Shown: in pieces, positions 1-64,000 of the stretch
Position numbering within the stretch: the stretch's first letter is position 1
Layout of the letters: every line of letters begins with the position of its first letter
NCBI GenBank assembly: GCA_012840225.1
Contig: DULU01000098.1
Location: 1 to 64,000, forward strand
Origin: Bacillota bacterium
GTDB taxonomy: Bacteria; Bacillota; Limnochordia; DTU080
Direction of reading: 5' to 3'
Length of the DNA stretch: 64,000 nucleotides
The notes under the pieces: generated by a model
The model's input: only the letters and a program-made list of their open reading frames with translations
Told to the model about the DNA's origin: nothing
The model's database searches: none
Position numbers and translations under genes: made by a program

Positions 1-2
1 AA

Positions 3-1172
3 AGCACCCGCTGGATCAATCCGGATGTGAAGCAATATGAGCTGTGGCCGGGAAAGGATGGCTACCCCTGGGCTGATACTGGCATTAAATTGTGGACCCG
101 GGAAGGCATACTCCGCCACCTGGGAGGCGAGCGCCTGATCTGCACCTGGACAACGGGTGGTTTCGGTGAACCTACCGACGGCAATTTCACCATGGCGGCT
201 TTCAGCGAAGATTACGGCCGCTCCTGGTCAAAGCCTGAGGTCCTTTTCCGGCATGCTTGGCGCGGCCTATTCACCACAGAGCTTTTCGTACCCCGTCCAG
301 GTGAGATTCATGCCTTCCTGCAAACCTACCGGTTGGGAGGATGGTTGACCAACCTGCAGAGTTACCGGGCCATAAGCCGTGACGGCGGTCGGACCTGGAC
401 GGGGCCGCACTCCATTCCCGGCGGCATTCACAACATGTGGGTCAACCAGGGTATTGTGCACAGCTCAGGTCGCTGGATCATCCCTGTGAGCTGGGCGGAG
501 CATATCGGTGACGAATGGTGCGAACCATCGGTGGGAAGACCGCCGGTAGTGCCCCTTGTTGGCAGCCGGGTGATTCCCCAGTTGGAGCTGGCCTGGGGCG
601 CCGATCATCAATTGATCTACCGTGCCGCCGTCGACTGGGCCAACAGAAACCATCGCTACTCGGTAGGCGTGATCATATCGGACAACGAGGGGGCATCATT
701 TAGATTATGCGGCTATCTTTGGCGAGAGCGACCACGCCATTTCTTTGAACCCAAGATAGTCGAGCGCTCGGACGGTTCCATTGTGTTGCTCACCCGGGAA
801 TGGGCGGACGGCTGGCTGTGGCTCAGCTGTTCATATGACAGGGGTGAAACCTGGACCCCCTTGGAACGCAGCAATATCCCGAATCCCTCAAGCAAAGTCA
901 AGCTCTTGCGGTCCCGGGACGGGCGCATTTTCCTCATCCACAATCCTTCCGGCACCGATGGGGTGAAGAAAGGGCGGCGCAATCCCCTGTCTTTATGGGT
1001 AAGCCGGGACGACATGCGCACCTGGGAGGTTAAGGTGGATCTGGTCCGGGATGAGCAAGCCAGCCTGAATTATCCGGACGGGTTCATCGATGAGGAGCGG
1101 GGAGAGCTGCACTTCGCCTGGGAGGATGGGAAAAGAGTATATATCATGCAGGTGCCGCTCGATATATCCTGA
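3..1172 (+). CDS. BNR-repeat sialidase-like protein (5' end open)
   Basis: A six-bladed beta-propeller of the sialidase/neuraminidase superfamily that probably binds or cleaves a glycan. Asp-box motifs (S-x-D-x-G-x-x-W type) are visible as SEDYGRSW, SRDGGRTW and SYDRGETW, with a weaker SRDDMRTW near the C-terminus. No signal peptide is seen. The frame stays open to the left edge (reading ...RWINPDVKQYELWPG). The GTG at 27 (381 residues) is the first in-window start but has no ribosome binding site, so the true start probably lies outside. True sialidase activity is unproven because many BNR proteins act on other sugars. It is followed by a solute-binding protein and an oxidoreductase in the same direction, which fits a sugar-catabolism role. 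Confidence 0.75.
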   Translation, partial: STRWINPDVKQYELWPGKDGYPWADTGIKLWTREGILRHLGGERLICTWTTGGFGEPTDGNFTMAAFSEDYGRSWSKPEVLFRHAWRGLFTTELFVPRPGEIHAFLQTYRLGGWLTNLQSYRAISRDGGRTWTGPHSIPGGIHNMWVNQGIVHSSGRWIIPVSWAEHIGDEWCEPSVGRPPVVPLVGSRVIPQLELAWGADHQLIYRAAVDWANRNHRYSVGVIISDNEGASFRLCGYLWRERPRHFFEPKIVERSDGSIVLLTREWADGWLWLSCSYDRGETWTPLERSNIPNPSSKVKLLRSRDGRIFLIHNPSGTDGVKKGRRNPLSLWVSRDDMRTWEVKVDLVRDEQASLNYPDGFIDEERGELHFAWEDGKRVYIMQVPLDIS

Positions 1173-1296
1173 GCGGCGGCAGCTGCGCCGGAGGAAGGGG
1201 TGAGAGGCGACTAATATTGTTTTGTAAGTTTATACCAGCCGCTTGAGTAGAGAAAGGTTAATGGTGCAGTAAAAGGTCCATCTATCAGGAAGAGAG

Positions 1297-2634
1297 GTGT
1301 CAGTAAAAGTGTCCAGGCAAAAGATGCTCATTCTGGTGGTTTTAATGGGTTTGATGGGTTTGGCAAGTTTGGCGGGCTTGGCCGGCCTGGCCGGTGCTGC
1401 CCAGGTAGAGCTGCGCTTATGGGGTTGGGGCCCAGGCTCCCCCACCGGAAACGCTTTGGCCCAAATAATTGAAGAGTTTCACGCTACCCATCCGAATATC
1501 AGGGTCACCATAGAGCAGGCACAGAATGAAGAGAAGTTTCTGATCGCCTACGCCACCGGGGTAGCGCCGGATCTGACCTTCGGCGTAGGCCAGACAGCGG
1601 AAATCCTCGGTGGAGAACATGGCGCCCTGCTCCCTCTGAACAAATACCTGGACGGCCCCAACGGCATTCCCCGCTCCGAATTCGTCGACGACCTGTGGAG
1701 TTTCAGCATCGTGGACGGCCATGTCTATCAGCTGGCTATTGAAAGCAACGAACGGGCTTTATATGTCAACCGCCAGCATGCCGAACAAGCCGGTCTTTAT
1801 TCCGGGCAGACTTTTCCGGTCAAGAATTGGGACGATCTTTTGACCTGGGCCCGCCGTCTGACGGTACGGCAGGCCGATCAGGTGGTGCAGTGGGGATTCT
1901 ATGTCAACGGCCAAAACGGCGGCGACAGGTGGCACTGGGTGTGGCTGAATGACGGCAAATTGATCACCATGGAAAAAGAGCAGGCTGCGGACGGCAGTTG
2001 GGTGGAGCGGCCGGTGGCCCAGCTTACTCATCCCAACACCATCGCCGCCCTGCAGTATGCTTCCGATCTGATCCATGAATATGGCGTATCTCCCCTGCCT
2101 GCCGGCAGCCCCCGCACCCAGTTTCTGAACGGCAGGTACAGCATGCTGATCGATACCTCCGTCTTTGTCGGCAATCTGACCACCAGCAATTTTGAGCATT
2201 ACCTCACCATGCCCAGCCCGGTGGGTGTCGGGAAAGAAGGCGGCCGCTTCTCCGGAGCTTCCGCCAGCTGCCTGGCTATCAGCCGCTCCACCAAGCATCC
2301 CGAGGAAGCCTGGGAGTTCATGCGCTTCCTGGTGTATGAGAAGGCGGAGCCATTTACCATCGCCAGGGGCGGCATCCCCTATTTGAAGAGACTCCTGAGC
2401 GACAGGAGGTTCCAGAGTCACCCCTGGAGGGCTTTTGCCGTCCAGATCATGACCTACCGGCCGGAACGCGTCCTCTATATGATCCCGGCCAATGTCTGGC
2501 AGAGTTCCTTCCAGTCGGCCTGGGATAAAGCGATCAAGCGGGAGCAGGCTCCTCAGGTAGCCTTGCAGAGCGCCAATGAAGTGATCAGCGCCTCGCTGGC
2601 CGAATGGTGGCAGACACGGCAAAAAGGCAAATAA
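1297..2634 (+). CDS. ABC sugar transporter, extracellular solute-binding protein
   Basis: A family-1 type extracellular solute-binding protein of 445 residues, about the usual length. It begins with a basic segment and a long hydrophobic signal peptide, unusually rich in repeated GLAGLAG, ending at about residue 34. The mature part starts VELRLWGWGPGS and includes the typical PDLTFGVG segment. The GTG start at 1297 follows AGGAAGAGAG; GTG at 1309 or ATG at 1324 are alternatives. There are no membrane or ATPase subunits next to it, so it must use a transporter encoded elsewhere. The neighbouring BNR protein and oxidoreductase suggest an oligosaccharide ligand (inference). Confidence 0.85.
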   Translation: MSVKVSRQKMLILVVLMGLMGLASLAGLAGLAGAAQVELRLWGWGPGSPTGNALAQIIEEFHATHPNIRVTIEQAQNEEKFLIAYATGVAPDLTFGVGQTAEILGGEHGALLPLNKYLDGPNGIPRSEFVDDLWSFSIVDGHVYQLAIESNERALYVNRQHAEQAGLYSGQTFPVKNWDDLLTWARRLTVRQADQVVQWGFYVNGQNGGDRWHWVWLNDGKLITMEKEQAADGSWVERPVAQLTHPNTIAALQYASDLIHEYGVSPLPAGSPRTQFLNGRYSMLIDTSVFVGNLTTSNFEHYLTMPSPVGVGKEGGRFSGASASCLAISRSTKHPEEAWEFMRFLVYEKAEPFTIARGGIPYLKRLLSDRRFQSHPWRAFAVQIMTYRPERVLYMIPANVWQSSFQSAWDKAIKREQAPQVALQSANEVISASLAEWWQTRQKGK

Positions 2635-2662
2635 ACCAGGACAAGAAAGATAAATAATGGGC

Positions 2663-2740
2663 GGCTGCGGTAGCTCTGAGCCGCAGCTGAATGGGGCTGC
2701 GCCGGCGGTTTCTTTAAAGAGCGCCGGTGGCAGCCCCGTT
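2663..2740 (+). terminator. Two consecutive GC-rich hairpins after the solute-binding protein gene
   Basis: A small hairpin (GCTGCGG paired with CCGCAGC, 2664-2688) is followed by a large one at 2693-2737, where GGGGCTGC plus CCGGCG pairs with CGCCGG plus GCAGCCCC. The loop is A/T rich. No long T tract follows, so termination is inferred from position about 60 bp after the stop codon. Confidence 0.5.
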
Positions 2741-2816
2741 ACATATTAGCAGGCACATAATATAGCCAAACCTACAAGTATCACAGCGGGTGTTTTATAA
2801 TCAGGAGGAATTGGTT

Positions 2817-2858
2817 ATGCGGCCGGTCGGGCAGACTGGCTGGAGTATGTTTCATTAA
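2817..2858 (+). CDS. Possible 13-residue leader peptide
   Basis: A very good ribosome binding site (AGGAGG, 8-nt spacing) precedes ATG at 2817. The frame reads MRPVGQTGWSMFH and stops at TAA, 27 nt before the TTG start of the oxidoreductase. The site is too good to ignore, but the peptide is too short to recognise. It may be a translated leader or the remnant of a gene start. Confidence 0.3.
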   Translation: MRPVGQTGWSMFH

Positions 2859-2885
2859 ATATCATAATGGAGGCAGCATTGCAAA

Positions 2886-4109
2886 TTGAAAAAGGACAAG
2901 CTTGGAGTGGCGTTCATTGGCTGTGGACGGGTGTCGCCGAACCACATAAGAGCCATCGCCCAAAACTGCAACCGGGCCAGGTTGCTTTATGTTTGCGATA
3001 TTGTTCCCGAAAAGGCGGAGAAAGCGCGGCGTTTATATTATGAAGAGCTTAAGGCCTGCGGCTCCCAAGCTCATGCCCATGCTTCTGCCCACGCTCACCC
3101 TCCCGGCTCCCCTGCCGCCGCCGCTGCCGCCACTGTCGCCGCCATTGACGACTACCGCCGGGCGCTCGACGATCCGGCTGTCGATATGGTGACCATAGCC
3201 ACGGAAAGCGGCTATCATGCCGAAATGGCCCTGAATGCTTTGGCAGCGGGTAAGCATGTGTTGGTGGAAAAGCCCATCGCCCTCGACACCCGTGATGCTA
3301 AGCGGATGATCGCCCTCGCCGCTGAAAAAAAGCTGCGCCTGGGAGTCTGCCACCAGAACCGCTTTAATCCTCCGGTGCAACAGCTGAGAAAAGCTCTCGA
3401 TCAGAAACTCCTGGGAAAACTGATATACGGCACAATAAATGTCCGCTGGTATAGAGGTGACGACTATTACGCCGCCGAAGCCTGGCGGGGCACCTATGCC
3501 CTCGACGGCGGCTGCCTGATGAATCAGTGCATCCACGGCATAGATTTACTGCTGTGGATGATGGGCGATGCAGAGCGGGTGTATGCCGAATCCGGTACCT
3601 TCCTCCACCCCATTGAAGCGGAAGATACCGCCGTGGCCGCGCTGCGCTTCCGGAACGGCGCCCTGGGGATCATTGAGGGCACCACCTGCGTCTACCCGGC
3701 CAACCTGGAAGAAACACTGAATATCTTTGGCGAAAAAGGTACCTGCTGCCTGGGCGGAATGGCAGTCAACAAAGTGGAGCACTTCATCGTCTCCAGCAGC
3801 GATAACAATAACGGGCATATTAATAACGGGCATTTCAATCTGGGAGCCAACCAGGCGCACACCGACCTGGCAACGGCCACCGCCGCTGCCCCGCTGAATC
3901 CCATATACGGCAAAGGCCATACCCCGCTCTATTGGGATTTCATCGATGCCGTTTTCTCCGGGCGCTCCCCTGCCGTCGACGGTGAAGCCGGCCTCAAGGC
4001 TATAGAGATGGTGCTCGGCATCTATAAATCCGCCGCCACAGGACGACCGGTCGAGTGGCCGCTCGGCGATTACTCCACCTTGGAAGCGGCCGCCGACCTG
4101 AAGAGGTGA
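2886..4109 (+). CDS. Gfo/Idh/MocA family oxidoreductase
   Basis: An NAD(P)-dependent sugar dehydrogenase-type protein of 407 residues. The Rossmann motif is GVAFIGCGRVSPNH at residues 7-20. The catalytic-lysine motif is VEKPIALD and the C-terminal domain shows GGCLMNQCIHGIDLL. The TTG start at 2886 is supported by GGAGG 12 nt upstream. Two low-complexity insertions interrupt the usual fold: a His/Ala-rich stretch at about residues 60-80 and an Asn/Gly/His-rich stretch at about 305-335. The next gene starts within 10 nt of the stop, so the two are probably co-transcribed. The likely substrate is a sugar or uronic acid, inferred from the neighbours. Confidence 0.88.
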   Translation: MKKDKLGVAFIGCGRVSPNHIRAIAQNCNRARLLYVCDIVPEKAEKARRLYYEELKACGSQAHAHASAHAHPPGSPAAAAAATVAAIDDYRRALDDPAVDMVTIATESGYHAEMALNALAAGKHVLVEKPIALDTRDAKRMIALAAEKKLRLGVCHQNRFNPPVQQLRKALDQKLLGKLIYGTINVRWYRGDDYYAAEAWRGTYALDGGCLMNQCIHGIDLLLWMMGDAERVYAESGTFLHPIEAEDTAVAALRFRNGALGIIEGTTCVYPANLEETLNIFGEKGTCCLGGMAVNKVEHFIVSSSDNNNGHINNGHFNLGANQAHTDLATATAAAPLNPIYGKGHTPLYWDFIDAVFSGRSPAVDGEAGLKAIEMVLGIYKSAATGRPVEWPLGDYSTLEAAADLKR

Positions 4110-4114
4110 AAGCA

Positions 4115-4297
4115 TTGCCGTTCGTATCGTCATCGGCTTGGCGCAAAGTATCCTATTATGGCCGGCTCGTCCTTCGCAGCCTGGGCTTGACTTCCAGCAG
4201 ATTTGACTGCGATACCTGCAAATATAACTGGCGCAACGCCTGCCTTGATCCCAAGCGGCCCAATAAGCGGGTCTGCCTGCAATATGCCCGGCGGTAG
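4115..4297 (+). CDS. Small four-cysteine protein of unknown function
   Basis: A 60-residue protein read from TTG at 4115, which lies 8 nt after AAGAGG; GTG at 4106, overlapping the preceding stop, is the alternative. The N-terminal half is basic (WRKVSYYGRLVLRS). The C-terminal half has a compact motif C-x2-C-x7-C-x9-C with several Arg, Lys and Trp residues, compatible with a small zinc or Fe-S knuckle. It does not resemble a family I can name. Translation appears coupled to the oxidoreductase. Confidence 0.55.
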   Translation: MPFVSSSAWRKVSYYGRLVLRSLGLTSSRFDCDTCKYNWRNACLDPKRPNKRVCLQYARR

Positions 4298-4859
4298 GGA
4301 TGGATAGGGGGTCGCAGGTGGTCAAGCAAAAGCTCTGGGCGATCAATAATTAATGCCGATCAGTAACCCAAAGCCCTTCGTAGCATATGGATCAAGCGCT
4401 TGGGTGAGGAGATGAATCCGCTGAGGAGGAAATTCGTGAGGAGGGAATCCGTTTGGCCAACGCCACCCTCCTCACGCCGGTAGCTTCAATGCTCCCGCTT
4501 ATTTTGACTCCGAAACGCTTGATGATTAAGGCTGTTTTCCACCGCAGAGGCAGCGACAGAGCATAGGACTGAACTGCGGATTAACGAAACCGCAATAAGG
4601 AAGCCATAGGCGGCCGGCATATAGGCGGCCGGCTTATATCGTTTCCCAGGTGCTGTCGGCATAATGGATGCGCAGCGTAAAATACTCTTCCGTGGTGATG
4701 TCCGCCAGCTTCTCATCATCCGCTTAGTGCCGCTGCAACCAATTGCAACGCCAAAACAATAAACAACCGCAGGTGTGATTTCGATCACATTTTCGCGACA
4801 TGGATTCGGGGAAATGTGGCGAAGCCCCTAGGCATTTTGGGAAGGCTTTATAAGGTTGA
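4298..4859. other. Intergenic region with hairpin and decayed coding remnant
   Basis: No intact gene is seen. There is a perfect 10-bp stem hairpin at 4436-4475 (GTGAGGAGGG with CCCTCCTCAC) and a near-perfect direct repeat of AGGCGGCCGGC at about 4607-4634. A minus-strand coding remnant is listed separately. Confidence 0.5.
4634..4790 (-). pseudogene. Possible degenerate gene fragment
   Basis: On the minus strand one frame reads NWLQRH, a stop, then ADDEKLADITTEEYFTLR... to ...STWETI and a stop at 4634. The upstream part seems to continue in another frame as NVIEITPAVV. The amino-acid composition is protein-like, but one in-frame stop and one frame change break it. The family is not recognised. 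Confidence 0.3.
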
Positions 4860-5507
4860 TCAAGTCAGATCCAGAAAGCCGTAGCCGCCGTTGGTCAGTA
4901 TTTTATCGGTATTGATCGGCACCGGTACTTGGAAGATAGGGCCGTCGACCACCAGCGTGTGATACTCCCCAAATTCGCCGCAGGGGCTGACTCCGGCCTT
5001 TTTGAGCTCCTCCAGGGTGCTGTGGGTGAGCTTTCTCCCCAGCCATTCCGTCCCCAGTTTGTCCAGCTGGACGACGACGATGAGCGCCGTAAACCGGAGA
5101 GCCACCAGTTCGGCCAGCAAGTCATCTTGCTTATATCCCCAAAGGGGGTGCTCGGCCGTCAGGCCTTCTGCGGCGCAGATATCGCGGCACCACTGCCGGT
5201 GCTCGGGTATGTCGATATCGCCGAAGACCACCCCATGGTAACCTTCGGCCTTCAGGCAACGGAGGACTCTTTTGAACTCGGCTTCATAGCCGTTCCAGTC
5301 GGCACATCCGGTCACCACCGGCAGGCCGAGAGCCTGCGCCTGCCGTTCCAGAAGGGCTGGAGGAAGGCGGTGCGACATGGTGTAGCCTTGCGGAGAGACC
5401 ATGGTGAAAAGCGAAGCCACCTGCAAACCGCTTTTTTGGGCTTTATAAAGGGCGAGAGCGGCATCCTTGCCCCCGCTCCAGGAGACGGAGTATTTTAGCT
5501 GGTGCAA
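4860..5507 (-). CDS. ATP-pyrophosphatase (Dph6-like / diphthine-ammonia ligase family protein)
   Basis: An N-type ATP pyrophosphatase of 215 residues. The PP-loop SWSGGKDAALAL lies at residues 9-20, and the downstream GDIDIPEHRQWCRDIC and GEFGEYHTLV are typical of the Dph6/MJ0570 family. Archaeal and eukaryotic members amidate diphthine, but bacteria lack diphthamide, so the bacterial substrate is unknown. The TTG start at 5507 is supported by AAGGAG 7 nt upstream. The gene is divergent from the TPR-chaperone operon, with about 155 bp between them. Confidence 0.82.
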   Translation of the reverse strand: MHQLKYSVSWSGGKDAALALYKAQKSGLQVASLFTMVSPQGYTMSHRLPPALLERQAQALGLPVVTGCADWNGYEAEFKRVLRCLKAEGYHGVVFGDIDIPEHRQWCRDICAAEGLTAEHPLWGYKQDDLLAELVALRFTALIVVVQLDKLGTEWLGRKLTHSTLEELKKAGVSPCGEFGEYHTLVVDGPIFQVPVPINTDKILTNGGYGFLDLT

Positions 5508-5662
5508 AGCAGCGCTCCTTCGGTAGGTTAGGTAGACATGCGGCAGGTTGATTAGATGCGGTTATTTCACAGGCTTCATTTTTTCGCTTGAGGAACGCCA
5601 CTCCCCTCTTGCCGGCCCAAAATAATTCCAGACAAAATTTCACCTGCCACAGAAGGGCTGAA

Positions 5663-7954
5663 ATGGATGGGAATGGAACATATCGGTTCATGGCCAAACA
5701 TCATAAACGTACCAAAAAGAAAATGATTCTTGGCGATATGACCGGCAAAACGGCGTCTGCCGGCGGAAAAGGCGTCCCCTCTCCATCTCCCCAGCCGGTA
5801 CCGGCGGCGGATTTTGCCACTCTGGCCAACCAGGCCCTGAAGGCCTTTAACCGCCAAGAGTGGTCCACCGTCGTCAACCTGGCTAAAAGATATGCCTCTC
5901 CGGCCCCGGCCGGCAGAAGGGCGGGCGCCGGAGGCGGGACAAGCGGCGGTACCGGACCCGATGCCGGGCCCGGTGCCGGCGAGGAGGGTGCCCCCACAAT
6001 AAGCGCCCAAACTCAGTTTTGGGCCGGCATAGCCGCGGAAGCCCATTTCCGCCAAGCCCTCGATTATCTCCGGGAGGGGAGGCCGCGGGCGGTCATTGCT
6101 GAATTGACCAACGCCACCAAGTGGATGCCGGATGATGGCATATATTTATACCATCTTGGTCTGGCTCATCATCGCCTGGGTTATTGGCAGGATGCACTGG
6201 CCGCCTACGAAAAAGCCTGGCAGGTCGCCCCTTCCTGGCGGGTGGCCTATCACCAGGCGCTGGCGGCTATCCAGTCCGGCCCGGAGATTCTGGCCGCTCA
6301 ATGGGAGGTGCTCTGGAACCGGCTGCAAAGCACGGCGCCGAAAAAAGCCGCCGGCCGGGTGGCCCTAGCCAGACTGGCCGCCTGGGCCAAATGCACCATT
6401 AACCGGCAACCCCTGGATCTCGTGATCGATTGGGAAAGAGCGCACCAACTGCCGCCCCTGGTAAAACTGGAAGCCGGACTCTTCTGCCTGGTGACCGGCA
6501 AGCATAAAACGGCCGCTGCCCTCATCGAAAAAGCTTTGGCCGCAGATCAGGATCTTCCCCTTTCTTATCGACTGGCGGCGACCGGAGCTCAATATTTGGC
6601 GGAATTTTTAACTTGGCAAGGTTCCGGATCCGAAAAAACGCCAAGGGCCAAAGTTAAGGGCATAAATATCGGAGCATGGACTGCACGAGTCGGTGAGCTA
6701 ACCCAGGCCGTTCTGGATAAAAGCAGCCGTCATGAGGATCCCAATATAGAAGAAGGACTTAATTGCTTATACCGGTTGCTCTGGCATGCCGGCTGGCTCG
6801 CCTGGAAAGCAGGTTTGGTGGATGCCGCCGGCGCCGCTTGGTCTCTAGCCCATGGCGATGATAAAGATAATTTACATCGTCTCCCTCCGGAAGTGCTGCA
6901 CAACCTGGCGCTATTTAAGGAAAAAACCGCTGAGGACGTCGAGTCCATGGAATATTGGGAATCATATGCAGAAAGCCTCAGGAACAAGGGGCAGGCTAAG
7001 GCGGCCCTCACTCTCGGCATGGACCGCTATACGGCCGAACAGATGGCTATTCAGGTTTATCTGCATCTGTGCCGCATCGCCATGCAAATCGATGCCGATA
7101 TTAAAGAAGAATGGTTGCTTAATATCATCAACAACCGCCATGCCGATCCTCTTGACCGGTTGGAAACAGCGGAGGTGGCGGCTTCTGCAAGAGAAGCCCA
7201 GCTGGTGCGCCGGGCTTTGCTGCCTATTCAGCACCAGATAGTTACAGACCCTGAACTGCTGAGGCGAGCGGCGCTGATCTATAACCAGGCGGAAATGGAA
7301 AAGGAAGAGCTCGCCGCCTGGGAGCAATTGTATCGTTTGACTCCGGATGATCAAAAAGTGCGGACCGCACTGGCCGCCGCCTATGTTACCAAAGGAGAAA
7401 GGGAATTGTCGGCTGCAGCCGGCAAAAACCGCGAGCGGGCCAGAGAAATCTTCCGTGAAGCCTTGCAGCTCGATCCGGAAAATCTGGACGGCCAAGCTTA
7501 TCTGGCCTGCTGTTATTTGCTGAACGGCGATAAATCCGCCGCCCAGGCTCAGATAGATAAACTCATCACAAACAACAATATCCAACCGGCCGGCGCCTTG
7601 TTTCGTTTTGGGAAAATCCTGTGCGGCTTCACCCAGCTGCGGGAGATAGGACTGAGCTACGTCAAGAAAGCGTTAAAATTGGACGGCAGTGGAAATGCGT
7701 ATGCCCAAGCCGCCGATATCTGCTTTGCTTCCGGCTTTGTAAATGAAGGGAGACGTTTTGCCCGGAGGGCCATCAAGGAGTGGCATTATCAGCTGGATGC
7801 ATCTTTGGGCTTCGTCAGGTATCTTTTTGTTAACGGCAACCTTGATATCGCTCTGGAGCTCGCCAAGACACTATATCGCCATCATCCCGACTCCTCTCAA
7901 TTGTGCTGTCTCATCTACGAGATACAATTGAAGCAAAGGGATGAGGATACCTAA
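5663..7954 (+). CDS. Large TPR-repeat protein heading a chaperone operon
   Basis: Read from ATG at 5663 (AAGGG 6 nt upstream) the protein has 763 residues; the open frame extends to TTG 5588 without a good site. The N-terminus is basic (MAKHHKRTKKK), then comes a Gly/Ala/Pro-rich linker, then many helical TPR-like repeats with signatures such as YLYHLGLAHHRLGYWQDALAAYEKAW, and near the C-terminus DPENLDGQAYLACCYLLNGD. No signal peptide or membrane segment is seen, so it is cytosolic. It lies 19 nt upstream of a J-like gene, then GrpE and DnaK. It is therefore probably a scaffold or client adaptor for this Hsp70 set (inference). Confidence 0.75.
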   Translation: MDGNGTYRFMAKHHKRTKKKMILGDMTGKTASAGGKGVPSPSPQPVPAADFATLANQALKAFNRQEWSTVVNLAKRYASPAPAGRRAGAGGGTSGGTGPDAGPGAGEEGAPTISAQTQFWAGIAAEAHFRQALDYLREGRPRAVIAELTNATKWMPDDGIYLYHLGLAHHRLGYWQDALAAYEKAWQVAPSWRVAYHQALAAIQSGPEILAAQWEVLWNRLQSTAPKKAAGRVALARLAAWAKCTINRQPLDLVIDWERAHQLPPLVKLEAGLFCLVTGKHKTAAALIEKALAADQDLPLSYRLAATGAQYLAEFLTWQGSGSEKTPRAKVKGINIGAWTARVGELTQAVLDKSSRHEDPNIEEGLNCLYRLLWHAGWLAWKAGLVDAAGAAWSLAHGDDKDNLHRLPPEVLHNLALFKEKTAEDVESMEYWESYAESLRNKGQAKAALTLGMDRYTAEQMAIQVYLHLCRIAMQIDADIKEEWLLNIINNRHADPLDRLETAEVAASAREAQLVRRALLPIQHQIVTDPELLRRAALIYNQAEMEKEELAAWEQLYRLTPDDQKVRTALAAAYVTKGERELSAAAGKNRERAREIFREALQLDPENLDGQAYLACCYLLNGDKSAAQAQIDKLITNNNIQPAGALFRFGKILCGFTQLREIGLSYVKKALKLDGSGNAYAQAADICFASGFVNEGRRFARRAIKEWHYQLDASLGFVRYLFVNGNLDIALELAKTLYRHHPDSSQLCCLIYEIQLKQRDEDT

Positions 7955-7973
7955 AAGGAAAGGGGCGGAAATC

Positions 7974-8411
7974 TTGGCTCGGCATCAAAAGGAAATGAGC
8001 CATGAAGAAAAGGAAAATCCTTTTGTCGTGCTTGGGGTGAACGAGCGCCGCTATACGGTCGACGATGAAGAGATACGCCGGCGCTACACCATGCTGGTCA
8101 GGGAGAACCCGCCGGAGAAGGACCGGGAAGCTTTCCAGCGCATCCGCCAGGCATATGAAGCTTTGCGCACGGCGAGGGGCCGGGCGGTCTGGGCTCTCCG
8201 CTTTCCTGATCCTCCTCCCCCGTTCCTCAGCGATATAAAGAGCGGCGAGCAAAGCAAGGAGCAAAGCAGCGCTCCAGGCCCGGCCGGCATATCGGCGCGT
8301 TGGTGGTTGGCAGCCGATCCCTGGTCGGACCTGGTGAAGACGGATTTCGCCGCTGATTGCCGGCAACCCAAAATGCCGGTGGCGCAGCAAAAACTTCTGA
8401 AGGACGACTGA
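7974..8411 (+). CDS. J-domain-like protein lacking the HPD motif
   Basis: A short J-like protein. Helix I is NPFVVLGV and helix II is EEIRRRYTMLV. The loop that should carry HPD reads RENPPEKD, and helix III is AFQRIRQAYEAL. Without His-Pro-Asp it should not stimulate Hsp70 ATPase in the classical way. I chose TTG 7974, where AAGGAAAGGGG lies 8 nt upstream, giving 145 residues; ATG 7941, overlapping the TPR gene, is the alternative. After the J-like region comes a Pro/Ser-rich linker and a short Trp-containing tail. The position between TPR and GrpE/DnaK genes points to a dedicated co-chaperone. Confidence 0.78.
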   Translation: MARHQKEMSHEEKENPFVVLGVNERRYTVDDEEIRRRYTMLVRENPPEKDREAFQRIRQAYEALRTARGRAVWALRFPDPPPPFLSDIKSGEQSKEQSSAPGPAGISARWWLAADPWSDLVKTDFAADCRQPKMPVAQQKLLKDD

Positions 8412-8415
8412 TCTA

Positions 8416-9168
8416 ATGCCACGGTTTATTCAGATACCACGGTTTTTGCAAATGTCACGATTTATCCAATGGTGGAAAGCTCTCAGAGACCTGCCCGACT
8501 ACCGCAACATGCTAAGCGAACGCCAGGAGATGATCGAGAAAGCCGTAGCCCGGTTCTCCCGCGAACAGGCCAAAGCTAATCTGCTCTGGGAAAAATCTGT
8601 GCAAAAGCAAAATGAAGCGCTGGCCACCCTGCAAGCGGCCCTGAAGGAGAATCAGACCGCCCTGGCCAAGCTGGAAAGCGAAGTGGAGAGAAGGAGCTTA
8701 GAAAGGGTGGAGAAAAGCCTTTTGCCGGAGCTCATGGATCTTTTGGACGATCTCTGGCAAGCGGTGGCGGCCATGAATGAGGTGGCAGCCACCAAGCCCG
8801 AAATGATGGAATGGGCGGAAGGCTTGCGAGCCATTCATACCAAAGGCGAGAAGATTCTCTCGTTTTGGGATATCACCTCCTTTACCGCTCAAGGCAAACC
8901 TTTCAACCCGGCTTTGCACAGCCCGGTGGAAGTGATTGAGCAGCCAGGCATCTCCACCCCCATGGTGGCGGCAGAGGTATATCGCGGTTATATACAGGGA
9001 AATCGGCTCTTGCGCCAGGCGAAGGTCGTGGTGGCCAAACCCGGCGCCGCTGCCGGTGCTGCTGATGGTGTCGCTGCGGAAGCCGCTGCCGCAGCGGCAG
9101 AAGACGCCGCCGACGACGGCCGAGGTACCGAAAATAACCATGGCGACCATATTAAATTAGAAAGGTGA
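8416..9168 (+). CDS. grpE: GrpE-family nucleotide exchange factor
   Basis: A 250-residue GrpE-type protein. A long coiled coil (about residues 30-100) is followed by LLPELMDLLDDLWQAV and the C-terminal beta domain with GKPFNPALHSPVEVIEQP and VAAEVYRGYIQGNRLLRQAKVVV. It should release ADP from the DnaK protein encoded next. The N-terminus holds three near-identical six-residue units (PRFIQI, PRFLQM, SRFIQW), from an 18-bp repeat. The C-terminus has an Ala/Asp-rich tail absent from normal GrpE. It starts 4 nt after the J-like gene and ends 10 nt before dnaK. Confidence 0.82.
   Translation: MPRFIQIPRFLQMSRFIQWWKALRDLPDYRNMLSERQEMIEKAVARFSREQAKANLLWEKSVQKQNEALATLQAALKENQTALAKLESEVERRSLERVEKSLLPELMDLLDDLWQAVAAMNEVAATKPEMMEWAEGLRAIHTKGEKILSFWDITSFTAQGKPFNPALHSPVEVIEQPGISTPMVAAEVYRGYIQGNRLLRQAKVVVAKPGAAAGAADGVAAEAAAAAAEDAADDGRGTENNHGDHIKLER
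8418..8471 (+). repeat. 18-bp x3 in-frame tandem repeat at the start of the GrpE-like gene
   Basis: Three degenerate 18-bp copies encode PRFIQI, PRFLQM and SRFIQW. This is one of several in-frame expansions in the window. Confidence 0.6.
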
Positions 9169-9178
9169 TCTGGAGACC

Positions 9179-10969
9179 ATGAGCATCACGGTGGGCATCG
9201 ATTTGGGCACTACCAATTCGGTAGTAGCCGTCGTCGGCGATGACGGCCGGCCGCACATTCTGGAGCACAAAGGGGAGCGCATCATCCCCTCCGTGGTGGC
9301 CGTCACTGAAGGCGGCGAACTCCTGGTCGGCGAAGAAGCCCGCAATTACCTGCTCGTGGATCCGGACAATGCCGTGCGCTCGGTGAAACGCTCCATGGGC
9401 AGCGACAGGCGCTTCACCCTGCAGGGCAAATCCTATTCCCCGCAACAGATATCCGCCCTGATCCTGCGCAAAATGCGGACGGTGGCCGAGGCGGCCCTGG
9501 GGGAGCCTGTCAGGAGAGCCGTGATCACGGTACCCGCCTATTTCACCGATCAGCAGCGCATCGCCACCAAGGAAGCCGGCGAGCTTGCCGGCCTGGAAGT
9601 GGTGCGCATCATCAATGAGCCTACCGCCGCGGCGCTGGCCTATAGCGCCGGCCGGGACATCGGACAAAAAGTGCTGGTCTATGATTTGGGGGGCGGCACG
9701 TTCGATGTCTCCCTGGTGCAGATCGACGGCAGCATGGTGGAGGTGCTCGCCACAGCCGGGAATAATCACCTCGGCGGAGACGACTTCGACCAGCGCCTGG
9801 TCGATCAGGTAGTGGATAACTTCAGACGCCGGCACCAGATCGATCTGCGCGCCGACAGCCACGACCAAAGCAGCCGCCTGGTCCTGGCCAAGCTCCTCAT
9901 GACGGCGGAAGAGGTGAAAAAGCGCCTGTCGGACTTTCCGGTGGCCAGCTTCCACCAGCCGTTCATCATTACCAAAGACGGCACGCCATATCATATTGAA
10001 GAGGAAATAGCCCGCCACCGCTTTGAGGAGGTGATCGGCGATCTCATAAAAGAGACCTTGACCTGTGTCGACCAGGTCCTGCGGGATGCCAAATGCCGGC
10101 CCAGACAGATCGACAAAATCCTCCTCGTGGGCGGGTCGACCCGCATTCCCTATGTCAGGAAGCGCTTGACCGAGCACCTCTATCAGGAGCCTTTCGGGGA
10201 GATCAATCCCGATGAATGCGTGGCTTTGGGTGCCGCCGTGCAGGCAGCCATCATAGACGAGAGAAAGGTGGACGCCATCCTGGTGGATGTGACGGCGCAT
10301 TCCCTGGGCATCGCTACTGCCGCTATTGTTGCTCCCGGCCGGGTGGTGGATGATGTCTATAGCGTCATTATCCCCCGGAACACAGTCATCCCCACAGAAA
10401 AAGCCGAGATGTATGAAACTCTCCACGACAACCAGAAGGCGGTGGAGATACCGGTTTATCAGGGCGAGGAACCTGTGGCGTCCCAAAATGAGCTGCTGGG
10501 CGAGTTCACGCTGGAAGGTTTGCCTTTGCGGCCTGCCGGTGAGGTGAAAATTCAGGTGAACTTCGCCATGGACGTAAACGGCATCCTGCAGGTGACGGCA
10601 AGAGAGCTCACGACAGGCAAAGCGGCGGAAATCACTGTTAGGGATATGCGCCGGAAGATGGACTCATATAAGAAAGCTGAGGAAGAGGCGGCCATTTCTT
10701 CCTTCTGGGGAGACGAGATGGTTGAAGTGATGGAAGAGATGGATGAAATGGCCAAAACCAAGGCTCTCCTGGAGAGGGCCCGGGAGTTGCTGGCCCATGT
10801 CTCCGGAGAAAAAGCGGACGAAGTGCAGTCCCTGATAGCCGAAATCGACGCTATATTAAAAGAAGATGAGCCCGACCTGGAAAGCCTGGGCGATCTGGAA
10901 GATGAACTTCTCGACATGTTGGAAGAGATTGATGAAGACGAAGGTGAAGATAGTCAACAACGCAAGTGA
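9179..10969 (+). CDS. dnaK: Hsp70 chaperone DnaK
   Basis: A 596-residue Hsp70. Its phosphate-binding motifs are GIDLGTTNSVVAVV (residues 6-19), VLVYDLGGGTFDVSLV and ILLVGGSTRIPYVRKRL. The substrate-binding beta domain contains LLGEFTLEGLPLRPAGEVKI and DVNGILQVTA. It ends with a helical lid and a very acidic tail. The tail lacks the usual Gly-rich linker, and the protein is slightly shorter than housekeeping DnaK, so it may be a second, specialised paralogue. ATG 9179 has GGAG upstream. Last chaperone gene of the TPR / J-like / GrpE / DnaK set. Confidence 0.9.
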   Translation: MSITVGIDLGTTNSVVAVVGDDGRPHILEHKGERIIPSVVAVTEGGELLVGEEARNYLLVDPDNAVRSVKRSMGSDRRFTLQGKSYSPQQISALILRKMRTVAEAALGEPVRRAVITVPAYFTDQQRIATKEAGELAGLEVVRIINEPTAAALAYSAGRDIGQKVLVYDLGGGTFDVSLVQIDGSMVEVLATAGNNHLGGDDFDQRLVDQVVDNFRRRHQIDLRADSHDQSSRLVLAKLLMTAEEVKKRLSDFPVASFHQPFIITKDGTPYHIEEEIARHRFEEVIGDLIKETLTCVDQVLRDAKCRPRQIDKILLVGGSTRIPYVRKRLTEHLYQEPFGEINPDECVALGAAVQAAIIDERKVDAILVDVTAHSLGIATAAIVAPGRVVDDVYSVIIPRNTVIPTEKAEMYETLHDNQKAVEIPVYQGEEPVASQNELLGEFTLEGLPLRPAGEVKIQVNFAMDVNGILQVTARELTTGKAAEITVRDMRRKMDSYKKAEEEAAISSFWGDEMVEVMEEMDEMAKTKALLERARELLAHVSGEKADEVQSLIAEIDAILKEDEPDLESLGDLEDELLDMLEEIDEDEGEDSQQRK

Positions 10970-10986
10970 AAGGATGTTCGGCAGCC

Positions 10987-11970
10987 ATGACATCACGTCA
11001 GATTATTTTGGATAATATCACTCACAATAACCCTGCCCGGCCGGGATTGAATTTCGGCCGGAACCGGATGAACGACTTTGCCGGTTGCGGCCTGGGACCC
11101 TCGGCTATTTGGAAACAGGAAAGATGGGTGGAGGGTGATGTGGAGTATTACACCGACGAATGGGGTAATATCTGGCACCGCCTGGTTTATGGCTGCAAGG
11201 GAGGGGAAATCTTCCGCCCGGCTATTGAGGATTGGGCGCAACTGCGCGACCTGCGGATACCCGATTACGACAACCCGGACCGTTACACGCGCATGCAGGA
11301 GATTTTCAGCCGGAATCCGGACAAATTCCGGCTGGCGAGCCTCCCCGGATGGGTTTTTGCCATCTCCCGCTACCTGCGCAAAATGGAAAACTATTTCGCC
11401 GATCTGTACCTGGCCCAGGATGAGATCAACGAACTGCATGAAATGGTCACCGCTCTCTTGGAGAAAGTGATCATCCGCTGCGCTCAGGCCGGTGCCGACG
11501 GCGTTTTCTTCTGCGAAGATCTGGGCACTCAGGAGCGGCTCCTCATCGGCCCCAAACTCTGGCGGGAGATGCTGGGACCACACTACCGGCGCCTGTGCGG
11601 GACGGCACATAAACTGGGCCTGAAGGTGCTCATGCATTCCTGCGGCTATAACTGGGAACTGCTCGACGACCTGATCGACAGCGGAATCGATTGCTTCCAG
11701 TTCGATCAGCCGGCGCTATATGACCAGACGCTCTTGCCGGCCAAGTTGAAAGAGCGCAAGGTAGGACTTTGGTCGCCGATCGATATCCAAAAGGTGATGC
11801 CCACCGGCGACCGCCGGCTGATAGAAAGCGAAGCCCGCCGTATGGTGGAAACATATAAAGGCGGGCTGATTCTGAAGAATTATGGCGATCTTCAGGGTAT
11901 CGGCGTAAAAGAAGAATGGGATGACTGGGCCTATTACGCCATACTGGATGCCATCGGCATCAGCTATTAG
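10987..11970 (+). CDS. Uroporphyrinogen decarboxylase family protein
   Basis: A URO-D/cobalamin-methyltransferase type TIM barrel of about 327 residues. Visible family features are FCEDLGTQERLLIGPKLWREMLGP, KVLMHSCGYNWELLDDLIDSG and the C-terminal GGLILKNYGDLQGIG. Proteins of this branch found among sugar-catabolic genes are usually not haem enzymes, and their substrate is not established. ATG 10987 (AAAGGA 12 nt upstream) is preferred over GTG 10966, which overlaps the dnaK stop. The stop codon overlaps that of the convergent sulfatase by 4 nt. Confidence 0.82.
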   Translation: MTSRQIILDNITHNNPARPGLNFGRNRMNDFAGCGLGPSAIWKQERWVEGDVEYYTDEWGNIWHRLVYGCKGGEIFRPAIEDWAQLRDLRIPDYDNPDRYTRMQEIFSRNPDKFRLASLPGWVFAISRYLRKMENYFADLYLAQDEINELHEMVTALLEKVIIRCAQAGADGVFFCEDLGTQERLLIGPKLWREMLGPHYRRLCGTAHKLGLKVLMHSCGYNWELLDDLIDSGIDCFQFDQPALYDQTLLPAKLKERKVGLWSPIDIQKVMPTGDRRLIESEARRMVETYKGGLILKNYGDLQGIGVKEEWDDWAYYAILDAIGISY

Positions 11971-13460
11971 TCGGTTTTCCGCAGGAGGCCTGGGGATGCT
12001 GGGAGGCCGCCAGAGGGGTCTGAGGGGGTCTGAGAGGCCTGCCACGGCACCTCGCCTCCCTTTTGTATATGCCGGCGCAGCCTGGCCGCTAGTTCCCTCA
12101 CTACTTCGGGGCATTTTCCGGCCACGTCTTGCGTCTCCAAGGGGTCGTTTTCCATATCGTAGAGTTCCAGTGGGCCGAACGGGCTGTCCTGAAGGAGCTT
12201 CCAACGCCCGAGCCGCAGGGCTTCAATGGTTTTTCCGCCATAGGTCTCCCCGCCTTCCCGGCGCACAAAATAAAATTCCCGCTCCTCTTCCCGCTCCTTT
12301 TCCTGCCCCTCTTCCACTTCACCGGTCATTACCGGCAGCAAGCTCCGGCCGTCGATACCGGGCGGGGGAGCGATGCCGGCGACTGCGGCTATCGTGGGAT
12401 ATAGATCCATGGTCATTCCGGGTACGGTGGTGCGGCTGCCGGGAGTGATACGGCCCGGCCAGCGGGCGGCCATGGGGACACGGATCCCGCCTTCATATAC
12501 ATGACCTTTTTCACCGCGCCAGGGACCATTGTCGGCTCCCCGCCGCAGCAGTCCGCCGTTGTCGGAGGTGAAGACGACAAGGGTGTTTTCCTCAAGGCCG
12601 GTGCGCTTAAGGGTGGCTAGCACCCGCCCGATCCCGGCATCCAGATGCTCCAGCAAGGCCACCATGCGCCGGCGCTGGGGCGTCATACCGGGAGGCATAC
12701 CGGACTCCCGCTTCTCCACCCGCTCCAACCATTCGGGAGGCGGCTGGATGGGATCGTGGGGAGCGTTATAGGCGAGATAGAGGAAAAACGGCTGGGCCAC
12801 ATGGCGATGGCAACCGCAGGCACAACTGGAGCCGGAGCTGTGGCCGGAGCCGGGACCGTGACCTGAACCGGGGCTGTGGCCGGAGCCGGAGCCGTGACCG
12901 GTGCGATTCCGGCTCAGGAGGCGGCTCCGCTCCTCAAGATATTCACAGGCCCAGTCGGTAAAAAGGTCAGTGGCGTGACCGGGAGGATCGATCTCCTCGA
13001 AATTCTGCCGCATGAAATTATGCCCGCCGCGGCGGTGGGTCCAATAATCATCCATCATATCGCCCAAAAAGCCGCGGAAATAGTGAAAGCCCCGCTCATT
13101 GGGCGTATTCGGCGAGCTCAAGCCCAGGTGCCATTTGCCGATGAGGGCGCAGTGATAGCCTGCCCGACCCAATAGCTGCGGCAGCAACAGGACTTTGGGA
13201 GACAGATACCCCCAACTGTTTTCCGGGGTGTGGCGAATGACGCCCGGTACCCCGACCCGGTCAGGATGGCAGCCGGTGAGCAGAGCCGCCCGTGTCGGCG
13301 AGCAGACGGGACTGTTGGCATAGAAGTTATCGAAAGTGATCCCTTCATTAAATATAGAATCGATGTTGGGCGTCTCTATGTCGGGGGTGCCAAAGGCGCT
13401 GTAATCCGCCCGCCCCTGATCGTCGGTCAGGATGAGCAAAATGTTAGGTTTCATATTCAT
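11967..13460 (-). CDS. Type I sulfatase (formylglycine-dependent), no signal peptide
   Basis: A 497-residue arylsulfatase-type enzyme. The metal ligands sit in ILLILTDDQG (residues 7-16). The formylglycine site is CSPTRAALLTG with Cys at residue 53. Further family motifs are GKWHLGLSS and DNGGLLRRGADNGPWRGEKGHVYEGGIRVP (given as two overlapping elements: DNGG and GPWRGEKGHVYEGGIRVP). There is no signal peptide, so it probably desulfates imported oligosaccharides. A Gly-Ser-Gly-His repeat followed by a Cys/His cluster interrupts the fold at about residues 204-242. No sulfatase-maturating enzyme is in the window. It follows the M19 dipeptidase gene in the same direction. Confidence 0.9.
   Translation of the reverse strand: MNMKPNILLILTDDQGRADYSAFGTPDIETPNIDSIFNEGITFDNFYANSPVCSPTRAALLTGCHPDRVGVPGVIRHTPENSWGYLSPKVLLLPQLLGRAGYHCALIGKWHLGLSSPNTPNERGFHYFRGFLGDMMDDYWTHRRGGHNFMRQNFEEIDPPGHATDLFTDWACEYLEERSRLLSRNRTGHGSGSGHSPGSGHGPGSGHSSGSSCACGCHRHVAQPFFLYLAYNAPHDPIQPPPEWLERVEKRESGMPPGMTPQRRRMVALLEHLDAGIGRVLATLKRTGLEENTLVVFTSDNGGLLRRGADNGPWRGEKGHVYEGGIRVPMAARWPGRITPGSRTTVPGMTMDLYPTIAAVAGIAPPPGIDGRSLLPVMTGEVEEGQEKEREEEREFYFVRREGGETYGGKTIEALRLGRWKLLQDSPFGPLELYDMENDPLETQDVAGKCPEVVRELAARLRRHIQKGGEVPWQASQTPSDPSGGLPASPGLLRKTD
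12827..12905. repeat. In-frame 12-bp-type tandem repeat inside the sulfatase gene
   Basis: Degenerate GGAGCCG/GTGGCCG units encode repeated GSGH, GPGS and SPGS elements in the sulfatase. Normal sulfatases have no such loop. Confidence 0.6.
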
Positions 13461-13503
13461 ATCGGCTGTTCTGCCGCAGCTCGGCAGCCATGGCTAAAAG
13501 TGG

Positions 13504-14766
13504 CTACCTGCTCTCTTCTGCAGCCCGGACCACCCGCAGCACATTCCCTCCCAATATTTTCCTGATGGTTTCGTCGGAATGGCCCCGCTGCACCATGCCG
13601 ACGGTAAAGAGCGGCCAGTTCGTCCAGGATAAGCTTTGCCTGGCCGTGGCGGCGGTTTCCTGATCGGGATAGGTATATTCCTGGGCACCGGGCGGCCAGA
13701 ACCCTTCCCAGCGCGGGCGTTCCCGGCGGGTGGGCGGTACTTTTTTCCTTTCGGCAACAGTTTGCCTGGACACATAAGCCACATCGGTGCCGATGGCCAC
13801 ATGATCGGGACCGAACTTTTTCACTATATAATCGATGTGATCCAGGAAGGCGTTGATATCCCCGCTGCGGCCCAGAAAAGCCGGAATGCAGCAAATGCCC
13901 ACATAGCCCCCGGTGTCGGCGATGGCTTTGATCACTTCATCAGGCTTGCAGCGGATATGATGATTGACGGCGGCGGCTCCCGAGTGACTCGCCACCATCG
14001 GCCGGCTGGAGACTTGCGCTGCCTCCAGGCTGGTCCGCCACCCGGAATGAGCCACGTCGACGATCACGCCCACCCGGTTCATCTCGGCCACCACCGCCCG
14101 GCCGAAATCGCTCAAGCCGGCATTGCCCGGCTCGGAGCAGCCGTCGCCGATCATATTGCGCCGGTTATAGGTGAGATGCATCATGCGCACGCCGAGCTGG
14201 TAGAAAATTTTAATGTAACCCAGCTCTTCCTCCAGGTTATTCCAGCGCTGCAGCAGGGGCACGCCGTTGGCACTCATAAAGAGGCAATGCCGGCCTTCGG
14301 CTTTGGCCCGCTCGATATCGGCGGCACAGGTAGCCCGCAGCAAAAAGGAGCGCATCTTGTCGGTAATATAGGTGTAGCGCGCCAGGCGCTTGATGATCTG
14401 CATAGGGTCCTGGCTTTCCACGCCGGCATTCTGAAATATAGCCGTGACGCCGGAGGCTTCCCAGGCTTCTTTAAACTCCTTTTCCTCCAGAGGGTCGTCG
14501 GCCTGGCGGGTCATCGTCATGTTTTCGGTGAGATCCTGCAACTCGGCAGAGGTAGCCCCTGCTTCGATAGCTGCTTTGAGAGCCTCCCCGTCCACCGCGG
14601 CCCTGGGACAGAAACCATACGACTCAAACACCAGGCTTTCCCGGTGCAGGGCAAGGCCGTGCTCAAGTTCTTTGCGGGTCGGCTTCAGAATGCTCAACCC
14701 CGCCTCCCAGGCTTTCCGGATGACCTGATTGTCGCTTTCCAACAGTCCGGCATTAACCTTGGCCAT
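13504..14766 (-). CDS. Membrane dipeptidase (peptidase M19) family protein
   Basis: A renal-dipeptidase-like TIM barrel of 420 residues. Conserved segments are LGVRMMHLTYNRRNMIGDGC, VIVDVAHSGWRTSLEA, PMVASHSGAAAVNHHIR and HVAIGTDVAYVSR. The two His of VAHSG and ASHSG fit the second metal site. The N-terminal HxD metal pair of classical members is absent, since the corresponding stretch reads LVFESYGFCPRA. This places it in a divergent subfamily whose substrate may not be a dipeptide. The start ATG has GGAGG 10 nt upstream, and the gene lies 43 nt upstream of the sulfatase. Confidence 0.8.
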   Translation of the reverse strand: MAKVNAGLLESDNQVIRKAWEAGLSILKPTRKELEHGLALHRESLVFESYGFCPRAAVDGEALKAAIEAGATSAELQDLTENMTMTRQADDPLEEKEFKEAWEASGVTAIFQNAGVESQDPMQIIKRLARYTYITDKMRSFLLRATCAADIERAKAEGRHCLFMSANGVPLLQRWNNLEEELGYIKIFYQLGVRMMHLTYNRRNMIGDGCSEPGNAGLSDFGRAVVAEMNRVGVIVDVAHSGWRTSLEAAQVSSRPMVASHSGAAAVNHHIRCKPDEVIKAIADTGGYVGICCIPAFLGRSGDINAFLDHIDYIVKKFGPDHVAIGTDVAYVSRQTVAERKKVPPTRRERPRWEGFWPPGAQEYTYPDQETAATARQSLSWTNWPLFTVGMVQRGHSDETIRKILGGNVLRVVRAAEESR

Positions 14767-14801
14767 TTTATTCCATCCTCCATTCTTCTAATACAATAGA
14801 C

Positions 14802-14860
14802 AAAAAAAGACCCGGGCTGTCCTGGGCGTGAAACCAAACCCGAAAACAGGCAGCCCGGGT
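14802..14860 (-). terminator. Rho-independent terminator of the PL6 gene
   Basis: A perfect 10-bp stem, ACCCGGGCTG with CAGCCCGGGT, is followed on the minus strand by a run of seven T. It sits 18 bp after the stop of the 1936-residue protein gene and separates it from the dipeptidase-sulfatase unit. Confidence 0.75.
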
Positions 14861-14877
14861 GAGTATTCGGCACTCCG

Positions 14878-17800
14878 TCAGTTCAATCCTTGCAGCAAGA
14901 CCTCTCCGATCTGCAGATCGGCGGGCGGCATCCGGTCTCCCGCCACCATCAGTTTGAAAAAGTTGATGCTGGAGACGGGGGTGGAGATGGCCCCGGCTGT
15001 GCCGGAAGCAACATCGGCGGTGAGGACGAGGCGCTCCCAGCCGGCAGCCGTCTTTCCTTCCGAGCGGATCTCCCATGTGGACTCCTGGTAGCTATGGCCA
15101 TCGGCAGAGAAGGCGAGGGATAAAGCCTCCCGGACCAAATCCGCCCGGCGGGTGAAAATGGTCACCTCGGCCTTCACCAGATTGGGAGTCTCCCAGACCA
15201 GGTATTCGTCGGTAGCCTTGGTCCGCACCAGGCGCTCCTTGTCGCCGGAGAAATCCTCAGGCCGGTCGACGGCAAACTGCCATCCGGAGGACATAACGTC
15301 GGCTTTGATGCGCTTCAGCATCCCGAAAGCGCCCCAGTTCAGCGGAGGCTCCAGGTCGTCTTTAATCTCCCATAACCGGGCGATGGTGAAGGAGGATTCC
15401 CTCCTTGAGACTCCGCCGTCCGCCCGCTCCACCTCTACCACCAGCCGGTGCCGGCCGTCGGCAAATGGTGCCGGGTCAAGCTGAAGATCGCTCGGCAACT
15501 CTCGACCGGAGAAGAGCAACTGCTCCCCGGCCGTGATGGCGATATTCTTGATCGCCTGGGTAGGAAGGTGGAGGCGCACGTCGAGGGGCACGGGCTGGTT
15601 CAGCTTGTCGGCCGGTGACGGGTTCGTGATGATGATGTTTTCCACCTCAAAGGAGAGCTCTCTCCGGTCTCTCAGCGCCCCGCTCTCTGCCGTCACCACC
15701 AGCTGATGCTCTCCTTCATCAAGCTCACCATGATTTATGGTGAATACGGCCGGGAATCCGGAGCCGCTATACATTTCTTTGCCGTCGATATGGGCTTTCA
15801 CCGTCAGGCTACCTGCGCCGGCGGCGGAACCGAACGCCAGGCCGTCAATGCTGATAACCACCGGCCCCTGGTATTTGACAGTGCTCTTGGCCGCGCCGGG
15901 AGAAGGGTTCAGGCTTTCCCCCTCAATAACCTCCATGGCGGTGATATAAACGCCCGCCGGTTCGGAGGAGGCTGGAGAGCCGGAGGAAACCGCGGCACTA
16001 GAAAGGGTACCGGCACTTGCCAGGGCGGTGGGAGCATATGGTCCTACCTTATCCGCCGTGAGAGGGCCGATGAGCAAAGGCCGCCCGCTATATTCGAAAC
16101 AGCCCACGTCCGGACGGGCATCTCTGGGCTTGCCTTCGATGTCCGCATCGAGATAGGCAAACGTCGCCCCGCCGGCATCAACGAGCGGGCTGTTCTCTGC
16201 CGGGAAATACACCTTATCCAGTCCGCTCGTGAGGGCGGGATCGCTCACCTTGATGATCCCGGCCTCACCGGCAGCCTCCGTCCCATATAGGGAGAGCACC
16301 GGTCCATGGACCAGGTTGCCCGACCAGCTCACTCCCGGCAAAGCGAAGAGGACACTGCTTTGGCGGCTGAACATGGGCTCATATACCCTGGTGTTATAAA
16401 ACAGGTTATTGGCGATCACGGTATTTAGCGGCTCCAGCGGATAAGTATCCGGTCGATGCTGGTAGGCTAGGTGAGTGTTGTTGTCGACGAAGGTGTTGTG
16501 CACCACCTCGACCCGGTTCAACCTGATGTAGCCGGTTTCGTCCAGAGCCGCCACATCATCGGCATTACCACTTCCCAGCGTGACCGCCTCCCGGGTCAGC
16601 CCGGCGAAATAGTTGTTATATACCTTTTGATCTTGCCCATAGATGCGCACGCCGCCGGTACCCGGTTTGCCGTTCCCGAGAAAATAGTTGCCATAGACAC
16701 TGTTGCGGTCGCCGTAACGGAGGGTAATCGCCCCTTCGGTTTCGAGGACGGTATTGTAACGAATGATATTGCTGCTGTTCTTTATGGAGATGATCTCCGA
16801 GCGCTCCCCGTCCGTCCTCTCGAACAGGTTGTGTTCAATGATGGTATGGGAGTCGATCTGCGACTTGTAGCGGGTATTACCAATGCGGATGGCTTCGCCG
16901 CCGTTTTGTCCCAAGGTGGCCATATCTTTAAAATGATTGTGATCGATCAGGGTATGGCGGGCCATGTCGTCCTCCTCGAGGTTGTTGCTTACATGGAGGA
17001 CGATAAAGCTCCCAAGCTGCTGCTTGTTCTCAAACAGGTTATGGTCGATGCGCACATGGGCTATATCCTGTCCCTGGAGGCGCACCCAGTTCTTCGTCCG
17101 CAGGAGGCCGGGTTGCTCGGTGAGAGCAAAATGATTGCCCGTCACCCTGATGTGAGAAGAGGAGGCACCGATGATCACCGCGCCGGTGACCCCTCCGGCT
17201 GATGAGGGCTCGCCGGTGGTGGTGAACTTCAGACCCCGGAGGATCAGGTGGCGCGATTTTTCGATGACGAAGAGCAAATTGCCGGCGATTTCCGCCTTGC
17301 CGGTGTTCTCGGCGGCAATGATGATCGGCTGCTCCTCGGTACCCTGTTTGCCCGAGATGACGATAACCTGATCGCCGGTATAGGTCCCGTCGGCCAAAAG
17401 GATGGTGTCCCCGGCCACGGCGTCTTCTATCGCCTCAAGCAGCCGGGCGGTGTCAGACACCCGGATCACCCGGCCGGACTTGGCAGAGAGAGCAGAAGGA
17501 GCAGGGGCGGAAGCCAGGGAAGACTGCGGCAAGGCGCTGATGATCACGTCATCGAACCAATAACCCATGGGTCTTGTTGGTGCGGGATAACCGATGGCTT
17601 CAAACCCCAACGCCTGAAGGACAGTCACCTCCGGATATGCCCGCTTGACATAGGGGCGGATATCAAAGACCAGGTCGTGCCACTCGTTGTCAGCCACCAG
17701 GCGCATCAGATTGGCTGAAGCCGGCAGACCTCTGCTCTGCCGGGCAGAATCCGTCATCGCCACCCAGATGCGGCGGGTTCCCTGCACCGAGGGGAAAGCT

Positions 17801-20688
17801 TCTATATAGAGCCCGACCGGCGTATCCGGGATGATGCGGTAGCGCAGGCGCACCAAGGGGTAGTCGGCCACCGTCCAGCCCACCGGATGCACCCTGGCCG
17901 GCATGATGGCTTTGTTTCCGGCGAGCATTACCTGCATGCTATAGGCTCCAGCCTCTCCCCCTTCCTCCGGCACCAGTTTCCAGTCGGTGGGCTCGGGGCG
18001 ATAGACTTTCCAGCGCCAGAACCATTCCTCGTCGTCGGCGTCAAAAGTGGTGCGGAGAAGAATAGCCGGATTAGGGGATTTAGAGGCGGCCAAGGCCCCG
18101 GCGACTTCAGCAAGGCGAGGCACGGCGCCAGCTCCTGCCACTTCTGCTACCTCTGTAGCTTCTTCGGCCTCCAGGGCCACCGCCACCGCCTGCCACACTG
18201 CCGGCTGCACCACCACATACGCCGTCCCCCGGTAGACCTGTTTCTCCTGACCTGAGGTGGCGAGCACCTCCACCCGGATGGGATAATCATAAGGCTCACT
18301 ATAGGCATGGCGCACCACCAGGCCCTCGGCTGTGCTACCATCCCCGAGGTGCCAGAGCACCTGTTCAGGCCGGAGGCCCTCTCCGGGCTCCACGCGCAGC
18401 TCCACCATCTCTCCGGGATACGCCACCTCGGGAGTGGCCGTCACGGCAATGATGGAACCGCCCAGGCCGAGGCCCCGCTCGAACACGCCGATATCGGGAG
18501 CAGCACCCACCCAGGGCAAGCCGACGGCATCGCCTTCATCCCAGGTCAGGGAACGATCAAGGTAGAGCAGATGTTTTTCTTTATCCACTTTGACAATGCG
18601 GGCTATTTGTCTGCTATCTGCGCTGACGACGCTGATCAGATCACCGACTTCCCCTACGATGCCGAAACCGTCGTAAAAGTAGTGGGCGTCGGCCACGGGG
18701 AGTATGTGGCCCTCACCTTTGGCTGTGGTATGGGTGAGCACCCGGCCGGCGTCGATCAGGGGACTCCCGGCCGGCGGCTCCCGGTCAAAACGATGCTCAG
18801 GAGGAAAAGTGTATTCGAAGTTATTCTCAAACTGGCTTCCCCGAAAACTCGTCCAGGCAGGCGACTGCACCAGCTCCAGAGAGAGGCGCTGGGAAGAGTA
18901 GCCGATGGTCCCGGAGATGGCATTATGATCAAAGCGCAGCCCCCGCAGGCCGGTCTCGCTTTTGTCGCTCGTCAACTCCCCGTTGAAATTGATTTGGCAG
19001 TTGTCGGCATATGGATCGTTGCCGTAAAACAGGTTATTGGAAAAGATGCCGTCAACTATGTTATTGGTGTAGCCAGTGCGGACCAGCACCTGGACGGCCG
19101 GCGCCGCGTTGTCATAAAAAGCATTGTTATAAAGCCGCACATGGTGGAAATCCAAGGTGTCGCGGTACGGCTCAATATTCAAACCGTCGACGCCCCAGTT
19201 GCCGTAGATTTTGTTGTAACGGTATATACCCTGTACGGCATAAAACTGTTGGTTTGAGCCGGCATTCCGCCCCCCGTCGTAGGAGTTGGTGATGATATTC
19301 CCCTCAAACAGCACATCCTTCACACCGTCTATCAGAATGGGTCTCGTCCAGGCGCCGTGAAAGACGTTGCCGCGGAACACCACATACTCATTGGTATAAT
19401 CCGGATATACCAGGACCAGATCGTGTCCCCCGCGGGAGAAAGCATTTCCCTCAAAGATGATGTGCTTCGAATACTGCACCAGCGCGGTGTCGCCGCCCGC
19501 CTTGCCGTAGCCTTGCTTTCTGATATCGCAGTTTTGCACCCGGATCTGCTCGCCATGATCGATGACGAATGGCCGGCCTACGGCAGCTTCCTCCATCAGG
19601 AGGTCGTCGACCACAATATATTGAGAGTCCTTTATATAAAGCCAGTTGCCATTTTTCTGCTCCGGCCTGATGGTCAGGCCTTCCAGGCGAATATGGCGGC
19701 GGCCTTGTATGGATACGGCATAGCCGCTACCCCCACCGCCGGGCGAGCCCACCAGGATCGCTTCCCGCCTCTTTTCGCCGCGGAAGGTGATCGGCGCTCC
19801 TTCTTCCCCGTCATGCTGCGGCTGCAACACACCATAATAGACACCCGGCTTGAAGATCACCGTATCCCCGGCTTTGGCCTGTGCGGCCGCGTGGGCCGGT
19901 GTGGCCCAAGGCAACTCCTTGGTGCCGGGATTCCGGTCGTTGCCATCCGGGGCTACATAATAGACGGAGGGTCCGGGCTCCTTTTCCGGCCCAGCCTCGC
20001 TCCCGCCTTGCTCTTTCTTCATCTCTCCGCCTACCTTCTCCAGTCTGACGTCGTCAAACCATAATTTGCCGTCGCCGGTAGCCCGCCAGGTCCAGATACC
20101 CACCGCCGCCCATATACCTATATCCGGCCAGGTAAACTCCAGCTCCGCATAGCGCCACTCCTCGGATGGCGGCAGCTCCACATAGGGGTGGGTGTGTTGT
20201 GGGATCTGTACCACCAGCCGCCCCTTGGGGTCGCCTTCGGTGCGGTAATAGACGGAAAAGCGATAGGTGGCTCCCGGTTCGGCCAAGCCCTGCCCGTTTT
20301 CCTCAAAGCGCTGGTACCATTCGATGCGGGCATAGCTGGAGGTCCCCTGGCTGAGCGCCGCCCCTACATCGAGCAGCCCGGCATAGTTGCCGGTGCGGGC
20401 GGCGGTGGATACCTGCAGACCGGCCGCCGAGCCGTCGGGGGTATATCTCAGCCATCCTACCGGCCGGCCGTCGACTATCTCTTCAAATCCGGGATTGACA
20501 AAGAGGTTCTCCCGGCTTTCCTTCTTTTCCAAATCTGCTGTCGCAGCGGCTGCCGCTGCTACCGCTGTCGCAACCGGCACCGCACTCGACAAAAAAGCCA
20601 CAACCATAACCAGGCTCATAACTAAACTTAAAGCCACAGTCATGGCCCAAGCCGGCCGGCCTGGGGATGATCTTCTATCTCTGCACAT
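14878..20688 (-). CDS. Secreted multidomain polysaccharide lyase: beta-helix + PKD + PL6 (alginate/chondroitinase B type)
   Basis: A 1936-residue exported protein. Approximate layout: signal peptide 1-45; jelly-roll carbohydrate-binding domain 60-220 (NLFVNPGFEEIVDGRPVGW); first parallel beta-helix 241-640 (SVYYVAPDGNDRNPGTKELP); PKD domain 745-830; second carbohydrate-binding-like domain 880-1055; PL6 beta-helix 1070-1560; two Ig-like domains; and a C-terminal module from about 1780 that recurs in the 39.2 kb protein. In the PL6 part, EIISIKNSSN and ITLRYGDRNSVYGNYFLGNG hold Lys1303 and Arg1324, the 21-residue spacing of the catalytic pair in chondroitinase B. It should cleave a uronate-containing polymer, alginate or dermatan-type. 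ATG 20688 follows AAGGAG by 8 nt. Confidence 0.88.
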   Translation of the reverse strand: MCRDRRSSPGRPAWAMTVALSLVMSLVMVVAFLSSAVPVATAVAAAAAATADLEKKESRENLFVNPGFEEIVDGRPVGWLRYTPDGSAAGLQVSTAARTGNYAGLLDVGAALSQGTSSYARIEWYQRFEENGQGLAEPGATYRFSVYYRTEGDPKGRLVVQIPQHTHPYVELPPSEEWRYAELEFTWPDIGIWAAVGIWTWRATGDGKLWFDDVRLEKVGGEMKKEQGGSEAGPEKEPGPSVYYVAPDGNDRNPGTKELPWATPAHAAAQAKAGDTVIFKPGVYYGVLQPQHDGEEGAPITFRGEKRREAILVGSPGGGGSGYAVSIQGRRHIRLEGLTIRPEQKNGNWLYIKDSQYIVVDDLLMEEAAVGRPFVIDHGEQIRVQNCDIRKQGYGKAGGDTALVQYSKHIIFEGNAFSRGGHDLVLVYPDYTNEYVVFRGNVFHGAWTRPILIDGVKDVLFEGNIITNSYDGGRNAGSNQQFYAVQGIYRYNKIYGNWGVDGLNIEPYRDTLDFHHVRLYNNAFYDNAAPAVQVLVRTGYTNNIVDGIFSNNLFYGNDPYADNCQINFNGELTSDKSETGLRGLRFDHNAISGTIGYSSQRLSLELVQSPAWTSFRGSQFENNFEYTFPPEHRFDREPPAGSPLIDAGRVLTHTTAKGEGHILPVADAHYFYDGFGIVGEVGDLISVVSADSRQIARIVKVDKEKHLLYLDRSLTWDEGDAVGLPWVGAAPDIGVFERGLGLGGSIIAVTATPEVAYPGEMVELRVEPGEGLRPEQVLWHLGDGSTAEGLVVRHAYSEPYDYPIRVEVLATSGQEKQVYRGTAYVVVQPAVWQAVAVALEAEEATEVAEVAGAGAVPRLAEVAGALAASKSPNPAILLRTTFDADDEEWFWRWKVYRPEPTDWKLVPEEGGEAGAYSMQVMLAGNKAIMPARVHPVGWTVADYPLVRLRYRIIPDTPVGLYIEAFPSVQGTRRIWVAMTDSARQSRGLPASANLMRLVADNEWHDLVFDIRPYVKRAYPEVTVLQALGFEAIGYPAPTRPMGYWFDDVIISALPQSSLASAPAPSALSAKSGRVIRVSDTARLLEAIEDAVAGDTILLADGTYTGDQVIVISGKQGTEEQPIIIAAENTGKAEIAGNLLFVIEKSRHLILRGLKFTTTGEPSSAGGVTGAVIIGASSSHIRVTGNHFALTEQPGLLRTKNWVRLQGQDIAHVRIDHNLFENKQQLGSFIVLHVSNNLEEDDMARHTLIDHNHFKDMATLGQNGGEAIRIGNTRYKSQIDSHTIIEHNLFERTDGERSEIISIKNSSNIIRYNTVLETEGAITLRYGDRNSVYGNYFLGNGKPGTGGVRIYGQDQKVYNNYFAGLTREAVTLGSGNADDVAALDETGYIRLNRVEVVHNTFVDNNTHLAYQHRPDTYPLEPLNTVIANNLFYNTRVYEPMFSRQSSVLFALPGVSWSGNLVHGPVLSLYGTEAAGEAGIIKVSDPALTSGLDKVYFPAENSPLVDAGGATFAYLDADIEGKPRDARPDVGCFEYSGRPLLIGPLTADKVGPYAPTALASAGTLSSAAVSSGSPASSEPAGVYITAMEVIEGESLNPSPGAAKSTVKYQGPVVISIDGLAFGSAAGAGSLTVKAHIDGKEMYSGSGFPAVFTINHGELDEGEHQLVVTAESGALRDRRELSFEVENIIITNPSPADKLNQPVPLDVRLHLPTQAIKNIAITAGEQLLFSGRELPSDLQLDPAPFADGRHRLVVEVERADGGVSRRESSFTIARLWEIKDDLEPPLNWGAFGMLKRIKADVMSSGWQFAVDRPEDFSGDKERLVRTKATDEYLVWETPNLVKAEVTIFTRRADLVREALSLAFSADGHSYQESTWEIRSEGKTAAGWERLVLTADVASGTAGAISTPVSSINFFKLMVAGDRMPPADLQIGEVLLQGLN

Positions 20689-20919
20689 CTATCCGGCTCC
20701 TTTCTTCTCACTAGTACATTTGAGTTAATCAATCTACTCATGGCACATCTTTTTCATCTGCTGTTGTGACAGTCAGATAATTTAATTGTCTCCCGGCCCA
20801 AATCAGGTCACAAGCGGCGATTGCGCGCAAGATGGCGGGTAATACCGCGGGAAAATGGGAAAATGGCGGCAGTTTGACGTAGATATTACTATCATGATAT
20901 TATATGGTCGCAGTAACTG

Positions 20920-21705
20920 CTACCTGGGCACGATATAGGTCAAAAGCAGTTCCAGCAAAGCCAGCTGGACGATGCGGGAAATGCAGGAATAGCTGCCGAG
21001 CAGCGTTTCCGGAATGGAAGTCAGGAGCACGATGCCTGCCGCCTGCTGCAGGCGGGAAGGAGAGAAGTTGGTTATTCCGATAGTGGCGGCCACCCGGTCG
21101 CCGGCCTTTTCCATAGCCAGACACACCTCTTCGGTGTCTCCGGAATGGCTGATGCCGATGAGGACATCGTCTTTGGCAAGGCAAGGCGTCAGACGTTCAA
21201 TCTCTACCCTATCGGATAGACAATAGGCTTTCTTCTCGATGCTGAGCAGGGAGTCGGTGAAGATGCGGGCTACTCCTGCCGAGCCGGCCAAGCCGATGGT
21301 GACGACCGTTTGGGCCGCCACGATGCATGCCGCCGCTTTTTGCAGCGCTTGGCTGTCGACATTCAACAGGGAACTGCGGATCATATCGTTCAGGCTGCGA
21401 GCCAGAGCCAGGGCCGCATTATCCGGCTGTTTCTCCTCAGGTGCCTGTTGCAATCCGGCATGCAGTTGCATCCCCTGGCGCAGCAGCTGCGGAATCAAGG
21501 CGGATTTGAAATCCTGATAGCCGGAGAAGCCGAGATTGCGGCAGAGGCGGAGGACGGTAGCGTCGCTGGTATCGCATTTGCTCGCCAACACCTGCAGGGG
21601 CATCAAGACGATCTGATCGACGTGGCGTTGGATAAAATCGGCCACCCGCCGCTCGGAGGGGCTTAACGATTGATACCTGTTAGCCATCAAAGCCAGCACA
21701 TCCAC
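20920..21705 (-). CDS. MurR/RpiR family transcriptional regulator
   Basis: An N-terminal HTH_6 domain (SLSPSERRVADFI, LASKCDTSDATVLRLCRNLGFSGYQDFK split over the helices) is followed by a SIS sugar-phosphate-binding domain with TIGLAGSAGVARIF and LIGISHSGDTEEV. Such regulators sense phosphosugars. I chose GTG 21705 (261 residues) because GGGGAG lies 6 nt upstream and the N-terminus then matches the family; the frame is open to GTG 21750. It lies 231 bp upstream of the PL6 gene in the same direction and is divergent from the HAD gene. Either could be its target. Confidence 0.88.
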   Translation of the reverse strand: MDVLALMANRYQSLSPSERRVADFIQRHVDQIVLMPLQVLASKCDTSDATVLRLCRNLGFSGYQDFKSALIPQLLRQGMQLHAGLQQAPEEKQPDNAALALARSLNDMIRSSLLNVDSQALQKAAACIVAAQTVVTIGLAGSAGVARIFTDSLLSIEKKAYCLSDRVEIERLTPCLAKDDVLIGISHSGDTEEVCLAMEKAGDRVAATIGITNFSPSRLQQAAGIVLLTSIPETLLGSYSCISRIVQLALLELLLTYIVPR

Positions 21706-21852
21706 ACTGATCACTCCCCAGCCAGATAATCCTTTATTCAAGACCGGCACCCTGGAGTCCTCGTAGTTATTGCCGGAGAGACGGCTGTGACGGCATGACT
21801 GAATGAATGACGATCAGAATGAGCAGCAAGACAAAAGGAGCAGAAAGAAACA

Positions 21853-22695
21853 ATGAGCGATGATAAGGCCAAAGCAGGCCAAGCTTTGCTGATCGATCTC
21901 GACGGCGTCATCTATCATGGTGCGCGCCTCATCCCCGGAGCCGACCGCTTTTTAGCCGTCCTCACCGGGAGGGGGATACCTTTCGTCTTTCTCACCAACA
22001 ATTCCGCTGAAAGCCCGGAGAGCTGCCTATTTAAACTGCAGGTCAACGGGATTAATATAGATGGTTCTTCATATATCAATCCCCACACCTTCATCACCGC
22101 GGCCCAGGTGACGGTCGATTACCTATGCCGGGAATACCCCGGCTGCCGGGTGCTGGCACTGGGCGAGCCCCCCTTGCTCAAGCTGTGCCGGGCCGCCGGG
22201 ATCACTCTGGCGAAAGAGAACCCCGACTGCGTGGTGGTGGGTGAATGCCGGCAACTCTCATATGAAACTCTGTGCCGGGCGGCGAACGCCATCGCCGGCG
22301 GAGCGGCGTTCCTCGCTACCAATGGGGATATTACCATCCCTGTGGAGTCCGGGTTTATCCTCGGCTGCGGTGCCATCTGCCGCACCCTGGAGGCGGCGAC
22401 GGGAGTAAAACCTCTCTACCTCGGCAAGCCCAATCCCATTTGCGCCGCCTATGCTGCCTCCCGCCTCAACCGGGAGGTCGGGCAACTGGTGATCATCGGC
22501 GACAACCGGGCTACAGATATCGCCCTGGCCCGGAACATCGGCGTGCCGTCGATTCTTATTTCGGCCCGGGAAGAGGGCCGGCAGGAAGAGGTCGACCGGC
22601 ACGGCGGTGAGCCCACCCTGGTGGTCAAATCGGTGGCCGACCTGGTGGAGAACGAAGCCTTCTGGCAACTTTTAGGCAGCGCCGGCCCGGTATAA
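21853..22695 (+). CDS. HAD-IIA family (NagD-like) phosphatase
   Basis: A 280-residue HAD hydrolase. Motif I is LLIDLDGVIYHG, motif II is FVFLTNNSAES, motif III Lys lies in LYLGKPNP, and motif IV is VIIGDNRATDIALARNIG. The C2 cap arrangement is that of NagD/p-nitrophenylphosphatase enzymes. These act on sugar or nucleotide monophosphates, but the substrate cannot be predicted here. AAAGGAG lies 12 nt before ATG 21853. The PHP gene follows in the same direction after 86 bp. Confidence 0.88.
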   Translation: MSDDKAKAGQALLIDLDGVIYHGARLIPGADRFLAVLTGRGIPFVFLTNNSAESPESCLFKLQVNGINIDGSSYINPHTFITAAQVTVDYLCREYPGCRVLALGEPPLLKLCRAAGITLAKENPDCVVVGECRQLSYETLCRAANAIAGGAAFLATNGDITIPVESGFILGCGAICRTLEAATGVKPLYLGKPNPICAAYAASRLNREVGQLVIIGDNRATDIALARNIGVPSILISAREEGRQEEVDRHGGEPTLVVKSVADLVENEAFWQLLGSAGPV

Positions 22696-22781
22696 GCGGT
22701 ATAATAAGTATGATAACTAATTAGATTATGTGTTTTAATATACAATCACGCCATGGGCAGAGCAGAATGGAGGCCAGCAAA

Positions 22782-23687
22782 TTGACCACAAAAGAGTCGA
22801 CAGCATTTTCCGCTCCGGGGAATTGGTATCGCGGTAATCTACATACCCATACCACCAGATCGGACGGTCACAAGTCGCCCGAAGAGTGCATCGCCTTCTA
22901 CAAAGAGCACGGCTATGATTTCCTGAGCATCACCGATCACCGCCTGGGACCTAATATCACCGCAAGCGAAGATATCCTCATCATACCGGGCATCGAAACG
23001 CACTGCTCCGATCCGGTGCGCCGGGTCAGCTATCATATTGTAGGCATCGGCCTAAAACAGCCCTTCGATGAAGACCTGGAAGCCACCAAAGGACCGGCCC
23101 AGGATCTGGTGGATATGATCCGCGCCCATGGCGGCGAAGCCATTTTGGCGCATCCTTACTGGTGCGGGCAATCTTTTGACGACACCCTGGCCATCAAAGA
23201 TATTCTGGGCGTGGAGATATACAATGCCACCTGCGCCAGGATCGGCAAGGCCACCAGCACGGTGTATTGGGATTGGATGCTGGACCGGAAGCATAGAGGC
23301 GGGGAGCCGGCCATCTGGGGCCTGGCCGTCGACGACGCCCATCATTACGATATCGATGCCTGTCAAGGTTGGATCATGGTAAAAGCGCCGGAACTCTCGG
23401 TAGAGGCCGTGATGAATGCTATCCGCCAGGGACATTTCTACAGCACCCAGGGACCGGCGATCGTCGACTTCCGCATCGATAACGATATGGTCCATGTCCA
23501 TACCTCGCCGGTAAAAGAGATCCGCCTTATGTCCAACCGGGCTAAGGGAAAACTGTTCCAGGCCGCCCCCGGAGAGTTGATCACCTCCGCATCCTGCCCG
23601 GTGTGGAAAAACCATTATATACGAGTGGAATGCGTGGACGAAAACAACCGCATGGCCTGGAGCCAGGCGCTTTACATCGGGGAATGA
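22782..23687 (+). CDS. PHP-domain metal-dependent phosphoesterase
   Basis: A PHP-family hydrolase of 301 residues. Metal-binding motifs are GNLHTHTTRSDG, LSITDHRLG, IPGIETHC and AILAHPYW, with a late WGLAVDDAHHY. I chose TTG 22782 because GGAGG lies 8 nt upstream; the open frame reaches ATG 22728. The last 70 residues form a beta-rich tail (VDFRIDNDMVHVHTSPVKEIRL). A second, larger PHP protein at 42.7 kb also occurs among polysaccharide genes. The substrate is unknown. Confidence 0.83.
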   Translation: MTTKESTAFSAPGNWYRGNLHTHTTRSDGHKSPEECIAFYKEHGYDFLSITDHRLGPNITASEDILIIPGIETHCSDPVRRVSYHIVGIGLKQPFDEDLEATKGPAQDLVDMIRAHGGEAILAHPYWCGQSFDDTLAIKDILGVEIYNATCARIGKATSTVYWDWMLDRKHRGGEPAIWGLAVDDAHHYDIDACQGWIMVKAPELSVEAVMNAIRQGHFYSTQGPAIVDFRIDNDMVHVHTSPVKEIRLMSNRAKGKLFQAAPGELITSASCPVWKNHYIRVECVDENNRMAWSQALYIGE

Positions 23688-23697
23688 CCTCGACGCC

Positions 23698-24615
23698 TCA
23701 GCCGGCTCGTTCCCTCACCGAGCGCCAGCTGATGACGGAGCCGGTGATAAGTAGAAGGCAGCCGATCCATAAGGAGCGACCGGGCGTGACGTCAAGATAG
23801 ATCAGGCTGATGACGGTGGAGAGCAGGGGCGTTAAGTAGGAACCGGCGGCGACGAGCACCATGTGGCCGCGCCTCATGGCTGTGTCCCAGAGGGCATAAC
23901 CGGCATAGGTAGCGAGGCCGAGAAAAGACGCCTCCACCATGGCCCGCTGGGTGAAGGCTTTTGGTTCTGCAGAGAAAAGGCTCGCCGCGGAGAGGATGAC
24001 CGCCGTGATGAGCACAAAGAGCCAGACCGCCCCCGGCCCTTGCCCTCCACCCCACCGGCGGGCCAGGTTGGAATAGAGAGCCCAGGAGACGGCGGCAGTC
24101 AAGCCCAAACCATAAGGCAGCGGATTGGCTGCAAGGTTGCCGACGAGCGAAGCCCAGGAGAAGCCGCTTTCGTGGGTCAGGACGAGCACTACGCCGGTCA
24201 TGGCCAGCGCTGTGCCGGGAAGGAGCCCGAAACCGGCCTTGTGTCCGGCAATGAGGGGTGAGAAAAGAAGAGTCAGTGCCGGCCAGAGATAGTTGCACAG
24301 TCCCACTTCCAGCGCCTGGGTCCGGCTTCCGGCGAGACCGATGGACATATAAAGCACGAGGGTATATAACACGAAAGTTATGCCGCAACCGATCAGATAA
24401 GGATACGCATACCTGACGGGCGCCGGACGATCCCCCCACAGATAGGGGCGGATCTTATGCCGGTAGAGACGGTGCGCCATGGCGGCCGCTGCGCATATGC
24501 CATACACAGCAGCCCCAGCCGTGATGGGGCCGAGCTGCTCGGATAAACTGCGGGCGATGGCCACTGTCGTGCTCCAGAAGAGAATGGCGCCGAATCCACC
24601 CGCCGTTGCCTTCAT
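23698..24615 (-). CDS. DMT/EamA family transporter (YddG-like exporter)
   Basis: An integral membrane protein with about ten hydrophobic helices in the two-EamA-repeat pattern. The stretch TQALEVGLCNYLWPALTLLF is typical of the aromatic amino-acid exporter YddG group. Starting at ATG 24615 (AGGA 4 nt upstream) gives 305 residues and places the first helix at the usual position. The frame is open to ATG 24672, only 6 nt after the stop of the response regulator, so the gene is probably the last one of the kinase/regulator operon. The exported molecule is not certain. Confidence 0.83.
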   Translation of the reverse strand: MKATAGGFGAILFWSTTVAIARSLSEQLGPITAGAAVYGICAAAAMAHRLYRHKIRPYLWGDRPAPVRYAYPYLIGCGITFVLYTLVLYMSIGLAGSRTQALEVGLCNYLWPALTLLFSPLIAGHKAGFGLLPGTALAMTGVVLVLTHESGFSWASLVGNLAANPLPYGLGLTAAVSWALYSNLARRWGGGQGPGAVWLFVLITAVILSAASLFSAEPKAFTQRAMVEASFLGLATYAGYALWDTAMRRGHMVLVAAGSYLTPLLSTVISLIYLDVTPGRSLWIGCLLLITGSVISWRSVRERAG

Positions 24616-24678
24616 CTTTTCCTGCCGCTCAATTACACCTGCGTCTATATTAACCAGAACCTTTGCCCTCATATATGC

Positions 24679-25791
24679 CTAGACTACGTCCAGCTTTTCG
24701 TTCAGGTCCTCCAGGTCGTGGAACGGATCGATGATGCTGGGAAAGGGAGTGTCGACAAATTCCTGACGATACCGGCCGAACTCCTTATAACAATCGCACA
24801 TGCACTTGAAAAGCCTGGGATCGAAACTTTCCTTGTTGGACATCAGGATGGCCATGGCTTCCTGTTCGCTATAGGCCGGGCGGTAGACCCGGTCGGTATG
24901 CAAAGCATCATAGACATCGGCGATGGCCACGATGCGCGCCGCTTCGGGTATCGCCTCGCCCGCCAACCCTTGGGGATAGCCGGTGCCGTTCCAGCGCTCG
25001 TGATGGTGGAGGGCGATGAACTTGGCCATCTTCAGGAGGGGGATCTCCGAGCCGGACAGAATGCGGGCGCCGATGATGGTGTGCCTTTTCATCACATCAT
25101 ATTCCGCCGGCGTGAGGGGTCCCGGTTTCATGAGAATGGTATCGGACACCCCGATTTTCCCAATATCATGCATGGGCGCCGCCAGCCGCAACAGGCTCAC
25201 CTGGTCTTCCGGCCAGCCGATCTTGCTGGCGAGCAAAGTGGCATATTTGGCCATGCGCCGGATATGAGCGCCTGTCTCATAATGCCTGTATTCCGAGGCA
25301 GCAATGAGGCGGAAGGTGATCTCGGCTTCCCTCTGGTAGACTTCTCTGGTGCGTTCCTCCACTTCCCGCTCAAGCTTCTGCTGGTATTCGCTGCGCAGCT
25401 TCTCCAGCTCCCGGCGCCGCAGCGCATTGACCACATTGATCAAGAGCTCATTGGCCTGAAAAGGTTTGATCATGTAGCCGAAAGCGCCGAGCTCCAGTGC
25501 TTTAATCGCCGTCTGTTGGCTGTCGACGCCGGTCAGGACGATGATGGCGGCATCGGGCTGCACCTGCTGCACCTCGGCCAAAAGTTCAAGCCCCGACATG
25601 CCCGGCATCATGAGATCGGTGATGATGAGGGCGAAGGGTTGGGCGGAGAGCGCTTTGAGGGCGGCGGCAGCACTGTCGGCTTCCGCGCAATAATAACCTT
25701 GCTGAGTCAGGATACGGTTGACCATCAGGCGGATATAATCTTCATCATCCACTATCAAAATGGAACGGTCGACTAAAAGGTCATCAGCCAT
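24679..25791 (-). CDS. Response regulator with HD-GYP c-di-GMP phosphodiesterase domain
   Basis: A 370-residue protein from ATG 25791 (AGGAGG 6 nt upstream). The receiver domain is at 8-125 with phospho-acceptor Asp59 in IITDLMMPG. A coiled coil follows, then an HD-GYP domain with APMHDIGKIG and HHERWNGTGYPQGLAG, both complete, so c-di-GMP hydrolysis is expected. The C-terminal 50 residues are unusual, with Cys in FKCMCDCYKEFG. It is encoded 29 bp after the hybrid kinase and is its probable partner. Confidence 0.92.
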   Translation of the reverse strand: MADDLLVDRSILIVDDEDYIRLMVNRILTQQGYYCAEADSAAAALKALSAQPFALIITDLMMPGMSGLELLAEVQQVQPDAAIIVLTGVDSQQTAIKALELGAFGYMIKPFQANELLINVVNALRRRELEKLRSEYQQKLEREVEERTREVYQREAEITFRLIAASEYRHYETGAHIRRMAKYATLLASKIGWPEDQVSLLRLAAPMHDIGKIGVSDTILMKPGPLTPAEYDVMKRHTIIGARILSGSEIPLLKMAKFIALHHHERWNGTGYPQGLAGEAIPEAARIVAIADVYDALHTDRVYRPAYSEQEAMAILMSNKESFDPRLFKCMCDCYKEFGRYRQEFVDTPFPSIIDPFHDLEDLNEKLDVV

Positions 25792-25820
25792 TGCCAGCCT
25801 CCTTAACACGCCGACTTTCG

Positions 25821-28800
25821 TCAGCTATCCAGCACTTGACGAACCTTTCTGATCAAGGTCTCGGAGTTAAACGGTTTCTGAATAAATGGTGTACCCTCTT
25901 CCAGAACACCTTGACGGGCAATGGCATCATCGGTGTATCCGGACATATAGATAATGCGCAGATGGGGATAGCGGGCTTTGGCTTCCTGATATAGCTGGCT
26001 GCCGCTGCGCTGCGGCAGGACAACATCGGTCAAGATGAGAGAGATGTCCGGTCCATGCTCGGCCAGCAACACTTCGGCATGTTCAGGAGTGGCCGCCGTC
26101 AAAACCCGGTAGCCCTGACCGACCAGGATGCGCTCGGCTATTTCCCGCACCGCTTTTTCATCTTCCACAATCAGCAGCAATTCGTTGCCCTTCGGGGCGG
26201 CGGTGCGCTCGCCCGTCGCCGGCTCAGTCGCTTCGGCGTCGACCCGCGGCAGGTATACCTTCACGGTGGTGCCTTTCCCCGGCTCACTATAAATAGAAAT
26301 GTGACCTTCATGCTGCTTCACAATGCCGTAGACGGTGGGCAGCCCAAGGCCGGTGCCCTGCCCCACGCCTTTGGTGGTGAAGAAGGGTTCGAAAGCCCTC
26401 TCCACCACTTCCGGTTCCATGCCGCAGCCGGTGTCGCTCACAGCCAGCATCACATAGGAGCCGGGCTTGGCATCGGCGTGCGTCAGGGAATAATGCTCGT
26501 CCAGATCGAAGTTGCTCGCTTCAATGATCAGCGTTCCCCCGTCCGGCATGGCATCCCTGGAGTTAACGGCCAGGTTGATCAGCACTTGCTCGATCTGCCC
26601 CTGGTCGGCCTTGATATTGCCCACATCCTCGTCATAGCGGATCACCAGGTCTATATGCTCGCCTAAAAGGCGTCCGAGCAGTTTGTAGAGGTTGTCCAAC
26701 AGTTGCTTGACATTCAGCACCACCGGCTGCAAGGTCTGGCGCCGGCTGAAGGCGAGCAATTGCCGGGTCAGGTTCTCGGCTCGCTTGGCTAGCTCCAAGG
26801 TGCGCTTCAGATCCTGGCGAGGCGAAGCATTCTCCGGCAGCTGGTCGATGGCGAACTGGGTGAACCCGGTGATGCCGGTGAGGAGATTGTTGAAATCGTG
26901 GGCGATACCGGCCGCCAGCTGGCCGACGGTCTCCAGCCGCTGCTGCTGGCGCAGCTGCGCCTCCAGGGCGGTGCGCTCCTCAATCATGCGCTTTTCGTCT
27001 TCCAGTTTCTTGAGGAGGGCGGCCCGCGATTCCTGAGCATTCTTCAGCAGCCGCTGCATCTCCGCCGCCGCCGCTTCCGCTTCTTTTTGCGCCCGCCGCC
27101 GCTCGGTGATGTCATGCACCGCCATGACCCGTATCTTCCGCCCCTCTTCCTCATAGTAGCTGATGGAGATTTCCACCGGGAAGACCGAGCCGTCCTTGCG
27201 CCGGTGCTCTTCCACCAGTTCCCCGGTGTCGAGTCCGGCGGCAGCTTCATCATCCGGCTGCTCGAAGAGGTCGAAATAATGCATGGTCCGGAATTCGGCC
27301 CTGGTATAACCATACATGGTACAGGCAGCTTCATTGGCATCCAGGATGGCTCCCGTCTCCTGATCGGAGATGATCAAGCCTTCGGCAATGGTGGAGAAGG
27401 TGCGGCGATACCGCTCCTCGCTGGCGCGCAGCGTCTCCAAATCCTGCTGCCTGGCAAGGGCAATGCCGATGCTGGCGCCGATCCCCTCCAGGAATTCGAT
27501 GGTTTCCATGGTGAGCAGATCCCGGCGATGGTCGTTGAGCTGCAGGAGGCCGATGATGTCGTCTCCGGAGCGGAGGGGAATCAAGGCAATGGATTCATAG
27601 CCTTCCTCCCGGCATACCTGGCATGTCTGCTTGTACCTGGCGTAACGGGGATCATCCGACTGCGTGATCATATCGAAGAGCTCCGAGATGCTGTTGGTCC
27701 AGAAGCTGCCGTAAGGGGTGAAAAACGGCATTTCAGGATCGGTCTCCCCCTGGAGCACGGTGAAGCACATGCAGGGCGACAGAGGAGCGATATCCGGCAC
27801 TGCCACATCCCGGCCGCCTTCGCCGCTACCATTGTAGTTATCCACTGGCCGGCAGGCGATCAGATTGTAACGGTGCGGCCCGGCCGAGAGGAAAGCCTCG
27901 GAAAAGCCGCTGGTGCGGAAATAGGGATATTCATCCTTCTGCCGCAGCCTGATGCCGATGGCCGACATGCCGGTGCGTTCCTTGAATATCTGCATCAGGT
28001 GGTCGATGAGGTGAGCCGAATCAAGGTTGCGGTTCAGGATGGCCAGCACCTGCAGGGCGAATTCTCTCTGCGCTTCATGTTTTTGCTGCTCGGTACGATC
28101 GCGGAAGACCAACACCGTTCCCAGAAGCTCGCCGTTTTCATCCTTTACGGGAGCACCGCTGTCGGTGATCGGCCGCTCCTGTCCATGGCGATCGATCAGC
28201 AGGGTGTGGTTGGCCAAGCCCACGATGAAGCCTTCCCTCAACACCTGTTCCACCGGATTCTCCACCGGTTGCCGGGATTGTTCATTGATGATATTAAACA
28301 CCTCGGATATCGGCCGGCCGCAGGCTTCCGCCTCGCTCCAGCCTGTGAGCTTCTCGGCCACAGGATTCATGCGGGTGACCTTGCCGGCAGTATCGGTAGC
28401 GATCACCCCGTCCCCTATGCCATAGAGGGTGGCGCGGATCTCTTCCTGGGCCTGGCGCCGCGCCCTTTCGCTTTCATATTGTTTCTTATAATGATTCCGG
28501 CGCTGCCTGGTATATAGAAAGGCCGCAAAGGCCGTGGTCATCATTATGCCCACCACCACAAAGATGTAGGTGATGATGCTGATCAGCCTGGCCTCGTTTA
28601 AAATTTCTGCCGCATCTATTTTGGCAATCATATACCAGTCGGTCTCGGGCACCGGCTGGATGTCGGAGACGACCTCGACTCCCCGGTAATCGATGCCCTG
28701 AGTGATACCGGTTTGCCCCAAGATCGCCATGACGGCCGGATGGGTGGGGTCGGACAGGGGGTAGCGAAAGGCCAAAGCCGCCCCCTTAATATGCCGCAGC

Positions 28801-29498
28801 TCGTTTAAGAACAAGACGGTGTCCTGGTCTCTGTGCACCAGCAGGGTTTCGGCGCTGGGGCTGGGCAGGGGCCAGGATAACATTAAGGGATAGAGCTGGA
28901 CTTCCGGATCGATGCGCATGATGAGCACGGCCACCGGCCGGCCGTGGTCGTCTAAAACGGGGCCGGCTACATCAAGGGTGATGCGGTTGCCGGTGGTGCT
29001 GCGAATCAGATCTCCGAAGACCGCCTGCTGCGCCGCCAGGGCTTTTTCAATGACGGGTTGCAGTTCACTAGGGTTATAATACAGGTGCTCGTCTGTCGTC
29101 GGCCGGGGCAATAGGAGGCGCCCGTCGGTGGCCACCAGCAGCACATCCCAATAGCTGTAGGCTTCCTTCAGCGCCTGGAAATGCTCCAGCAAACCGGCCG
29201 TCATGGTGCTGTCCGGCTTGGTCATCCATTCCAGAATCCTGGATCTCATCAGGCACTGGGTGTGCACCGCCACATCGGCCAGGCGTTCCTGGCGCCAGGC
29301 GACGATTTGTCCGATTTTCAGCTCGGCTACGGCGTGCAGGTCGCTGAATTTGGCCTCCAACACCTTATTCGTTTCGTATCTGCCGAACCAGATAGTGCCG
29401 CAGATCAGCACCGCCATAATGAACAAAAATGTTCCCAACAGAAACTTTTGAGTCCGGTTCATCTCCTTCAGCAGTTCCATAGCCTTCATCCCCGCCAT
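25821..29498 (-). CDS. Hybrid sensor histidine kinase (Cache-PAS-GAF-PAS-HisKA-HATPase-REC)
   Basis: A 1225-residue membrane sensor. Transmembrane helices lie at about 18-38 and 306-330, with an extracellular Cache-type sensor between them. PAS is at 350-470, GAF at 490-680 and a second PAS at 690-800. HisKA has GQLAAGIAHDFNNLLTGI with phospho-His867. The ATPase has LINLAVNSRDAMPDGG and SDTGCGMEPEV, then FFTTKGVGQGTGLGLPTV. The receiver at 1105-1222 has Asp1158 (LILTDVVLP). The GAF region has several Cys residues (ACRP, SPCMCF, QTCQVC) that might bind a cofactor. ATG 29498 or 29480 are both possible starts, and neither has a strong site. Confidence 0.92.
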   Translation of the reverse strand: MAGMKAMELLKEMNRTQKFLLGTFLFIMAVLICGTIWFGRYETNKVLEAKFSDLHAVAELKIGQIVAWRQERLADVAVHTQCLMRSRILEWMTKPDSTMTAGLLEHFQALKEAYSYWDVLLVATDGRLLLPRPTTDEHLYYNPSELQPVIEKALAAQQAVFGDLIRSTTGNRITLDVAGPVLDDHGRPVAVLIMRIDPEVQLYPLMLSWPLPSPSAETLLVHRDQDTVLFLNELRHIKGAALAFRYPLSDPTHPAVMAILGQTGITQGIDYRGVEVVSDIQPVPETDWYMIAKIDAAEILNEARLISIITYIFVVVGIMMTTAFAAFLYTRQRRNHYKKQYESERARRQAQEEIRATLYGIGDGVIATDTAGKVTRMNPVAEKLTGWSEAEACGRPISEVFNIINEQSRQPVENPVEQVLREGFIVGLANHTLLIDRHGQERPITDSGAPVKDENGELLGTVLVFRDRTEQQKHEAQREFALQVLAILNRNLDSAHLIDHLMQIFKERTGMSAIGIRLRQKDEYPYFRTSGFSEAFLSAGPHRYNLIACRPVDNYNGSGEGGRDVAVPDIAPLSPCMCFTVLQGETDPEMPFFTPYGSFWTNSISELFDMITQSDDPRYARYKQTCQVCREEGYESIALIPLRSGDDIIGLLQLNDHRRDLLTMETIEFLEGIGASIGIALARQQDLETLRASEERYRRTFSTIAEGLIISDQETGAILDANEAACTMYGYTRAEFRTMHYFDLFEQPDDEAAAGLDTGELVEEHRRKDGSVFPVEISISYYEEEGRKIRVMAVHDITERRRAQKEAEAAAAEMQRLLKNAQESRAALLKKLEDEKRMIEERTALEAQLRQQQRLETVGQLAAGIAHDFNNLLTGITGFTQFAIDQLPENASPRQDLKRTLELAKRAENLTRQLLAFSRRQTLQPVVLNVKQLLDNLYKLLGRLLGEHIDLVIRYDEDVGNIKADQGQIEQVLINLAVNSRDAMPDGGTLIIEASNFDLDEHYSLTHADAKPGSYVMLAVSDTGCGMEPEVVERAFEPFFTTKGVGQGTGLGLPTVYGIVKQHEGHISIYSEPGKGTTVKVYLPRVDAEATEPATGERTAAPKGNELLLIVEDEKAVREIAERILVGQGYRVLTAATPEHAEVLLAEHGPDISLILTDVVLPQRSGSQLYQEAKARYPHLRIIYMSGYTDDAIARQGVLEEGTPFIQKPFNSETLIRKVRQVLDS

Positions 29499-29573
29499 TG
29501 GGCTCTGATCTGCTTTCGACAGTCGGTTTTTCTGTCTCTGTCCGAATGGTTGGCAACCTGCACCCTATAGGTG

Positions 29574-29611
29574 CGGGCATGGGTGAGTGGCAAAGACCTC
29601 ATCCATGCCCG
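29574..29611. other. Hairpin upstream of the hybrid kinase gene
   Basis: CGGGCATGG pairs perfectly with CCATGCCCG, and inside it TGAG pairs with CTCA. It lies 76 bp upstream of the kinase start. There is no T tract. It could be an operator or a 5' leader structure. Confidence 0.4.
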
Positions 29612-29731
29612 GAACATATACTGTGCATACAAAGATTTTCGAGACTTGGGATGGATTTCCTGTAGGACTATATGGGAAATATCCAACAGGGTCAAGGGAG
29701 AAGGGATAAAAATTGATCAGTTTTTAACATT

Positions 29732-30721
29732 TTATCGGATCCGGGAATCCGATTGCCACATATCGAGATTTTCCCCCATCTTGTCCCGCAGGGGTAAAGT
29801 GATCCTGGACAATTCCGCCAATATTTCCGGGGAAAGTTTCAGTTCCGCCGCCCTGGCGTTTTCCCTGACCTGCTCGGGAGTGCGGGCGCCGGCAAGCACG
29901 CTCGCCACCCCTTTCTGCGCCACCAGCCAGGCAAGGGAGGTGGTGGCCATGTCAAGCCCGTGTTTGGCGCAGAGCGCCGCTATCTCCCCGAGGATGCTGA
30001 ACACTTCTTCCTCGGCCCCTTCCTCATGATGGCGGGAATATGGCCGCTTGGAGGAAAAGAGGCGGGTGCGGGCCCGGCCGGCCGGAACTTCGGCGGGCGT
30101 TTTGTACTTCCCGGTTAACAGGCCTTGCATCAGCGGGCTGTAGCAGGTGATGGCCACCTCCTGCTGCACACAGAGATCCTGCAAGCCAAACTCCAGGGCC
30201 CGCCAGAGCAGGCTGTAGGGCAACTGATTGGTCTCCACCCGGCCATAGGATAAAAGCTCGGTTAAATCCTGACAGCCGAAATTGGCGCAGCCGATCACCC
30301 TGATCTTTCCTTCCTCTTTCAGCTGGTGGAGGGCGGTGTAGGTCTCCTCAAAGCCGACTTGGCGGTTCGGCCAGTGAATGTAATAGACATCGATATAATC
30401 GGTCTGCAGGCGGCGAAGGCTTCTTTCACAGGCCGCCTTCACCTCCGCCCGGGCGGCATGCCCGGCGGAAACCTTACTGGCCAGCACTACCTGGTCCCGG
30501 CGCCCGCGCAAGGCCTCCCCCACGATCTCTTCCGACAAGCCGTCTCCATAAGCTTCGGCCACATCCAGGAAGTTGATGCCGCAGTCCAGCGCGGCGTGTA
30601 TGGTGGCGATGGAGGCGCTCCTCTCCTGCGGACCCCAGGTCAAATCTCCAGCAAAAGCCCAGCATCCCAGGGCAATGACGCTCACTTCGACCTCGCTTTG
30701 TCCCAGCCGTCTTTTCTGCAT
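29732..30721 (-). CDS. Aldo/keto reductase
   Basis: A 329-residue NADPH-dependent AKR. Catalytic tetrad positions are visible as Asp and Tyr in FLDVAEAYGDG, Lys in VLASKVS and His in VYYIHWPN. The cofactor region ends with LAWLVAQKGVASVLAGARTP. ATG 30721 is supported by AGGAG 7 nt upstream. Its first 40 nt overlap the end of the Nudix gene, so the two are translated from one message. It probably reduces a sugar-derived aldehyde or ketone (inference). Confidence 0.9.
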   Translation of the reverse strand: MQKRRLGQSEVEVSVIALGCWAFAGDLTWGPQERSASIATIHAALDCGINFLDVAEAYGDGLSEEIVGEALRGRRDQVVLASKVSAGHAARAEVKAACERSLRRLQTDYIDVYYIHWPNRQVGFEETYTALHQLKEEGKIRVIGCANFGCQDLTELLSYGRVETNQLPYSLLWRALEFGLQDLCVQQEVAITCYSPLMQGLLTGKYKTPAEVPAGRARTRLFSSKRPYSRHHEEGAEEEVFSILGEIAALCAKHGLDMATTSLAWLVAQKGVASVLAGARTPEQVRENARAAELKLSPEILAELSRITLPLRDKMGENLDMWQSDSRIR

Positions 30722-31296
30722 GGAAGTTCTCCTTTCAATGGTTTTTTGTAAACAAAGGTCGCCCCCGGAGTATACCTTCCGGCTATGGCGGTGAGCGCGG
30801 TGATCTCATCAGGCCGCTTCATGAGCCGCAGTGCTTCGCCGACGGGGAGCCAGCGGACCCGGGTGATCAATTCCTTTTCCGTGCGCATCTCCGGCGCCCC
30901 GCCGGTCACTCGGGCGGGAAACCAGTGAATCACTTTCCGCAATTTGGGCGGGTGCCGATCCAGGATTCTCTCCGTGGTCACAGGGTTTTCATCCAGGATT
31001 TCCACCTGATAGCCGGTCTCCTCCGCCACTTCGCGCCTGGCGGCATCGACAGTGGGCTCGCTATCGTTTATCTTCCCTTTAGGCAATGTGGGATCGGCAT
31101 AATTTCTTGTCCAGATGAGCAAAACCTCGAGCTCCCGGCTTGCAGGCTCCCGGCCAACCGGTTCCCGGCCCACCGGTTCCAGGCCCACCGGCTCCAGGCC
31201 CACCGGCTCCCCGCCGCCGCTTGGCTTTTTACCCACCCCATCCTTCCGGGGGCGCAGCACCACGCAACCAGCCGAATAAACAGTACCCCTAATCAC
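30682..31296 (-). CDS. Nudix hydrolase with a repeat-expanded insertion
   Basis: The Nudix box is complete: GKINDSEPTVDAARREVAEE followed by TGY. The enzyme should hydrolyse a nucleoside diphosphate linked to another group. I chose GTG 31296 (MIRGTVYSAGCVVLRPRK, GGGAGGGG upstream), giving 204 residues; the frame is open to 31395. Between the first two beta strands lies an unusual insertion of five EPVG-type units (EPVGLEPVGLEPVG, then REPVGREPASRE). This is not found in normal Nudix proteins and comes from a 15-bp tandem repeat. Confidence 0.85.
   Translation of the reverse strand: MIRGTVYSAGCVVLRPRKDGVGKKPSGGGEPVGLEPVGLEPVGREPVGREPASRELEVLLIWTRNYADPTLPKGKINDSEPTVDAARREVAEETGYQVEILDENPVTTERILDRHPPKLRKVIHWFPARVTGGAPEMRTEKELITRVRWLPVGEALRLMKRPDEITALTAIAGRYTPGATFVYKKPLKGELPCRKDGWDKARSK
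31142..31215. repeat. 15-bp tandem repeat (about 4-5 copies) in the Nudix gene
   Basis: The unit is CCGGTTCCAGGCCCA with small changes. It stays in frame and encodes repeated EPVG(L/R). Confidence 0.7.
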
Positions 31297-31503
31297 GCCA
31301 CCCCTCCCACAAGAGAATTGCTCAACATCACAGCCCAGCCGGCAGTCAGGCCTCCCGGCAGTCCCGCCTCCTTTCCTTATGAGGAGGAGGGACAAATGCG
31401 GGAGGCCTGCGACTAAAGAACAGGATATGCCATCCGACCGTCAGCCGAACCCATGACGCTCCGCCTCAAGTCCAAATCGCTCCGGGCCGGACCGGCGTCA
31501 CGG

Positions 31504-34500
31504 CTATGGCTGGGTGACTATCACATTAACCGATACGTTTTCCGCCCCGTCGGCGCTGATGGTCACCGTGTGCGTACCCGCCCGGAAGGGGGCAGGCAGA
31601 ACAGCCTGAGCCACACCGTCTCCATCCTCATCCTGGAAAGAGGCGAAGGTGAAAAAGCCCATAAAGGCTTCCGCCTTGGGGATATCCTCCCCTTTCAGGA
31701 TGGTACCGTCTGCCGAGATGAACTGGACTTCAATAGTCACCGTGCTGCCCAGTTCGGTTTTCACCTCAGATTGCAGCGGGATGATGGTGGCTCCCTCCAC
31801 GAACACATTCACCTTGGTTTCCCGGGCAAAGCCGTCCGGCCAAGCCGCCCTGAGGGTGTAGGAATCCGTTTTGGCAGCCTTATCCAACTGCAGGGTATAT
31901 GTGCCGGCGCCGACCTGAGCGAAGTTATATGTTTCACCGGCGGGGGAGATCAGCATCACGGTGAGACCGTTCACCGGCTCCTCCGTCCCGGCCGGGGTTT
32001 TGGCTTTGACCGTCGCCGTTATGCTCAAAGGTTTGCCGAAGGGCACGCGCAGATTGGCAGGTACGGAGATATCCCAATCCACCCGGGAAACCAGTTGCAT
32101 GCGGAAGGGCAGGATATTATAGTCATATTTCTCCGCCTTCAGCTCCAAATCATAGGTGCCGACCAGGGTTCCGGCAGGCACCCGGGCCTGATAGAGCCCG
32201 CTCTCCACCTCGGTGAAGCGCAGTTCGGTATTGCGGAGCGAGGCAGAGACTTGGGCGCCGGAGATGGGCGTCTCCCCTCCCAGCTCAACCAGGCGCACTG
32301 CCAGGGTGGGAGTGACATCACCTTTCCCCTGCACCTCGATGAGGTTCTCACCCAGGATTTCGCCGGTCCGTCCCAGCAATACCCGTCCCGGCTCGATCTC
32401 ATACCACTTGGCGCCATCGCGCCATTCCCAGCGGGCCGGCCCGAATGAGCTGCTGTTTGCACCTTCGCTGCCGGTTGCCCCTTGGCCGCCGCCAGAGCCT
32501 TGACCGCCGCCAGAGCCTTGGCTGCCGTTTTCCACATATACATATTCGCCGAAGCGCTCCGGGATTCTCATCCACACCGGTCCGGGGCTCTTGAGCTCAT
32601 ACATGGAGCCGGCGACTTTGGTAAAATGCACCGAGACGGGAATGGTTACTGTATCTCCCACTTTGATATCATAGATGACCAGCTTGTCGCCGTCGGCAAA
32701 GCCGCTGGTGTGCGTCACCTGCAGGGCGGCATTATCTGCCAGAACAGTTTCGATGATGGTCTCCTTACCTTTGTCGTTCGTGACCAGCTTGCCGTTGAAA
32801 TAGGCGTTGCTCCCCTCCCGGCGCACATTGCGGGAGTAGGGCAGGTTAGTCTCATTGGGAAGCGTCTTTCCTTGCGGCCGGCCTACCACCCGACCCCTGG
32901 CGAGCTCAAATATGCCGGGGCTGAAATAGAGGCGGTAGTAGTCGCCTTCCTTTTCCACCCGCTCGATGGTGTAGGGAGAGTTGTGGGAATATTCCTCGGC
33001 CGAGAATAAGGCCACCTCTCCTTCCAGTCCTCCCTGCTCCTTCCGCCCGAGCGGCAGCGGCACCACATCCGGCACCACACCTGAACCGGAAGCGGAACCG
33101 GAACCGGAGACAGCCGTAGAGATGAGGACGCTGCCTTCCTCATAATCGACCGCTACCACCCGGCCTTCATACCAGGCCGGGAAGCCGGTGATCTCCAGAT
33201 CCGGAGTGCGGAGATAGGTACCTTTCACCACATGGAAAGCGACGGTTTCCGAGCCGTCCTGACGGACCATGGCCAACTCAGCATCGGAGGCCACTCCCGT
33301 GCCCACCGCCTGTATGTTCTTCCCCGATATGTTGGCGAGAAAGATGTCCCGGAGCGAGGAGGAAGGTAGCGAGGAGGAAGCCAGGTTGACGGCAAAGGCC
33401 GCCGGGGCAAACGCCGTCGCAGCCTGGACCGCCGCCGCTGCCGGCTTGGCTCCGCCGGAGGAGGCCGGAGCGGCGGCAGCGGCCATGACCGGGGCTTCCG
33501 CCAGAGCCACAGGCAGGGATGCCACCGACCGGATCTGCTTATCCTTGCCGGTCAGATCGATTACCGAGACAAACTGGCTGGGCTCCTTACCCCGTTCCCG
33601 CACCAGCAGGTATTTGCTTTCGCCCATGGGGGCGGGAGCATAAGCGGTGATCACTTCCCGTGGCTGCTCGGTGGGGAGCATATGCAGGTGGACCTGCGTG
33701 CCGGAAACCTCCCAGCTCGCCGTCCACGGCTCGCCGCCGGTGACCTGGGCTCTTTGCGGAAAGCCCAGGAAACCGTAACCGTTGCCCGGCGGCGGTACGA
33801 AATAGAAAGACTCCGTGGCATAGGCTTTCACTTTGCCGTCCACGCCGATCTGATTGTGCCAGGTATACTTAGGACTGGCCACCGAACCCGGCTCCTCGGG
33901 ACCGAGCTCAAGGCCGGTCATCGTCATCCTGCCGCGGGAGTGGAAAGAATAGTCCCGCACCTCGCCGCCTTGCACCCGGAAGATATCGATCATATAAGAC
34001 CGCTCGGCTGAAGTATCCACCAGGCCCACCAGCCGCTGGTAGACTGAGACGCCCTCGTGGCTGTAGGCGCCGGGATCGGCCGCTTCCGCAGCGCTGAAAC
34101 CTTGGCCTTTGGCGAGGAAGTTCAGCGAGCCGCCGGGAGAATCCGGCCCCACCTGGCTCTTTTCATTCACTACCGTGGTGTTGTGGGCTACGGTCTGATG
34201 GGTCCACCCCACCCGGTAATGCGCCATCTCATAGCCCGGATCGTGAGACATCTCCCGCCCGTTGACGTAATAGAGCAGGCCCAACTCGTCATATTGCCCG
34301 TGATTGAGAGTCGCCCCATAGCGCACCATGGCGCCCCGGTCCTGGCCCGACCTGAGGAGGATGATCCCCTTGCCGCCTAGCACCTCGGACGGGCGGGTGG
34401 TGTAGGTCTTGCGGGTATCGACTTTGGGTATATAGTCGATATTAAAGAGCGACCAGGTATTGGTCATGATAAGGAGCGGGATGCCGTGCGTGGCGCCGGC

Positions 34501-35889
34501 AATCACCTGCCAATACTCCTCTCTCTTTTGCGGGTCGCTTGCTCTCACCGCAAAGCGCAGGATCTGCTCGGCGGCCGCCGTGGTGATCTGCGGCTCCGAG
34601 CCCACCAGGTTGTCGACGGCCGTATCGCCATAGGAGGGGCTACGCCCGGCGACATACATCCGCTCCCTGGAATCGACATAAAGGGCGGCGAAGCGCTGGT
34701 TGTCGAAGAAGTTGACCCCTTGGGGATATTTCGGCGTCCTGAGCTTATAGAGCATCTCGGCGATTTCCAGATAGAGCCCGCGCACATAATCGGTATACCC
34801 TTTGGTGGTCTCATAATAAAGACCGTCCCGGTCGATGTTGTTGGCCAGCATGGCATATAGGGAGGTCGGGCCGTCCACTCCCCAGTCCACGTATTCCTCG
34901 ATGCCCAATAGCGACCCCACCGCCAAGACGGCTTTATTGTAATCGGCGGTGCCGTTGTGCAGCTGATCCACATAGCCTTTCTTGTGGGCTTCCCGGTAGC
35001 AATAATCGGCGCCGTTGAGGAGGAGATTATAGACTATATTCTCCCGCACCGTCAGCTCCGGATTGGTGGCCGAGCGCTGGTCCATTTCGGCGCTGTTCCA
35101 GATGAGATCGGCGGCGTTGACGTACTTGAGCAACACCCTGGCCACCTGGTAATAGGGCCGCTCGAGCCGCCCGCCTTCATATCCCGGCCGCAGCCCGGGA
35201 TAATCCATCGGTCCTTCTATGGTGGTGGGATATATGGTGGCCAAAGCATCAAGGATGACGGCCGCCTTATGGGCGAAGCTCTCCTCCCCGCTCAAAGCAT
35301 AGGCCAGAGCCAGGGGCTCCAGGGCATTGGAGAGCTGCTCCACAAAGGCCCCGTTCCACCTGGCCACGAAGTAATGGGTCTGGCCCTGGGCATCCGTCCA
35401 GCCCCGGCCGTCGTCCGGATGCTCGGCGTCCGGCAGGAGCCGGCCACCGCAATAGACCTGGCCTGGTTTTTCCAGCCCGGCCCACACCATCGGCGAGCCG
35501 TCGGGGCAAGGCCGCATGGTGTCGGTGTACATAAAGAGGGAATAGGGCTTCGGCATCAGGGTGCGGATCTGTTCATCCGTTATGGTGAAGGATTTGGCCT
35601 GTTGGAGCGTCTTTTCATATACCGCCTTGGCCCAGGGATGATCGGGATCTTTCAGCAAAGCGAGTGCCGATTGCAAGTCGTCCACCATGTATAAGACCCG
35701 CGGGTGAGACAAAGACCAGTCGGGTACGAGCCACCCGGGCACCTGCCAGAGCACTCCTTTATTAGGAGTATTATTCATATTTGAAACCGCCGCCTCTCCA
35801 ATGTCGTTGCTGCCGATAATACATATATTGAAAGCGATTATTATGACCGCCACCAGCAGGGAAAACAAAAACGCCGGTTGCCTTCGCAT
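31504..35889 (-). CDS. Secreted heparinase II/III-like polysaccharide lyase with C-terminal Ig-like domains
   Basis: An exported protein of 1461 residues from ATG 35889 (AAGGGG 8 nt upstream). A signal segment at 6-30 is followed by an (alpha/alpha)n toroid at about 60-480 with YDGLYYETTKGYTDYVRGLY-like features (DGLYYETTKGYTDYVRG). The heparinase II/III beta domain has RYGATLNHGQYDELGLLYYV and SHDPGY, where His531 of NHGQ fits the catalytic/metal-site His. After about residue 900 come linker regions rich in Gly/Ser and several Ig-like domains. It should cleave an acidic polysaccharide such as alginate or a glycosaminoglycan. It is downstream of a solute-binding protein gene in the same direction. 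Confidence 0.83.
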   Translation of the reverse strand: MRRQPAFLFSLLVAVIIIAFNICIIGSNDIGEAAVSNMNNTPNKGVLWQVPGWLVPDWSLSHPRVLYMVDDLQSALALLKDPDHPWAKAVYEKTLQQAKSFTITDEQIRTLMPKPYSLFMYTDTMRPCPDGSPMVWAGLEKPGQVYCGGRLLPDAEHPDDGRGWTDAQGQTHYFVARWNGAFVEQLSNALEPLALAYALSGEESFAHKAAVILDALATIYPTTIEGPMDYPGLRPGYEGGRLERPYYQVARVLLKYVNAADLIWNSAEMDQRSATNPELTVRENIVYNLLLNGADYCYREAHKKGYVDQLHNGTADYNKAVLAVGSLLGIEEYVDWGVDGPTSLYAMLANNIDRDGLYYETTKGYTDYVRGLYLEIAEMLYKLRTPKYPQGVNFFDNQRFAALYVDSRERMYVAGRSPSYGDTAVDNLVGSEPQITTAAAEQILRFAVRASDPQKREEYWQVIAGATHGIPLLIMTNTWSLFNIDYIPKVDTRKTYTTRPSEVLGGKGIILLRSGQDRGAMVRYGATLNHGQYDELGLLYYVNGREMSHDPGYEMAHYRVGWTHQTVAHNTTVVNEKSQVGPDSPGGSLNFLAKGQGFSAAEAADPGAYSHEGVSVYQRLVGLVDTSAERSYMIDIFRVQGGEVRDYSFHSRGRMTMTGLELGPEEPGSVASPKYTWHNQIGVDGKVKAYATESFYFVPPPGNGYGFLGFPQRAQVTGGEPWTASWEVSGTQVHLHMLPTEQPREVITAYAPAPMGESKYLLVRERGKEPSQFVSVIDLTGKDKQIRSVASLPVALAEAPVMAAAAAPASSGGAKPAAAAVQAATAFAPAAFAVNLASSSLPSSSLRDIFLANISGKNIQAVGTGVASDAELAMVRQDGSETVAFHVVKGTYLRTPDLEITGFPAWYEGRVVAVDYEEGSVLISTAVSGSGSASGSGVVPDVVPLPLGRKEQGGLEGEVALFSAEEYSHNSPYTIERVEKEGDYYRLYFSPGIFELARGRVVGRPQGKTLPNETNLPYSRNVRREGSNAYFNGKLVTNDKGKETIIETVLADNAALQVTHTSGFADGDKLVIYDIKVGDTVTIPVSVHFTKVAGSMYELKSPGPVWMRIPERFGEYVYVENGSQGSGGGQGSGGGQGATGSEGANSSSFGPARWEWRDGAKWYEIEPGRVLLGRTGEILGENLIEVQGKGDVTPTLAVRLVELGGETPISGAQVSASLRNTELRFTEVESGLYQARVPAGTLVGTYDLELKAEKYDYNILPFRMQLVSRVDWDISVPANLRVPFGKPLSITATVKAKTPAGTEEPVNGLTVMLISPAGETYNFAQVGAGTYTLQLDKAAKTDSYTLRAAWPDGFARETKVNVFVEGATIIPLQSEVKTELGSTVTIEVQFISADGTILKGEDIPKAEAFMGFFTFASFQDEDGDGVAQAVLPAPFRAGTHTVTISADGAENVSVNVIVTQP

Positions 35890-35925
35890 GTGAAACACCC
35901 CTTTTTTGATGCATGGAACTGGCAG

Positions 35926-36063
35926 TTATTCCCTAAACTTTACTTTACCACCGCAGTCCAGATAATCCTGCAATGTTACCTGAATTTCAGCCACCGGCTC
36001 CACCGGGTCGTAGGACTTCCACTGCATTGGTTCTGCCACGGGGAAGTCGGCTTTTCTCACCAC
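35926..36063 (-). CDS. Possible 45-residue protein or gene remnant
   Basis: A minus-strand frame runs from GTG 36063 to TAA 35926. It reads VVRKADFPVAEPMQWKSYDP and then VEPVAEIQVTLQDYLDCGGK before ending VKFRE. The composition is protein-like, but there is no ribosome binding site, and the frame is closed by TGA only 6 codons upstream of the GTG. It is either a short gene or the C-terminal remnant of a lost one, 37 bp upstream of the lyase start. Confidence 0.35.
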   Translation of the reverse strand: MVRKADFPVAEPMQWKSYDPVEPVAEIQVTLQDYLDCGGKVKFRE

Positions 36064-36140
36064 ATATAGCGAGCCGGATCATGACCGGCATCGTGCGGTT
36101 TATTGGGCAGAAGCACCTTCAGGCCGGCGACCGGCCGAGG

Positions 36141-36170
36141 CCTGCCGGGGCCTGCCGGGGCCTGCCGGGG
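36141..36170. repeat. Three perfect copies of CCTGCCGGGG
   Basis: An exact 10-bp unit repeated three times in the gap between the solute-binding protein gene and the lyase gene. Confidence 0.8.
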
Positions 36171-36201
36171 TCCAACCAGGGCCAAGCCGAGTTGTGTAAG
36201 C

Positions 36202-36245
36202 AAAGCCACCCGGCGGACTTGGCTTCCGGTTCCGGGTGGCTTTTT
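36202..36245. terminator. Terminator hairpin downstream of the solute-binding protein gene
   Basis: AAAGCCACCCGG pairs perfectly with CCGGGTGGCTTT. A five-T run follows on the plus strand and a shorter T run on the minus strand. It lies 40 bp after the minus-strand solute-binding protein stop and may work in both directions. Confidence 0.65.
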
Positions 36246-36284
36246 GCTCAACTTAACGCAACTTAAGCTTCAACTGGATCTGAC

Positions 36285-37544
36285 TCAATTGGCGCCGACC
36301 GAGGCCCAATACTCATCCAGCATGATGTTGATCTGTTCCTGCAGCTCGGGGAGGGCGATGCGGGTCGGGACCGTGCCGTTCCAGATGTTTCTCCAAGTAG
36401 TCTGGGAGTTCATCCAGGTGGTGATGTCACGTCCATAGGGGTGCGTGTTGGAGATACGATGACCATGGTCCAACACCTCGATAAACGCCTTCAGGTTGGC
36501 CGGCGGTGAGGACTGGACAAAGCTCGGGGTCATGATGCTCTGCGTGGGAATCACGATGCCGGCCGTGGTGATCTGCTGCATCACTTCCCTGCTGAGGAGG
36601 AAGCTCACAAAGTCCATGGCTTCTTTGGGATGCTTGGTGGTGTTGAAGATGGCCCAGTTTTCCAGCGATACGAAGGTGTTTTCATATCTCTGGTTGTTGT
36701 GCACCCAGGCCGGGAACTTGATCACATCCCAGTCGAACGGGGCTTGGCGATAAGCCGGCACGTCGAAGATACCGAGGTTGCGGATGGAGACGAGGCCTTT
36801 CAAACCTGCCTGGGCATCTTCCGGCACCGGTGATATGCCGAGCTTGCCGCTCACCGCATCGGCGGCAAACTGCAGCATATCAATAGTGACCGGGTTGGCA
36901 AACTGGGCTTTCCGGCCGTCGGGGGTATAGAAGTCGCCGCCGGCGGTCAAGCCCCACTGGGTGACGGCATACAGGTGCACGCCCCAACGATCAGGCTGAC
37001 CGTCGCCGTTGGTATCCCGGGTCAACACTTTGGCCATGCGCTGGAGGTCGTCAAATGTCCAGTTGACATGGGGATATGCCAAACCGGCCTCGCCGAAGTG
37101 ATCTTTGTTATACATCATGGTATGTGAGTTGGCGCCATAGGGAAGGCCGATCTGCTTACCTTCGAATTGGGACAACCGCAGGATGGCCGGATTGATCGCC
37201 TTGGCACCGGCGTCTTTGGCCACCAGTTCATCGAGGGGCAGGAACAAATTGGCAAATACCCAGATGTCGCCGCCAATCCAGATCACGTCGGGAGCCGCTC
37301 CGGCAGCGTAATAGGTCTTCATGTTGTCGGTATAGTTGCCGGCCGGGTACATCCATTCAACTTCCACATTGGGGTTCTTGGCCATATACTGTTCGGCAAT
37401 GTCCTTAAAGAGCGCATGCCTATCAGTCTGAGCACAACAGGTGGTCCATACCAGCTTCACTTTCTCCGCGCTTGAGGTGATCGTGATCGCCATCGTCATC
37501 ATGACGACCAACATCAGGATAGCCGCCTTCTTCATGTACTTCAC
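36285..37544 (-). CDS. ABC sugar transporter, extracellular solute-binding protein
   Basis: A 419-residue family-1 solute-binding protein. The signal peptide is MKYMKKAAILMLVVMMTMAI and continues to about residue 26. The mature part has VKLVWTTCCAQTDRH with an unusual Cys-Cys pair and APDVIWIGGDIWVFANL. GTG 37544 has a near-perfect AGGAGG 7 nt upstream, suggesting high expression. It is divergent from an oxidoreductase gene, and the long lyase gene follows downstream. No permease genes are nearby. Confidence 0.9.
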   Translation of the reverse strand: MKYMKKAAILMLVVMMTMAITITSSAEKVKLVWTTCCAQTDRHALFKDIAEQYMAKNPNVEVEWMYPAGNYTDNMKTYYAAGAAPDVIWIGGDIWVFANLFLPLDELVAKDAGAKAINPAILRLSQFEGKQIGLPYGANSHTMMYNKDHFGEAGLAYPHVNWTFDDLQRMAKVLTRDTNGDGQPDRWGVHLYAVTQWGLTAGGDFYTPDGRKAQFANPVTIDMLQFAADAVSGKLGISPVPEDAQAGLKGLVSIRNLGIFDVPAYRQAPFDWDVIKFPAWVHNNQRYENTFVSLENWAIFNTTKHPKEAMDFVSFLLSREVMQQITTAGIVIPTQSIMTPSFVQSSPPANLKAFIEVLDHGHRISNTHPYGRDITTWMNSQTTWRNIWNGTVPTRIALPELQEQINIMLDEYWASVGAN

Positions 37545-37714
37545 ATAGTTACCTCCTTTTTGTTTTGTGAATCGCTCTGTATGCTAACTTGCTCCTCTGC
37601 TCCCAGCCCATAGGCGATTAACTGCGGTTCCCTCATATTGTTGTTTTTTTACTACATCTAGTTGATATTTCCTGCTTTGCATCTCTAAATAATAACCCCG
37701 AAATAATAATTCCC

Positions 37715-37725
37715 ATGTGTCACAT
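37715..37725. promoter_or_regulatory. Small palindrome in the divergent promoter region
   Basis: ATGTGTCACAT is a perfect 11-bp palindrome around one central base, between the divergent solute-binding protein and oxidoreductase genes. It could be an operator, but it is short enough to arise by chance. Confidence 0.25.
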
Positions 37726-37751
37726 TTGCCTTTTTCTACTCTGCCTAATAC

Positions 37752-37780
37752 TTGACATCCTTACAAATTGCACCTATTAT
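37752..37780 (+). promoter_or_regulatory. Sigma-A type promoter of the second oxidoreductase
   Basis: TTGACA, 17-bp spacer, TATTAT. The expected start of transcription is about 55 bp before the ATG at 37844. Confidence 0.6.
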
Positions 37781-37843
37781 GTCGCTATGAGCATAAATGT
37801 TCTCTTTTGATTTCGATCGGAACTGCTGCCGGAAAAGAGGGTC

Positions 37844-39079
37844 ATGATGGGTATTAGTATCGGTTTGGTCGGTCTGGGCCAATTCGGAAAAACGTTTGCC
37901 GATCTCTTCCGCAGCCATCCGCTGGTGGACCGGGTGGCTCTTTGTGATCGTGAACCGGAGCGTATGATTCAGGTGGCCGGTCGCCCGGGATGGGAGCGGA
38001 AGCTGGAGAGCCGTGATATGTACGATAATCTGGCGGATCTGCTCAAATCCGATGTCGATGCCGTGGCCATCTTCACGCAGCCGTGGCTGCATGCGCTGCA
38101 GGCTGTGGAGGCCATGAAAGCCGGAAAGCATGTCTATAGCGCCGTCCCGGTCATCAGTGTGCCGGATGGTGATGAAATCCTCGACTGGTGCGGGCGGATC
38201 ATCGACACCTGCCGGAGCACGGGTTGCCTATATATGCTCGGCGAGACGACCTATTATCGGCCCCAGGCCATGTTCTGCCGACGCAAGGCTAGAGAAGGCG
38301 CTTTCGGCCGCTTTGTATATGCCGAGGGCGAATACTGTCACGATGTGGATGCCAGGTCCAATTTAAGAATGGTGGAGCAGGCCCGCATTTCTTCCGGGGC
38401 GGGAAAAGAATGGCTGGAGCAGAAAAAGAAATACAGCGCCACCGGCATCAAAAACGGACCGATGCATTACCCGACCCACTCCACCTCCGGCCCGGTTTGC
38501 GTCATGCGGGCTCATGCGGTCAAAGTGACGGCCTATGGTTACGCCAACCGGAGTGGCGATCCCTATTTTGCCGATTATGCCTATAGCAACGAAGTGGCTT
38601 TGTTCCTGATGAGCAACGGCGCCACGGTGCGCATCTGCGAAATGAGGGAGATGGCCGGCTCCATCGGCCAGGAGAACGAAACCTTCCGCATTGTCGGCAC
38701 CCGCGGCACCTTCTCCGAGAACCGCTGGAAAGAGAATTTCCGCACCGACACCTCGCCGGCCCGGCCGCTGGTCGTGGAGTCGCTGGATGAGAAGGCGATG
38801 CGTGATCCCCTGCCGCCGGAGGTGGCTCTGGCTTTTCATCAAATACATCATCCGGAGGCCACAAACCCCACCGATTTCACCCCTTCAGGTCATGGCGGCT
38901 CCCATCCCTACCTGGTACATGAGTTTGTGAGCGCCGTAGCTGAAGAAAGGCTCCCGGCCATCAATGCCTGGGAGGCGGCCCGCTATACGGTGATGGGCGT
39001 GATGGCGCACAAGTCCGCCTTGCGGGACGGCGAAACCCTCCAGGTGCCCGATTTCGGCGATCCCCCAGGCGGTTGCTAA
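37844..39079 (+). CDS. Gfo/Idh/MocA family protein lacking the EKP motif
   Basis: A 411-residue protein with the Rossmann motif ISIGLVGLGQFGKTFADLF at the N-terminus. Where catalytic members have GKHVLCEKP it reads GKHVYSAVPVI, so the lysine that helps bind substrate and cofactor is missing. It belongs to a subgroup whose activity is uncertain. The C-terminal domain is otherwise normal (FRIVGTRGTFSENRW). ATG ATG at 37844/37847 follows AGAGGG. The secreted beta-helix gene follows after about 100 bp. Confidence 0.85.
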   Translation: MMGISIGLVGLGQFGKTFADLFRSHPLVDRVALCDREPERMIQVAGRPGWERKLESRDMYDNLADLLKSDVDAVAIFTQPWLHALQAVEAMKAGKHVYSAVPVISVPDGDEILDWCGRIIDTCRSTGCLYMLGETTYYRPQAMFCRRKAREGAFGRFVYAEGEYCHDVDARSNLRMVEQARISSGAGKEWLEQKKKYSATGIKNGPMHYPTHSTSGPVCVMRAHAVKVTAYGYANRSGDPYFADYAYSNEVALFLMSNGATVRICEMREMAGSIGQENETFRIVGTRGTFSENRWKENFRTDTSPARPLVVESLDEKAMRDPLPPEVALAFHQIHHPEATNPTDFTPSGHGGSHPYLVHEFVSAVAEERLPAINAWEAARYTVMGVMAHKSALRDGETLQVPDFGDPPGGC

Positions 39080-39178
39080 ATTAAGCTAATCATTGCCGAA
39101 GCCCTTCCCATCGGGTATATTGTATGTGTAATTATATACATATGACTATATTCCAGGCGATGGAAAGAAGGGGTTTCT

Positions 39179-41614
39179 TTGCCAGGCAAGCTGATTTATA
39201 TTTTTGCCGTCTTGTCATTGTTCGGCGCCGCCGGCTTACTGCCGGGGGTGCTGGGGCCGGAGGCTGTGTGGGCAGCCGAGATCGTGGGAGAAACTGAAAC
39301 GGAGGCCCAAGCCGTGCGCATCTTCTATGCCGCTCCTGAAGCCAGGGGCACGGGCGACGGCTCCGACCTCGACAACGCCGCCTATTTCCGTGATGCCGCC
39401 CTGTGGGCGAAGGTGCGCAAGGGCCTGGAAGAGAGTCCGGTAACAGTTTATCTCGCTCCCGGTCAATACATATTCAGCAAGCTCCCCAAAGACGGCAAGA
39501 GCCGGGAAACGCTGCAGCTCACCAATATCGGTCATCCGGAGCACCAGCTGGTCGTCCAGGGTCTCCATCCTGAAGGCACCGTCTTTACCACCGATCCCAC
39601 CGAGCCCATCAGGGAGGATTTATCCACAGGGCTCCTGGTCTTCAACGGCACCAATGCCGTGTTCCGTTACATCCACTTCACCGGTCAGCAGCATATGGGC
39701 TACGCCACCAGATTCCTCGGCAAAAACGTCCTGATTGAGAACTGTTCTTTCACCGATATGATAAACACCTACTACGGCGCCTCGGGCACGGCGAACGCCG
39801 ACTCTTCCTTCATCATCTGGAAGGATTGCTATTTCCGGCGGGTCGGGTTGGATTCGCATGCCCATATGATCTACAATGCCTACGACCCGCAGCATATTTA
39901 CATCATCAACTGCCATTTTGAAGACAGCTCCGGTGATTATGTCCGCTTCCGGGACAACACCGACTACGGCGTGGTATATGGGTCGACATTCATCTCCACC
40001 GGCACATACAAAGGCAATAGGCCTTTTATATCCGTGCCGCTTTTCAACGACGACGATCCGGCCAAACCTGGTCCTAACCCCAATTATGAATACTTCGGCA
40101 CTCACATGCTGATTGCCGGCAACACCTTCATCTATCCCGACGACAACTCCGCCGGCACCCGTCAGGTCTTCAACTTCCTGCATAGCGGCTTCGACCCGCC
40201 CGGACGGCATCATCTCCTGAGCCCGCAGGATGCCCGGCTGCTGATCACCGGCACGGTGGAGGAAAAGCGGACCTTCATGCTGGAGAATCTGGGCATCGAC
40301 GGCACACGGGTTTTCTTCTCCGATAACATCGTCAAGGGCCGGAATGTGGAAAACAGTGTTTATTATGTATCCTATCCGTCCTACGGTGCCCTGAGCCGGG
40401 GTTGGAGCAGCCCCATCGACATCACCGATGCGGTGGTCACCACCCCGGTGGTGCACTCGGCCGAAGAAGCCATGGCCTTTTGGCCGAATTTCATCGAGAG
40501 CCAGCGCCGCTTCGCCGCTCCCCGCCAGGGCGACACCATCAGTCAGGCCCAATTTCCCATCCGTATCAAAACACCCGCTTTCGCTTTGGCGAGCGTGGAG
40601 GTGACCTTGGACGGGGGCGTTATATATGCCGGGGAAGAGATACCGGCCGACCTGATGCTGGAGCCGGCGAAGATGACTGTCGGCAAGCACCAGTTGGGGG
40701 TGACGTTGCGTGACGCCGACGGGAAGAATTATGACGAGCAGATCGATATCTTTGTGGAGCATGTGCAGATCAGCCCCGCCCTTTCGGTGAGAAATGTGGT
40801 GCGGGGGCTCCTGCCGCTCTCTTTTTCCAGCTATATAAGCCCTGATGATATGCAAGCCGTCACTGTCGCCCTGGTGCCGGTGATCGATGCGGAGAAGGGC
40901 AAAACATACGAGCTCCATGCCGGCACTGCTTTGATAGACAAAATCGCGCTCGACACCAAAGAGCTGGTAGACGGCCTGTATGATCTGGTGGTAAATATTA
41001 CCACCAAATACGGTATCACCAGCACCACCAGCCAGCGCCTGTTGATCGATAACTGGGAACAGCTTGAGGATGAGCTGTTGCCCCCCACCCCAAACTCATG
41101 GTTCGGCCCCCGGGATCGCCTGCTCGTGACCGAGCGCTCCACCGGTTGGGAGTTTGCCTCGGAGAATCCTGATCTTTATTTCGGCGACACCGATCGCCTG
41201 CGGCTTCCGGGAGGCTCCACCGCGGCGGGCAAAACCCAGGCGGGCTCCACCCCGACCGGCTCCGACCCGATGGGCTCGCCGGAGTATCTGGTCTGGACTC
41301 TGGCCAATCTGCAGCGCTATAGCTTCACCCTATATGCCCGGAATAGCGATGCCGGGTGGATCGGGGAACGGATCGGCATAGCTGCCTCCGCCGACGGAGA
41401 GGCCTGGACGGAGCTGCCATATGAGGTGGCGGCGCTCGAACAAAACAGCGCCGGGCTGTGGCGGCTTCAGGTGTACGGTATGTTGCCGAGCGAGCAGCTG
41501 TCCATGAGATTTCTTCGCTTCACTCTCACCGGCGACCCGAGCGGCCCGGAGGGAGATGGAGATGGGGGCGAGATAGAATTAGGTCATGTATTCCTGGAAG
41601 GGATCAAGTTCTGA
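39179..41614 (+). CDS. Secreted parallel beta-helix protein with C-terminal module shared with the PL6 protein
   Basis: An 811-residue exported protein. The signal peptide reaches about residue 32 (ending VWAAE). A right-handed beta-helix (pectin-lyase fold) covers about 45-440, with FRYIHFTGQQHMGY, IIWKDCYFRRVG and IYIINCHFEDSSGDYVRFRD. Then come Ig-like domains and a C-terminal module starting TGWEFASENPDLYFGDTDRL and ending IELGHVFLEGIKF. That module also ends the PL6 protein. A Thr/Gly/Ser insertion (KTQAGSTPTGSDPMGS) lies inside it. TTG 39179 follows AAGGGG. A polysaccharide lyase or binding role is likely, but catalytic residues cannot be assigned. Confidence 0.78.
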   Translation: MPGKLIYIFAVLSLFGAAGLLPGVLGPEAVWAAEIVGETETEAQAVRIFYAAPEARGTGDGSDLDNAAYFRDAALWAKVRKGLEESPVTVYLAPGQYIFSKLPKDGKSRETLQLTNIGHPEHQLVVQGLHPEGTVFTTDPTEPIREDLSTGLLVFNGTNAVFRYIHFTGQQHMGYATRFLGKNVLIENCSFTDMINTYYGASGTANADSSFIIWKDCYFRRVGLDSHAHMIYNAYDPQHIYIINCHFEDSSGDYVRFRDNTDYGVVYGSTFISTGTYKGNRPFISVPLFNDDDPAKPGPNPNYEYFGTHMLIAGNTFIYPDDNSAGTRQVFNFLHSGFDPPGRHHLLSPQDARLLITGTVEEKRTFMLENLGIDGTRVFFSDNIVKGRNVENSVYYVSYPSYGALSRGWSSPIDITDAVVTTPVVHSAEEAMAFWPNFIESQRRFAAPRQGDTISQAQFPIRIKTPAFALASVEVTLDGGVIYAGEEIPADLMLEPAKMTVGKHQLGVTLRDADGKNYDEQIDIFVEHVQISPALSVRNVVRGLLPLSFSSYISPDDMQAVTVALVPVIDAEKGKTYELHAGTALIDKIALDTKELVDGLYDLVVNITTKYGITSTTSQRLLIDNWEQLEDELLPPTPNSWFGPRDRLLVTERSTGWEFASENPDLYFGDTDRLRLPGGSTAAGKTQAGSTPTGSDPMGSPEYLVWTLANLQRYSFTLYARNSDAGWIGERIGIAASADGEAWTELPYEVAALEQNSAGLWRLQVYGMLPSEQLSMRFLRFTLTGDPSGPEGDGDGGEIELGHVFLEGIKF

Positions 41615-41620
41615 GAAGAG

Positions 41621-41641
41621 GGGGGCGCTGACGGCGCCCCC
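41621..41641 (+). terminator. Hairpin after the beta-helix gene
   Basis: GGGGGCGC, loop TGACG, GCGCCCCC. Perfect stem 6 bp after the stop codon, followed by only two T. Confidence 0.55.
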
Positions 41642-41797
41642 TTGGTTTCCTCGGCTTTCCCAGACTCGCCTGCCCCCCTTCCCTCCCCTCCCCTCCCCTT
41701 GCCTCTCCCGCCTTCCCTGCCCGCAGCTCTTGCTCTCCTACAGCCGGAAGCCGGAGCTAAGAGCCAGGATGGTGGTGTGGGTGGCGCAGCGAGCGGG

Positions 41798-42673
41798 TTA
41801 GCGGGTTAACACCTGCGTGCCCGGCGCTACCCCGAGATAGTTAGCCACCACGGGGCACTTGGCTTTGAGCAGGAAGAGGATGTTCCCCGGCTCATCGCTG
41901 AGCGATTCGAAATTCCCCTGCCCCTTGGCGATCACCAGATCGGCAGCCTCAAACACGGCCCGGAAGGTGGCGGAGCAATCCGCCAACAAGGTGCCCGGAG
42001 CATCGGAGCCATTGTCTATCACCTCAGCTACCTGATCGATGCCGGCGGCCACGGCATCGGCTATGGTGGCATCATTGATGATCGGCCGGCCGCGCACAGC
42101 CACGGTCACCCGGGTTGGCTGGGTCGGCGAGGACAAGGACAACTGCTCGATGAGCAGGCGGTCAAGGACTATCTCGCCGGCATTGTCCGCCAGGTAGAGG
42201 ATATGGTGGGCCTCGGAGACGGCCCGGCGGAAATCCTCTACATCGCCAACGAACGGTTCCGTCAGGGCCTGACGGACGGCCTGCTGCACCTGAGCGGCAT
42301 CGATATGGCCAAATACACCGGCATCGATGACATTGCCGGCAATGGCCAGGCGCAGGGCCATGAGCAGCGGATCGGCCGCAGTGCTGATTTGCGCCCTCAA
42401 CTCCGGCAACAGTTGGAGGGCCACTTCATTCTCATATTCCTTCATCGCCTGATAGGGATCCGCCATGCCGCCCACCTCACGGATCAGGCGGTGCAGATGC
42501 TGGGTCAGCTTGGGCGGTACAGGCAGATCCAGGCCGGCCATCTCCAGGCCGGCCAGCCATTGCAGCACAGCCCGGATGATTTTCTCCTGATCTTCCGGGC
42601 GGGAAGAGATCAACCTGGCGGTGTCGACTGCTTGCCGTAAACAACATGGTATGCAATCCAAAGTAGCTTTCAA
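41798..42673 (-). CDS. DUF89 / ARMT1-like damage-control phosphatase
   Basis: A 291-residue DUF89 protein of the prokaryotic subfamily that begins with a Cys motif (MKATLDCIPCCLRQ). Metal-site motifs are LYLADNAGEIVLDRLLIEQL, VRGRPIINDAT, IDNGSDAPGT and VIAKGQGNFESL. The family hydrolyses damaged or side-product sugar phosphates and related metabolites. The convergent beta-helix gene ends 183 bp away. The PHP gene lies upstream in the same direction. Its last 30 codons are also found, decayed, at 45246-45330. Confidence 0.88.
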   Translation of the reverse strand: MKATLDCIPCCLRQAVDTARLISSRPEDQEKIIRAVLQWLAGLEMAGLDLPVPPKLTQHLHRLIREVGGMADPYQAMKEYENEVALQLLPELRAQISTAADPLLMALRLAIAGNVIDAGVFGHIDAAQVQQAVRQALTEPFVGDVEDFRRAVSEAHHILYLADNAGEIVLDRLLIEQLSLSSPTQPTRVTVAVRGRPIINDATIADAVAAGIDQVAEVIDNGSDAPGTLLADCSATFRAVFEAADLVIAKGQGNFESLSDEPGNILFLLKAKCPVVANYLGVAPGTQVLTR

Positions 42674-42727
42674 GATGCTCTGATCACCTGTCTTGTTATT
42701 TGTCGGGTCACTTTTACTTTTTCATAT

Positions 42728-44656
42728 TCATATTTTCATATATATCAGCCGGTGGCCGTTGGTCGTCTCAGGCGGCCTATTGGTAAAATACACCGGATTG
42801 CTGACAGCAATCAACCCACCGAAGGGGGTGGTAACCAAGGAAGGCCGATGTAGCTGTATCCTCACGGCATGCCAGCCGGAGAGCCCGGCCGGAGGCTGCC
42901 AGGTGCATTGCCAGGCGCCCTCGCCCTGGGCCTGAGAGGGAGAGTCGGAGTCAGATTGAGAGTCCGGTGCGGCCGTCTTCTCCACCTGACTGGCGCCGAC
43001 GAGGTGGCCGTCGCAGATCCAGGCGACCAGATCGCCGGGCTGCACACCGGTGAGGCGGGCGGTGAGCGGTGGATATTGATAAGGATAAGAAGCGGTATGG
43101 TGGCCCTCTTCTTGACCGGCCAAGACCACCACCACATCGCCCATGCGGAAAGGCATTCCCTCCTCAGGACCGGTGATATCCAAGGTGCCGGCGAACAGAT
43201 GCGGGTCGGCAATATATACATGCCCCAGGCGCATGGCAGTGAGCATATCTTCTTCGGCCAATGATTCCGCCCAAAGGTGGGTTACCCAGGGGGCTTGCCG
43301 CCCGGTGACGGTAAAGGACTGCCATCCTTGTTGGGCACTGTGAGTGTCGTTGGCGGCGATGCCGGTGATCACCACCCCATTTGCGCCCAGGCGGTCCCAC
43401 AGGTGCAGCCGCTCCGGCAAGCCGCCCTGGCCATGAGCCACTTCCATCAGGTCGGCTCCATATACCCGGCTTTCGATGAGAGCGGCGAGGAAAGCTGCCC
43501 GATTTCCTCCCGTCGGCGGGTGGTTATAGCAGGCCAGCCCACCCCAGCGATGTATATGAGCAACAATGTCTTCGGAGGAAAGCGGGCTCGTGATGGCGTC
43601 GTAATCAGGAATGGGTACATTGGCGCCGAAGGCGTTGATGTGGTGGCCGTAATAGGAAACCTCAATGCCTGTGTGGTGGGCGTGGCGCAGGGTCAGACTG
43701 CGGGTGAGTTGGCGGAGCTCATCAAGCAAAGCACCACCTCTCTTGGCCGGCTCCAGCCGCAGGGTGTCAAAGTAAGCTACCGTCCCGGCTCCTCTGTCGT
43801 CATCGGTGATGCCGATATATATGTTGTATAAAGAGTTGTCCAGGCCGCCTGCCAGTCCCAGTCTTTCCACATCCGCCGCCGGATCGAACCACAACTCATT
43901 CCACTCTCCGGGCCGACAGGGGCAAGGGATGACGGCCTGCCGACCTTCGATCCTGGGCGCGCCCGACTCACCCAGAATATAAAGCAATTCCGTGTGGGCA
44001 AAATCCGGGGGTTGCTGGCTGAGCTGCAGGCGGATGAAGGCGGTGCCTCCCTCCCCCACCCCCCGGTCGGGATATACGGCTATGCCCACCCGCGGTCGGG
44101 AACAGAGCGGCATCCGGGCGTGATATACGTCCACCTTGAACTGCAATACGCACCGGCGGGGTCCGGTATCGCCGGCGACGGCGGGGGCGGCGACGGCGGG
44201 GGCGGCGGGGGCGGGGGCGGAGGCAGCGGCGGGAGCAGCGGCGGAGGCAGGACCGGCAGAGGCGGCCAGCGGAGCAAGCTCAAGGAGGAGCGAGCCGCTG
44301 CCGCTATGCACTACTTGCCGGGATATTTCATACCTGGCGCCCGGAGAGGCTTGCACCGGCTCCCAGGTCATGGCGATGGGAGTCAGGTCAGGACCTGGGA
44401 TTTGGGCTGGAGCCGCCGTACCCGGCATCTCATCCCGGTGGCGATTTGGTATCTGTAAATACTCCACAAGCTCATCGAAACCGAAAGAGGTCACTTTGGC
44501 ATAATTATAGACACGCCAGTCGTGATCATGCCACCAGAGCAGATCCACATGACAGCCGGCGCTCGCCGCCGCCGCATCCTGGGCGGCATAACTGGCAGGG
44601 CCTTCACTGAAAGAGCCGTGCAAATGCGCTTGCATGATGTATCGTTTCAGCTTCAA
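42728..44656 (-). CDS. PHP-like metal-dependent hydrolase with inserted carbohydrate-binding domain
   Basis: A 642-residue cytosolic protein. The N-terminus IMQAHLHGSFSEGPASYA and the downstream LLWWHDHDWR give the first metal motifs. The rest appear after residue 340 (LRHAHHTGIEVSYYGHHINA, ACYNHPPTGG, ITGIAANDTHSA). Between the two halves sits a jelly-roll-like insertion of about 200 residues, itself carrying an Ala/Pro repeat (SAAAPAAASAPAPAAPAVAA). TTG 44656 has AGGAGG 7 nt upstream. The split PHP domain with a sugar-binding-type insert suggests action on a polymer or glycoconjugate (inference). Confidence 0.72.
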   Translation of the reverse strand: MKLKRYIMQAHLHGSFSEGPASYAAQDAAAASAGCHVDLLWWHDHDWRVYNYAKVTSFGFDELVEYLQIPNRHRDEMPGTAAPAQIPGPDLTPIAMTWEPVQASPGARYEISRQVVHSGSGSLLLELAPLAASAGPASAAAPAAASAPAPAAPAVAAPAVAGDTGPRRCVLQFKVDVYHARMPLCSRPRVGIAVYPDRGVGEGGTAFIRLQLSQQPPDFAHTELLYILGESGAPRIEGRQAVIPCPCRPGEWNELWFDPAADVERLGLAGGLDNSLYNIYIGITDDDRGAGTVAYFDTLRLEPAKRGGALLDELRQLTRSLTLRHAHHTGIEVSYYGHHINAFGANVPIPDYDAITSPLSSEDIVAHIHRWGGLACYNHPPTGGNRAAFLAALIESRVYGADLMEVAHGQGGLPERLHLWDRLGANGVVITGIAANDTHSAQQGWQSFTVTGRQAPWVTHLWAESLAEEDMLTAMRLGHVYIADPHLFAGTLDITGPEEGMPFRMGDVVVVLAGQEEGHHTASYPYQYPPLTARLTGVQPGDLVAWICDGHLVGASQVEKTAAPDSQSDSDSPSQAQGEGAWQCTWQPPAGLSGWHAVRIQLHRPSLVTTPFGGLIAVSNPVYFTNRPPETTNGHRLIYMKI

Positions 44657-44721
44657 ACGTAATCCTCCTCACGCTGCTAGTAGTAATTTGGAAACCCAAG
44701 CTTCCACTGAAGCCTTTTTCT

Positions 44722-44763
44722 GGAACAAGTAGTGGTTTTTTCCTCCACCTGTTTACTTGTTCC
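44722..44763. promoter_or_regulatory. Inverted repeat upstream of the PHP gene
   Basis: GGAACAAGTA pairs with TACTTGTTCC across a T-rich centre, 66 bp upstream of the TTG start. It could be an operator or a leader hairpin. Confidence 0.4.
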
Positions 44764-44817
44764 TCCATCATTTCACAAAGAACGAGCGAAAGCGGGAAAA
44801 TCATAAATAAATAATGA

Positions 44818-45204
44818 GCCTCGGAGAATCCCGATCTATATTTCGGCTACACCGATCGTCTGCGGCTTTCGGCAGGCTCGCCGGAGTATTTGATCTGGAC
44901 TCTGGCCAATCTGCTGCGCTATAGCTTCACTCTTTATGCCCGGAAAAGCAATGCCGGGTTTATTAGGGAACGGATCGGCATAGCTGCCTCGGCCGACGGA
45001 GAGGTGTGGACGGAGCTGCCATATGCGATAACGGTGCTCCAGCAAAACAGCGCAGGGCTGTGGCGGCTCCTTTTACACGGCACATTGCCAGGTCCAGGTG
45101 ATCAGCAGCTCATGAAGTATATCCGCTTCACTCTGGCCGGTGGGGACGAGGAGAGCGGTGACATCGAGTTAGGCCATGCATTCCTGGAAGGGAGCAAATT
45201 CTGA
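44818..45204 (+). pseudogene. Truncated copy of the 3' end of the beta-helix gene
   Basis: From GCCTCGGAGAA onward this matches 41156-41614 base for base over long stretches. It encodes the same C-terminal module (ASENPDLYFGYTDRLRL... to ...IELGHAFLEGSKF). A stop codon (TGA) lies immediately before the first codon, so no start is available. Compared with the intact gene it lacks the roughly 60-nt Thr/Gly/Ser insertion. It is the dead second copy of a segmental duplication. Confidence 0.8.
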
Positions 45205-45245
45205 TCCATATGATGTATGCGACCTACTTCAGGAGCGGCGCGGCT

Positions 45246-45330
45246 AGCGGGTTAACACTTGCGTGCCCGGCGGGCGCCACCCCGAGATAGTTGGCCACCA
45301 CGGGACACTTGGCCTTAAGCAGGAATAAGA
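45246..45330 (-). pseudogene. Decayed copy of the DUF89 gene 3' end
   Basis: On the minus strand it reads ILFLLKAKCPVVANYLGVAP as in the intact gene, then shifts frame where a few extra bases follow GCGCC. It lies just after the beta-helix pseudogene, in the same order and orientation as the intact pair. Confidence 0.75.
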
Positions 45331-45405
45331 TAGACGGCAAGAGCAGGCCTGTCGGCCTGCCCTCACCAATGTTGCCGTCCGTGCCCGGCTAGATCGCCGG
45401 GCACC
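45331..45405. other. Strongly structured element
   Basis: GACGGCAA pairs with TTGCCGTC and encloses the hairpin GCAGGC/GCCTGC. Directly after it GTGCCCGGC pairs perfectly with GCCGGGCAC (loop TAGATC). This gives two adjacent stable stems just beyond the duplication breakpoint. It could be a structured RNA, a bidirectional terminator or the end of a lost mobile element. Confidence 0.45.
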
Positions 45406-45525
45406 TCCGGCTCACGTTTTTCAACGCTTACCACCCCCTCTGCATCGAGGATCGGCGTAGCGCCGTCGTCTATAAAGTATCAAACAACCGATCAGGCGCC
45501 AAGGTCGAAAACACTTTAATACATA

Positions 45526-45798
45526 TCAGCCCTGCCTGGGACGGATGATCTTTCTCACCGTGTCATAGCTCAGGTGATATTTCTCTGCTAAAAATTCCAG
45601 GCCGGCACCGCGACGGTATTCCTCCCTTATGGCTTCATTGCGCGTTTTCAGCTCCTGGCGCAATCCGGTCAGGCTGCCCCAAGGGCGCCGGTGCTCATCG
45701 GCGCTCGGAATATAGAGCAGGACCCCCTCTACATGCTTTTGCACTTCCCGCAGGAGGTGGGCCGGCAGAACTTCTTTGGCATTGCTGTATCTGGCCAA
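45526..45798 (-). CDS. CD3324 family (Mor-like HTH) protein
   Basis: A 90-residue protein read from TTG 45798, where AAGGAGGG lies about 5 nt upstream; the frame is open to 45849. It begins ARYSNAKEVLPAHLLREVQK, continues VEGVLLYIPSADEHRRPWGS and ends in a helix-turn-helix (GAGLEFLAEKYHLSYDTVRKII). This is the pattern of the CD3324 family in Clostridia, which are likely small DNA-binding regulators. It stands alone, and its target is unknown. Confidence 0.8.
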   Translation of the reverse strand: MARYSNAKEVLPAHLLREVQKHVEGVLLYIPSADEHRRPWGSLTGLRQELKTRNEAIREEYRRGAGLEFLAEKYHLSYDTVRKIIRPRQG

Positions 45799-45988
45799 TA
45801 TTACCCTCCTTGTTCCATTCATCGAGCAGCGGTGTCTGAAAATGAGCATAAATAGTCATACCGTTCCTCGCCTCCTTCCGGTAATTTTTTGTCTTTCTAA
45901 TTTACTGCGGCTTTGCGGCTGCCGACCTGAAACTGAGCCCAGGTTTGAGCTTTAGCCTTGGTCCAGGCATGGGCCTGAGCTTAGGCTC

Positions 45989-46024
45989 AGACTTGGGCTT
46001 AGACTTGGGCATAGACTTGGGCTT
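45989..46024. repeat. Three copies of a 12-bp unit AGACTTGGGCTT
   Basis: Three tandem copies (middle copy ends in AT) in the gap before the next lyase gene, within a longer stretch of related GGGCTT/GAGCTT words. Confidence 0.7.
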
Positions 46025-46090
46025 GTGTTCAGAGCCGGCAGCTTGCAGCCTGCATTAAGCCTACATTACATCCTAGCATACATACAATAT

Positions 46091-49000
46091 TCAATTTATA
46101 TCCAGGCTCACCGTCAACTTATGCTCGCCGGGAGCCAGGTTGAGCATCAAGGTGTCTCCCTTCATGCTCCAGTCCAGCAGTTGGTGTGAGGACGACACCG
46201 CCCTGACTGCCGCTCCCTTTCCGGCCGGCAATTGCAGGGCGACTTCATATGGCTTTGATCCTGGAACCGCCGGATGCTGGATGGTACCGCTGATGCAGGT
46301 CTGGGTGAAGGTCAGCTCGGCGCTGATTTTTGCCGTGGCTTCCAGACTATAGCCATATCCGGACTGCCAGTAGGTACCTTCGGCGATGAGGAGCCCATAG
46401 GTGCCGTCGTTCCGCTCTCTCCAGGCAGCCACTGCCCCATCGGACTTGGCTGCGCCAACCTCCAGCACGGCGGCGGCTTCACCGGCTTCACCGGCTTCAC
46501 CGGCCTCACCCCGGCGGAAGAGGACCAGGGCTTCTTCGGCTTCTTCGGTTTCCTCGGGGGCGGCGATTTGCAGGCGCACGCCTTCCCCGGCGGCTCCGGC
46601 AACCACTTTTTCTACCTGCAGCCTAGGCTGCCCGCCCCGCTCCTGGCCGTCCTGACCTTCCTGACTGGCCGTATCTTTCTTGCCGGGAGCCAGTACCGCC
46701 AGGAAGGAGCCGGTCTCTTTGGCTTCTTTGGTGGTGGCCGTCAGGTGCCATTGGACCGGTTTGTTCATCGGCTCATCCAGCGGCACGGCAAACTGGTCGG
46801 TTTGGCTGTAAGATAAGGGACTCTCCGCCCACAGATAAGTGTCGAGGTAAGCTTTGGGCGCTTCGAAGAATATATGCCCCATATTCCCTTCGCCTTCATC
46901 AACGGTCATCTGGTGGTAGGAGTGGAGCAACCAGCTGTAGGTGCTGGGCTTGGGCGCCTTAAGATCGTCGTAGAGAACGAATATATCGGGCCGGACGTAA
47001 ACGGCATGGCGCACGAAACGCTCCAGCAGTGAAGATCCATAGGCCTTTTGGGCGTCTCCGGCGGTATAATCGAAGCTCTGGCCGTTCAGGAAACCGATGA
47101 TCTGCCCTTTGGCGGCGAGCGACTGTACAATCTGACCTTTGCCGTCGACCAATATGCCGTTGTGCGCCTGGGTAGTCTTCGTCCAGTTCATATGATGTTC
47201 GCTGCCATACCAGGGACGATAGCCGGAAGAGATGGCGAGCGGCTCCCCATAGGCCTCGAGGGTAAAGGTGTTCTGATCGGCGAAGCTATGGCTATAGGAA
47301 CCGTAGGGGCTGCTCTTGAGCATGAACTGGATGCCGTCTCTCCCGTCTCCGCCCATATATTTATGAAAGACGGTCCAGCCGATATCGGCAAAATAGGCCG
47401 AGGGCGGGAGGTCGAGCGGCGCTTTGGTGGAAACGCTGCGGACGTCATGCAGCACGGTGCGGATAAAACCCATCACGCCCATTTCCACCGTAACACCCAG
47501 CTTGCCGGCATACCATTTGTAATATGGATTATCATAAACGGCAGCCAGGAGATTCATCACCGCCCCGTCGGAAGAGGTGGGACTGCGATCGGCAAAGTCG
47601 CCGAACGGCCCCATTTTGCTATAGGGCGGTTGGGTGTAGAGTTTGAAGTTGCCGGTGTTGCGGAAAAAGGCTTTCTGAAACAGATCCAGGCCGGTGGCTT
47701 CCCGCAAGGCATCCACGAACCAGAATACCCGGTTCATGTAGCTGGTCCAGTAGGAATGGCCTTCCGCCCAGCCGCCCTGATCCTTACCCCAGGCGGGATA
47801 GATGGCGTAGAATATGCGGACGACGTAATCAAACCACTCCTCCGCCTCGGGTATCTCGCCCAGGAAGGCGATGGCCGCCTCTCCCAGGAAGCCGAGGGAG
47901 CGGCCGGCGTGGCTGGCGTAGGGACGGCTTTCGAATTTGCGCTGTTTCAGTATCTGATAGGCTTCGTTGCCCCTGATGCGCATGACATTGCGGATAATCT
48001 CCCTGTCCTCCGGGGTGAGGGCGTCATAGGCCCAGGTGTAGGCCCTGCTCATCTGCAGGAGGATGGGCATGGACGACTCATCGTTCACGGCAGCGCTGGT
48101 GGCACCGTTGGGGCTGGGATCCCAGGAGGCAATGTGCAGCATCCAGCGACGGGCGTCCTCGCCGAAAGCTTTATCTCCGGTCATCATGTAGGCAAAGGCC
48201 AATAACTCCATGGTGTTGGTGGCCTGGGTGGTTATGGAATACTGGCGCCACAGGTTTACATCCCACACACCGCCGGGCCGGCAATGGGGCGGCTCGTTGG
48301 GCAAAACCTGAAAGCGAGCGGTGAGAGCTTTGGTTTTCAGGTCGTTCCATAGAAGGCGAAAAAGCAGATCGCCGCTGTTCGGCTTATTCCGCCATTCCTC
48401 CAGGTTTTCAGGCCTGACAAAAAGCCTGGGGTGGGATGCGGGAATCTGCGCCCGCACCTCTTCCAGCGGCGGGAGCGGGAAGTGGATGGCATTGGCGTCG
48501 ATGTTAAAAGCCCGCACCTGCGTAGCCTGTGATTTGTTGCCCCGGCCGTCTACACCCCGTACCCGCCAGTACCAGGTCTTGGTGTCGTCCAGGAGCGTGG
48601 AAGGAGTATAGATGCTGATGTCGATATCCGGAACAGTGATGGTGTTTTCCGGCGAGAACTGCGGATCGGTGGAGTATTCCAGGATATATGATGTGGCACC
48701 GGTGATGGGTATCCACACGAAGGAAGGTGGATTGGTGGTAACCACCGCTCCGTCTGCTGGGGAGTAATCAAGTGTTTCGTCATTAGGCGTCAAGTTTACG
48801 TCACCACCCATCCAGGAATCTGCGCTGATCAGTACCAAAGAAGCATTGTCGAAACGGGCAATGCCGCTGATGGTGGTCATGGAATATAAGATGATGGAAA
48901 CCCACACCGTTCCTTCCGGTGCTTCCATGGTTATGGTCAATTTTTCCCAGTCGGATTTGTTGGTATAGATAGCTTGATGCTTGATGCGTTGTTTTCTGGC

Positions 49001-49459
49001 ATCCAGAAAGTCGAGATATAGGTATGCCCGGCCTTTCTCCTCAGCCATCGCCCAGACTGAAGCTCTATAAATTTGGCCTGCAGAGGCCGGAAAATTCTCG
49101 CTGCGTAAACCATAGCCGGTGGTGGTGGAAGGATCTTTAATGGTAAAATTCCAGTTACCGTCGAAAACCGGGGAGTTCTCGAAAAATAAATGTGTACCTA
49201 ATTCCCCTGAAGAGCCGAAGAGCTGCCAGCCCGGCGGTATGGCGCCGGGGGTCTGAATCTCGAAACCGGCGTTGGTCAAGAGTTCCTTTTCGGCTGCAAG
49301 GGCCGGCTCCACCCCCACTCCGCCGCCGCAGAGGAACAAAACTGCCGGTACCAGAATTGCCATAAGCAACAGCTTCGTGACCTTGGTCATATTCACCACC
49401 CTCATTCTTATTCTCATTCCGCTCGATGCTTCCGATGTTCCTTTTGCCGTTGGCGCCAT
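46091..49459 (-). CDS. Secreted heparinase II/III-like lyase with DUF4962-type N-terminal region
   Basis: A 1122-residue exported protein from ATG 49459 (AGGAGG 8 nt upstream); the frame begins at TTG 49477. The signal peptide lies at about 24-56. A jelly-roll domain follows (LLTNAGFEIQTPGAIPPGWQ), then a fibronectin-like segment (PADGAVVTTNPPSFVWIPIT), an alpha toroid (HPRLFVRPENLEEWR; WAEGHSYWTSYMNRVFW) and the beta domain SSPYGSYSHSFADQNTFTLE. The first His of the usual GHNHADQ is Ser-His here and the second is Phe, so the active site is altered. A Glu/Ala/Gly repeat (GEAGEAGEAGEAA) lies in the C-terminal part. The arrangement resembles PL35-like glycosaminoglycan lyases (family placement is inference). 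Confidence 0.82.
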   Translation of the reverse strand: MAPTAKGTSEASSGMRIRMRVVNMTKVTKLLLMAILVPAVLFLCGGGVGVEPALAAEKELLTNAGFEIQTPGAIPPGWQLFGSSGELGTHLFFENSPVFDGNWNFTIKDPSTTTGYGLRSENFPASAGQIYRASVWAMAEEKGRAYLYLDFLDARKQRIKHQAIYTNKSDWEKLTITMEAPEGTVWVSIILYSMTTISGIARFDNASLVLISADSWMGGDVNLTPNDETLDYSPADGAVVTTNPPSFVWIPITGATSYILEYSTDPQFSPENTITVPDIDISIYTPSTLLDDTKTWYWRVRGVDGRGNKSQATQVRAFNIDANAIHFPLPPLEEVRAQIPASHPRLFVRPENLEEWRNKPNSGDLLFRLLWNDLKTKALTARFQVLPNEPPHCRPGGVWDVNLWRQYSITTQATNTMELLAFAYMMTGDKAFGEDARRWMLHIASWDPSPNGATSAAVNDESSMPILLQMSRAYTWAYDALTPEDREIIRNVMRIRGNEAYQILKQRKFESRPYASHAGRSLGFLGEAAIAFLGEIPEAEEWFDYVVRIFYAIYPAWGKDQGGWAEGHSYWTSYMNRVFWFVDALREATGLDLFQKAFFRNTGNFKLYTQPPYSKMGPFGDFADRSPTSSDGAVMNLLAAVYDNPYYKWYAGKLGVTVEMGVMGFIRTVLHDVRSVSTKAPLDLPPSAYFADIGWTVFHKYMGGDGRDGIQFMLKSSPYGSYSHSFADQNTFTLEAYGEPLAISSGYRPWYGSEHHMNWTKTTQAHNGILVDGKGQIVQSLAAKGQIIGFLNGQSFDYTAGDAQKAYGSSLLERFVRHAVYVRPDIFVLYDDLKAPKPSTYSWLLHSYHQMTVDEGEGNMGHIFFEAPKAYLDTYLWAESPLSYSQTDQFAVPLDEPMNKPVQWHLTATTKEAKETGSFLAVLAPGKKDTASQEGQDGQERGGQPRLQVEKVVAGAAGEGVRLQIAAPEETEEAEEALVLFRRGEAGEAGEAGEAAAVLEVGAAKSDGAVAAWRERNDGTYGLLIAEGTYWQSGYGYSLEATAKISAELTFTQTCISGTIQHPAVPGSKPYEVALQLPAGKGAAVRAVSSSHQLLDWSMKGDTLMLNLAPGEHKLTVSLDIN
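46469..46510. repeat. 9-bp tandem repeat inside the lyase gene
   Basis: Four copies of GGCTTCACC/GGCCTCACC encode GEAGEAGEAGEA. In-frame expansion. Confidence 0.7.
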
Positions 49460-50139
49460 CACCATTACCTCCTCCAATCTGTCCTTCCCTTCTGCTTTTC
49501 TACCTACCTCCTACCGCACCCGATTCGGGAACCGAGCTGGGCTGCCCTGCCCTGAGCTCGAACGGAGCTCGGACGGAACTCGAACGGAACTCGGACGGAA
49601 CAATGACAGAGCTCTGACGGCAAGCCATATGTTCACTATTGTCCATCTATTTGTCTTTTACTCACCTGATTATCTTTGTCCGCCTGTTTGTCTCCACCCA
49701 CCTGTTTACCTATATCAATTTGTTTGTCTTTGACCACCTGTGGGCCTCTGCTTCGGCCACCTGTGGGCCTCTGCTTATGCCTTTGTCCTATGCTACACGT
49801 CCACACTATTAAATTTGCTGTTCCACACTATTTTCCAAGATCCTTTATTTTTGCGATTACGTATGCTGGCATGGAAGGCGAGCCGTGGGCGGCAGAGGAG
49901 GAGGCAGGAAGATGAGGGACGAGGGAGGCGAGGGGTGAGGGGTGAAGAGAGCAAGGAGGGGTCGACACCCTGCAGTTTTGGTAGAAATTATCCATAGCTG
50001 AAACAGTGCCTCTACCGGGTAATAAGCTGTAACAATGCCATTATGGCTGTGGAGCCACGCTCCTTAGCTGGCCGAGTGATGGGGCAATAGTGATGGAAAA
50101 AATACGGCAAAATCTTGGGGACGGCTCTTCTGCACGGCC
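49460..50139. other. Gene-free region with short repeats
   Basis: No convincing gene. It holds an 11-bp repeat x4 (ACTCGGACGGA type, 49556-49599), a 20-bp direct repeat (49734-49753 and 49757-49776) and a purine-rich stretch around 49885-49965. Open frames here have the composition of random GC-biased DNA. Confidence 0.5.
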
Positions 50140-51078
50140 ACCATCCCCGCCCTCCCCCTTGTCCTTGCTGATTTGGTTCAACCTCGTTGGTGCCAATGCT
50201 GCTGGCAATAATTGCCACCCGAGGGGAAGGTTGAGGGAGCGGTAAAATTTGGGCCACATGTCCCTCTTGCGGCATAAAAGCCCAGCTGAGCATACTCAAT
50301 GGGTACTTTTTTACCACCCTCTACTGCCCTGCCTCTCCATCCCCACCTTTGTTGATTTGGCTCCACCTTGTTCTGGCGCCAACGACTGCTGGCAATAATT
50401 GCCACCCGAGGGGAAGGTTGAGAGAGCGGTAAAATTTGGGCCACATGTCCCTTTTGCGGCATAAAAGCCCAGCTGAGCACATGGAATGGGTACTTTTTTA
50501 CCGCCCTCCACTGCCCTACCCCTCCATCCCACCCTTGTTGATTTTTGGCTCACCTTGCTCTGGCGCCAACGGTTGCTGGCAATAATTGCCACCCGAGGGG
50601 AAGGTTGAGGAAGCGGTAAAATTTTGGCCACATGTCCCTTTAGCGGTACAAAAGCCCAGCTGAGCATACTCAATGGGTACTTTTTTACCGCCCTCCACTG
50701 CCCTGCCTCTCCATCCCTGCCCTTTTTTGATTTGGCTCACCTTGCTCTGGCGCCAACGCTGCTGGCAATAATTGCCACCCGAGGGGAAGGTTGAGAGAGC
50801 GGTAAAATTTGGGCCACATGTCCCTTTTGCAGCATAAAAGCCCAGCTGAGCATACTCAATGGGTACTTTTTTACCGCCCTCCACTGCCCTGCCTCTCCAT
50901 CCCCGCCCTTGTTGATTTGGCTCACCTTGCTCTGGCGCCAACGCTGCTGGCAATAATTGCCACCCGAGGGGAAGGTTGAGGAAGCGGTAAAATTTGGGTC
51001 ACATGTCCCTTTTGCGGCATAAAAGCCCAGCTGAGCATACTCAATGGGTACTTTTTTACCGCCCTCCGCTGCCTCTCG
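50140..51078. repeat. Five-copy tandem array of a ~186-bp non-coding unit
   Basis: The marker word GCTGGCAATAATTGCC recurs at 50201, 50388, 50575, 50761 and 50946, with spacings of 187, 187, 186 and 185 bp. Each unit contains the palindrome TGGCAATAATTGCCA and distant arms GCGGTAAAA and TTTTTTACCGC that could pair. Copies are nearly identical, and the first is the most diverged and lacks part of its left side. Frames on the minus strand pass through because 186 is divisible by three, but unit lengths vary and stops intervene, so I read it as non-coding. Confidence 0.85.
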
Positions 51079-51290
51079 ACTGGATAACACCGCCCACCGA
51101 ACATAGGCGGTCTCAAGACAGCGGCCATTGGCAGACCCAAGGGGAGACCCAAGGGAAACGCAGGATAGGATAGATTATGGACATATGGACAGATGTTCTG
51201 ATGGCAAGCCAAAGTCTGGCCAAGGGCGGACCAGAGCTAACCTTTGAGCATACCTCGAGGCAAACCTCAGGGCAGACCTCAGAGCACACC

Positions 51291-51380
51291 GCACCATGGC
51301 ACCATAGCACCATGGCATCATGGCATCATAGCACCATGGCATCATAGCACCATGGCATCATAGCACCATGGCATCATGGC
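51291..51380. repeat. 16-bp tandem repeat GCACCATGGCATCATA (5-6 copies)
   Basis: Almost perfect 16-bp units directly upstream of the dnaE promoter; the last copy ends 8 bp before the -35 box. Confidence 0.8.
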
Positions 51381-51387
51381 AGGTCAT

Positions 51388-51446
51388 TTGACATAGGATG
51401 GATTATGCGCTATACTACGAACATAAGTTTTCAGAACATCTGTTTT
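51388..51446 (+). promoter_or_regulatory. dnaE promoter with two LexA-like boxes
   Basis: TTGACA (51388), 17-bp spacer, TATACT (51411) form a near-consensus sigma-A promoter. Immediately after it lie CGAACATAAGTTTT (51418-51431) and AGAACATCTGTTTT (51433-51446). These are two 14-bp sites of the form GAAC-N4-GTTT, close to the Gram-positive SOS box CGAAC-N4-GTTCG. They cover the expected transcription start and would let LexA block the promoter. Confidence 0.65.
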
Positions 51447-51468
51447 GTTCGTCGGGAGGATTTACCGG

Positions 51469-54400
51469 ATGCCTGCGGGGAAGATTCCTTTTGTGCACCT
51501 GCATGTTCATTCTCCCTGGTCCTTTATGGACGGGGCCGACAGGCTGGAAGATCTGATCAATGCCGCCGCCCGGCTGGACATGGGCGCCTTGGCCCTGACC
51601 GACCACGATAATGTCTGCGCCGCCGTCCGTTTCTACCAACTGGCCACGGCGGCGGGTATAAAGCCTATCCAAGGGTGTGAAATAACCTTCGCCGGCTTTC
51701 GGGCGCGGGGTCCTTTTCATCTCACCCTCCTTGCCACCGGTCCCGAAGGGTATGCCAATCTATGCCGCCTTCTCTCCCTGGCCCACCTGGAAAACGAAAG
51801 GGGGCAGCCGCTCCTTTTGCCGGCGCATCTCGCCGAACATGCCGCCGGTTTGATCGTCCTCTCGGGATGCCGTCGGGGGGAGATTCCTTCGCTGCTGTTG
51901 CGCGGGAACAGTGAGGATGCCCTGCAGGCGGCCAGGGACTATGTGCAGATCTTCGGGCGGGAAAATTTTTACCTGGAATTGCAAGCCTTGCGCCTGCCCC
52001 GCACCAGGCAGCTCAATGCCGCCCTGGAAGATCTGGCAGCTCAGATCGGCTGCCGCACCGTCGCCACCAATAATGTGCATTATGCTACGCCCGATCGTTT
52101 CGCCCTGCACGATCTGCTCACTTGCATCCGTACCCAGATCTCCCTGGACGACGTGCATCCCGACCGCCCTCTGAACGGGCAAAACTGGCTGAAGTCGGCG
52201 GAAGAAATGGCAGCTCTCTTCTCAGAACACAGCCCAGCCTGTTTGGCTGCCAGCGCGGAGATCGCCGCCCGCTGCCGCCCCGTCATTTTGCCCAACAGGC
52301 ATCTTTTTCCCCTCTTTCCCACTCCTCCGGGCACCACGGCCGCCGCTTTACTGAAAGACAAAACTTATGCCGGCGCCGCCCGCAAATATGGCGTTCACAC
52401 CATCCCCCCGCACATCGAAAGCCGCCTTGAGCACGAGCTGAACATCATTTTCCGCCTGGAAGTGGAGGATCTTTTCCTAACTGTGGCGGATGTGGTGGAG
52501 TATGCCAGATCCAGACGCATTGCCTATTGCGGCCGGGGCTCGTCCGCCAACTCGGCCGTCGCTTATGCTCTGGGTATCTCCGAAGTGGACCCCATCGAGC
52601 GGGATCTGCTATTTGAACGCTTCCTCTCCCCGGAACGGGCCGACCTGCCGGACATCGACATCGATTTCGAATCTTCCCGCAGGGATGAAGTGATCGATTA
52701 CGTCTTCAAAAGGTTCGGCCGGGAGAGGGTGGCCGGAGTTTGCACCTTTTCCACCTATCAAGCCCGCTCGGCCATCAGGGATTTCGGTAAGGCGCTCGGC
52801 TTTCCCCAGGAAGAGATCGATACCCTGGCCAAAACCTTTCCTCATATGCATGCCGACCGTATTCCCCTCGCCTTGCAGGCCTTTCCCGAACTGCGCCACA
52901 GCCGGCTGCCGGTGGAACGATATGAACGCCTTTTCGGCTTCTGCGCTCAGGCGGCGGGTTTCCCGCGCCATATCAGCACTCATCTGGGCGGCGTGGTGGT
53001 ATGCCGTCACCCCATTCACCTGGTCAGTCCCCAGCAGATGGCGGCGAAAGGCATTCCCGTCATTCAATTTGATAAAGACGACTCCGAATACCTGGGACTC
53101 CTCAAGCTCGATCTTCTCTCCCTGCGCACGCTGAGCGCAGTGCGGGATACCCTGGACTCCCTGAACTCCCCGGATTCCGCAGTAGCCAAACCGGCAACAC
53201 CCAAACCGGCGGCGCCGACCGAGCCCGCCGACATCCCGAGGAACGACCCCGAGACTTTGGCCATGATCGATGCCGCCGATACCGTCGGCATCTTTCAGCT
53301 GGAATCACCGGCGCAGAGGGCTCTCCAGTCCATGCTGAACATCGACCGGATGGAGGATATTGTGGCCGGTATCTCCCTCATCCGCCCCGGACCGATCCGC
53401 GGCGGCATGGTCGCTCCTTACGTCAGGCGCCGTCAGGGTCTGGAGCAGGCCTCCTACCCCGACCCCAGGCTTAAGCCCATACTGGACAGGACCTATGGGG
53501 TGGTGCTCTATCAGGAGCAGGTACTGCAGATAGCCGTCGCCATCGGCGGCTTCACCCCCGGCGAGGCGGATAAGCTCAGAAGGGCTATGAGCAGCGCTCG
53601 CTCCGAGGCGGAGATGCAGAAGGTGATCGATCTTTTCATCAGCAAAGCGGTGGCCAACGGTTGCCATGAGGATGTAGCCCGCCGCATAGGAGCCAGCCTG
53701 GCCGCCTATTCAGGTTACGGCTTCTGCCAGGGGCATGCTGAAGCCTTTGCCGTCACCGCCTACAGAACCGCCTATCTTCTCCGCCACCACCCCGCCCATT
53801 TTCTGGCGGCCCTCATGAATAATTATCCGCTCGGCTATTACCCGCTGCACACCCTGTGCCTGGAAGCCAGGAGGCGCGGTATCGCCGTGCTCCCACCCGA
53901 CATCAACCTGAGCAGCGACCGCTTTGTCGTACAGCAGGAGGGCCGGGCCATCCGCACCTCCCTGCGGCAAGTGCGCCAGGTGGAGTCTTTGGCGGCCGGT
54001 ATAGTAGAGGAAAGAGAAAAAAATGGACCCTACACCGACCTGGTGGATTTTTGCCGCAGGATCAATCCATCGATAGATGCCCTCCACCAGCTGATCCTGG
54101 CCGGCACCTTCGACGGATTCGACATCAACCGACGGCGGGTTTTCTGGCAGGCGGCTCAAGCGTTGAAAATGGCATCATGCCCTGTCGGCTGGCTCGTCGT
54201 CTACCCGGATCAGAGCCCAGGCCTGGAGCAGGGCCCGGGCCTGGTGCAGGAACCGGGCCTGGTGCAGGGGCCGGATCAGGAGAAGAGCCGGCCGGCTAAC
54301 CGGGCATCCGTGGCCGATTTCACCCCGCCCGAGAAGATATATTACGAAATCAAAGCTTTGGGCTTTCCCATCAGCGGCCACCCGCTGGAGCTCGTACGCC

Positions 54401-54735
54401 GGCAACTCATGCAGGAAGGCTTCAGCACCACGGCCGAGTTGTCCCGCCTGCTCAGGGCGGACGGGCGGCAGGTGACGGTACGGGTGGCCGGCCTGGTGAT
54501 CAGGCCGCACCGCCCGGCCACGAGAAGCGGCCGGACGACCGTCTTCTTTTCTCTGGAGGACGAATACGGCTTGGTGGATGTCACCGTCTTTGAGGATGTA
54601 TATCAAAGGTACGGCCGGACTATCTTCTCTTCACCGGCCCTGAAAGTCGCCGGGCATCTTGAACGGCGGGGGAAGCGCGCCACCCTCACCGCCCACTCCA
54701 TACAGCCTTTCCGCATCGCCGGGTTGGTGGAGTGA
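51469..54735 (+). CDS. dnaE: Error-prone type DNA polymerase III alpha subunit (DnaE2/ImuC-like)
   Basis: A 1088-residue C-family polymerase read from ATG 51469 (GGGAGG 9 nt upstream). It starts with a PHP domain (VHLHVHSPWSFMDG, ALTDHDN). The polymerase catalytic acids are in LPDIDIDFE and LLKLDLLSLR. Then come a helix-hairpin-helix region and a C-terminal OB fold (VRVAGLVIRPHRPATRSGRT). Length and the short PHP domain match error-prone DnaE2 rather than the main replicase. Two low-complexity insertions (KPATPKPAAPTEPA; GLEQGPGLVQEPGLVQGPDQ) interrupt it. No imuA/imuB is nearby. The promoter region suggests damage induction. Confidence 0.88.
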   Translation: MPAGKIPFVHLHVHSPWSFMDGADRLEDLINAAARLDMGALALTDHDNVCAAVRFYQLATAAGIKPIQGCEITFAGFRARGPFHLTLLATGPEGYANLCRLLSLAHLENERGQPLLLPAHLAEHAAGLIVLSGCRRGEIPSLLLRGNSEDALQAARDYVQIFGRENFYLELQALRLPRTRQLNAALEDLAAQIGCRTVATNNVHYATPDRFALHDLLTCIRTQISLDDVHPDRPLNGQNWLKSAEEMAALFSEHSPACLAASAEIAARCRPVILPNRHLFPLFPTPPGTTAAALLKDKTYAGAARKYGVHTIPPHIESRLEHELNIIFRLEVEDLFLTVADVVEYARSRRIAYCGRGSSANSAVAYALGISEVDPIERDLLFERFLSPERADLPDIDIDFESSRRDEVIDYVFKRFGRERVAGVCTFSTYQARSAIRDFGKALGFPQEEIDTLAKTFPHMHADRIPLALQAFPELRHSRLPVERYERLFGFCAQAAGFPRHISTHLGGVVVCRHPIHLVSPQQMAAKGIPVIQFDKDDSEYLGLLKLDLLSLRTLSAVRDTLDSLNSPDSAVAKPATPKPAAPTEPADIPRNDPETLAMIDAADTVGIFQLESPAQRALQSMLNIDRMEDIVAGISLIRPGPIRGGMVAPYVRRRQGLEQASYPDPRLKPILDRTYGVVLYQEQVLQIAVAIGGFTPGEADKLRRAMSSARSEAEMQKVIDLFISKAVANGCHEDVARRIGASLAAYSGYGFCQGHAEAFAVTAYRTAYLLRHHPAHFLAALMNNYPLGYYPLHTLCLEARRRGIAVLPPDINLSSDRFVVQQEGRAIRTSLRQVRQVESLAAGIVEEREKNGPYTDLVDFCRRINPSIDALHQLILAGTFDGFDINRRRVFWQAAQALKMASCPVGWLVVYPDQSPGLEQGPGLVQEPGLVQGPDQEKSRPANRASVADFTPPEKIYYEIKALGFPISGHPLELVRRQLMQEGFSTTAELSRLLRADGRQVTVRVAGLVIRPHRPATRSGRTTVFFSLEDEYGLVDVTVFEDVYQRYGRTIFSSPALKVAGHLERRGKRATLTAHSIQPFRIAGLVE

Positions 54736-54790
54736 TAGGGTGGTGGAGTGATAGGGTGGTGGAGTGGTAAAGTGGCAAGGTGGTAAAGTG
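54722..54790. repeat. 16-bp repeat at the dnaE 3' end
   Basis: The last codons and stop of dnaE (TTGGTGGAGTGATAGG) are repeated downstream as GTGGTGGAGTGATAGG and a diverged third copy, then dissolve into GTGGTAAA/GTGGCAAG words. The repeat seems to have grown out of the gene end. Confidence 0.7.
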
Positions 54791-54859
54791 GTGAGGCGGC
54801 GGGCTGATAGGATGGCTACGGATCATAGATCATAGGCTGATAGCCTGATCTGCCGCCTC

Positions 54860-55543
54860 TCAGCCGTTCCAGGGCAGGAGGCATTCCGGCACATCGTTGG
54901 CTGCCGAGTTGACGATGGTGGAGACGCGATAGGCCTCCATCTCCTCAGCCGGATAGGGCTGCATGAGGGACTTGATCAGCTGGGGATCATATGAGTCATG
55001 ATTGAGCCAAAGATCGAAGGCCCCAGGAGGAAGGAGGACGGGCATGCGATTGTGAATGGGGGCCACTAAGCTGTTGGCCTCGGTGGTCAGGATGGTGCAG
55101 GTGCAGGTAAGGCTGTCGTCCTCTTCCCGCCGCACTTCCCAAAGCCCGGCCAGGCTCATAATGTGCCCGGCCCGCAGGCGGATATAATAGGGTATCTTGG
55201 CCTTGCGTTCGGGCGAGCGCTGCCATTCGTAAAAACCGCTGACGGGAATAATACAGCGGCGCCGGCGCCAGGCATCACGAAACGCCGGTTTTTCGGCCGC
55301 GGTCTCCGCCCGGGCGTTGATCAGCTTATAAGCGATGGCTGGATCTTTGGCCCAAGGCGGCAACAACCCCCAGCGCAGGTAGACTGCTTGGCGTTCTTGG
55401 GCGGGCGGCTGGATCACAGCCAGAACGTCCTGACCCGGAGCCACATTATACCGGGGAGTGAAATCCAGTTGCAGGAGGCGCAGTCCATATAGTTCCAATA
55501 TCTGCTCCACACCGGTGATGTTGCTGGCAATGCGGCCGCACAT
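54860..55543 (-). CDS. SOS response-associated peptidase (SRAP / YedK-HMCES family)
   Basis: A 227-residue SRAP protein. The catalytic Cys2 follows the initiator Met (MCGRIASNITG), and other family motifs are PRYNVAPGQDVLAV, LRWGLLPPWAKDPAIAYKLINARAETAAEKPAF and ISGFYEWQ-type PVSGFYEWQRSPE, with the late HNRMPVLL. It forms a covalent link with abasic sites in single-stranded DNA. It is convergent to the error-prone polymerase gene, so the two DNA-damage genes form a pair in position, although no LexA-like box is seen before this one. Confidence 0.92.
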   Translation of the reverse strand: MCGRIASNITGVEQILELYGLRLLQLDFTPRYNVAPGQDVLAVIQPPAQERQAVYLRWGLLPPWAKDPAIAYKLINARAETAAEKPAFRDAWRRRRCIIPVSGFYEWQRSPERKAKIPYYIRLRAGHIMSLAGLWEVRREEDDSLTCTCTILTTEANSLVAPIHNRMPVLLPPGAFDLWLNHDSYDPQLIKSLMQPYPAEEMEAYRVSTIVNSAANDVPECLLPWNG

Positions 55544-55758
55544 GGTGGTTTGTTCCCCTTTCGCCGGATTGAGCTGTCTTGCTCATCCTGAATTTTATTA
55601 TAAACCATAATGATCACAACCTGTAATGCCTCCCCACAGCCCCCACGGCTTGGTCTGCCTTTCGCCGGAGCGAGTGTCAAGCGGCCACCTCGCCGAGTAT
55701 AATAAAACGCTACTAGTTCCGGATTCCTAGGCTTATCCAAGATAGAGGGGATGGTCAG

Positions 55759-56238
55759 ATGAGCAGCATACAAAACTGGGCGATACCGGCTCACCCTCTG
55801 CAAGGAGGGGATCGTCGCGTCCGACGGCGTAAGGTCAGCCGGGTCAGAGCCCGCCCACAGCAGACCCAAGTTACCAGGCAGGTCCGCCAGGTGTGGTCGA
55901 CGGGTCTGTTTCAGGTGCCGTCAGGTGAAGGTAATGCCATCGAGGTGGAAATCTTTCTCAGCAGTTTTTCCAATCAGCCTGAGAATGTCAGGGTGACCGT
56001 CAATCGCCAGTCCAACACCAACCTGGAACCCATATTTTTCCAAACCTTGCAAGTGCCGGCCGGAGGCGTGAGGAACGTCACGCTCTCCGAAGGAGTGGAA
56101 GGTGAAACCATCGAGATCAACATCAGTCCTGTGGATACCGCCATTGTCCCGTCGGCCGGCGTGGTGCAGACTTTCCTGGCCGACGGCGCCACCGTCACTT
56201 TGGTATGGAAGTCTCCCGGCGATTTTGTGCGTTTATAA
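55759..56238 (+). CDS. Unknown beta-rich protein, first of a tandem pair
   Basis: A 159-residue protein; AGGGG lies 8 nt before ATG 55759. The first 45 residues are very basic (RRVRRRKVSRVRARPQQTQV) and the rest is a predicted beta-sandwich (VWSTGLFQVPSGEGNAIEVE to the end VTLVWKSPGDFVRL). No signal peptide. I do not recognise the family. The next gene is a diverged paralogue without the basic tail, suggesting two subunits of one structure. Confidence 0.6.
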   Translation: MSSIQNWAIPAHPLQGGDRRVRRRKVSRVRARPQQTQVTRQVRQVWSTGLFQVPSGEGNAIEVEIFLSSFSNQPENVRVTVNRQSNTNLEPIFFQTLQVPAGGVRNVTLSEGVEGETIEINISPVDTAIVPSAGVVQTFLADGATVTLVWKSPGDFVRL

Positions 56239-56265
56239 AGATAGAGGAAGGTGGAGGTGAGCTAT

Positions 56266-56685
56266 ATGGCTTTAAATCTGACCAGCGGTTTCTTTCCGGT
56301 GGCCGGGCTGCCGGCGGCCCAACTGGTGAAGCTGCGTGTCTATATTACCAACCTGGAAAACAGGGCGGGCAGAGCCACTGTGGAAGTGAACAAAGCCACC
56401 GGTTTCGATAAAGAAAGAGTGCTCCTGCAAGAAATTGAGGTGCCGGGCAATGAGCAACGCTTCGTGGAACTGGGGAGCGATCAGATCGAAGGCGAAGCGG
56501 CGGAAGTGATCGTCCGCTTGCCCGACGGCGGGTTCTTGCCTCCCGACAGCGGTATGCGCCCAGGTGTGGCAATCATCAGCCTCTTCACCGGCGATGAATC
56601 CACTTCTCTTCTGCAATGGATTTCGGCCGGCGATTTTGTACCCATCCCCGGGACGAACGCCGGAGGAACAAATGCCGGGAGTTAA
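56266..56685 (+). CDS. Unknown beta-rich protein, second of a tandem pair
   Basis: A 139-residue protein from ATG 56266 (GGAGG 8 nt upstream), 27 nt after the previous gene. It shares the plan of its neighbour: LTSGFFPVAG at the start, VPGNEQRFVELGSDQIEGE in the middle and LLQWISAGDFVPIPG near the end. It ends with a short NAGGTNAGS tail. No known domain seen. Confidence 0.6.
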   Translation: MALNLTSGFFPVAGLPAAQLVKLRVYITNLENRAGRATVEVNKATGFDKERVLLQEIEVPGNEQRFVELGSDQIEGEAAEVIVRLPDGGFLPPDSGMRPGVAIISLFTGDESTSLLQWISAGDFVPIPGTNAGGTNAGS

Positions 56686-56760
56686 GGCGTATAGGAGTTA
56701 AGGAGTTGAAGATGAGGTAACCAAGGAAAATTCAGCTGCACCAGCTTGCCACAACCGGCT

Positions 56761-56798
56761 CTAGCGTGAGTTTCTTCATAAGCGGAAACTCACGCTAG
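56761..56798. terminator. Perfect 14-bp hairpin shared by convergent genes
   Basis: CTAGCGTGAGTTTC, loop of 10 nt, GAAACTCACGCTAG. It overlaps the last two codons and stop of the LacI-type gene and lies 76 bp after the unknown pair, so it can serve both as a bidirectional terminator. There is no T tract. Confidence 0.6.
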
Positions 56799-57803
56799 TG
56801 CTGCCAGGCGCTTTCCCAGCTCTTCCGGGAGAGCAGGTTCTGTAATAATTTGTTCTCCGCAGACCAGATCGCTTTCCAGTGTGTGCTGAACGCGCTTGCT
56901 TTCTTCCCCTTCCTCGGCCAGCGAGAGCAGGGTTTCCACCGCCAGCTTGGCCCCTTCCCGCAGCCGGCGCTGTACCAGCGGAAACGGCGGCTGGTGTGCT
57001 TCCAGAACCGGATGGGGACCCATTGCGGCAAAAGCTATATCACCGGGCACCGTCATACCCCGCTCGCTCAATAAAGCCAGGGTAAATAATGCCGTGGTCG
57101 TACCGGCCACGAACAAGGCCGTCGGCGGTTGCGGACCATCCAAAAAGGAAACCAGATCATGGGTTAAAGGTTGACCCACGGTCAGCAATTGCTCAAGAGG
57201 CGCCAGACCGCGATAGCTCATATAAGTGCGATAAGCCCGCAGCCGGTCCCGGTGATCAGGATGCGGCCCTTTATAACCCACAAAAGCGATGCGCCTGTGT
57301 CCCTGGTGAAAAAACAGATCCAGGGCTCTGGCCATAACCAGTATATTGTCGCACCATACCCAATGATCCGTCCGCTCACCCTTGCCGAACTGCACAAACG
57401 GCACTTCCGCCCGGCGCAGCGAGGTAGCGATGGCCCGGCTTTGCCCGGTGGTGATGATCAGCACACCCTTCAAGCCGGCCCGCAGCATCTCCTGGCGCCA
57501 AAAACGGGGTACCGAGTCGCTTACCGTCTGTTCCCGGATCAGGGTGATGGTGTTGGCTCCGGCACCATCGAGAATCCCGTCCAGTATCTCCCCCGACCAG
57601 CCATGCGAAGTGAAGGTGGGCGGAATGACCACGGCAATGGTGCGGTCCTGCCTTTTAATGGCGTTGGGCATATACCCGTTGGCTTCGATCACCTTTAAAA
57701 CCGCATCTCTCAGTTCAGGTGTGACAGGTTTGGTACCGTTGATCACCCGGGACACCGTACTCGGAGATACTCCTGCCAAGGCGGCGATCTGACGCATGTT
57801 CAC
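56790..57803 (-). CDS. LacI family transcriptional regulator
   Basis: A 337-residue regulator. The DNA-binding helix-turn-helix is MRQIAALAGVSPSTVSRVIN with the hinge helix NGYMPNAIKR. The sugar-binding domain follows (RTIAVVIPPTFTSHGWSGEI; RRIAFVGYKGPHPDHRDRLR) to the end. GTG 57803 has GAGG 6 nt upstream. It lies downstream of the DUF1961 and lyase genes in the same direction and probably controls the local polysaccharide genes. Confidence 0.92.
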   Translation of the reverse strand: MNMRQIAALAGVSPSTVSRVINGTKPVTPELRDAVLKVIEANGYMPNAIKRQDRTIAVVIPPTFTSHGWSGEILDGILDGAGANTITLIREQTVSDSVPRFWRQEMLRAGLKGVLIITTGQSRAIATSLRRAEVPFVQFGKGERTDHWVWCDNILVMARALDLFFHQGHRRIAFVGYKGPHPDHRDRLRAYRTYMSYRGLAPLEQLLTVGQPLTHDLVSFLDGPQPPTALFVAGTTTALFTLALLSERGMTVPGDIAFAAMGPHPVLEAHQPPFPLVQRRLREGAKLAVETLLSLAEEGEESKRVQHTLESDLVCGEQIITEPALPEELGKRLAALA

Positions 57804-57870
57804 CTTTTACCTCACCTACCAAACAGCCGAATTCTTGGACCCAAAGGATGGCCATATCACTATAAAGCGC

Positions 57871-57920
57871 AAACGCTACATAACGCTACATAACGCTACA
57901 AAACGCCACAAAACGCTACA
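57871..57920. repeat. Five in-phase 10-bp repeats (AAACGCTACA)
   Basis: Five units of exactly 10 bp (T or A first, one copy with C for T). They overlap the DUF1961 stop and lie 68-117 bp upstream of the LacI-type start. The spacing equals one helical turn, so all copies face the same side of DNA. Confidence 0.7.
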
Positions 57921-58533
57921 AAGCACCGACATATAATTCTTTCCACACCAGTTTGGTCTGCCAGGTGCGCAGGGCTATGCGCCCGCCTGCCAGCGGGGCG
58001 GTGTCGGTTACATCATGGATCAACACCCCGTCGATGGCCGCCTGAATGTGCCCCTGCCGCACGGCAATATCGATTTTATATTCCCTGCCCAACTCGGCGT
58101 GGCAATTCATATCCTCTGCCATAAGCTCGAATCCGGGGTTTTTGCGCATGCGGGTGTGGCCTTCGCCGGGCTTGGGACCCACGAAGGTAAAGATATAATT
58201 CGGGAACTGGTGGTACTCAGGATAATGCCCGGCACGCTTTGCCGAGCTATTGAGGATGTCGCCGCCGCCGGCTTCCGTGGCGTGGAATATAAAGTTCAGG
58301 TTGTTTTTTCCCACAGGCGGGATCGGCATGAGTTTGAGCTGCAGCAATATGTCCCCGGTGAATATGTCCGGTTTATACCAAACAGTGGCGCCGCCGGCCA
58401 GCGCATCGACCACCAGTCCTCCGCCGTCGTCAATGCTCAGCTCGGCCGGTCCTTCCACCACCCACAGCTCCGGGTGGAAGCGGGTAATGTGCAACAGCGG
58501 CCGGGAAGGCGGCGCTTGCCATACATTTGTCAT
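57916..58533 (-). CDS. DUF1961 family protein
   Basis: A 205-residue protein of the DUF1961 family, a concanavalin-A-like jelly roll often found with polysaccharide lyases. Visible family parts are GDILLQLKLMPIPPVGKNNL, the acidic/aromatic HYPEYHQFPNYIFTFVG, RKNPGFELMAED and AAIDGVLIHDVTDTAPLAGG. No signal peptide. Its ATG overlaps the stop of the upstream lyase gene (ATGA), so the two are translationally coupled. Confidence 0.82.
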   Translation of the reverse strand: MTNVWQAPPSRPLLHITRFHPELWVVEGPAELSIDDGGGLVVDALAGGATVWYKPDIFTGDILLQLKLMPIPPVGKNNLNFIFHATEAGGGDILNSSAKRAGHYPEYHQFPNYIFTFVGPKPGEGHTRMRKNPGFELMAEDMNCHAELGREYKIDIAVRQGHIQAAIDGVLIHDVTDTAPLAGGRIALRTWQTKLVWKELYVGAL

Positions 58534-61199
58534 CGCCCGTCATGCTCCTTTTCTGTTTTTTCGCCTGTAGCAAGGGAAATGGTTAATTCTATAGTTTTCG
58601 GTTCATCATTGGACAAAAGCTCTCTTCCATTATAAGACAGGTTCAGGGCTTCTACAGCAAAAATATGCAGGCAGCTGTTCTCCCCGGCCCCGTCCGGTGC
58701 GCTCAGTACCGCCAGAGCTCGCGCCAGAGCCGTCACCCCGCCCAGCTTGATTTGGACAGGCGCCTCGCCGGTGCTGAAAGCGGCCCAGGAAGTGCTCCGG
58801 CTCAGGCCGCCGGTACCTGTTTCTCCCATACCGTCGGCGCCGGCGGCCCTTTGCCACTGCAACCCCAGCCAACCGGCACCGGAGAGCCTGGCCACAACGG
58901 GCCACTTCCCGGTGGTGCCGGCATCATCGCCGGCGCCGCCGCTCGCCTTCTCCACAAACAAGGCCGTGAGCCACCGATGGGCGGTGGTCTTTTCCGGGGA
59001 GAAGGCGGTAAGATGCCACTGGTTGGGATAGTCGGCAGGAGTGCCTTTTACCGGGGTTTCCGGGACCGGGACGGCAAACTGGTCTGTCTGGCTGAAATCT
59101 CCGGCGGCAGGATAGGCAAAGCAAACTTGCATCCGGGCGCCGGGGCGACGCACCTCCACCCGGCGTCCGGCAGCATCCACCTCCATCTTGTCCAGAGCAT
59201 GCAAAAGCCACTGGACGGTGGTCGGCCGGGAGGTGTCAATCTGGTCGTAAATGAGGTAGGTAGCCGGCTCCAGCCAGAGCACATGGCGCAGGAATCTGGT
59301 CACCGGCGAGTTCCGGTAGGCCTTTTCCGCCGCCCCGACGGCGTAGTGAAAACGGGCGCCGGTGTAGAAGTCGGCAATCCGGCCATAGGCATCCATCCGG
59401 CGAATCGGCTGCCCCTCTCCGTCGATGAGCACCCCATTGTGGGCGGCGGTGGTCATCGTCCAGCCATAATGGTGAGTATCCCCGTAGCCGATGTAATAGC
59501 CGGTGTCCAAGGCGAGGACCTCATCGAAAGCGATCAGGTTGAAACAGTTTTGATCGGCATGGTTGTGGCCGAAGGAACCATAGGGGCTGCTTTTAAACTC
59601 AAACATGATATTGTTTTGCGGATCGCCAAGCCTGGAATGCATGAACACCTGACCGCAATCATAAAAGGCCTTGGCCTTCGGGAGCTCTGCCGGTGATGAT
59701 TTGGGGAGAGGCCTGTGGTCCAAGTTTATTTCTATGTCTCCCAATAGGTAAAGGAGGCGGGAGGCGCCGTCCGCCGCCGGCCACATGCTCTCGGCCTCGG
59801 CATCACCTTGAGCCGGCATCACACCTTCGTCCCCGTTCCTGCCGGCGGCGGGTGACCGGCCAAGGGCGGCAGCATAAGCGGCGGCATAGGGGTTGTGAAA
59901 TCTGCCGGCATACCTGAGCATGGGCACGAGCAACTCCCGTCCCGGCCGCACCTGCTCCCGGTAGTCGCCAAACTGGGAGCGCCAGCTGCCCGGCGGGTGG
60001 GCATAGATAAGATAATAAGGATTGGCTTCAAACCAGGGGTTTTGCAGGATGTCTATGCCGCACGCTTCCTCAATCATCATGGCGTTGAGCTGGCTGTAAA
60101 TTAAGGCCATATCCTCCAGGTAATAGGCATTTTCGGCCGCCCCGCCATCCACGCCGCCCCACCAGGGATAAAAGGCCACAAACATTTTCAGACCCCATTC
60201 CAGCCATGCGGCGGCTTCGGGCACAACTTTATATAAAGCCAGAGAGCCGATCATAAAGTCGGTCATGATATGCTGCCAGGCGTGGGCCTGGCAAAGCTGC
60301 TGCTCCAGCTGGGGCCGGTACCGTTTGTAGATCTGCCCCAGGCGATAGCGTATATTGTCTTCGAGCGCCCGGCGTTCCGGGGCGGTCAGCCTGTCGTGGA
60401 GGAGGTCGTAGATTATGGCTGTGTTCTTGACGATCTCTCCATTGGCAAAATCGCTCACCGAGATGGAGGTGAAGCCGTCGGGATCCTGGGCGGCGGCGGT
60501 CATCGCCCGTCGCACCGCTTCCCCGGCGAGCGCTTCATCGCCCGTCAACATGGCCACTATGGCCATCTCCCCGGCCGGAATCATGGTCGTCTTCACGTCG
60601 GCCATGGCTTCCCACCTTTGCATGATGCGCTCATAGTAGTTGGCGGTAGGCCTTTTCACTTTGTTGGCGGAGAGCGGCAGGGGGACGCCGACCAGTTTTT
60701 GCAGATCGGCGCGCCACTCCTCAAGCACCTTTTGCCTGAGCCCCTCCTGCATCCGGCGCTTCACGGCCGGGAGCTTCTCCGGGCGAAGCCATAGGCGGGG
60801 ACGGCCGGTGGGGATTTTTTCCATAATAGCCGGCCAGGGAGGAAGCGACCAGCATTTGAGGTGCGGTTCTATGGTAAAAGCAGCCGGTGGAGACCAGTCG
60901 TCGTCGGAGTCGCCCTTATAGCGCCAAAAATAGCGCCCCGCCGGCAACGGCTCCGGGGGACGGAAAAAGGTTTCCTTCACGCCGGTGATGGTGATGGTGG
61001 CGGCTCCGGCAAAAGTGGCATCCCGGCCATATTGTAAGATATAAGCAGTGCTTTTCTTATCTATGGGCCAGCGGAAAGTGGGCGGATTGACCACCAGCCC
61101 ATGACCGACGGCTGCAGACGGCTCTGGGTACCTCACTATTTCCTGATGCATGGTGATCGGGTCTCTCTGGTTAATGTTGGTAGTGTCGTGCCTGCTCAA
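58530..61199 (-). CDS. Heparinase II/III-like lyase without signal peptide
   Basis: An oligosaccharide-lyase-like protein of about 889 residues from TTG 61199 (GAGGAG 10 nt upstream); ATG 61151 is possible and the frame is open to 61274. An N-terminal fibronectin-like segment (GLVVNPPTFRWPIDKKSTAY) is followed by the alpha toroid (GRPRLWLRPEKLPAVKRR; GGAAENAYYLEDMALIY) and the beta domain SSPYGSFGHNHADQNCFNLI with the intact GHNHADQ active-site motif. There is no signal peptide, so it would act on imported oligosaccharides. It is a distant paralogue of the 46-49 kb lyase. Confidence 0.83.
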   Translation of the reverse strand: MSRHDTTNINQRDPITMHQEIVRYPEPSAAVGHGLVVNPPTFRWPIDKKSTAYILQYGRDATFAGAATITITGVKETFFRPPEPLPAGRYFWRYKGDSDDDWSPPAAFTIEPHLKCWSLPPWPAIMEKIPTGRPRLWLRPEKLPAVKRRMQEGLRQKVLEEWRADLQKLVGVPLPLSANKVKRPTANYYERIMQRWEAMADVKTTMIPAGEMAIVAMLTGDEALAGEAVRRAMTAAAQDPDGFTSISVSDFANGEIVKNTAIIYDLLHDRLTAPERRALEDNIRYRLGQIYKRYRPQLEQQLCQAHAWQHIMTDFMIGSLALYKVVPEAAAWLEWGLKMFVAFYPWWGGVDGGAAENAYYLEDMALIYSQLNAMMIEEACGIDILQNPWFEANPYYLIYAHPPGSWRSQFGDYREQVRPGRELLVPMLRYAGRFHNPYAAAYAAALGRSPAAGRNGDEGVMPAQGDAEAESMWPAADGASRLLYLLGDIEINLDHRPLPKSSPAELPKAKAFYDCGQVFMHSRLGDPQNNIMFEFKSSPYGSFGHNHADQNCFNLIAFDEVLALDTGYYIGYGDTHHYGWTMTTAAHNGVLIDGEGQPIRRMDAYGRIADFYTGARFHYAVGAAEKAYRNSPVTRFLRHVLWLEPATYLIYDQIDTSRPTTVQWLLHALDKMEVDAAGRRVEVRRPGARMQVCFAYPAAGDFSQTDQFAVPVPETPVKGTPADYPNQWHLTAFSPEKTTAHRWLTALFVEKASGGAGDDAGTTGKWPVVARLSGAGWLGLQWQRAAGADGMGETGTGGLSRSTSWAAFSTGEAPVQIKLGGVTALARALAVLSAPDGAGENSCLHIFAVEALNLSYNGRELLSNDEPKTIELTISLATGEKTEKEHDGR

Positions 61200-61302
61200 A
61201 TGCTTATCGCTCCTCTGCGTCAGGAGATGGTGGTTAAAACCAATGACGCTATCCTGACCAAGAGATTTAGTCAACAGTATTCCGGATTCCGGGATGTCGG
61301 TA

Positions 61303-61466
61303 GGGAAACTGTTTCCACCACCTCATATTTATTCCACTCCAAACGGCACTTTCCTCTTGCTTCCGGCTGCCGCTTTATTTTGACCGGTGCAATTATTTGC
61401 TTATGTTGAGCAGGAACCGCCGCAACAAGCGAGAAGAAAAAAAACAGTATGTCGGGAAACTGTTTC
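61303..61466. promoter_or_regulatory. Two copies of a palindromic operator candidate
   Basis: GGGAAACTGTTTCC at 61303-61316 and GGGAAACTGTTTC at 61454-61466, both preceded by ATGTCGG. The core GGAAAC-T-GTTTCC is a perfect palindrome around one base, of the kind bound by LacI-type repressors. They flank the divergent promoter region between the cytosolic lyase gene and the solute-binding protein gene. Confidence 0.55.
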
Positions 61467-61532
61467 TAATACATGTAGGCCCCACCTGCAGAAGTCGCCC
61501 ATCGAAAATACGAATAGAAAGGAGGAGTCGTG

Positions 61533-62825
61533 ATGTTGATATCGATGGCAGGGAGAAAATATATGCGCCTTATACCATTTCTGGTCGTTTCCGCCTTATT
61601 GCTGACCGGCCTGGCTGCGGAAGCCAAAACCACTCTCCGCTTCGTCAAGTGGCCCGGAGCTGATTATGATCAGGCCACCGATCCCGATCAGTTTATCGTC
61701 GATGAGTTCAATCGCCTGCACCCAGAGGTGGAAGTTATACTCGAACCGATTGCCGACTATGTGGAAAAATTAACCGTCAACATGGCTGCCGGGATGTATC
61801 CCGATATTTTAATCGCCACCCCGCCATTGATCGCCCAGTTTATGCCGCTGGGATTATTGGAAGAACTCACTCCTTATGCCAAACAGAGTGAGGACCTGTT
61901 CCAAAAGCTGTTTCCTATCGCCACCACATCGGCGGCTACCTGGGACGGACTCTATGCCGTACCCATTAACATCAATCCCAATGCTTTATATTTCAATGTT
62001 GATGAATTCGGCGCAGCCGGGCTTCGTTCGCCTCACGATTTATACGCCGAGGATAACTGGAACTGGGATACTTTCCTATTCGCCGCCAAAAAGTTGACCA
62101 TCGATACCGACGGCGACAATCAGCCTAATAAATATGGGTATAAAGGTACCCCTCGCAACTGGCAATTCTTTGTCTGGCAAAATAAAGGCACTATTTTCAG
62201 CCCGGACGGCAGGCAATTCGTCATGGATCGGGCGGCACAGGAAGCCATTCAATTCGCCTCCGATCTGATTCATGTGCACAGGGTATGGACAACTGCAGCT
62301 CCATACTATACCACGGCCTTTGCCCAAGGTCTCACGGCCATGATCATCAGAACTTCCGACCATGTTAAAATTTACAGAAACGACAGCGAGGTCAACTGGG
62401 ACACGGCCATGATCTTCGGCAGAAAACCCGGTATGCCGTTTCAGGAAGTATTCAATTTAGGCGGCATCGCCATCTGCTCCCAGAGCAAACACAAAGAGCT
62501 GGCTTGGGAATTCATCAAATTTGTCCTGGGTTATGAAGCACAAGTCCGCTATGCCCTCTCCGGTCAGATACCTATAAACAAAAGGGCGGCTTTGTCTCCT
62601 TACCTTTTGGATCCGGCTAAACCGCCGCAAAATATGCAGGTATTCCTCCAGGCTATTGAGATGGGTATTCCTTCCACCGATAAAGAAGTGCCGGCCGTGG
62701 TCAACACGACGTTGGAAAGGGAACTGAACAAAATCTGGAATAGAGGTGAGCCTGTACAACAGGTATTGGATGCCGCCCGTCCGGTGATAAATGCCTTGCT
62801 CGCCGAACACTACGCTGCGCAATAA
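61533..62825 (+). CDS. ABC sugar transporter, extracellular solute-binding protein
   Basis: A 430-residue family-1 solute-binding protein from ATG 61533 (GGAGG 7 nt upstream; GTG 61530 also possible). The signal peptide is RLIPFLVVSALLLTGLAAEA. The mature part begins KTTLRFVKWPGADYDQATDP and has MYPDILIATPPLIAQFMPLG. It is divergent from the lyase gene with shared palindromic sites, so ligand and lyase product are probably the same sugar. No permease genes follow. Confidence 0.9.
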   Translation: MLISMAGRKYMRLIPFLVVSALLLTGLAAEAKTTLRFVKWPGADYDQATDPDQFIVDEFNRLHPEVEVILEPIADYVEKLTVNMAAGMYPDILIATPPLIAQFMPLGLLEELTPYAKQSEDLFQKLFPIATTSAATWDGLYAVPININPNALYFNVDEFGAAGLRSPHDLYAEDNWNWDTFLFAAKKLTIDTDGDNQPNKYGYKGTPRNWQFFVWQNKGTIFSPDGRQFVMDRAAQEAIQFASDLIHVHRVWTTAAPYYTTAFAQGLTAMIIRTSDHVKIYRNDSEVNWDTAMIFGRKPGMPFQEVFNLGGIAICSQSKHKELAWEFIKFVLGYEAQVRYALSGQIPINKRAALSPYLLDPAKPPQNMQVFLQAIEMGIPSTDKEVPAVVNTTLERELNKIWNRGEPVQQVLDAARPVINALLAEHYAAQ

Positions 62826-62839
62826 AGCGCTCATATAAT

Positions 62840-62894
62840 AACCGGAACCGCCCGCCTTCAACCAGGTTGAGGTGCAGGTGGTTCCGGTTTTTTT
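62840..62894 (+). terminator. Rho-independent terminator of the solute-binding protein gene
   Basis: AACCGGAACC pairs perfectly with GGTTCCGGTT and is followed by seven T. A small inner stem CAACC/GGTTG lies in the loop. Confidence 0.85.
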
Positions 62895-62912
62895 CTTTTC
62901 CTTTTTGGGACA

Positions 62913-63975
62913 CTAGTCCAGCTCAACTTCCCGGCCCGTTCTGGCCGATTCATATATGGCTTCTATAATTTGCACGGCATGGCGGGCTTCAGCCCCGGGG
63001 ACGACCGGATCCCGATCCTCCAGGATGGCGTCCACCATATCCTGCACCTGGCCGGCATGGCCGGTGGTGGCGATGGCTTCGGGATCGGAGCTGGCCCCGC
63101 TGCCGGCCGCCTTTCCGGAAAAGCGCTCAATCATCTCCCGCTCGACTTCCGCTTCCCGCTCGCCCCGCAGGCGCCAGACCCGAATCTTGCCGTCCTGCAT
63201 GTAAATGCTGCCGTTTTCCCCATGGATCTGCACCGTCGTGTCCAGCCCGGGATAGGCGGCCGTGGTGCCGATGATGGTGCCGAGGGCGCCGTTTTTGAAG
63301 GTCACCAAAGCCAGACCGGCATCTTCCGTCTCGATTTTGTGCGCATAGATGGCGGTTTTGGCGTAGACCGACTTCACCGGCCCCATAAACCACTGAAACA
63401 GGTCGATAGTATGTACGGATTGGTTCATCAGCGAGCCGCCGCCGTCCATCTCCCAGGTGCCTCTCCAGCCGCCCCGGTCGTAATATTCCTGACTGCGCCA
63501 CCATTTCACCTGAATGTTGCCGAGATAGAGCCGGCCGACTTCGCCGTTGTCGATGGCCGCTTTTATGGCTTTGCTGGCCGGATTGAGACGGTTCTGGAAT
63601 ATGCCGCCGAGCTTGACGCCATACTTCTTACAAGCCTCCAGGGCGGCATCGATTTTGGCTGTCTTAATATCGAGCGGTTTCTCGCACAACACGCTTGCCG
63701 GCTTGGGCCGCTTTGATGATCATGTCGGCATGCATACCGCTGGGGGTGGCGATGCTGACACAATCGACATCTTTCCGCTCCAGCAGCTGATCGAAATCAT
63801 AGATGGCTTCCGTATTCAACTCCGCAGCTACCTGATCGGCCAATTCCCTGTTAATATCGCACACGGCCACCAGACGGCAGCGCTTGGCCCTCGCCGCCCC
63901 TCTGGCATGATTCTTACCTACTCCCAATCCCACCACGGCATATCCAACCATATCGCCTGCCATGTATTCATTCAT
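62913..63975 (-). pseudogene. Gfo/Idh/MocA family oxidoreductase, frameshifted
   Basis: Two overlapping frames together give one complete enzyme. The N-terminal part (63975 to about 63690) has VGYAVVGLGVGKNHARGAAR. The C-terminal part (from about 63692) has LCEKPLDIKTAKID and GGSLMNQSVHTIDLFQWFMG. At the junction the expected GKHVLCEKP codons read AAGC-GTGTTGTGC, as if two bases (AC of CAC) were lost. The rest has no other lesion, so this is a recent mutation or a sequencing/assembly error. The convergent solute-binding protein gene suggests a shared sugar pathway. Confidence 0.8.
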
Positions 63976-64000
63976 CTCCCACCAATCAAATATGCATATG

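What the first reader, a model, noticed from the sequence alone, without database searches (positions are those of the whole stretch)
50140..51078. Five tandem copies of a ~186-bp unit with internal palindrome upstream of dnaE
Seen: the word GCTGGCAATAATTGCC recurs every 185-187 bp five times. Each unit has the palindrome TGGCAATAATTGCCA and arms GCGGTAAAA/TTTTTTACCGC about 60 nt apart. No known CRISPR, IS or rRNA spacer pattern fits. Inference: a protein-binding array (iteron or partition-like), an array of small structured RNAs, or a satellite that spreads by recombination.
Basis: partly seen in the sequence, partly recalled or inferred. Interest (0 to 1): 0.65.

Follow-up and report, generated by a model that had tools for sequence, protein, structure and literature searches.

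The report
Tandem hairpin array linked to nuclease
Five near-identical 186-bp repeats in front of a DNA-polymerase gene turn out to be one outpost of a large, unnamed family of hairpin-forming DNA repeats that sit in tandem arrays all over this bacterium's genome and, at other sites, beside a gene for a DNA-binding nuclease, which suggests a selfish repeat system with an enzyme not known to be used this way.

Summary
The array is real: five copies, spacing 187/187/186/185, 92-97% alike. It is neither unique nor a plain satellite. This core recurs at about 17 loci of the same draft genome (reversed-pattern control: 0 hits), in tandem groups 168-300 bp apart, flanked by inverted repeats whose sequence differs between subfamilies. 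Relatives carry it too. Eleven of 17 loci lie within 500 bp of a contig end (P=1e-11), so the arrays were probably longer.

At six own-genome loci and in relatives the hairpins stand beside a gene for a new protein family: two winged helices plus a nuclease domain (D...EFNGxQH...D..K) like phage homing endonucleases. Across the phylum these genes are enriched for upstream tandem or inverted repeats (50% against 14% of control windows), including a complete 3,566,135-bp genome where 3 of 4 gene copies have arrays. The window's array has no such gene: a solo array.

Best reading: REPIN/BIME-like DNA hairpins spread or maintained by this nuclease. Mobility and cleavage are inferred, not shown. 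An RNA role is not excluded but found no support.

The parts
50163..51073 (+). whole array: five tandem units of 185-187 bp
   Evidence: TRF period 187, 4.9 copies, score 1514; the repeat finder spacing 187,187,186,185
50203..50217 (.). palindrome TGGCAATAATTGCCA, unit 1 (also 50390-50404, 50577-50591, 50763-50777, 50948-50962); specific to this subfamily
50239..50317 (+). hairpin element of unit 1: 5' arm GCGGTAAAAT 50239-50248, 3' arm TTTTTTACCAC 50307-50317 (one outer mismatch)
   Evidence: folds
50276..50289 (+). conserved core AAAAGCCCAGCTGA, unit 1
   Evidence: genome-wide pattern with zero reversed-pattern control hits
50426..50504 (+). hairpin element of unit 2; core 50463-50476
50613..50691 (+). 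hairpin element of unit 3; core 50650-50663
50799..50877 (+). hairpin element of unit 4; core 50836-50849
50984..51062 (+). hairpin element of unit 5; core 51021-51034

Best explanation
The array is a solo tandem array of a large family of DNA hairpin repeats: an outer inverted repeat around an inner conserved core, AAAANNCCAGCTNA. The family has diverged into subfamilies with different arms. It is associated with, and most likely spread or maintained by, a two-winged-helix nuclease with a homing-endonuclease-like catalytic domain that is encoded next to some copies. Proposed working: the winged helices bind the inverted repeat, as duplex sites or as a cruciform; the nuclease nicks or cuts in or near the element; repair from another copy, or slippage and unequal recombination, copies the hairpin to new sites and amplifies hairpin plus linker into tandem arrays. 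Arrays such as the one in the window are copies without an enzyme gene of their own. SHOWN: dispersal, tandem organisation, conserved core, variable but complementary arms, statistical linkage to the nuclease gene. INFERRED: binding, cleavage, transposition or homing, and dependence on the nuclease in trans.
For: Core pattern 25 matches in the own genome against 0 for the reversed control; tandem groups at C5, C10, C42, C51, C91, C139, C147. Subfamily B copies from six loci align over the hairpin only. Arms differ between subfamilies yet are complementary, most beyond dinucleotide shuffles. 11 of 17 loci lie within 500 bp of a contig end, P=1e-11. Gene family beside hairpins at C5, C51, C42, C18, C74, C143 and in G005, G004, G016, G028, G034. 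Upstream repeats at 18/36 gene copies against 35/254 control windows, P=3e-6; 14/32, P=1.5e-4, after leaving out loci found through the core. Complete genome G414: arrays directly upstream of 3 of 4 gene copies. Nuclease motif shared with phage genes of homing-endonuclease type.
Against: About half of the gene copies have no detectable repeat within 1.2 kb. The linkage of the core alone, without loci found through the core, is modest (5/18 against 9/115, P=0.02). No empty site or strain comparison shows movement. The window array has no nuclease gene nearby. Orientation relative to the gene is not fixed. Gene products with self-binding upstream operators would give part of the same picture.
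Confidence: 0.5

Rival explanations
1. Structured RNA: each unit is a gene for a small RNA that acts with the nuclease, as guide or antitoxin (in the way of OMEGA or type III toxin-antitoxin systems), the loop AAAANNCCAGCUNA being the functional part.
For: Conserved loop inside variable, complementary stems; a T-run at the 3' arm; tandem RNA repeats next to a nuclease are known from type III toxin-antitoxin systems (own knowledge).
Against: No Rfam match; no covariation above control in subfamily B; G.U pairs not enriched among arm mismatches (43 of 309); orientation to the gene varies; many arrays without a gene; no known guide-RNA or toxin family hit in the protein.
Confidence: 0.15
2. Operator-like binding sites: the winged-helix protein binds the repeats upstream of its own gene to regulate itself, and the dispersed copies are a regulon or decoys without mobility.
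For: Repeats are mostly upstream of the gene; palindromic sites suit winged-helix dimers; each gene copy in G414 has its own repeat type.
Against: Solo arrays with no consistent position or orientation relative to neighbouring genes; units of 100-230 bp are long for operators; the conserved core lies between the arms rather than in them; the invariant nuclease residues are left unexplained.
Confidence: 0.15
3. Non-autonomous transposon relics (MITE-like) of an ordinary insertion sequence: the inverted repeats are terminal repeats, and the nuclease gene is a bystander or passenger.
For: 20-bp terminal-repeat-like arms in G004 and shared arms among dispersed copies in G005.
Against: Arms change completely between subfamilies while the internal core stays, the opposite of a MITE; no target-site duplication was noticed by eye; tandem arrays with linkers are unusual for MITEs; the same gene family recurs with repeats in other families and in a complete genome.
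Confidence: 0.09
4. Neutral satellite grown by unequal recombination, without any enzyme.
For: High identity within arrays; linkers differ freely between loci.
Against: Core and complementary arms are kept across loci and families while linkers are not, and the repeats sit beside a conserved gene family.
Confidence: 0.06

Closest known systems
REP / BIME / REPIN repeats with RAYT (TnpA-REP) transposases
   Same: Dispersed intergenic palindromic hairpins, often in arrays, with a nucleic-acid-cutting enzyme encoded beside some of them and each enzyme lineage having its own repeat type (PMC2817692, PMC3116915).
   Different: Enzyme is a two-winged-helix protein with a homing-endonuclease-like domain, not an HuH tyrosine transposase; units are about 80-230 bp, not 20-40; no GTAG head recognised; the gene is not flanked by two inverted repeats.
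Phage EDxHD / PD-(D/E)xK-type homing endonucleases
   Same: Catalytic motif D...EFNGxQH...D..K shared with many phage genes; DNA-binding modules tethered to a nuclease domain (PMC3943268).
   Different: Not in an intron, intein or phage gene; fused to two replication-initiator-like winged helices; sits by hairpin arrays; several copies per chromosome.
Iteron-binding replication initiators (two winged helices)
   Same: Two winged-helix domains, best PHROG matches among replication initiation and DnaD-like proteins; repeat arrays next to the gene.
   Different: Carries a nuclease domain; many chromosomal copies; arrays exist far from any gene copy; units are long hairpins.
Type III toxin-antitoxin (ToxIN) or OMEGA (IscB/TnpB with guide RNA)
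   Same: Repeats or a hairpin upstream of a nuclease gene.
   Different: Orientation not fixed, solo arrays common, no RNA signature found, no matching protein model.

Membership tests
REP/REPIN-RAYT | HuH tyrosine transposase (Y1) encoded with the repeats | tested here: not met
   Pfam, NCBIfam, PADLOC and PHROG scans of the neighbouring protein show winged helices and a homing-endonuclease-like domain, no Y1 transposase
REP/REPIN-RAYT | 20-40 bp palindrome with GT(A/G)G head | tested here: not met
   Arm-to-arm length 79 bp in the window and up to 231 bp elsewhere; no such head recognised in the aligned units
REP/REPIN-RAYT | enzyme gene flanked by two inverted REPs (PMC2817692) | tested here: not met
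   Repeats on one side, mostly upstream
Homing endonuclease | catalytic motif of a known homing-endonuclease family | tested here: met
   Invariant D, E, NG, QH, D shared with phage relatives; PHROG 9084 and 7140, E down to 4e-11
Homing endonuclease | gene inserted in its own target site; allele conversion | not testable with these tools
   No strain pairs with and without the element at hand
CRISPR array | short identical repeats with unique spacers and cas genes | tested here: not met
   Units are alike over their whole length; neighbouring ORFs in the window were not cas-like by reading, no systematic cas search
Known structured RNA family (Rfam) | match to a covariance model at or near gathering score | tested here: not met
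Structured RNA in general | compensatory changes above control, G.U pairs | tested here: inconclusive
   Within subfamily B not above control; no G.U excess; between subfamilies arms change together, which fits DNA hairpins as well
Integron attC array | R boxes RYYYAAC/GTTRRRY and an intI integrase | tested here: inconclusive
   R boxes not seen by eye at the arm ends; intI was not searched for

The most novel reading that the evidence does not exclude
A previously undescribed class of bacterial mobile system: a winged-helix nuclease of homing-endonuclease type that copies long DNA hairpins, each gene lineage having its own hairpin, producing tandem arrays and solo arrays across genomes of one phylum. 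It would be a further route, besides HuH (RAYT) and DDE (MITE) enzymes, by which palindromic repeats spread.
Probability: 0.35. Interest if true: 0.85.

Novelty: new variant of a known kind. Interest (0 to 1): 0.7.

Why it matters
Enzyme-linked palindromic repeats are known mainly as REP-RAYT and as transposon relics (own knowledge). A repeat family tied to an unrelated nuclease family, present in a complete genome as well as in uncultured relatives, offers a testable new mechanism of repeat spread. It would also explain why the draft genome of this organism breaks at these loci.

Tried and rejected
Rfam at curated and permissive thresholds on window, B and C51 units: only noise. IMG/VR pattern scans: 6 hits, about what chance gives, and 0. 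A tRNA D-arm or twister-ribozyme likeness of the core was considered by eye and dropped. The attC reading was dropped for lack of R boxes. Position next to sugar-transport genes was considered as cis-regulation, but orientation and context are mixed. Covariation in subfamily B: not above control. G.U test for RNA: no enrichment. PDB search with the nuclease domain: no match. A viral search with the G414 protein found no relative. Some core matches look like chance matches and were set aside (e.g. C120:75838; the C14-end/C82 pair shows no clear hairpin). Literature searches found no description of such a system in the open-access library.

Full report
OBSERVATION. The array is as described: TRF 50163-51073, period 187, 4.9 copies; key word at 50201, 50388, 50575, 50761 and 50946; arms and core present five times each, hairpin parts 92-97% identical. 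It lies between a divergent secreted-protein ORF (46091-49477, -) and a dnaE-like ORF (51445-54735, +).

THE FAMILY. A DNA search of the own genome (G000, 3.55 Mb, 154 contigs) brought, besides the five units, matches limited to the stretch around AAAAGCCCAGCTGAG on other contigs. As a pattern, AAAGCCCAGCTNA has 25 matches and the reversed control none; AAANNCCAGCTNA has 46 against 2. The hairpin-bearing members form tandem groups: C5 (265 bp apart), C10 (300), C42 (253), C91 (232), C139 (229), C147 (244, plus a third copy), C51 (three at 168 bp). By sequence they fall into subfamilies: A (window), B (GTGGCAAAAAAGTGGC.../...GCCACTTTTTTGCCA), C, D (C51), E, F. B copies from six loci align over about 105 bp of hairpin and hardly beyond, whereas tandem neighbours share more of the linker. 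So the dispersed module seems to be the hairpin, and tandem growth local. Eleven of 17 loci lie within 500 bp of a contig end (expected 4%, P=1e-11); the arrays were probably longer than the assembly shows.

RELATIVES. In the same order, G002, G003, G004 and G005 carry the core inside quite different inverted repeats, e.g. GTCCGAAANNTGC/GCANNTTTCGGAC in G005 and TGTCAATACCGTGTACA in G004. Arm complementarity exceeds at least 59 of 60 dinucleotide shuffles for about two thirds of 33 representatives; the weaker ones include subfamily F and the end of C145. G001, of the same family, has no core match and no full-length gene.

THE GENE. ORFs next to several arrays share a signature (...AKLVW...). 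They are one family: two winged-helix domains (HTH_36; PHROG replication initiation / DnaD-like) and a C-terminal nuclease (PHROG homing endonuclease, intron-encoded nuclease). D242, E253, G256, Q258, H259, D278 and K281 are invariant in 15 sequences. The nuclease motif (D, EFNG, QH, D) is shared with phage genes; 79 viral loci match this domain. No solved structure matches it by sequence. G000 has about 11 copies, some of them fragments at contig ends; G003 and G005 have several, G002 and G004 one full copy each. At C5, C51, C42, C18 and C74 the hairpins lie just upstream, the core on the strand opposite to the gene. At C143 a 22-bp inverted repeat of span 195 lies upstream in the other orientation.

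INDEPENDENT TEST. Genes found by protein search alone were checked for repeats. G016 (another family of the class, 20 contigs) has an upstream hairpin of span 231 with the core AACGCCCAGCTTGA; G028 (two loci) and G034 have the core upstream. Over all gene copies with full flanks, 18/36 have a tandem array or strong inverted repeat within 1.2 kb upstream, against 35/254 control windows (P=3e-6). Leaving out loci found through the core: 14/32, P=1.5e-4. The core itself: 10/25 against 9/115 (P=2e-4); without core-found loci 5/18, P=0.02. Control windows overlap in part, so these P values are approximate. G414 is a one-contig genome of 3,566,135 bp (from memory, the published size of Symbiobacterium thermophilum) with four gene copies. 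Three have arrays immediately upstream: about 14 hairpins of a 16-bp stem at period 75, 5.7 copies of an 86-bp hairpin unit, and 7.9 copies of a 37-bp repeat containing AACCCAGCTTCA. Contig breaks cannot explain the linkage there.

RNA OR DNA. Nothing favours RNA: no Rfam family, no covariation above control within B, no G.U excess among arm mismatches (43 of 309, on loose alignments), orientation relative to the gene not fixed. A conserved loop would suit recognition of a folded strand of either kind, so the RNA rival keeps some weight.

MECHANISM. Shown: dispersal, local tandem repetition, a conserved core within variable complementary arms, linkage to a nuclease gene. Inferred: the protein recognises the hairpin and cuts, and repair copies it; solo arrays such as the window's depend on a gene elsewhere. 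The nearest may be on C74, which appears to follow the end of this same contig, since both ends carry the same element.

COMPARISON. It works like REP/REPIN-RAYT (PMC2817692, PMC3116915) but fails that family's tests: no HuH transposase, no GTAG head, different size, gene not flanked on both sides. The catalytic domain resembles phage homing endonucleases (PMC3943268), but the setting does not. I found no description of this combination in the open-access library; subscription papers could not be searched.

TAXON. The phylum sample containing G414 points to Bacillota in the wide sense (inference).

Noticed in passing
window 51291-51381: 8/16-bp tandem repeat GCATCATAGCACCATG between the array and the dnaE-like ORF, 5.7 copies.
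   Followed up: no
window 49557-49620, 54725-54793, 57871-57922: Further short tandem repeats (11/22-bp, 16-bp and 10-bp units) around the locus; the genome seems rich in them.
   Followed up: no
L078 (G000 C147) 5335-7305: Two genes resembling a toxin-antitoxin pair (Panacea-like by eye) lie between the second and third hairpin copy.
   Followed up: partly
L380 5192-6220, L381 7923-8411, L383 9290-9540 (G414, one-contig genome): Three copies of the nuclease gene each have a different tandem repeat array directly upstream; the fourth copy (L382) shows none nearby.
   Followed up: partly
L207 (G000 C120) 2411-4707: Two copies of the nuclease gene in tandem; the second has lost the EFNGxQH motif and no hairpin was found beside them.
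   Followed up: partly
L105 (G000 C18) 639-1831: A copy of the nuclease gene that appears frameshifted next to its hairpin.
   Followed up: no
G000 C14 end (45621-45634) and C82 end (7365-7378): Two contig ends share an identical AT-rich stretch with AAAAGCCCAGCTAA but no clear hairpin; possibly the end of another repeated element.
   Followed up: no
L338 (G034 C8) 1986-3336 and 4153-4478: Long tandem arrays (132-bp and 72-bp units) upstream of another copy of the nuclease gene.
   Followed up: no
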